Virus record (IMG/VR): IMGVR_UViG_3300031884_000979
Coordinates: 1-20,562 of that record
From: a virus
Strand: one strand, 5' to 3'
Length of the DNA stretch: 20,562 bases
The position numbers and the translations under genes were made by a program. The notes below the pieces were generated by a model, which made no database searches, was not told the origin of the DNA, and saw only the letters and a program-made list of their open reading frames with translations. Shown here in pieces: positions 1-20,562 of this stretch. The stretch's first letter is position 1, and the number at the start of each line of letters is the position of its first letter.

Positions 1-923
1 GCACCGTGCTTAATTGAACCACCGCACTCTTCGCATGCTTCTCTGTGATGCATAGCTAATTCAAGATTTCCTGACTTGTGGTGTTTTGCATATTCCATTG
101 CATGATGGTGAGCTTTTTCACCAGCAGTCATTGCGCCTTCCTTAACACCAACTTTTTTCTTTTCTGCAGGAGAAACTTTTGCACCAGATTTTAATTCAGC
201 TTCAACTTCAGCTTTTTCTAACCATTCTGGTTTTTTACCTTTAGCTTCATTTACTTTTTTACCGTCTTTGTAAATGTGTTGCTTACCTGGGTTAGCTTTG
301 CCCCATGCTTTAGATTCTTTTTCACTTGCTTTGTCAGCTGCCTTTTCGCCTGCTTTGTCAGCGGCTGATCTTGCTTTTACATTACTTGCTGGCTCGCCGT
401 GCTCTTCATCAGAGTGACTAGTGTTTGTATGCTTGATACCGGTAGATGTTTTAGTTGCTACACCAGTACGTGTTTTAAAACTGTCACCAGATTTTTTCAA
501 ATCTGATTGGCCTTCTTTAACTTTTTCAACTTGTGCTTTTTTAAGTTCTTTAACTTTAGCTTTAGCTTCCATTAGCCAGTTCTTAATAGCAAGTTTTTTG
601 CTCTCGCTCATTGGAACGCTATCAAGTTTATCGCCGTACTCGCCGATTTTCTTTTCATAAGCAAGATAGTGATAAACACTAGCGATGTTAGTAGCGGCAA
701 TGGTAATCTTACTTTGTACCCATGCTTCTAACTCTTCACCGTCTTCGATGTGTTCTTGTAAATTTGTGGCATAGTTAGCTAATTTGATTAGCTCTTGTTT
801 GGCCATTGCACCTTCTTGATCGCCGTGACCTTCTGCACCTGGGTCTGCGCCCATATCTGCTGGTGCGTCTGCGCCCATTTCTTGATCCATTTCTGGTGAT
901 TGGTTGTCTAAATCTGCTGGCAT
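1..923 (-). CDS. Probable prohead-core/virion protein, C-terminus cut off by window edge
   Basis: The reading frame opens at ATG 921-923 and stays open to position 1, so at least 307 codons are present and the C-terminus is missing. The N-terminus is acidic and rich in Met, Ala, Asp and Gly. A helical stretch follows (about residues 45-135), and the rest is dominated by Lys, Ala and Glu, as in scaffold or core proteins. Several internal [LIV]-x-E|small-residue sites are visible (VKE|G twice, VNE|A), which fit the cleavage rule of the T4 gp21 prohead protease. The visible end is rich in His and has a CEECGG motif, possibly metal-binding. GGAG lies just upstream of the start, and a late-type promoter box sits 24 bp upstream. 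The role as an internal head protein is inferred from composition, cleavage-like sites and neighbours; no catalytic domain is recognised. Confidence 0.7.
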   Translation of the reverse strand, partial: MPADLDNQSPEMDQEMGADAPADMGADPGAEGHGDQEGAMAKQELIKLANYATNLQEHIEDGEELEAWVQSKITIAATNIASVYHYLAYEKKIGEYGDKLDSVPMSESKKLAIKNWLMEAKAKVKELKKAQVEKVKEGQSDLKKSGDSFKTRTGVATKTSTGIKHTNTSHSDEEHGEPASNVKARSAADKAGEKAADKASEKESKAWGKANPGKQHIYKDGKKVNEAKGKKPEWLEKAEVEAELKSGAKVSPAEKKKVGVKEGAMTAGEKAHHHAMEYAKHHKSGNLELAMHHREACEECGGSIKHG

Positions 924-946
924 GAGTATACTCCGTTGTCTTTATA

Positions 947-954
947 TATTTATC
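947..954 (-). promoter_or_regulatory. T4-type late promoter box (GATAAATA)
   Basis: On the minus strand this reads GATAAATA, one base from the T4 late consensus TATAAATA. It lies 24 bp upstream of the ATG at 923 and overlaps the last codons of the preceding gene. The same octamer occurs upstream of two other minus-strand genes here. The match is seen directly; promoter activity is inferred. Confidence 0.55.
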
Positions 955-1672
955 GTTTTAATGCTGGTCCGCCGAATAAGCTAGTGCCCTTTAAATCAGC
1001 ACCATTTTTAGCTGTACCATCTTTGTTTTTAGGTTGTACTACTTTGGGTGGTTTTGGTGCATGTTTTCCACTGTGACCAGGGGTTCCAGTGTATGATTTA
1101 TTACCACGTTTCTTACCAATTGCAATATGTGGGCTTACTACTGTACCGATATTAGCTGAGCTAGTAGCACCTACGGTAGCTGTTTCTTTTAAACGCTTGC
1201 CATCTTTATTGTATTTGCCCGACTCTTTTTTAGCAATCGCAATAGCGGCTTGTTTTGCTCCGCCGCCTTCCGCTACACCTTGCTCACCATGTTTTTTAGC
1301 TTTGGCAATACGAGCATGCAAATGTTGTAATCCATGCTCCATACTACGTGCTTCACGTTCTTGAGATGTAAGATTTTGTTCACGATCTGCATATTGCCAA
1401 CCATTACCGCCTAATGATTTATATTTTGCTAACATTTTAGCATATTCAGCTTCTAATTCTGGAAGATTAGCATGATCTTTTGCGGTAGCATCTTGAGCAT
1501 GGTGATGTGCGGCTTGTCGTTCTGCATCACGTTTTTCTTGATCCTGGCGACGTAGTTCGTCGTGCTCTGGATCACCGTGTACACGTAAGTTTTTAAACTT
1601 AGGATTATTTTTTTGTAAATCTTTGAAAAATGACATCATGTCATTTTCATTAATTAAATCTGTCATTTTCAT
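950..1672 (-). CDS. Probable head-internal/prohead-core-like protein
   Basis: This 240-aa protein is very rich in Lys, Ala, His, Glu and Gly. It opens with MKMTDLINEND, which contains an L-I-N-E motif like the capsid-targeting and cleavage sequence of T4 internal proteins. A second site, GVAE|G, lies near residue 135. The middle (residues 40-130) looks like a charged helical or coiled region. The C-terminal third has a GATSSANIGTVVSP-type segment, then a basic Pro/Lys/Gly-rich tail. AGGA lies eight bases before ATG 1670-1672, and the gene starts 2 bp after the stop of the upstream 70-aa ORF. No enzyme motif is visible. Prohead core or internal virion protein is the best guess, by analogy with T4-like phages. 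Confidence 0.65.
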   Translation of the reverse strand: MKMTDLINENDMMSFFKDLQKNNPKFKNLRVHGDPEHDELRRQDQEKRDAERQAAHHHAQDATAKDHANLPELEAEYAKMLAKYKSLGGNGWQYADREQNLTSQEREARSMEHGLQHLHARIAKAKKHGEQGVAEGGGAKQAAIAIAKKESGKYNKDGKRLKETATVGATSSANIGTVVSPHIAIGKKRGNKSYTGTPGHSGKHAPKPPKVVQPKNKDGTAKNGADLKGTSLFGGPALKR

Positions 1673-1674
1673 AA

Positions 1675-1887
1675 TTATTTTCCTACAGGTTTTTCACCAG
1701 TCAAATAAGGTTTACTAAACCATAACTGAAACCATTCAGGAGTTCCAGGTTTAATATTATTTTCACGCATTAACTTGGCTTTTTCTGTCCCAGTAACACT
1801 TATGTTAATTCCATCTAGCTCGTACGGTTGTAGACCTTTGAATTCATTAACCCCGGCTAACTTCTTAAGACGTGCTAGTTCATCCAT
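1675..1887 (-). CDS. Small conserved phage protein with LAGVNE motif
   Basis: This 70-aa product begins MDELARLKKLAGVNE. The frame extends upstream to an ATG at 1914, but the ATG at 1885-1887 forms a TAATG overlap with the stop of the Dps-like gene, as at other junctions in this window, so the shorter start is preferred. The N-terminal amphipathic stretch ending in V-N-E resembles the packaging and cleavage motifs of its neighbours. The remainder is a compact domain ending in an aromatic-rich PEWFQLWFSKPYL segment. The function is unknown. Its place between a Dps-like gene and a core-like gene suggests a virion or head-associated role. Confidence 0.6.
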   Translation of the reverse strand: MDELARLKKLAGVNEFKGLQPYELDGINISVTGTEKAKLMRENNIKPGTPEWFQLWFSKPYLTGEKPVGK

Positions 1888-2327
1888 TATTTCAAACTCG
1901 CTCTTAACATCCAACTATGCTTTTTATGTGCATCTTGACGATCGGCTAAGAAATTACTTAATCCATGATCCCCAGCTTGCTCGGCCATGTCAAATGTAAT
2001 TCGAAATATTTCTGCTAATTTATCGCTATCTGCTAATAATTCTTGAATCATTGCACTCCATTCGAGTATTTCTTCTTCGTCACTAACAGTACTTAACATA
2101 CTAAATTTGTGTAAACTAGCTGGAGTATATATTTGTTTAGCACGTAGTTGTTCTGCAAACGTATCAATACTTTCATACACTTCTGTATAAATGCGTTCAA
2201 ACAACAAATGTAACTGCATAAAAAGTGGACCTTCTACGTTCCAATGAAAGTTTTGTGCTTTAATAACAAAAGCATATTCACTAGCAAATGCAGTTTTAAG
2301 AGATAGTTGATACTTATCGTGTTCCAT
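1887..2327 (-). CDS. Dps/ferritin-like protein
   Basis: This 146-aa protein fits the Dps family (DNA-binding protein from starved cells), whose dodecamers oxidise Fe(II) with peroxide and store iron, protecting DNA. The signature FHWNVEGPLFMQLH is at residues 27-40. Putative ferroxidase ligands H28, H40, E44, D55 and E59 keep the spacing of E. coli Dps H51, H63, D67, D78 and E82, with Glu in place of one Asp. The length is slightly below typical Dps (about 160 aa), with almost no N-terminal DNA-binding tail. The C-terminus is rich in His and Lys. It lies in the block of CTS-tagged genes but has no obvious tag itself. It could protect the host chromosome or phage DNA from oxidative damage, or be a virion component; the sequence alone does not decide. 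Confidence 0.85.
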   Translation of the reverse strand: MEHDKYQLSLKTAFASEYAFVIKAQNFHWNVEGPLFMQLHLLFERIYTEVYESIDTFAEQLRAKQIYTPASLHKFSMLSTVSDEEEILEWSAMIQELLADSDKLAEIFRITFDMAEQAGDHGLSNFLADRQDAHKKHSWMLRASLK

Positions 2328-2764
2328 TATATACCGTATTTGTTTTTCTTAATTTTAGCTACAGTGCTCTTGGTATTAGTGTTGTCAGTTTCAATACTTT
2401 CGCGACCACTCATAACATTTAATTTAACACCCATTTCTTTAGCACTATGTTTGATCATTTCTTCTTCTGCGTCAGTAAGTGTAACGAAAGTCATTTCGTT
2501 AGCAAACGCACCTTCTTCTGCTGGAGGATTGTTAGGACTTCCGGCTAAATGAACACCTAGGCGATACATATTGTAATACCAACCTGGCCAGTCTGAAATA
2601 GTTGTTAAACCTGGAATAGCAGTTGAATGATGGTGATGTAACTGTCCACGACTACCTTTTCTCTGCGATCCTTGAGTCGAACTACCATCGTCACCGGGAT
2701 TAGTATCGCCGCCAACACCGCCATCACTTTCGTTTAATCGACGTAAGAATTCTTTAGCTCGCAT
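2327..2764 (-). CDS. CTS-tagged small protein, paralogue of the next protein's C-terminal domain
   Basis: This 145-aa protein starts MRAKEFLRRLNE|S, which fits a T4 capsid-targeting sequence with an L-N-E cleavage site. A low-complexity Gly/Asp/Ser/Gln linker (residues 13-45, including HHHH) leads to a folded domain. That domain shares its layout with the last 130 residues of the upstream gene product: LPG/IPG, YRxG, a TDxEexxIkhaAKE helix, a basic segment and an identical KKNKYGI terminus. The two are therefore almost certainly tandem paralogues. The start ATG lies 1 bp after the upstream stop. The biochemical function is unknown; packaging in the capsid is inferred from the N-terminal motif. 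Confidence 0.65.
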   Translation of the reverse strand: MRAKEFLRRLNESDGGVGGDTNPGDDGSSTQGSQRKGSRGQLHHHHSTAIPGLTTISDWPGWYYNMYRLGVHLAGSPNNPPAEEGAFANEMTFVTLTDAEEEMIKHSAKEMGVKLNVMSGRESIETDNTNTKSTVAKIKKNKYGI

Positions 2765-2765
2765 A

Positions 2766-3926
2766 TTAAATCCCGTACTTGTTCTTTTTAGGTATAGCTA
2801 CAACACTTTGTTTATTTGTGTCGTGTGTTTCTCTGCTACGCATATCACTTAGTTTTTTAATAGGGCCAGCCATTGTTTCTTTAGCGGCTTGTTTAATGAT
2901 GTCATATTCTTCATCGGTGAATACTGATAATAATGGATCGCCTGCAATCGCACCAGCGGCAGGAGTAGTAAATGTATTCTTACCATCGGCCGCAGCCATA
3001 GCAATACCAAAGCGATACTGTTGATATGAACTACCATTAGACTTGTTCTGACTAATGCCAGGAAGGCTCATTCCACCTTTAATAGCTGAAATTACCGATT
3101 CGTCATCCATTCTTTTTAAATCAGCGCCAATATCTTCATTTATAAAATCTTTAGCTCTCATGTCTCTTATTACCTTATTAGCATATTTAACCGAATTAGA
3201 ATCTTCGTTTGTCGGAACACAGTTAGGTACAGTTTTACCCGCCTTCTTTTTAGTGCCTACAGGATGGTAACCCTTCCAGCAAGGATTTGAGTTACGTAGA
3301 CTTTTCTTTGTTTCAGCTACAGCTTTTTCTTTCTTAACACGTTTAACTTTTTCAGGATGTAATCCGCATGCTTCTGCAACAGTTTCAAAGTAGCTTTTTC
3401 CATGTACTTTTAAATTAGGATCTGTGCCCGATGCTTGATAAAATGCTTGTTCATCGCCTGCACGAGCCGCATTTCTTAATGCAGTTGCACTACTAACTCT
3501 TGGACTTTCTACGTGTATAATGTTAGCAAAATTAAAATAACCATGCTCGCTTTTTTTACCATTGTATTGTTGTAGTAATTTACCACTCCACGCCCAATCT
3601 TGAGAATCAGTTACATAAGCAACAGTTGCGCCATCGCCTACTTGTTGGTATATTTTTGAAGCAAGTGTAACAATACTCTTTTCGCCGATAATGTGTCCTC
3701 GAACACTTGGATCTATTGCTTCCATCCAGGCTGTTTTAATGTCAAATGATAACGGATCGTTTGGTCCGATAGTACTAGGATTTGTGCCAATGTACCAGTG
3801 TTGGCCAGCATGTTTAACTGCTTCCCATACTTTAGCATGTCCTTGATGTGCAGGATTGAATCGACCAAAGCAAAATGCCACGGTTGCTTTATGATGTGCG
3901 GTTTCGAATAGTTGTCTTAATCTCAT
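2766..3926 (-). CDS. Nucleotidyltransferase (HxGH) domain fused to tagged C-terminal domain
   Basis: This is a 386-aa protein. The frame opens with TTG at 3935, but ATG 3924-3926 overlaps the upstream stop as ATGA and gives MRLRQLFE|T, a CTS-like N-terminus. Residues 13-170 form a cytidylyltransferase/NMNAT-type domain: GRFNPAHQGH (21-30) carries the HxGH nucleotide-binding motif and SSATALR (145-151) matches the family's ISSTxxR motif. Substrate specificity cannot be read from this. Residues 203-205 (VAE) may be another protease site. A Cys-containing motif NPCWKGY...VPNCVP (214-238) follows. Residues 256-386 start with a second tag, MRAKDFINE, and duplicate the domain of the 145-aa neighbour, ending in the same KKNKYGI. 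The architecture suggests an enzyme packaged in the head and separated from its C-terminal domain by the prohead protease. Confidence 0.75.
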   Translation of the reverse strand: MRLRQLFETAHHKATVAFCFGRFNPAHQGHAKVWEAVKHAGQHWYIGTNPSTIGPNDPLSFDIKTAWMEAIDPSVRGHIIGEKSIVTLASKIYQQVGDGATVAYVTDSQDWAWSGKLLQQYNGKKSEHGYFNFANIIHVESPRVSSATALRNAARAGDEQAFYQASGTDPNLKVHGKSYFETVAEACGLHPEKVKRVKKEKAVAETKKSLRNSNPCWKGYHPVGTKKKAGKTVPNCVPTNEDSNSVKYANKVIRDMRAKDFINEDIGADLKRMDDESVISAIKGGMSLPGISQNKSNGSSYQQYRFGIAMAAADGKNTFTTPAAGAIAGDPLLSVFTDEEYDIIKQAAKETMAGPIKKLSDMRSRETHDTNKQSVVAIPKKNKYGI

Positions 3927-5149
3927 GGTACCCAAGCCGGAATAGTATTGCCTGTTGGCGTTTCGATGTCATGACGAGGAACAAGTTTAATATGTTCACT
4001 ACCTCGTTTGTCGTAATGTACCCAACCTTCGCTGTTGGTAACTTTAATTTCGCCAGGATCTGCGTCTAGTTGTGCAATAATCTGATTCTTAAGATTCATA
4101 ATATCAGAAAATAAACTAAACATTGCAGTTAATCCGCCAGGGAATTGATTTACACGTTCTGCAATTTTTTGATATTGTCCAGGACTGACTACATTAGTGT
4201 TAGTCTGAATCCAGTTCATAAAATTATGAGTTACATTATGTAAGTTACCTTCCTTAGCCATAGTGTTTACATAACGATAGATTATATTCTTAAATCCAGC
4301 AACACCTGGTAATGGACTTAATAATCCATCAATCTCACCGGCATGCTTGCTAATTCGTTTTTCAACACCATTAATAGCAGATGTATCTATTTGTGGTTGT
4401 ATTTGTGTATAGTATGGACCTAACACAATTACATCTTGCACGTTGTTATCAATGTAAGGTGTGAAATCTTCTACAGCTTTCTGTGCTTCATCAGGCGAAC
4501 CAAACTCTGTAAACATACCATGCCCTACCATCATAGCATGCGCCTTAGATATTCGTTGACCTAATTCAGTATCCTGTGCGATATGATAAACAGTTTGGCT
4601 TTTTGGATTAGGATGCAAATTGTATACACCACGTGCATCAACCATAGGCTTCTTTAAAAATAATCCATCTGCATAGAAAAATAAACTTTTATTTTTGCCT
4701 GGCTTTTTAGTAGCTTTTTCTAATAACGGGTGTAGGAATGAAAACTCACTAGCAAACATTTCTCTTTGCTGTTGTTCTTCTGCTGATTTAGGACTTCCAC
4801 TTCGATTTAAAATGAAGTTACGTATACCATGTTGGTTTGTAAATTCGCTGACATCACTAGTGCCACTGCCACCACGCAACCAACCATTATGGTTTGCTAC
4901 TATAAATTGATGATTTGCAGTTTCAGGATTCCAGTACCATCCCCAATATACTTGAGGAGCACCATCCCATTTTAATCTCACACCTTTTGAATTGCCACCT
5001 ATAGCTTTGATATGTTCCAATGCCTTGATAGCGCCTTGGCTACCATTCATAAATGTTAAATCTTCGGGGTGATTAAATGCTCTACCTACTTTCTTTTTAA
5101 CAGGTTCAGCATCTTTATTTTCTCGTAAAAATAACTCTCTTAGTAACAC
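3923..5149 (-). CDS. DNA/RNA ligase-superfamily-like KxDG protein
   Basis: This 408-aa protein starts at GTG 5147-5149, with AAGGA about five bases upstream. The N-terminus LLRELFLRE|N is CTS-like. Residues 60-63 are K-W-D-G within a GVRLKWDGAP block, matching nucleotidyltransferase motif I (KxDG, with Lys as the adenylation site) of ligases. Near the C-terminus, EGWV (374-377) and IKLVPR (387-392) resemble ligase motifs IV and V, and a hydrophobic-ADG segment at about 157-162 may correspond to motif III. The canonical Arg two residues after KxDG is absent. Similar KWDGAP proteins occur, as far as I recall, as uncharacterised families in marine T4-like phages. A ligase-fold nucleotidyltransferase is therefore an inference. 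The stop overlaps the next start (ATGA). Confidence 0.65.
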   Translation of the reverse strand: MLLRELFLRENKDAEPVKKKVGRAFNHPEDLTFMNGSQGAIKALEHIKAIGGNSKGVRLKWDGAPQVYWGWYWNPETANHQFIVANHNGWLRGGSGTSDVSEFTNQHGIRNFILNRSGSPKSAEEQQQREMFASEFSFLHPLLEKATKKPGKNKSLFFYADGLFLKKPMVDARGVYNLHPNPKSQTVYHIAQDTELGQRISKAHAMMVGHGMFTEFGSPDEAQKAVEDFTPYIDNNVQDVIVLGPYYTQIQPQIDTSAINGVEKRISKHAGEIDGLLSPLPGVAGFKNIIYRYVNTMAKEGNLHNVTHNFMNWIQTNTNVVSPGQYQKIAERVNQFPGGLTAMFSLFSDIMNLKNQIIAQLDADPGEIKVTNSEGWVHYDKRGSEHIKLVPRHDIETPTGNTIPAWVP

Positions 5150-5151
5150 AA

Positions 5152-5523
5152 TTAATCCTTATACACATCATCTTTGATGTCTTTAAGTACGTCATCGTGT
5201 ACTTGGTTACAAATACGTTCACACATTTTTTTGTCTAATGTATCTGGTAATTCTTTAATAGGAAATTTCCTAATGTATATTTTATAACTTTTTTCTACTA
5301 CTGGTTTAAAAATATCAGAGTCAGTTGATTTTTTAGCTTTTATTCGGTCAATGCAATCAGCAATGGCTGGAAAAAAATGGCGGCGATATATATCATCGTC
5401 ATTATGCATGAAATGTATTAAATCATCGGGTAAATCGTAATCGATTTCTCGTTTATCAGCAGTATGCTTGACAAACTTTAAATCATCGAAATATCTGCCT
5501 TCTAATAGCTCTTGTATGCGCAT
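5152..5523 (-). CDS. Conserved phage protein with CTS-like N-terminus, function unknown
   Basis: This 123-aa protein begins MRIQELLE|G, a compact match to a capsid-targeting sequence ending in L-L-E. The body is charged (Asp/Lys rich) with an HFMHNDDDIYRRHFFPAI segment at residues 37-54 that looks like a helical core, and a C-terminal helix with two Cys (near 105-110) and alternating Asp/Lys. No enzyme motif is recognised. It is the first gene of the leftward block 1-5523. It is preceded by a 78-bp gap with a late-type promoter box, and its stop is 2 bp before the next GTG start. The Shine-Dalgarno sequence is weak. Confidence 0.65.
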   Translation of the reverse strand: MRIQELLEGRYFDDLKFVKHTADKREIDYDLPDDLIHFMHNDDDIYRRHFFPAIADCIDRIKAKKSTDSDIFKPVVEKSYKIYIRKFPIKELPDTLDKKMCERICNQVHDDVLKDIKDDVYKD

Positions 5524-5568
5524 TTTTAACTCTTTTTAACAGCCGACAGGAAAACACTGCGGTTAGAG

Positions 5569-5576
5569 TATTTATC
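5569..5576 (-). promoter_or_regulatory. T4-type late promoter box (GATAAATA)
   Basis: The minus strand reads GATAAATA in the 78-bp gap between the 207-aa gene (ends 5602) and the 123-aa gene (starts 5523), 45 bp before the start codon. It is the only true intergenic gap on this side and would start the whole virion-protein block. Similarity to the T4 late box is seen; activity is inferred. Confidence 0.6.
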
Positions 5577-5601
5577 GCTTTTGCTTCTATCAAACCTGCG
5601 T

Positions 5602-6225
5602 TTAATTTTTAACTATCCGCTCTACTTTAGCTATGCTTCCGCCCAGATGCATTTTAGCTAGCAGTAAGTTATTTTCACCAGTGATATAAAAGTGTGTGCC
5701 GCCCCAACTGCGTGTTTTTTGTAAATCTCTAATGCAACTCTTAGTTAACTTGCATTTTTTATTAGTTTCAGCCCATGATATAAAAGAACTATTTTCATGA
5801 TTAGTTTTTCCAAGAGTAATACGAAATTCATAGTTCATCTTGGGCATAACAATGGTATTTTCAGTAAGACTGCTGTTAGGAGCAGGCATTGAAACATATT
5901 TTACTTTAAGTTTATCTAGTTTAGATAGCGTATCTATGTCTTTTTTAGAGTTTGAATAAATCGAAATCCACGGACTTTCTACCCGTACATCTAAATCTTG
6001 CATACGACTAAGTGTATTTGCAAGATTTAGAGCATAATCTAAATCATCTTTTGATTTAATGTGTGCATTATACTTTAAAGAATTTTTATTTAAATTAATC
6101 TTTTTTAATTCTTCAAAAGTAGCAGACCAATCTCCACTTCGAAACATAGATGCACCGGCGCATACCAATACTATTTTGTACTGGTATAGCCCCCGGAATA
6201 AACTTCTAGTAGTTTTATACAACAT
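5602..6225 (-). CDS. Conserved protein of unknown function downstream of clpA
   Basis: This 207-aa protein has no domain I recognise with confidence. The N-terminus has a basic-aromatic stretch (SLFRGLYQYK) followed by a hydrophobic strand IVLVCAGASMF (residues 18-28), suggesting an alpha/beta fold. The middle has alternating charged helices. The C-terminal 60 residues contain SCIRDLQKTRSWGGTHFYI and LLLAKMHLGGSIAKVERIV blocks that look well folded. The ATG at 6223-6225 overlaps the end of clpA by 11 bp, so the gene is probably translationally coupled and belongs to the dnaJ-def-clpA transcription unit. It might be an adaptor or a target of that system, but nothing in the sequence proves this. 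Confidence 0.65.
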   Translation of the reverse strand: MLYKTTRSLFRGLYQYKIVLVCAGASMFRSGDWSATFEELKKINLNKNSLKYNAHIKSKDDLDYALNLANTLSRMQDLDVRVESPWISIYSNSKKDIDTLSKLDKLKVKYVSMPAPNSSLTENTIVMPKMNYEFRITLGKTNHENSSFISWAETNKKCKLTKSCIRDLQKTRSWGGTHFYITGENNLLLAKMHLGGSIAKVERIVKN

Positions 6226-8494
6226 GTTGTTCAGTATCTACCGATTCTGCAGAATCAACTGTTAGCAAAGGTAATTTAGGACCTTTAGGAGTTGGAATCA
6301 GCACCAATGCATCATCTGCAACAGTAATAGACAAAGTTCCACCGTTTTTCAAATCACCGAATAGCATCATTTTTGCTAGAGGACGTTTGATTTTTTTATC
6401 AATTACACGTTGTAATGGACGAGCACCCATTTTAGGATCGAATCCTTTGGCAATAAGCCAATTAGTACTTTCCTTATCTAGTTTGACCTTAATACCTTTA
6501 TCTTTAACTTGAGCACGTAACTCGTCTATAAATTTAACAACGATTTTAGTCATTGTTTCTTTAGCTAGTTTATTGAATGTAATAATACCATCTAAGCGAT
6601 TACGGAACTCAGGAGTGAAAAACTTCTTAAGATCCTTGTCACTGTAGTCTTTTTCTTGAGTACCAAATCCAATAGTGTTCTTTTCAGCATCTTGAGCACC
6701 AGCATTTGTAGTAAGAATAAGAATTAAGTTACGGCAATCTGCTTGTTTTCCATTTGAACCTGTAATAAAACCATTATCCATCATTTGTAGCAACACAGTT
6801 GATACATCTGGATGTGATTTTTCTACTTCGTCAAACAACAATACAGCATTAGGATTCTCTTGAATCTGTGTAATCAACAAACCTGCGTTTTCTTCAAAGC
6901 CAACATAACCTGGAGGGCTACCGATTAGCTTAGAGATGCTATGCTTCTCTTGATATTCACTCATATCAAAGCGTAACAACTTAACACCTAAGTGTTTAGC
7001 AAGTGATTTAGCAGTTTCAGTCTTACCAGTTCCAGTTGGACCCATGAAAACAAATGAACCAATAGGGTTGTTCTCGGATTTAAGTCCGGCTTGTGCAACA
7101 ATAATCTTATCAACAATTTCTGTTAGAGCAAGATCTTGACCATAAACTTCAGCTACAAGGTTATCTTGTAGAGTAGCAAGGTTGCTAGATTCAGTTTCCA
7201 TGATTTTTTCTTCAGGCATTTGAATCATTTTAGCAAGTTCGTATTGAATTTCACGTTCGCCAATAACACGGTCATCTGCTAGTTTAAGATTAAAACGACT
7301 ACATGCCACATCGATCAAATCGATTGCTTTGTCTGGTAGTTTTTTGTCTGTTTGATACTTAACTGACAATTTAACAGCCGCTTGAATTGCATCGTTGCGA
7401 ATCTTAACGTTGTGGAATGTTTCGTAGTACTTTTTAATACCTTGTAAAATACTAACAGACATTTCTTGTGTAGGCTCGTCAACAGTAATGCGTTGGAAAC
7501 GACGCATCAACGCACGATCCTTTTCAAAGTGCTTGCGATATTCTTCCCAAGTAGTACTTGCCACAACTTTAATGTTGCCTTTGCTTAGAGCAGGTTTCAT
7601 CATATTAGCGAGATCGTTAGCAGAGTTGCTAGCAGATCCTGCGCCAGAGATCATGTGTGCCTCGTCGATGAACAGCACAGTCTTACCTTTCTTTTGTAGA
7701 GCTTTAATAACATGCTTGAAGCGTTCTTCAAAGTCTCCGCGATATTTGCTACCAGCAAGCATAGCACTAATATCTAAACTGTATACTTTATAATCCTTAA
7801 GGAAATCAGGAACAGCACCGTTCACGATGTTATAAGCAAGTCCTTCTGCAATAGCAGTCTTACCTACACCTGGATCTCCTACTAAAATAACATTGTTTTT
7901 ACTGCGACGACCCAATGCTAGTGCAATATTTTCTAGTTCGTCTATACGTCCAATAACAGGGTCTACTTTCTTTTTAGTAACCATGTCATTCAAGTTAGAA
8001 GTAAATGCGGCTAATGCACGTTCGCCTTGGCTATCTGCCGGGCCATCTTCTTCTGCCGCTTCAACATTGTTATTAACAAAGTCGTTAAACTTATCTTTAT
8101 CAATGTCGGATTTCTGAATGTAATATTGTGCCCAACTGCGTTTTTCGCCCATCATGGCTACAAAAATATCAGTAGGCTCTATGCGTTGACGCCCATTAAA
8201 CAAGGTTTGTGTAAACGCACGATTAAGTACACGTTCAACTGCTTGTGTCTTTTTAGGTTTAACTACAACATCTTGTATGGTAATTTCTCCACACTTATTC
8301 TGTAAGTAGTCGGTTAATTCTTTTTTCAATTCGTCTGCGTTAGCACCGAAACTTTTTAAAGTACCGGCAAACCCATCTTCCATCAGCATAGCAAACAATA
8401 AATGTTCTATTGTTAAGTATTCGTGATGCAATTTTTTAGCAGTATCAATTGCTTGCTCAAATATTGCTTGTAAATTATCACTTGGTTCTACCAT
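6215..8494 (-). CDS. clpA: ClpA-type AAA+ unfoldase
   Basis: This 759-aa protein has the same length as E. coli ClpA (758) and the same order of parts. A double Clp N-domain covers about 1-145. AAA+ domain D1 has Walker A GDPGVGKT (206-213), Walker B LFIDEAH (274-280) and a pore loop around GSKYRGDFE. Domain D2 has Walker A GPTGTGKT (485-492), Walker B LLFDEVEK and pore loop GYVG (529-532), and is followed by a C-terminal small domain. There is no ClpB-type coiled-coil insertion, so it is not a disaggregase. An I-G-F tripeptide (608-610) sits where ClpA/ClpX carry the ClpP-docking IGL/IGF loop. ClpP itself is not in this window, so host ClpP is the likely partner. The gene overlaps def by 17 bp and the downstream 207-aa gene by 11 bp. 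Confidence 0.95.
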   Translation of the reverse strand: MVEPSDNLQAIFEQAIDTAKKLHHEYLTIEHLLFAMLMEDGFAGTLKSFGANADELKKELTDYLQNKCGEITIQDVVVKPKKTQAVERVLNRAFTQTLFNGRQRIEPTDIFVAMMGEKRSWAQYYIQKSDIDKDKFNDFVNNNVEAAEEDGPADSQGERALAAFTSNLNDMVTKKKVDPVIGRIDELENIALALGRRSKNNVILVGDPGVGKTAIAEGLAYNIVNGAVPDFLKDYKVYSLDISAMLAGSKYRGDFEERFKHVIKALQKKGKTVLFIDEAHMISGAGSASNSANDLANMMKPALSKGNIKVVASTTWEEYRKHFEKDRALMRRFQRITVDEPTQEMSVSILQGIKKYYETFHNVKIRNDAIQAAVKLSVKYQTDKKLPDKAIDLIDVACSRFNLKLADDRVIGEREIQYELAKMIQMPEEKIMETESSNLATLQDNLVAEVYGQDLALTEIVDKIIVAQAGLKSENNPIGSFVFMGPTGTGKTETAKSLAKHLGVKLLRFDMSEYQEKHSISKLIGSPPGYVGFEENAGLLITQIQENPNAVLLFDEVEKSHPDVSTVLLQMMDNGFITGSNGKQADCRNLILILTTNAGAQDAEKNTIGFGTQEKDYSDKDLKKFFTPEFRNRLDGIITFNKLAKETMTKIVVKFIDELRAQVKDKGIKVKLDKESTNWLIAKGFDPKMGARPLQRVIDKKIKRPLAKMMLFGDLKNGGTLSITVADDALVLIPTPKGPKLPLLTVDSAESVDTEQHVV

Positions 8495-8981
8495 TACGTT
8501 TCCTTTGTTTTTTAATTGCTAATGCTAACTTTAATGGACTAATCTTGTTTGTAAAACAAACTCCATTTAAATGATCCAATTCATGTTGGAAACATCTAGC
8601 GTCCATGCCCTTTAATTCTATTATACACTTATTTCCGCTTCTGTCAAAGTATTCGGCAGTAAGTGAACTATATCTTTTTACCTTAAGCCATAATTCTGGA
8701 AAACTTAAACAGCCTTCCTCACCTTCTACTAGCGGTTGGTTATTGTCGACAATTAATATCCTAGGATTAAACATACAAAAAGGAACCTGCCCATCTAGAT
8801 GAATAGCAAAAACTCTTTTTGTAATACCTACTTGATTAGCGGCAAGCCCACGACCGTTTGAAGTGATCATAGTTTGAACCATGTCTATTTCAAATTCTTT
8901 AGCATCTGGATCTTTTTCAAAATCCCACGGATCTGCAATTTGTTTTAAGACAGGATCATTGTCTTTTACTAAGTTCAGCAT
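8478..8981 (-). CDS. def: Peptide deformylase
   Basis: This 167-aa protein removes the N-formyl group from nascent bacterial and phage polypeptides at the ribosome exit. All three diagnostic motifs are intact: GRGLAANQ (43-50), EGCLS (89-93, with metal-ligand C91) and HELDH (133-137, with two metal-ligand His and the catalytic Glu). The length is normal for a bacterial type I enzyme, so this is not the strongly shortened form seen in some phages. The C-terminal helix is basic. The start overlaps the end of dnaJ by 26 bp and the stop overlaps clpA by 17 bp, so it sits in a tightly coupled chaperone/protease operon. A role in supporting rapid phage translation is the simplest reading. Confidence 0.95.
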   Translation of the reverse strand: MLNLVKDNDPVLKQIADPWDFEKDPDAKEFEIDMVQTMITSNGRGLAANQVGITKRVFAIHLDGQVPFCMFNPRILIVDNNQPLVEGEEGCLSFPELWLKVKRYSSLTAEYFDRSGNKCIIELKGMDARCFQHELDHLNGVCFTNKISPLKLALAIKKQRKRNGRTK

Positions 8982-9816
8982 CTAATTGTCGCAATCTTTC
9001 TATTATTACTGGATCAACAATGGTAGGAGTTTTAATTTTAACAACTGAAATAAACCTTCCTTTACGGCCAGAGTTTACATTTGGGAATCCGTTTCCATGA
9101 CTAGCAAATTCAGTACCAGTTTCAACACCGCCTCGTATCTCTAAATCTAACGTAGTACCTGCTAAGGTTTTGATTTTCTTTTTACAACCTATCATAGCTT
9201 CAATAGGACTGATTTCTACATTAGTATATACATCGTCTCCTCGACGGTCGTATGCAGGATCTGGGATGACTAAAATTGTAACATTGAGATTTCCACGAGA
9301 CGCACCTTGCACACTATCGTCACCTAATCCAGGATATCGTATAGTATCGCCATGTGTAACACCTGCTGGTACATTAATAACTACATTTTGATTTCGGCCA
9401 CTAGGCAAATTGTAATTTGCTTCTAGTTGTTTACCGTTAAACGAATCGATAAAACTAATAGAACATTGGATATTTAAATCACGATTTCTTCGTTGAGCTT
9501 GAGGATGCATACGTCCAAATATGTCTCCGAATGGATGTCCTTGGCCAAAGCCTTGCCCAAACATATGGCCAAACGGGTCAAATCCGTCAGTGTGAAATCT
9601 AACTTGAGGACCATTGCCATACATACGTTGCTGATCGTATTCGGCTTTCTTTTGCGGATCGCTTAGGTTATCATAAGCGACTGATATATCTTTGAATTTG
9701 GCTTGATCTCCACCCTTGTCTGGATGATGTTTATTAGCCAAGCTTCGGTATGCTTTTTTAATTTCGTCTGGGCTAGCATTTTCGCTAACACCTAGTGTTT
9801 GGTAATAATCAATCAT
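8956..9816 (-). CDS. dnaJ: DnaJ-family (Hsp40, CbpA-like) co-chaperone
   Basis: This 286-aa protein has an N-terminal J domain (1-70) with the HPD motif at 31-33, which stimulates Hsp70 (DnaK) ATPase. A Gly/Phe-rich linker (about 78-106) and two beta-rich C-terminal substrate-binding domains (from about 113) follow. The CxxCxGxG zinc-finger repeats of classical DnaJ are absent, so it is a type II/CbpA-like protein. No DnaK is in the window, so it would work with host DnaK. ATG 9814-9816 has GGAG somewhat far upstream (12-base spacing). It is the first gene of the operon dnaJ-def-clpA-orf207 and is preceded by a perfect sigma70 promoter. Confidence 0.93.
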   Translation of the reverse strand: MIDYYQTLGVSENASPDEIKKAYRSLANKHHPDKGGDQAKFKDISVAYDNLSDPQKKAEYDQQRMYGNGPQVRFHTDGFDPFGHMFGQGFGQGHPFGDIFGRMHPQAQRRNRDLNIQCSISFIDSFNGKQLEANYNLPSGRNQNVVINVPAGVTHGDTIRYPGLGDDSVQGASRGNLNVTILVIPDPAYDRRGDDVYTNVEISPIEAMIGCKKKIKTLAGTTLDLEIRGGVETGTEFASHGNGFPNVNSGRKGRFISVVKIKTPTIVDPVIIERLRQLDAELSKRQ

Positions 9817-9845
9817 AGTCGTAAAAAAGCTCCATTAATATAGTA

Positions 9846-9874
9846 ATTATACTATCTTTAATGAAGCCTGTCAA
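9846..9874 (-). promoter_or_regulatory. Perfect sigma70-type promoter for dnaJ operon
   Basis: On the minus strand, TTGACA (complement of 9869-9874) is followed by exactly 17 bp (9852-9868) and TATAAT (complement of 9846-9851). Both hexamers match the bacterial consensus at every position. The start site would fall near 9839, about 23 bp before the dnaJ ATG. This implies early transcription by unmodified host RNA polymerase. Confidence 0.85.
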
Positions 9875-9882
9875 AGAATTGA

Positions 9883-10056
9883 TTACTTTTTCTTTGCTGG
9901 AGTGTCCGGTTTAGTACCTGCCATTGTAGTTCCATCAAATTTCTTATGGTGTTTTACTTCTTTTTTGACAGGCGCTTTAACTGCCTTTTTTTCAGCAGCC
10001 ATTACTGGACTTGCCAAAACACAACTTGCTACTAAAATTGCTAATATTTTTTTCAT
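9883..10056 (-). CDS. Small secreted Lys/Ala-rich protein
   Basis: This 57-aa product starts at ATG 10054-10056, preceded by AAGGA at good spacing. A longer in-frame start upstream would read through the holin gene in another frame and is rejected. Residues 1-20 form a typical Sec signal peptide (basic MKK, hydrophobic ILAILVASCVLAS, then a VMA|A cleavage site). The mature 37 residues are highly basic (Lys/Ala/Pro/His) and end in PAKKK. The C at residue 12 is not followed by a lipoprotein-like pattern. It is the last gene of the lysis cassette, so an envelope-acting accessory role is plausible but unproven. Confidence 0.6.
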   Translation of the reverse strand: MKKILAILVASCVLASPVMAAEKKAVKAPVKKEVKHHKKFDGTTMAGTKPDTPAKKK

Positions 10057-10066
10057 TTTGTTTTCC

Positions 10067-10675
10067 TTAGAGTTCTGGTTGGGGTGCTGCCGGAACCATC
10101 TTGTGCCCTTTAGAACTAATTGGCACAGCTGGCGCAGATGACATACTTGAACTAGCGTTGGTGTTATTTTCTGTAATGTTAATAACTGGCGCAGGCGCAG
10201 GTGTAAAACTTGGAGTGTTATTAAAGCTAGGAGTACTTCCAAAGCTAGGAGTACTTCCAAAGCTAGGAGTACTTCCATAACTTGATCCGCCGAAACTTGG
10301 TGCAGGAGGTCTGTTACCTACATTAATATTTGCTTGTGATCCGGGAGGAATATAAGTTGTTCCTGCGTTTGGACCAAAGTTACCAATGCCGCCACTTTCA
10401 GCACCATTTAATTTTTCTTGTGTACGACCGTAAGCCGCAATACCTAATACTGCACCCATTGCCAAGTGAAATAATCCAGCGCCTTGCAATGTTAAAGGTT
10501 GCCACTGAGTATTAACGCCACCGTGGAAATATGCTTGTAACATACTCCAAAGTACAGGGGCCACCATAAAGTCAAACATACAAATACTCATGTACATCCA
10601 ACCCATCATTGGACGCCACTTACTGTTCATCCAGTCTTCTTTTTTTTGTTCGCTCTTGCTTACATGTTCTGACAT
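10067..10675 (-). CDS. Holin, 3TM gene-transfer-release type, with repetitive C-terminal tail
   Basis: This 202-aa protein resembles the 3TM holin family (GTA_holin_3TM). A short charged N-terminus (1-18) leads into KWRPMMGWMYMSICMFDFMV and following hydrophobic residues (about 20-45). A second hydrophobic region runs from about 63 to 84. Holins make inner-membrane lesions that let the endolysin reach peptidoglycan and set lysis timing. The remaining 110 residues are low complexity (Gly/Ser/Pro/Asn), with three exact GSTPSF repeats and a Pro/Ala tract; this tail is much longer than usual. ATG 10673-10675 has a strong AAAGGAG and a late-type promoter box 26 bp upstream. It follows endolysin, i-spanin and o-spanin genes, which supports the call. 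Confidence 0.8.
   Translation of the reverse strand: MSEHVSKSEQKKEDWMNSKWRPMMGWMYMSICMFDFMVAPVLWSMLQAYFHGGVNTQWQPLTLQGAGLFHLAMGAVLGIAAYGRTQEKLNGAESGGIGNFGPNAGTTYIPPGSQANINVGNRPPAPSFGGSSYGSTPSFGSTPSFGSTPSFNNTPSFTPAPAPVINITENNTNASSSMSSAPAVPISSKGHKMVPAAPQPEL
10223..10276 (+). repeat. Three perfect 18-bp direct repeats
   Basis: The unit AAAGCTAGGAGTACTTCC occurs three times back to back at 10223-10240, 10241-10258 and 10259-10276, with degenerate copies on both sides. Read on the minus strand it encodes GSTPSF in the holin tail. The identity at DNA level suggests recent expansion by slippage or unequal recombination. Confidence 0.95.
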
Positions 10676-10701
10676 TTCCGCTCCTTTGTCAATTATGTAT
10701 G

Positions 10702-10709
10702 TATTTATT
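10702..10709 (-). promoter_or_regulatory. Late-type promoter box (AATAAATA) before holin
   Basis: The minus strand reads AATAAATA, one base from TATAAATA, 26 bp before the holin ATG and overlapping the end of the o-spanin gene. It is plausible as an extra late start for the holin. Such an AT-rich octamer can occur by chance. Confidence 0.4.
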
Positions 10710-10977
10710 TGATACTATTGAATATCTTCTGTTGGGCGTTGTACCATTCTATCCAGTCGTCTACAGTACCTTTACACACATAATACTGTCCGTAATTAGT
10801 AGTAATTACATTCAGTGCATCGCTTAGTTTAGTGGTGTTAGGATCAACTTCTGCTAAGTCTGGGCATGGTGTTTTTAAACTTGCAGGTGCTTCGGGAAAC
10901 GTTTCAGTAACATGAGTCATGTTATTAGATGCACATGCAGAAAGAATCACTGACAAAAATATAACTAGTTTCTTCAT
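10705..10977 (-). CDS. Rz1-like outer-membrane spanin lipoprotein
   Basis: This 90-aa protein has a lipoprotein signal: basic MKK, a hydrophobic core and lipobox LSAC with the lipidated Cys at residue 15. The mature part has Pro-rich TFPEAPASLKTPCPDLAEV, then LSDALNVITTNYGQYYVCKGTVDDWIEWY, a pattern common in phage Rz1-like/lysis lipoproteins. It would pair with the inner-membrane spanin encoded just upstream to fuse inner and outer membranes at the last step of lysis. The start overlaps the i-spanin stop (ATGA), with GGAGA before it. Unlike lambda Rz1 it is not embedded in the i-spanin gene but lies directly after it. Confidence 0.78.
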   Translation of the reverse strand: MKKLVIFLSVILSACASNNMTHVTETFPEAPASLKTPCPDLAEVDPNTTKLSDALNVITTNYGQYYVCKGTVDDWIEWYNAQQKIFNSIK

Positions 10978-11456
10978 TTTGATTCTCCGGTAACTGTAAC
11001 AGCCCCAGTTTTAAAAGGATTCTTAGCTGAACTGTTTAAAATACCAATTGCTTCAGGATCCATTTTACAATCTGCATCTATTTTCTTTTCAACTTCTTTA
11101 ATACGCTCTTTGTAAACTATTTGTACATCGTGTACTATTTTAGCTTGATTAGCTGATTTTTTATCAAGTGCGGCATTTGCATCTGTACTAGCTTGTTTTG
11201 CCACTGCAAGTTGTTGTTTTAATTCTTCTGCTTGTTCTTTATAAATTGCAGTTACACCACTACCGCCAAATAAGAAGATACCTGCAAATGTAATTAATAA
11301 ACCAACAGGTTTGATAAAAAACGTATAAGGTTTAAATGTGGGAATGTGACTTAGTATTCCTGCAAAGAAATACATAGCAAGCCCGGAACCTGCTACAGCC
11401 GGCCATATCCAGTTAGGTAAATCACCGACTAGCTGTTCAAATATCCAAGTAAGCAT
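10974..11456 (-). CDS. Rz-like inner-membrane spanin
   Basis: This 160-aa protein has two hydrophobic segments (about 15-36 and 47-67) followed by a long coiled coil rich in Lys, Glu, Ala and Gln (about 70-125). A DADCKMDPEAIGILNSSA block (about 127-145) closes it, similar to the C-terminal region of many Rz-like proteins. It would sit in the inner membrane with the coiled coil in the periplasm, contacting the lipoprotein partner. The usual Rz has one N-terminal membrane segment, so the two-segment layout is slightly unusual. Its start overlaps the endolysin stop as TAATG and its stop overlaps the o-spanin start as ATGA, which links the three products tightly. Confidence 0.72.
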   Translation of the reverse strand: MLTWIFEQLVGDLPNWIWPAVAGSGLAMYFFAGILSHIPTFKPYTFFIKPVGLLITFAGIFLFGGSGVTAIYKEQAEELKQQLAVAKQASTDANAALDKKSANQAKIVHDVQIVYKERIKEVEKKIDADCKMDPEAIGILNSSAKNPFKTGAVTVTGESK

Positions 11457-12088
11457 TATCCGCCCAATATTTGTAATGCGTTTCGATAGTGTTGAGTACG
11501 TTCTTCTAAGCCTAGTGTACCACCATTAATTTTTTTAGTCATAGCTAAAATGTCTTGCGCATCTGCTAGTTCGTTAAGATTGTTATTTTCCCAAAACCAG
11601 CAAGCACTTTGTATAGCACCTTCGAAAGTTCCTAAAAATTCCGGAACATCATCTAATGGAGTGTCGATACTTTCGGCAAAACGATTATAATTATCTTTTC
11701 CGGTAATTTGAATTAATCCGCGACCACAAAACTTCCATCCATCTCCAGATGCTTCTGGACCATTGCCCATACGTCCTGCATACGCTCTGTTAGCAATACG
11801 CTCTGGATTGTGAGCATATTGGTTAGCTACTTCCATATTAGGAAAATGACTTGGCCAAATTTTAACTAATGTTTCTGGACGATAGTTTAAATTTTCTACT
11901 AGTGCTTTGTATCCTGCACTTTCTACCATGGTTTGTCCTAAAAATGCCGCAACACGTGGAACGGTATTAATATCGTAATCAGGCAAAATTTTGCACAATG
12001 CTTCATACCAGTGTTGACTGTATGGATTGTTTTGTAAAATTGCTGTTAGTTTGTCTTGTGTAAAGTCGAAATTGAATGAGTCTGCCAT
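11456..12088 (-). CDS. GH19-type endolysin (lysozyme/chitinase-like)
   Basis: This 210-aa single-domain protein resembles glycoside hydrolase family 19 phage endolysins, which cut the beta-1,4 glycan bond in peptidoglycan. The RVAAFLGQTMVESAGY block (about 45-60) carries the predicted catalytic Glu, followed by ENLNYRPETL. Further family features are NRAYAGRMGNG, WKFCGRGLIQITGKDNY (about 117-133) and a C-terminal KINGG...ERTQHY segment. There is no signal peptide, so release depends on the holin. ATG 12086-12088 overlaps the upstream stop as TAATG, with AAGGAAA upstream. It heads the order endolysin, i-spanin, o-spanin, holin. Confidence 0.9.
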   Translation of the reverse strand: MADSFNFDFTQDKLTAILQNNPYSQHWYEALCKILPDYDINTVPRVAAFLGQTMVESAGYKALVENLNYRPETLVKIWPSHFPNMEVANQYAHNPERIANRAYAGRMGNGPEASGDGWKFCGRGLIQITGKDNYNRFAESIDTPLDDVPEFLGTFEGAIQSACWFWENNNLNELADAQDILAMTKKINGGTLGLEERTQHYRNALQILGG

Positions 12089-12822
12089 TAGGATTTCCTT
12101 TTTAGTACAACGGCCCAGTCATTATTTTCAAATATAAACATATCGCTAATTTTATTAATATTATAATTACCGATAACTTTTGTTAAAAACATAACTTCAG
12201 CCATGTCTTTACTTTCTAATATGATTGGACCTTTGATTGTGTCGTATACATCTTTCTTATTACCACTATTTATAATGTCAAATGTTACAGTTCCACTATA
12301 AATTCTGCTAAATGAAATAGATTCATCTAACAATTCAATACTGTCTGCATAGCTACGTTTAAAAAATTCAGAAAAATTATTTAAATTATTTTCTGAAGTT
12401 GCAATTTTATACGCATTTTTATCAGCTGGTACTGTAGCAGATAAATTTTCTAAAGTAGCTTCTTCGCTTTTAAAATTTTTAAAATAACGGAAACGTAAAG
12501 AATCTAATCCTGTTACTTTTTTAACGCCTTCTACTATTTCAAATATTTGTTCTGCAAGGTGTCTGCCACGTTCTATTTCAACGTATACACGATACTTGCC
12601 ATCATCTAATTCGCCTTCGGTACAATCTGCATCTAGTACAAAATTGTAACCCATCTCGATAAAATTTTCTAAATCTTTCGCAGGATCCTCAGAGTCAACA
12701 GTAAAACTTAATACACAAACGTCTTCGTCATCGCCTACTTTACTTTTAAAATTATCAATTTCAAAAACTTTTTTAACTAGGTCGCGGAGGTCGTCGGGTC
12801 GTAGACTTTCTGCTATTTTCAT
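12088..12822 (-). CDS. Conserved phage protein of unknown function
   Basis: This 244-aa protein opens MKIAESLRPDDLRDLVKKVFEID and is acidic, with two parts. An N-terminal domain (1-110) has a segment like DPAKDLENFIEMGYNFVLDAD and an alternating strand/helix pattern. A C-terminal domain (150-244) ends in a strand-rich DMFIFENNDWAVVLKRKS. I recall similar proteins in marine T4-like phages but not a function. It overlaps the 189-aa gene by ATGA and the endolysin by TAATG, so the three are probably co-translated. The N-terminal KIAESL resembles the short tags of region 1 only weakly, and no cleavage site is evident. Confidence 0.65.
   Translation of the reverse strand: MKIAESLRPDDLRDLVKKVFEIDNFKSKVGDDEDVCVLSFTVDSEDPAKDLENFIEMGYNFVLDADCTEGELDDGKYRVYVEIERGRHLAEQIFEIVEGVKKVTGLDSLRFRYFKNFKSEEATLENLSATVPADKNAYKIATSENNLNNFSEFFKRSYADSIELLDESISFSRIYSGTVTFDIINSGNKKDVYDTIKGPIILESKDMAEVMFLTKVIGNYNINKISDMFIFENNDWAVVLKRKS
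12267..12274 (-). promoter_or_regulatory. Exact T4 late-promoter octamer TATAAATA inside the gene before the endolysin
   Basis: The minus strand reads TATAAATA, the exact T4 late consensus, within the coding region of the 244-aa protein and about 180 bp upstream of the endolysin ATG. It could give the lysis cassette its own late transcript. It is inside a coding sequence in AT-rich DNA, so chance is possible. Confidence 0.4.
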
Positions 12823-13388
12823 ACTGGTGCTCCTTCACCGCCGCCTGTTCCTGCTGCCGGTGCTCCTGGTGCTCCAGGAGCTGGTGCCGCCGCTGGTGCC
12901 GGTGCTCCTGGTGGAGGTGTTCCGCCGCTTGGTGCGCTTGCAGGTTCTTTATTTTCGTTCTTTAATTTATCCATGTAACCTTTATATACATCGAATGCCA
13001 CTTTCTTAGGCATAGTAATTTCTACGATCCATATAGGTTTGCGATCTAGTTTACCCTTTTTGCTATTAGGGCGAATATCTTCTTTAGTACGAATCTTGCG
13101 TGGTTCTAACAAATGGCTTTTTTGATAAGTTACTTTACAGCCTAATTCTGTTAAACGCTTTGCGGCAACTGGGTTAGGCATTTTATTATTTTCCCACATA
13201 AACCCAGCTGTAATCCAATGACGATCAACTTTAGGACCGTATGCTAGCTCACCATCTTCCCAGTTTTCGTAGACATACATGTCCATCTCTTCAAAAACTC
13301 GTTCAAAATCCTTCAAAACAGCAAGGCTACTGTTGTTTTCATATAGATCTTCAATGTTGCGTATAACGTCTAATATATCGTGGTGCAT
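12819..13388 (-). CDS. Conserved phage protein with Pro/Ala/Gly-rich tail
   Basis: This 189-aa protein has a folded part (1-145) that is charged and aromatic: ENWEDGELAYGPKVDRHWITAGFMW and a basic LEPRKIRTKEDIRPNSKKGK segment. A low-complexity tail (about 150-189) of Pro, Ala, Gly and Ser follows. ATG 13386-13388 has GAGGAAC upstream. It is the first gene of the leftward lysis unit, divergent from phoH. I do not recognise an enzyme fold; similar proteins exist in T4-like marine phages without assigned function. The GC-rich tail differs in base composition from the rest of the gene, which suggests repeat expansion. Confidence 0.65.
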   Translation of the reverse strand: MHHDILDVIRNIEDLYENNSSLAVLKDFERVFEEMDMYVYENWEDGELAYGPKVDRHWITAGFMWENNKMPNPVAAKRLTELGCKVTYQKSHLLEPRKIRTKEDIRPNSKKGKLDRKPIWIVEITMPKKVAFDVYKGYMDKLKNENKEPASAPSGGTPPPGAPAPAAAPAPGAPGAPAAGTGGGEGAPV

Positions 13389-13406
13389 AGCGGTTCCTCT
13401 ATAGTT

Positions 13407-13414
13407 TATTTAGC
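13407..13414 (-). promoter_or_regulatory. Weak late-type box (GCTAAATA)
   Basis: The minus strand reads GCTAAATA, one base from the GATAAATA form seen elsewhere in this window, 18 bp before the 189-aa gene. Late genes follow, so it is a reasonable candidate, but it is a weak match. Confidence 0.3.
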
Positions 13415-13418
13415 TGGT

Positions 13419-13446
13419 TTGAAATCATAACATAACACTTTATTAT
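13419..13446 (+). promoter_or_regulatory. Candidate sigma70 promoter for phoH
   Basis: TTGAAA (13419-13424), a 16-bp spacer and TATTAT (13441-13446) each match the sigma70 consensus at 5 of 6 positions. A start near 13453 would leave a leader of about 90 nt containing the paired elements described separately. Confidence 0.45.
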
Positions 13447-13470
13447 TTTGCGTATTCGTTAAATAATAGT

Positions 13471-13533
13471 GTAGGACCTCTGTAGTTATCAAAGGCGGTC
13501 ACTACAAGTCCTACTTTAACAGTAAAGTAGGAG
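13471..13533 (+). promoter_or_regulatory. phoH leader with two mutually exclusive hairpins, one hiding the ribosome binding site
   Basis: A perfect 10-bp hairpin pairs 13509-13518 (TCCTACTTTA) with 13523-13532 (TAAAGTAGGA) around loop ACAG. It buries the AGGAG Shine-Dalgarno sequence (13529-13533), eight bases before the phoH ATG. Upstream, GTAGGAC (13471-13477) is fully complementary to GTCCTAC (13508-13514), and TGTAGT (13481-13486) to ACTACA (13501-13506). This forms an alternative stem that would take the left arm of the first hairpin and free the binding site. The complementarity is seen directly; a switch function is inferred. I do not recognise it as a known riboswitch class. Confidence 0.6.
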
Positions 13534-13541
13534 CAACTTTA

Positions 13542-14261
13542 ATGAGTAAACAACGAGTGAAAAAGCGTTTTACATCAGAAGTTAACATAATTGATTTCCA
13601 GCCGTATCTTCCGGCGAAAAAGCAACGTGTGAGCATTAATGCACGTAATGCCAATCAAAAACTCTATCTCAGCAAATTGTATTCAGAGTCCACTAGCATA
13701 GTACTTGCTATTGGTCCTGCCGGCACGGGTAAAACCATGTTGGCTGTACAGTTCGGGGTTAAGTTATTTCAGGAAGGCAAGGTTGATAAGATAATTGTGA
13801 CAAGACCCGCCGTGTCCGTAGATGAGGATTTAGGATTTTTACCAGGTGACTTAAATGAAAAGATGGCACCTTGGACAAGACCTATATTTGATGTCTTGGG
13901 CGAATACTATCAAACTAAGGAAATAGCAAAAATGCTAGAGGAAGGTGTTATCGAGATAAGCCCACTTGCGTATATGCGTGGACGCACATTTAAGAACGCA
14001 TACATAGTTGCAGATGAAATGCAAAATGCCACAGTAAATCAAATGAAAATGCTACTAACCCGTCTAGGAGAGGGAAGTAAAATGGTAGTAACAGGAGATT
14101 TGGCACAAGCAGACCGATTGAGCGATAATGGTCTGATTGATTTTTGCAACCTACTCAACAAACAAGAATATTTAGAGCATATTGATATAATTCAATTTGA
14201 TGCTCAAGACATCGAACGCCATAATGCCGTGAAGGAGGTGTTAGCGGTTTATGGAGAATAA
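13542..14261 (+). CDS. phoH: PhoH-like ATPase
   Basis: This 239-aa protein belongs to the PhoH family of P-loop NTPases. Walker A is GPAGTGKT (58-65), followed by the family blocks KIIVTRPAVSVDEDLGFLPGDLNEK and PLAYMRGRTF. Walker B is at IVADEMQNAT, with downstream MVVTGDLAQADR. The length is typical of phage PhoH. PhoH is widespread in marine phages; its cellular role is not settled, though RNA-related activities and phosphate-starvation links are reported for relatives. It is the only plus-strand gene here, transcribed divergently from the lysis unit and convergently with the kinase/nucleotidyltransferase gene. The start is fixed by AGGAG at 13529-13533, which lies inside a hairpin. Confidence 0.92.
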   Translation: MSKQRVKKRFTSEVNIIDFQPYLPAKKQRVSINARNANQKLYLSKLYSESTSIVLAIGPAGTGKTMLAVQFGVKLFQEGKVDKIIVTRPAVSVDEDLGFLPGDLNEKMAPWTRPIFDVLGEYYQTKEIAKMLEEGVIEISPLAYMRGRTFKNAYIVADEMQNATVNQMKMLLTRLGEGSKMVVTGDLAQADRLSDNGLIDFCNLLNKQEYLEHIDIIQFDAQDIERHNAVKEVLAVYGE

Positions 14262-14286
14262 AGTAGAAATACTTTAGATTGTCAGT

Positions 14287-14310
14287 GAAAGGGCTCTAGG
14301 GAGCCCTTTC
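14287..14310. terminator. Bidirectional hairpin terminator between convergent genes
   Basis: GAAAGGGCTC (14287-14296), loop TAGG and GAGCCCTTTC (14301-14310) form a perfect 10-bp stem. It sits in the 75-bp gap between the 3' ends of phoH and the minus-strand kinase gene, so it can serve both. The U-tract after the stem is short on either strand (the TTTC is in the stem itself), so efficiency is uncertain. Confidence 0.8.
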
Positions 14311-14336
14311 TAATTACTAGCAATTCATTTTCGTAT

Positions 14337-15125
14337 TTAGATACCCAACTCTTTACGAATCTTAGTAGCACTAATATCGGTTACTGTTTCATCAAATGTT
14401 TCTTCGCCGGATGTGTATCCAACACCACGTCCCCATCCAATATGTACAATGTTAGGAACAACTTGTATTTCATACTGTCCTTGATATAACGGGTCTAAGT
14501 CACGTTTGATAAACGATTTGACTTTTTCTACTTCAAATGGATTACTACCTTGCCATCCTTGTACATCACGTACTTGAATAACAACTTGTCCTGTGCGTTC
14601 AAGCAGACGTTCAAATAATGCGCGATGACCATCGTGCCACGGTTGCCAACGTCCTAGCATCTGTACAGTTTCCTTCTTCCAATCAAATACAGGACGTCTA
14701 CGATTATACAAAATATGTTCAGCAATAAAGTCTGCCCATTTTTCTGCCGCTTGTTCTGTAATGCGAAAGTCGTATATCTCAGGTTCTTGGAACATGGCAT
14801 TAGTATCTGCGTAACGTCCTTCCCTAATAGTATCTACCCAGATAGTCCAATCTGCTTTGAAGTTGTTACGCATCTCAACTAAAGGTGCAACAAAGTCAGC
14901 AATAGCATAATCACCATCAAGTTTGTCAGCAAGCTCACGCATACGATTACTTTGTCTAATTCTGCCCGCTTCACTAAAATCCCAATCATTGTATTCCGAT
15001 CTAACTCTATCAGCATTAAGCCAAACAGTCTTTTTATCGTGTGCATCTAAACAAGATCGCAATCGCTCTGCTAGTGTGGTTTTACCAGCACCTGGCAATC
15101 CCATAATTAATATTCGTTGTGTCAT
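14337..15125 (-). CDS. APS-kinase-like domain fused to HxGH nucleotidyltransferase domain
   Basis: This is a 262-aa fusion. Residues 1-145 resemble adenylylsulfate kinase (CysC): Walker A GLPGAGKTT (9-17), VWLNADRVRSEYNDWDFSEAGRIRQSNRMRELAD (like the CysC DxDNxR...DLGFS..DR region), an IADFVAPLVEMR block and TIWVDT. That enzyme phosphorylates APS to PAPS. Residues 152-262 are a compact nucleotidyltransferase domain with GRWQPWHDGH (158-167, HxGH) and ISATKIR (251-257). ATP sulfurylase belongs to the same superfamily, but this domain is far shorter, so its substrate is open. The start overlaps the sulfotransferase-like gene's stop (ATGA), suggesting a shared pathway. A nucleoside or sugar kinase is the alternative for the first domain. 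Confidence 0.82.
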   Translation of the reverse strand: MTQRILIMGLPGAGKTTLAERLRSCLDAHDKKTVWLNADRVRSEYNDWDFSEAGRIRQSNRMRELADKLDGDYAIADFVAPLVEMRNNFKADWTIWVDTIREGRYADTNAMFQEPEIYDFRITEQAAEKWADFIAEHILYNRRRPVFDWKKETVQMLGRWQPWHDGHRALFERLLERTGQVVIQVRDVQGWQGSNPFEVEKVKSFIKRDLDPLYQGQYEIQVVPNIVHIGWGRGVGYTSGEETFDETVTDISATKIRKELGI

Positions 15126-15706
15126 TTATATCTCTCTGTAACAGCATTTATAATTAATGGATAATTAGATGGGTAAGGAGTTTTTACCGCTAGTACCTGA
15201 GGGTGTAATAATGGAGAGAATGTTTCGTACACCATGGTTGCATCTGTTTGAAGATTGTTGACAATATTATTATCATACTTTACCATGTTTATACAATAGT
15301 CGATTTTTTCTAAATCAATATCAATAGGGCGATTATAATTATCGCCTTCCGATTGTTTATCGGAATAAAACCACATATTTCGAAAATATGCAACATAATG
15401 ACTGGCTATTTGAAATATTATGCTATTTCTTTTTAATTTAATAGTGAAACATTCTGGAGAAAATACCTTTTCCATATACCAATCAGGCATACTTGCTATG
15501 CTACTACCTAGAATTTTTAAAATATAACGATTAGTTGTTTTAGAGAATTCTAAAAACTCTGCCAATTGATCAGGAGTGTAGTTAGGCTCGTTAAAAAATC
15601 TTACCTCTAATGTTTTTTCTAAATGATGCCCAAGTGCCCCACTACCACATCTTGGAGGGCTTATTATAATAATTGGTAATTTTGTAAACTCTGGAATTTG
15701 AAACAT
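15122..15706 (-). CDS. Sulfotransferase-like protein
   Basis: This 194-aa protein has an N-terminal strand and P-loop-like motif PIIIISPPRCGSGALG (11-26), matching the 5'-phosphosulfate-binding PRSGT-type loop of PAPS-dependent sulfotransferases. FFNEP (37-41) follows. The block TIKLKRNSIIFQIASHYVA (88-106) matches the 3'-phosphate-binding region (R93 and S102; pattern LxRxxxxxQxxS, as in Stf0-like enzymes). It is shorter than most sulfotransferases (250-300 aa), so the acceptor-binding part is reduced. It starts 1 bp after the clamp-loader stop and overlaps the APS-kinase-like gene, whose product could supply PAPS. The acceptor is unknown; host surface glycans or phage structures are possible. 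Confidence 0.72.
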   Translation of the reverse strand: MFQIPEFTKLPIIIISPPRCGSGALGHHLEKTLEVRFFNEPNYTPDQLAEFLEFSKTTNRYILKILGSSIASMPDWYMEKVFSPECFTIKLKRNSIIFQIASHYVAYFRNMWFYSDKQSEGDNYNRPIDIDLEKIDYCINMVKYDNNIVNNLQTDATMVYETFSPLLHPQVLAVKTPYPSNYPLIINAVTERYK

Positions 15707-15707
15707 C

Positions 15708-16622
15708 TTAGAGATAACTTAATCGAATTAAAGTAGCCGCAAGATTAATTTCTGGATCAATTACTAGTGTATGATCTACTAAACCTTGTTTAATAATCAA
15801 GATTGCTTTGTCTTGTACAGACTCTTCACCGAAAATTTCTATGTTATCGTACAACCAACGATAAACTTCTTCCATTTCTTCTGGACGAGCCTGACTGCAT
15901 ACTAGTTTACGTGCTTCGGCAATCTTTCCTGCCTTGAATAATGCAACCATTTCTAGTTTATAATCTTGTTCACCAGTATCACCTTTCTCTGGACTGTGCA
16001 AATTACCATCTAAACTGTTCATTTGAACGGTGTTAATACACTTACGCAAGTCTGGATACGTTGCTTTGACAAATGTGTCCAGTGTATCCAAGTCGAATTC
16101 GACATTTTCTTCTACTAAGATAGTAGCAACACGAGCAGTAAACTCTGTAATGTCCACTCTTTCGATATGGAATCCCTGACATCTGCTATGTAAAGCAGGA
16201 ATAATACGGTTAGGATAGTTGCAAGTAAGAATAAAACGTGCAGTGGTGTGATATTCTTCCATAACTCCACGCAAGGCCGCCTGAGCATTTGGGGACAAAT
16301 AGTCCGCCTCGTCTAATAGTACTACTTTAAAATCTCCGAATGGAATCATCCGGACAAAGTTTACAATTTTATCTCTAACATCTTCTACGCTATTTGTTCT
16401 ACTAGCGTTAATTTCTAAAATATCTAAATCGTTTAAGTCTAGTTCGTGAAACAAAATTTTAGCAAGGGTAGTTTTACCGATACCAGCATTTCCACTAAAC
16501 AATAAATGCGGAATTGATTTTTGTTTGATCCATGCTTGGACTTGTTCTTTTTGATGCGCATCTCTGAATACATATCCATCGATAGTATTAGGACGATATT
16601 TTTCTACCCATAGTTCTCTCAT
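15708..16622 (-). CDS. 44: Sliding-clamp loader large subunit (T4 gp44 type)
   Basis: This 304-aa AAA+ ATPase opens the ring clamp and loads it on primer-template DNA in the phage replisome. Start ATG 16620-16622 gives MRELWVEKYRP, the classic opening of gp44/RFC proteins. It overlaps the upstream stop as ATGA and has GAGGA before it; the in-frame start 27 bp upstream is rejected. Walker A is GNAGIGKT (44-51), Walker B LLDEAD (102-107), sensor 1 lies around FILTCNYPN and the SRC motif at 146-148. A helical collar domain fills the C-terminus. The small subunit gp62, polymerase and clamp are not in this window. Confidence 0.93.
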   Translation of the reverse strand: MRELWVEKYRPNTIDGYVFRDAHQKEQVQAWIKQKSIPHLLFSGNAGIGKTTLAKILFHELDLNDLDILEINASRTNSVEDVRDKIVNFVRMIPFGDFKVVLLDEADYLSPNAQAALRGVMEEYHTTARFILTCNYPNRIIPALHSRCQGFHIERVDITEFTARVATILVEENVEFDLDTLDTFVKATYPDLRKCINTVQMNSLDGNLHSPEKGDTGEQDYKLEMVALFKAGKIAEARKLVCSQARPEEMEEVYRWLYDNIEIFGEESVQDKAILIIKQGLVDHTLVIDPEINLAATLIRLSYL

Positions 16623-16813
16623 ACTAATTCCTCTAAAATTCCTAAACACTCAGCTAGACCTAAAAAGCCCGCTGATACTTTAAGCCATGCTCCCATCAAA
16701 ACAGGATCTGAGCCTGCTAGGAATAGTGTTACAAATGCGGTTAATCGCAGGAAACTTTTTGCCAGGCTTACATAAAAATGACCTTGACTTGTGTCTTTAG
16801 GTTGAATTTCCAT
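16619..16813 (-). CDS. Small membrane protein coupled to the clamp-loader gene
   Basis: This 64-aa product has a polar N-terminus (1-16) followed by two hydrophobic stretches (about 20-34 and 38-60, Leu/Ala/Gly/Val rich). It therefore probably spans or lies in the inner membrane. It has a strong AAGGAGA before ATG 16811-16813 and its TGA overlaps the clamp-loader ATG, so it seems translated and coupled. It directly follows a sigma70-type promoter and is the first gene of the unit. It does not resemble gp62. The function is unknown. Confidence 0.6.
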   Translation of the reverse strand: MEIQPKDTSQGHFYVSLAKSFLRLTAFVTLFLAGSDPVLMGAWLKVSAGFLGLAECLGILEELV

Positions 16814-16831
16814 ACTTTTCTCCTTTAATAC

Positions 16832-16860
16832 ATTATACAGGTGAAAACAGGGCTAGTCAA
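16832..16860 (-). promoter_or_regulatory. Sigma70-type promoter for the gp44/sulfotransferase unit
   Basis: On the minus strand, TTGACT (complement of 16855-16860), a 17-bp spacer and TATAAT (complement of 16832-16837) match the host consensus at 11 of 12 positions. The -35 box lies in the loop and arm of the terminator hairpin at 16846-16870. The start would be near 16825, about 12 bp before the 64-aa gene. Confidence 0.8.
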
Positions 16861-16870
16861 TAGCCCTGTT
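16846..16870 (-). terminator. Rho-independent terminator after the co-chaperonin gene
   Basis: Minus-strand AACAGGGCTA, loop TTGAC and TAGCCCTGTT form a perfect 10-bp stem that ends in a run of four T. It lies 16 bp after the stop of the GroES-like gene (16886) and ends the leftward unit that enters from 20562. Confidence 0.85.
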
Positions 16871-16885
16871 GCTCGATGTAATAGT

Positions 16886-17302
16886 TTATTGTTCGAAACT
16901 TGGTCTAGCAAATGTACTAGGATCGAATGTTGCGTGTGACACTTTAGAATGAGATCCGTGTGTATTCAACATGTTTTCTTCTGGCTTTTCGTCAGTGACT
17001 ATTAAAATTGCGTTCGGATCACCACGGCGAATAACAATATCATTGCCATCGTCATCTAACACAGTAAATCCGCGACTCCAACGGCCATGCTCTAGTAAAA
17101 TCCATTCGCCTGCTTTTACGTCTTTTTGTTCAGGCCCAACTGCATGCACTTTACCCCAACGGTGTCTAACACCTTCGGACTTACCGTCATCACTGAGAAT
17201 AACAATACCACTTTTGGTTTTTACTTCATCAAAGTTCATATCAGTAACAATAATATTATTACGGATCGGCTTTAATTTGCTTAATAATACTTTCCTACTC
17301 AT
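16886..17302 (-). CDS. GroES-like co-chaperonin (gp31-type)
   Basis: This 138-aa protein fits the GroES fold: LSKLKPIRNNIIVTD (start of the beta barrel), then a loop with KSGIVIL (30-36), whose hydrophobic residues match the mobile-loop position that binds GroEL. GKVHAVGPEQKDVKAGEWILLE (50-71) and NAILIVTDE (97-105) follow. T4 gp31 replaces GroES so that the major capsid protein folds inside host GroEL. The barrel is followed by a polar tail of about 30 residues (107-138), longer than in GroES. Its start overlaps the upstream stop as TAATG and a terminator follows. A distant GroES relative of different use is possible, but the layout fits well. Confidence 0.78.
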   Translation of the reverse strand: MSRKVLLSKLKPIRNNIIVTDMNFDEVKTKSGIVILSDDGKSEGVRHRWGKVHAVGPEQKDVKAGEWILLEHGRWSRGFTVLDDDGNDIVIRRGDPNAILIVTDEKPEENMLNTHGSHSKVSHATFDPSTFARPSFEQ

Positions 17303-17529
17303 TAATTGCCATCCGGTGAACTAATTTGATCAGGAATTCCTGTACTACTAGCTTGTAGTTGCTCTTTTTTGATAATTTTGCCGCCTGGGCCAATTTTGTC
17401 CCCACGAGCGTTTACCTTAGCATTTCCTACTGCAAGTGTTAATTCGTTTTTGGCAATTAACTTGTTCAAGTCAACTTCTTTGCCTCTAGCACTTTTATAC
17501 ACTTTACGTTGTTGTTCTTTCATTGCCAT
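17302..17529 (-). CDS. Small conserved phage protein upstream of co-chaperonin
   Basis: This 75-aa protein is basic, with a clear pattern SARGKEVDLNKLIAKNE, then VGNAKVNARGDKIGPGGKIIKKEQ, then a Ser/Asp-rich end. The region looks like a short conserved domain rather than low complexity. Similar small proteins occur in T4-like marine phages, to my recollection without known function. ATG 17527-17529 has AAGGAGA at ideal spacing. The stop overlaps the GroES-like start (TAATG), so the two are coupled. It is possibly a head-assembly or structural factor, given the partner gene. Confidence 0.65.
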   Translation of the reverse strand: MAMKEQQRKVYKSARGKEVDLNKLIAKNELTLAVGNAKVNARGDKIGPGGKIIKKEQLQASSTGIPDQISSPDGN

Positions 17530-17557
17530 ATTAATCTCCTTAAGATTATAATATTAC

Positions 17558-18067
17558 TTATCTCAGGAATTCCTGCCAGTCTAAATTATATTTGACAGAA
17601 TCTATTTGATGTACACCTAGCAAATATAACACAAAACTAGCTACACTAGAACCCCTTCCTACACCCCATACTATGCCATTTTCGTTGCAAGTATCCACAA
17701 AATGTTTAGTCCATTGTAGTAGTGGAATCATATGACGTTCTTGGTAAGCAGTCATTTCAGCATTAACCCGGGCAATTTGCTCTGGAGTTGTACATCGATT
17801 TAAACACCATTCTTTTACATCGAAATCTCGATATTCTTCTGGCATAAACCAGTCACTTTGTAGAGCTTGATCAAAGTCTGCTATGTCAATAGATTCTATT
17901 TGTTCATTAAACCGATGAAACGAAAAGCCAGCAGTTTCCTGCAACTGTTCAATGTCTTCAGTATAATCTACTGTAAGATCTTTGAGGTTGGTTAACTTTC
18001 CTTGATATAGGAATTTGAATATATCGACGGAATTAAAAATAGGATTACCGAATTTATCTAGGCGCAT
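17558..18067 (-). CDS. Short DNA polymerase III alpha-like protein lacking catalytic aspartates
   Basis: This 169-aa protein ends with a stretch that closely matches the palm entry of bacterial replicative DnaE/PolC: GIVWGVGRGSSVASFVLYLLG (131-151), then IDSVKYNLDWQEFLR. In DnaE the equivalent GPGRGSGAGSLVAY...[22 protein letters not shown] continues to the catalytic Asp residues. Here the frame stops right after the FLR, so the metal-binding aspartates are missing. The N-terminal 110 residues (MRLDKFGNPIF...) have few clear matches, although part may be the linker to the polymerase core. The natural stop and intact spacing suggest a maintained small protein rather than random decay. It cannot be a polymerase by itself. 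The Shine-Dalgarno sequence is weak. Confidence 0.72.
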   Translation of the reverse strand: MRLDKFGNPIFNSVDIFKFLYQGKLTNLKDLTVDYTEDIEQLQETAGFSFHRFNEQIESIDIADFDQALQSDWFMPEEYRDFDVKEWCLNRCTTPEQIARVNAEMTAYQERHMIPLLQWTKHFVDTCNENGIVWGVGRGSSVASFVLYLLGVHQIDSVKYNLDWQEFLR

Positions 18068-18077
18068 AGCCTATATT

Positions 18078-18308
18078 TTAGTTGACTTTAATTAAATTGT
18101 CAAGTGTTTTATCTCGATTGGACATCAATTTATCCAATTGTAGTTTTCTACGTTTGCCAATTTCTTGTTTATAATCTTCTAATAAACTAGCAATTTGAGT
18201 TTTAACTGCTGTATTAGTAGTCATAAAATACTTTTTAGTCAAATCAGTAATTTTAGATTCTATTTCGGAATCTTTAAGATTTGAAAAATCTCCAGCTAAT
18301 GGATGCAT
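18078..18308 (-). CDS. Small conserved helical phage protein
   Basis: This 76-aa protein starts [20 protein letters not shown] and is then almost entirely helical and charged, with a coiled-coil-like heptad run (about 15-62) and a short end DNLIKVN. Similar proteins are commonly seen next to structural genes of T4-like marine phages, as far as I recall, with no assigned function. ATG 18306-18308 overlaps the stop of the fibre-like gene (TAATG). It is probably a small structural or assembly factor. Confidence 0.62.
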   Translation of the reverse strand: MHPLAGDFSNLKDSEIESKITDLTKKYFMTTNTAVKTQIASLLEDYKQEIGKRRKLQLDKLMSNRDKTLDNLIKVN

Positions 18309-19582
18309 TAATAAGTACCTGACAATTTAATAAACACAGTTGCCCCACCGTCAACAGACCATGCATCGATAACTTGATATAAACCAATGGTGCCTAATGT
18401 AACAGTATTTGCACTACTGGTTATACTAGCTGTTCCGGTAGTATTTGTTACAGTTGTTGCAGGGCCACCTAAAATATTAGCCTGACCAACAACTACAGTT
18501 GTTCCGCTGATAACAGCAAGTACATAATATACTCCAGTAGTTAAACTACCAAGTGTGCTAGTGAAAGACAATGGAGTATTAACAACCATGTTAACTGTTG
18601 ATCCAACAGTTACTAAATTGCCAGTTCCGGAAATAGCAACACCAGAAACTGTTAAACTGTTGTTGAGTGTATAACTTGATCCAGACATGACAGTTGTTGT
18701 AGCAACAGTTTGACTAGCACTAACAGTATAAGTACCAATACCGCCCATGCCTGTTCCTAATGCACTGATATATGTTCCAGCGGTTACGCCAGTACCGGTA
18801 ATTGCCATTCCAACACTAATTGCACCAGCTGATACAGTATTAACAGTTAGTGTAGTTCCAGTAATCGTTCCTGAAAATGATGCATTGTTTACAGCGGTAA
18901 TATAAGTTCCAGAAGTGACACCTGTTCCTGATAAAGTCATTCCAACTGTAGGACTTGTGATGCCGCCAGAATATGTAGTACCTGTGCTAATCACAGTTAA
19001 AGTTGTACCGGTGATGAACGAAGTAGTAGCTGTAGTAAATCCAGTTATTGCAGTTGCAGTTGCAGTGGTACTAAATGCTTGCCCTAACCATCCTGTGGCT
19101 GTTCTAATAGTGCCTGCGTTGGAACTACTTAAAGTTACCGTACGAGTAGAAACTTGATCTCCGATTAACATAACTCGAACAAGTCCATATTGTCCAGCAG
19201 TTGGCCAATTGGTAAATGTCAGTGTAGCATTTCCTGATAATGTAAATTTTTGTATAGGACCATTTGTTAAATCAATGTTTGCTGAAACTGGAATTGTTCC
19301 GCCATTGAAAAATACGCCGTAAAATTCATTAAACAATCCGTTGGCAATTGTGCTTCCTAGCAAATTGTTTACAGTTGGAGTAGCAGTAAACGTATTTGAA
19401 TCAGTCAAATTAAGTGTAGCAGTAGTTACAGCTTTAGTTTGTAAATCTGTAATCTCTGATTGCGCAGAAGCTAACGCGGCAGCAATAGCGGTAAAATTAT
19501 CGCGAAATCCTTGACTATCATTGTCTTGGCCCGCTACTGGGTAAGTTGTGCTAATTGCTGAGTAATTTATTTGACTTGTCAT
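18308..19582 (-). CDS. Fibre-like virion structural protein with Thr/Ser/Gly-rich repeats
   Basis: This 424-aa protein has an N-terminal part (1-165) with [26 protein letters not shown], a short helix and beta-rich segments ([20 protein letters not shown]). The C-terminal 25 residues ([25 protein letters not shown]) look like the end of the same beta domain. Between them, residues about 189-390 consist of Thr/Gly/Val-rich repeats: two copies of [FI]TGTTLTV...GMxLxGTGVTxGTYI (189-230 and 239-299), and a different repeat-like block. Such repeats are typical of beta-solenoid or Ig-like fibre segments. ATG 19580-19582 overlaps the upstream stop (ATGA), and a late-type promoter box lies 30 bp upstream. 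A tail-fibre or neck/whisker-type protein is inferred. Confidence 0.72.
18630..19020 (-). repeat. Coding repeats in the fibre-like gene
   Basis: This region encodes two tandem, diverged copies of a 40-60-residue Thr/Gly-rich module (ITGTTLTV...GTGVTxGTYI). At DNA level they share patterns such as ACTGTTAA/GTTCC but are not identical, so the duplication is not recent. Boundaries are approximate. Confidence 0.6.
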
Positions 19583-20562
19583 ACAGTTATCCTATCGTTT
19601 CTGAATACTAGATATTTATCGCCTAGATAACCGGTAACTGCGTCTATTATGAAACGGTCAACTGTGTAATCTATAGCATTGAATTCGAACCCACTAAATT
19701 CGATATTTGTTAAAATTTTGGAAGAAGTTCCTGGCTTACAAAAACATAGCGGAACACTTAGCACGTACCCTAATTGTGCTTTACTACCCGATGGAATACT
19801 TCGCATCCATAACGGCAAGTAATTACTCTCGGATTCACCTACAACACTCAATCTTTCCTGCCATAACGTGATACTATTGGGAAAGAACGTATCAGGGTCT
19901 GGGTTACTTACTTCGTAACCTGTGCTGTCCACAGTGACCATAGGCAAGTCTCTCAAACTTTGTGGAGCATTTGCATTAAGATCTGCGGAATTTTGTTGGA
20001 AAAAATTAATACTGTTGTCTACTGTTATGTTGTCTGAATCAAATCCATCGCTAGTAACTTTAAGAGGTAAATGTTTTCCGTCAGGCTCCATAGGATCAAC
20101 CATTTGTACATATACCACTTCGTATACAACATTACCTGTGTTAGGATCTATTGCTTGTGCTGTTTTAACACTGTCAAATTGGAATCGTTTTTGTTTAACA
20201 TTAAGACCTATTGCACCTATATAGGCAGCCGCATCTTGTGTTTGAATTCCAGCATACACTAACATTGATAAATCAGATTGAACACCAAAGTTTGAATCAT
20301 TAGGACGATAAATGCTACTAGGAGTGAATATTGTATCATCGGTAATAAATGCTTTAAATGCATTTCTTTGTGCAGATTTCAAATAAGGTTTTGTGATTAT
20401 ATTGCTATAAGCTACGTTATTTGGTGTGCTTACTATGATTGTAAAATCTCGAGTAATGGCGCTGTAATTGAATTGATCTCTTGCTTTGATAGACGCAACA
20501 AACACACGGTCTATAAGAGTACTATTGCCATCAAAGGTCATAGCCCCCATATCAAATGTTGT
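19579..20562 (-). CDS. Structural (tail/baseplate-like) protein, N-terminus beyond the window
   Basis: The frame is open to the right edge (codons before the ATG at 20550 read ...TTFD without a stop), so the listed 327 codons are the C-terminal part of a longer protein. The visible N-terminal segment ([29 protein letters not shown]) resembles the end of an Ig/cadherin-like beta repeat. The rest is a beta-rich region with aromatic patches ([34 protein letters not shown]) typical of T4-like baseplate or wedge-associated structural proteins. The product ends FRNDRITV, and the TGA overlaps the fibre-like gene start. Its exact identity (gp-type) cannot be assigned without the missing part. Confidence 0.65.
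19613..19620 (-). promoter_or_regulatory. T4-type late promoter box (GATAAATA)
   Basis: The minus strand reads GATAAATA inside the end of the 323-codon structural gene, 30 bp upstream of the fibre-like gene start. It is identical to the boxes at 947-954 and 5569-5576. It could give the fibre-like gene an additional late transcript. Confidence 0.55.

Follow-up and report, generated by a model that had tools for sequence, protein, structure and literature searches.

A freshwater virus encodes a 262-aa protein in which an APS-kinase-like domain is fused to a small HxGH nucleotidyltransferase domain, and we read this protein as a probable PAPS synthetase, compact and non-canonical, with the nucleotidyltransferase in the place of ATP sulfurylase. 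It likely activates sulfate as a minimal enzyme with two functions, its HxGH domain being predicted to turn sulfate into APS and its kinase domain APS into PAPS, with the PAPS passing to a sulfotransferase. Mechanistically, the C-terminal HxGH domain (NMNAT-like, ~110 aa) would make APS from ATP and sulfate, i.e., would constitute an ATP sulfurylase outside the Sat and CysDN families, and the N-terminal APS-kinase-like domain would phosphorylate the 3'-OH of APS to yield PAPS. PAPS would then serve the virus as sulfuryl donor to a sulfotransferase, for which the product of an overlapping 194-aa gene is a possible candidate in this case. The enzyme's roles would thus lie in supplying sulfotransferases in phages and in APS chemistry in bacteria. 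Both catalytic activities, sulfate as the substrate and the part played by the 194-aa protein are put forward as predictions, and it is solely the genomic contexts of the fusion and its relatives that point to bifunctional PAPS synthetase activity within one chain.

The window, i.e., the whole stretch of DNA analysed, is a virus record of 20,562 bases. The features at issue are the following:

14337..15125, minus strand: 262-aa APS-kinase-like/HxGH nucleotidyltransferase fusion; intact ORF, predicted compact PAPS synthetase

14691..15125, minus strand: APS-kinase-like domain, residues ~1-145 (Pfam APS_kinase, PDB profile matches, Foldseek)

14340..14678, minus strand: small HxGH nucleotidyltransferase domain, residues ~150-262 (motifs, weak NMNAT family matches); predicted ATP sulfurylase activity

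15122..15706, minus strand: 194-aa sulfotransferase-like protein; intact ORF (Sulfotransfer_3, E=0.09)

15708-16649: clamp-loader gene flanking the ORF pair (PHROG 168, E=4e-78)

13542-14261, opposite strand to the pair: PhoH-like gene on the other flank, identified by reading

The original prediction had described two ORFs joined by an ATGA overlap, one of them a kinase-nucleotidyltransferase fusion, and this layout was confirmed: both ORFs are intact, the stop codon of the 194-aa ORF overlaps the start of the fusion, and Pfam APS_kinase scores above its gathering threshold. A second domain of about 110 residues with an HxGH motif is likewise present (residues ~150-262, with HDGH at 164-167).

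Established for the fusion are its domain make-up, the homology and modelled fold of its kinase domain, and the conservation of the core APS contacts. Pfam APS_kinase (PF01583) matches fusion residues 5-91 (E=1.1e-10; 42.2 bits against a gathering score of 21.1) and covers model positions 5-94 of 152, and a 39-sequence profile searched against solved structures found APS kinases as the best matches of the N-terminus (E=3e-13). NCBIfam also returned APS kinases for this region, all sub-threshold, with the APS kinase equivalog domain TIGR00455 at 32.5 bits versus a cut-off of 138.7 and the best match, PRK05541, far below its own cut-off. The domain contains the P-loop GLPGAGKT, the motifs NADRVR, DFS, GRIRQ and FVAP, and a short rebuilt lid (RYADTNAMFQEP). 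An AlphaFold model of the fusion from a 50-sequence alignment reached a mean pLDDT of 89.8, and in a Foldseek search of the PDB its best 47 matches comprised APS kinases and PAPS synthetases exclusively, several of them solved with APS bound.

Whether the APS-binding residues are present was a question raised in the original prediction. The APS contacts of Mycobacterium tuberculosis CysC include K456, D480, R483, F492, R497, K562 and F576 (PMC4373884). Mapped by HMMER alignments and by spacing via shared motifs, as opposed to superposition, the first five align to fusion K15, D39, R42, F50 and R55, which are conserved in 50, 50, 50, 49 and 49 of 50 relatives, respectively; the core contacts are thus kept. 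The lid that bears K562 and F576 in CysC is shortened in the fusion and rebuilt as RYADTNAMFxEP, so that F112 (49/50) and R104 (46/50) are no more than tentative candidates for replacing, respectively, the second Phe and the Lys in the APS site. In addition, 47 of the 50 relatives have Asn in place of the first Asp of DGDN; in PAPSS1, mutating the first and second Asp of this motif together abolished APS kinase activity (PMC11697783). The kinase domain is predicted to convert APS to PAPS.

The nucleotidyltransferase is the better conserved of the two domains among viral members. Pfam CTP_transf_like matches residues 158-185 (E=0.018), and HDGH (164-167) and ISATKIR (251-257) are near-invariant in 50 relatives, with H164, G166, H167, S252, T254 and R257 kept in 45-50 of 50, these motifs being common to the whole HxGH superfamily. 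Also near-invariant are GRWQPWHDGH and GRGVGY, the latter with the family form GR(D/G)VGY. Archaeal-type NMN adenylyltransferases are the nearest named families: NMN adenylyltransferases were the best C-terminal matches of the 39-sequence profile against solved structures (E ~1e-6), and the NCBIfam matches to them were sub-threshold (TIGR01527, 23.4 bits versus a cut-off of 181.2; NF002243, 23.7 versus 127). That kinship is one of two points in favour of NAD salvage, in which the fusion would join a nucleoside kinase to an NMN adenylyltransferase, NadR-like but in the opposite order, and would restore NAD during infection; the other is that the gene overlaps a NADAR gene in Stenotrophomonas/Xanthomonas phages (Pfam 4e-26, L084). 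We hold this explanation to be quite unlikely, since the kinase matches APS kinases and not NadR (E=0.024 in the same profile search), since the cysI-cysH, aprBA, sulfotransferase and DUF2061 contexts described below have no NAD link, and since the cysI-cysH operon lies in a genome without CysD or Sat matches.

Canonical ATP sulfurylases carry QxRN as their sulfate motif, which is missing from the nucleotidyltransferase domain; GRxQPxHxGH stands there instead, as in NMN adenylyltransferases. The 25 top-ranking Pfam matches of the fusion did not include PF01747, the Sat family, and an hhalign comparison of the domain with SAR11 Sat was weak (probability 25%). Judged on its sequence, the domain is not to be classed as a member of the Sat family. 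Its GR(D/G)VGY loop precedes ISATxIR and recalls the GRDHAG...ISGT order of SAR11 Sat sequences, which is a resemblance and not a test. An ATP sulfurylase-like function is therefore a reading that we draw from genomic context. One could instead propose that the kinase alone works in sulfate metabolism, on host-supplied APS, and that the HxGH domain is regulatory or performs some other adenylyl transfer, given that the evidence for the kinase is the stronger and that the nucleotidyltransferase has no canonical sulfate site and a profile that only weakly resembles Sat. This appears unlikely to us, as the nucleotidyltransferase is, in the viral proteins, conserved more strongly than the kinase and as the pair is present in SAR11 and in a further genome (G198) where no Sat or CysD was found; under this proposal, APS would be left without a source in the cysI-cysH operon of that genome.

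Relatives of the fusion are widespread. The full-length protein belongs to PHROG 10255 (E=7e-50), at least 598 stretches in IMG/VR viral contigs encode relatives, and five phage records (hosts given as Stenotrophomonas, Xanthomonas and Clavibacter) contain full-length versions of ~40% identity. A scan of bacterial genomes turned up homologues in many Pelagibacteraceae and also in some Alphaproteobacteria outside that family, e.g., Bradyrhizobium and Reyranella. Numerous SAR11 genomes encode the two domains as distinct ORFs that overlap (in L118, of 136 and 124 aa), hereafter the pair. In one SAR11 locus (L171, 8001-8761), the stretch after the kinase has stops in the kinase frame, being either a separate overlapping ORF or a broken gene. 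Viral sequences like that of the window fall next to those from SAR11 when the tree is rooted at the midpoint, with support of 1.0 for the joint clade and 0.71 for the viral clade. As for viral surroundings, the fusion overlaps its upstream gene in Casjensviridae phages (L084, 4565-5741; L085; L086; L088), the gene in L084 encoding a NADAR-domain protein (Pfam 4e-26). In other viruses (L004, L005, L012, L014 and relatives), it sits in islands rich in radical SAM genes that also hold NodU-type carbamoyltransferase and SGNH-hydrolase-like genes.

The genomic contexts are established observations. In G198 (L213), the gene order is a sirohydrochlorin-chelatase-like gene, cobA, cysI, cysH, DUF2061, kinase and nucleotidyltransferase, with cysI matching at 1e-212 and cysH at 9e-74, and with cobA, cysI and cysH each passing at least one curated NCBIfam cut-off. 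No match to CysD or Sat was found in the G198 genome, and the pair thus holds the sulfate-activation place of the assimilatory operon, an arrangement seen in this one genome. In five SAR11 loci (L094, L095, L119, L121, L125), aprB and aprA lie up to ~5 kb downstream of the pair (aprA, 2e-298; aprB, 3e-56), with a TauE-type sulfite exporter in the L121 locus. Pfam sulfotransferases above cut-off are encoded a few kb from the pair or fusion in L097, L100, L102 and L103 (SAR11) and in L107, L109 and L155, directly adjoining it in L100, L102 and L103; aprA over cut-off was not found in the SAR11 genomes of L097, L102 and L103. In another SAR11 locus (L118, 8004-13424), kinase and nucleotidyltransferase are followed by a HalD-like protein and then by methanethiol oxidase (SBP56) and ferredoxin, which suggests a wider organosulfur linkage.

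DUF2061 adjoins the phage fusion in ~26 of 80 viral loci and sits between kinase and nucleotidyltransferase in L155. In bacteria, it is also fused to CysN-CysC (L206) and to CysN (L205), fusions which suggest that DUF2061 is a sulfate-activation-associated membrane protein. The fusion to CysNC bears on a further proposal, i.e., a parallel pathway that handles a different oxyanion or group, in which the nucleotidyltransferase would make a nucleotide-activated acid and the kinase would 3'-phosphorylate the product. The cytidine diphosphoramidate kinase of Campylobacter capsule synthesis provides a precedent for 3'-phosphorylation of a nucleotide-activated group. The kinase's best NCBIfam match, far below cut-off, is PRK05541, and carbamoyltransferase and radical SAM genes share islands with viral copies, both of which observations fit such a pathway; however, aprBA and cysI-cysH operons handle APS and PAPS, not amidates, and DUF2061 is fused to CysNC, making this proposal very improbable. 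The NadR-like and CDP-amidate-kinase-like readings are thereby ranked below a PAPS synthetase. The PAPS-synthesis half of the original prediction is well supported, by the APS kinase fold matches and the conserved APS contacts as well as by the cysI-cysH, aprBA and sulfotransferase contexts in genomes without canonical ATP sulfurylases.

Most SAR11 are without ATP sulfurylase although SAR11 AprAB peptides are expressed, and AprAB there serves sulfite oxidation (2023 paper, PMC10356861). Of 35 pair-bearing SAR11 draft genomes, 3 gave a Sat match, none a CysD match and 25 an aprA match over cut-off. An even sample of the SAR11 order (148 draft genomes, with a strong pair match defined as E below 1e-30) gave Sat in 7, aprA in 112 and a strong pair in ~110. 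Counts transcribed by hand from the match tables gave pair and aprA together in 101, pair alone in 9, aprA alone in 11 and neither in 27, an association with an odds ratio of 27.5 and a nominal Fisher P of 1.7e-13, uncorrected for shared ancestry. Five further class-level genomes with the pair include G198; four are without CysD and Sat matches, a count to be read with no background rate, and the remaining one has a CysD-like match below cut-off.

As relatives of the fusion lie in sulfur operons of SAR11 that are without the usual first enzyme, the pair may be the missing enzyme there, and we regard it as the best candidate for the missing SAR11 ATP sulfurylase. We lean, by a modest degree, towards a broader proposal: that the NMNAT-like HxGH domain is an unrecognised type of ATP sulfurylase which, with its kinase partner, forms the missing sulfate/APS enzyme of SAR11 and came to many phages in the form of a 262-aa PAPS synthetase supplying phage-encoded sulfotransferases. 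SAR11 are among the most abundant ocean bacteria, and with a conserved candidate whose genes lie near aprBA in certain SAR11 lineages and, elsewhere, within an operon for assimilatory sulfate reduction, their ATP sulfurylase gap becomes directly testable through a single small protein.

The sulfotransfer half of the original prediction is no more than plausible. The 194-aa protein does carry the motifs it named, PPRCGSG (the start of a 5'-phosphosulfate-loop-like motif) and LKRN...QIAS; however, the Sulfotransfer_3 match is far below the Pfam cut-off (E=0.09; 13.4 bits versus 27), reaching E=5.2e-4 when a near-identical contig was searched as a single record, and the gene is not stably linked to the fusion. 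For the 194-aa protein, no NCBIfam, PHROG or credible PDB match was found, nor any match in a direct search of a phage database. A homologue of 27-29% identity occupies the same slot of another virus (L009) and keeps many residues and the motif outline (LKRN...Q..S), by which the 194-aa ORF belongs to a real, if rare, gene family. Viral scans with the 194-aa protein, the two-member alignment and the L009 homologue returned near-identical contigs and L009/L091/L212 alone. The family stands beside the fusion in few of ~80 related viral loci, with a dCMP-deaminase-like or unrelated gene filling its slot in other viruses. A model of the 194-aa protein from a two-sequence alignment reached a pLDDT of 51.8 and gave no significant fold match; such a model is unusable, and the fold search is therefore meaningless.

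Across the 50 fusion-bearing viral records, 14 with a Sulfotransfer_3-like match outside the fusion were tabulated (excluding L082, a near-duplicate of the window), most of these matches falling below the Pfam cut-off, and in 10 of the 14 the match lay within 2 kb of the fusion. With similar arrangements collapsed by hand, four of eight types were within 2 kb, versus ~0.45 expected (P=6e-4). This clustering makes a general link between the fusion and sulfotransferase-like genes in viruses likely, the 194-aa protein being a candidate for the specific partner in the window. Sulfotransfer_3 matches in G503, G511 and one of G485 lay inside the fusion and were discarded as P-loop false positives; c40, c53 and c105, considered as viral sulfotransferase-like neighbours, were dropped as PHROG and Pfam gave no confirming match.

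It is a serious possibility, if the lesser one, that the fusion is a PAPS synthetase and the 194-aa protein a chance neighbour, with PAPS going to host enzymes or to other phage genes. The confinement of the 194-aa family to near-identical contigs and L009/L091, the other genes that fill its slot in other viruses, and the poor model (pLDDT 51.8, no credible fold match) all fit chance proximity, whereas the ATGA overlap, the presence of a family member at the equivalent position in L009 (29% identity), and the clustering of other sulfotransferase-like genes near the fusion in other viruses argue for partnership. On its motifs, the 194-aa protein is plausibly sulfotransferase-like and a putative partner of the predicted PAPS synthetase; phage sulfation of a host glycan, like superinfection exclusion, is speculation.

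In comparison with known systems, animal PAPSS1/2 likewise combine an N-terminal APS kinase fold with a C-terminal HxGH-superfamily domain in one chain, and a full-length animal PAPS synthetase (1x6v) is the second-best fold match of the fusion model. The likeness in domain order to these enzymes stated in the original prediction holds; the second domain of the fusion is ~110 aa as opposed to ~400 aa, is not PF01747, is without a PUA-like domain and has GRxQPxHxGH in place of the Sat-type motif, making the two analogous and not orthologous. The bifunctional Sat/APS kinase of the Aquifex 2gks type (kinase profile match, 3e-11) has the opposite domain order and a canonical Sat domain. Bacterial CysD/CysN with CysC (and CysNC fusions) perform the step proposed here, with the pair in the sulfate-activation place of the cysI-cysH operon and DUF2061 associated with both the pair/fusion and CysN/CysNC; the pair, however, involves no GTPase and no CysD, its adenylyltransferase being of the unrelated HxGH type. 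Archaeal/NadM-type NMN adenylyltransferases share GRxQPxHxGH, ISxTxxR and weak profile matches with the nucleotidyltransferase, which differs in scoring far below curated cut-offs, in its invariant GR(D/G)VGY and in its sulfur contexts. PHROG 10255, the fusion's own family, is annotated as "kinase" alone, naming neither a second-domain function nor sulfate activation, and we found no description of a compact PAPS synthetase of this architecture in the open-access literature. The predicted function is most likely that of a compact PAPS synthetase of new architecture, common to phages and SAR11. If true, this PAPS synthetase would be unusually small, and its presence would suggest that phages provide sulfuryl donor of their own.

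Elsewhere in the window, a second, separate HxGH nucleotidyltransferase is encoded at 2766-3935 on the minus strand (PHROG 3041 "cytidyltransferase", 2e-14), and the end of its long C-terminal tail resembles the adjoining ORF at 2327-2764. A 169-aa protein (17558-18067, minus strand), near a GroES-like gene at 16886-17302, has as its sole match a Pol III alpha fragment (PHROG 11127). Host-like genes lie at 1887-2327, 8478-8981, 8956-9816 and 6215-8494, all on the minus strand; the set includes a ferritin/Dps-like protein and a peptide deformylase, both confirmed by Pfam, as well as DnaJ-like and ClpA-like proteins assigned by reading.
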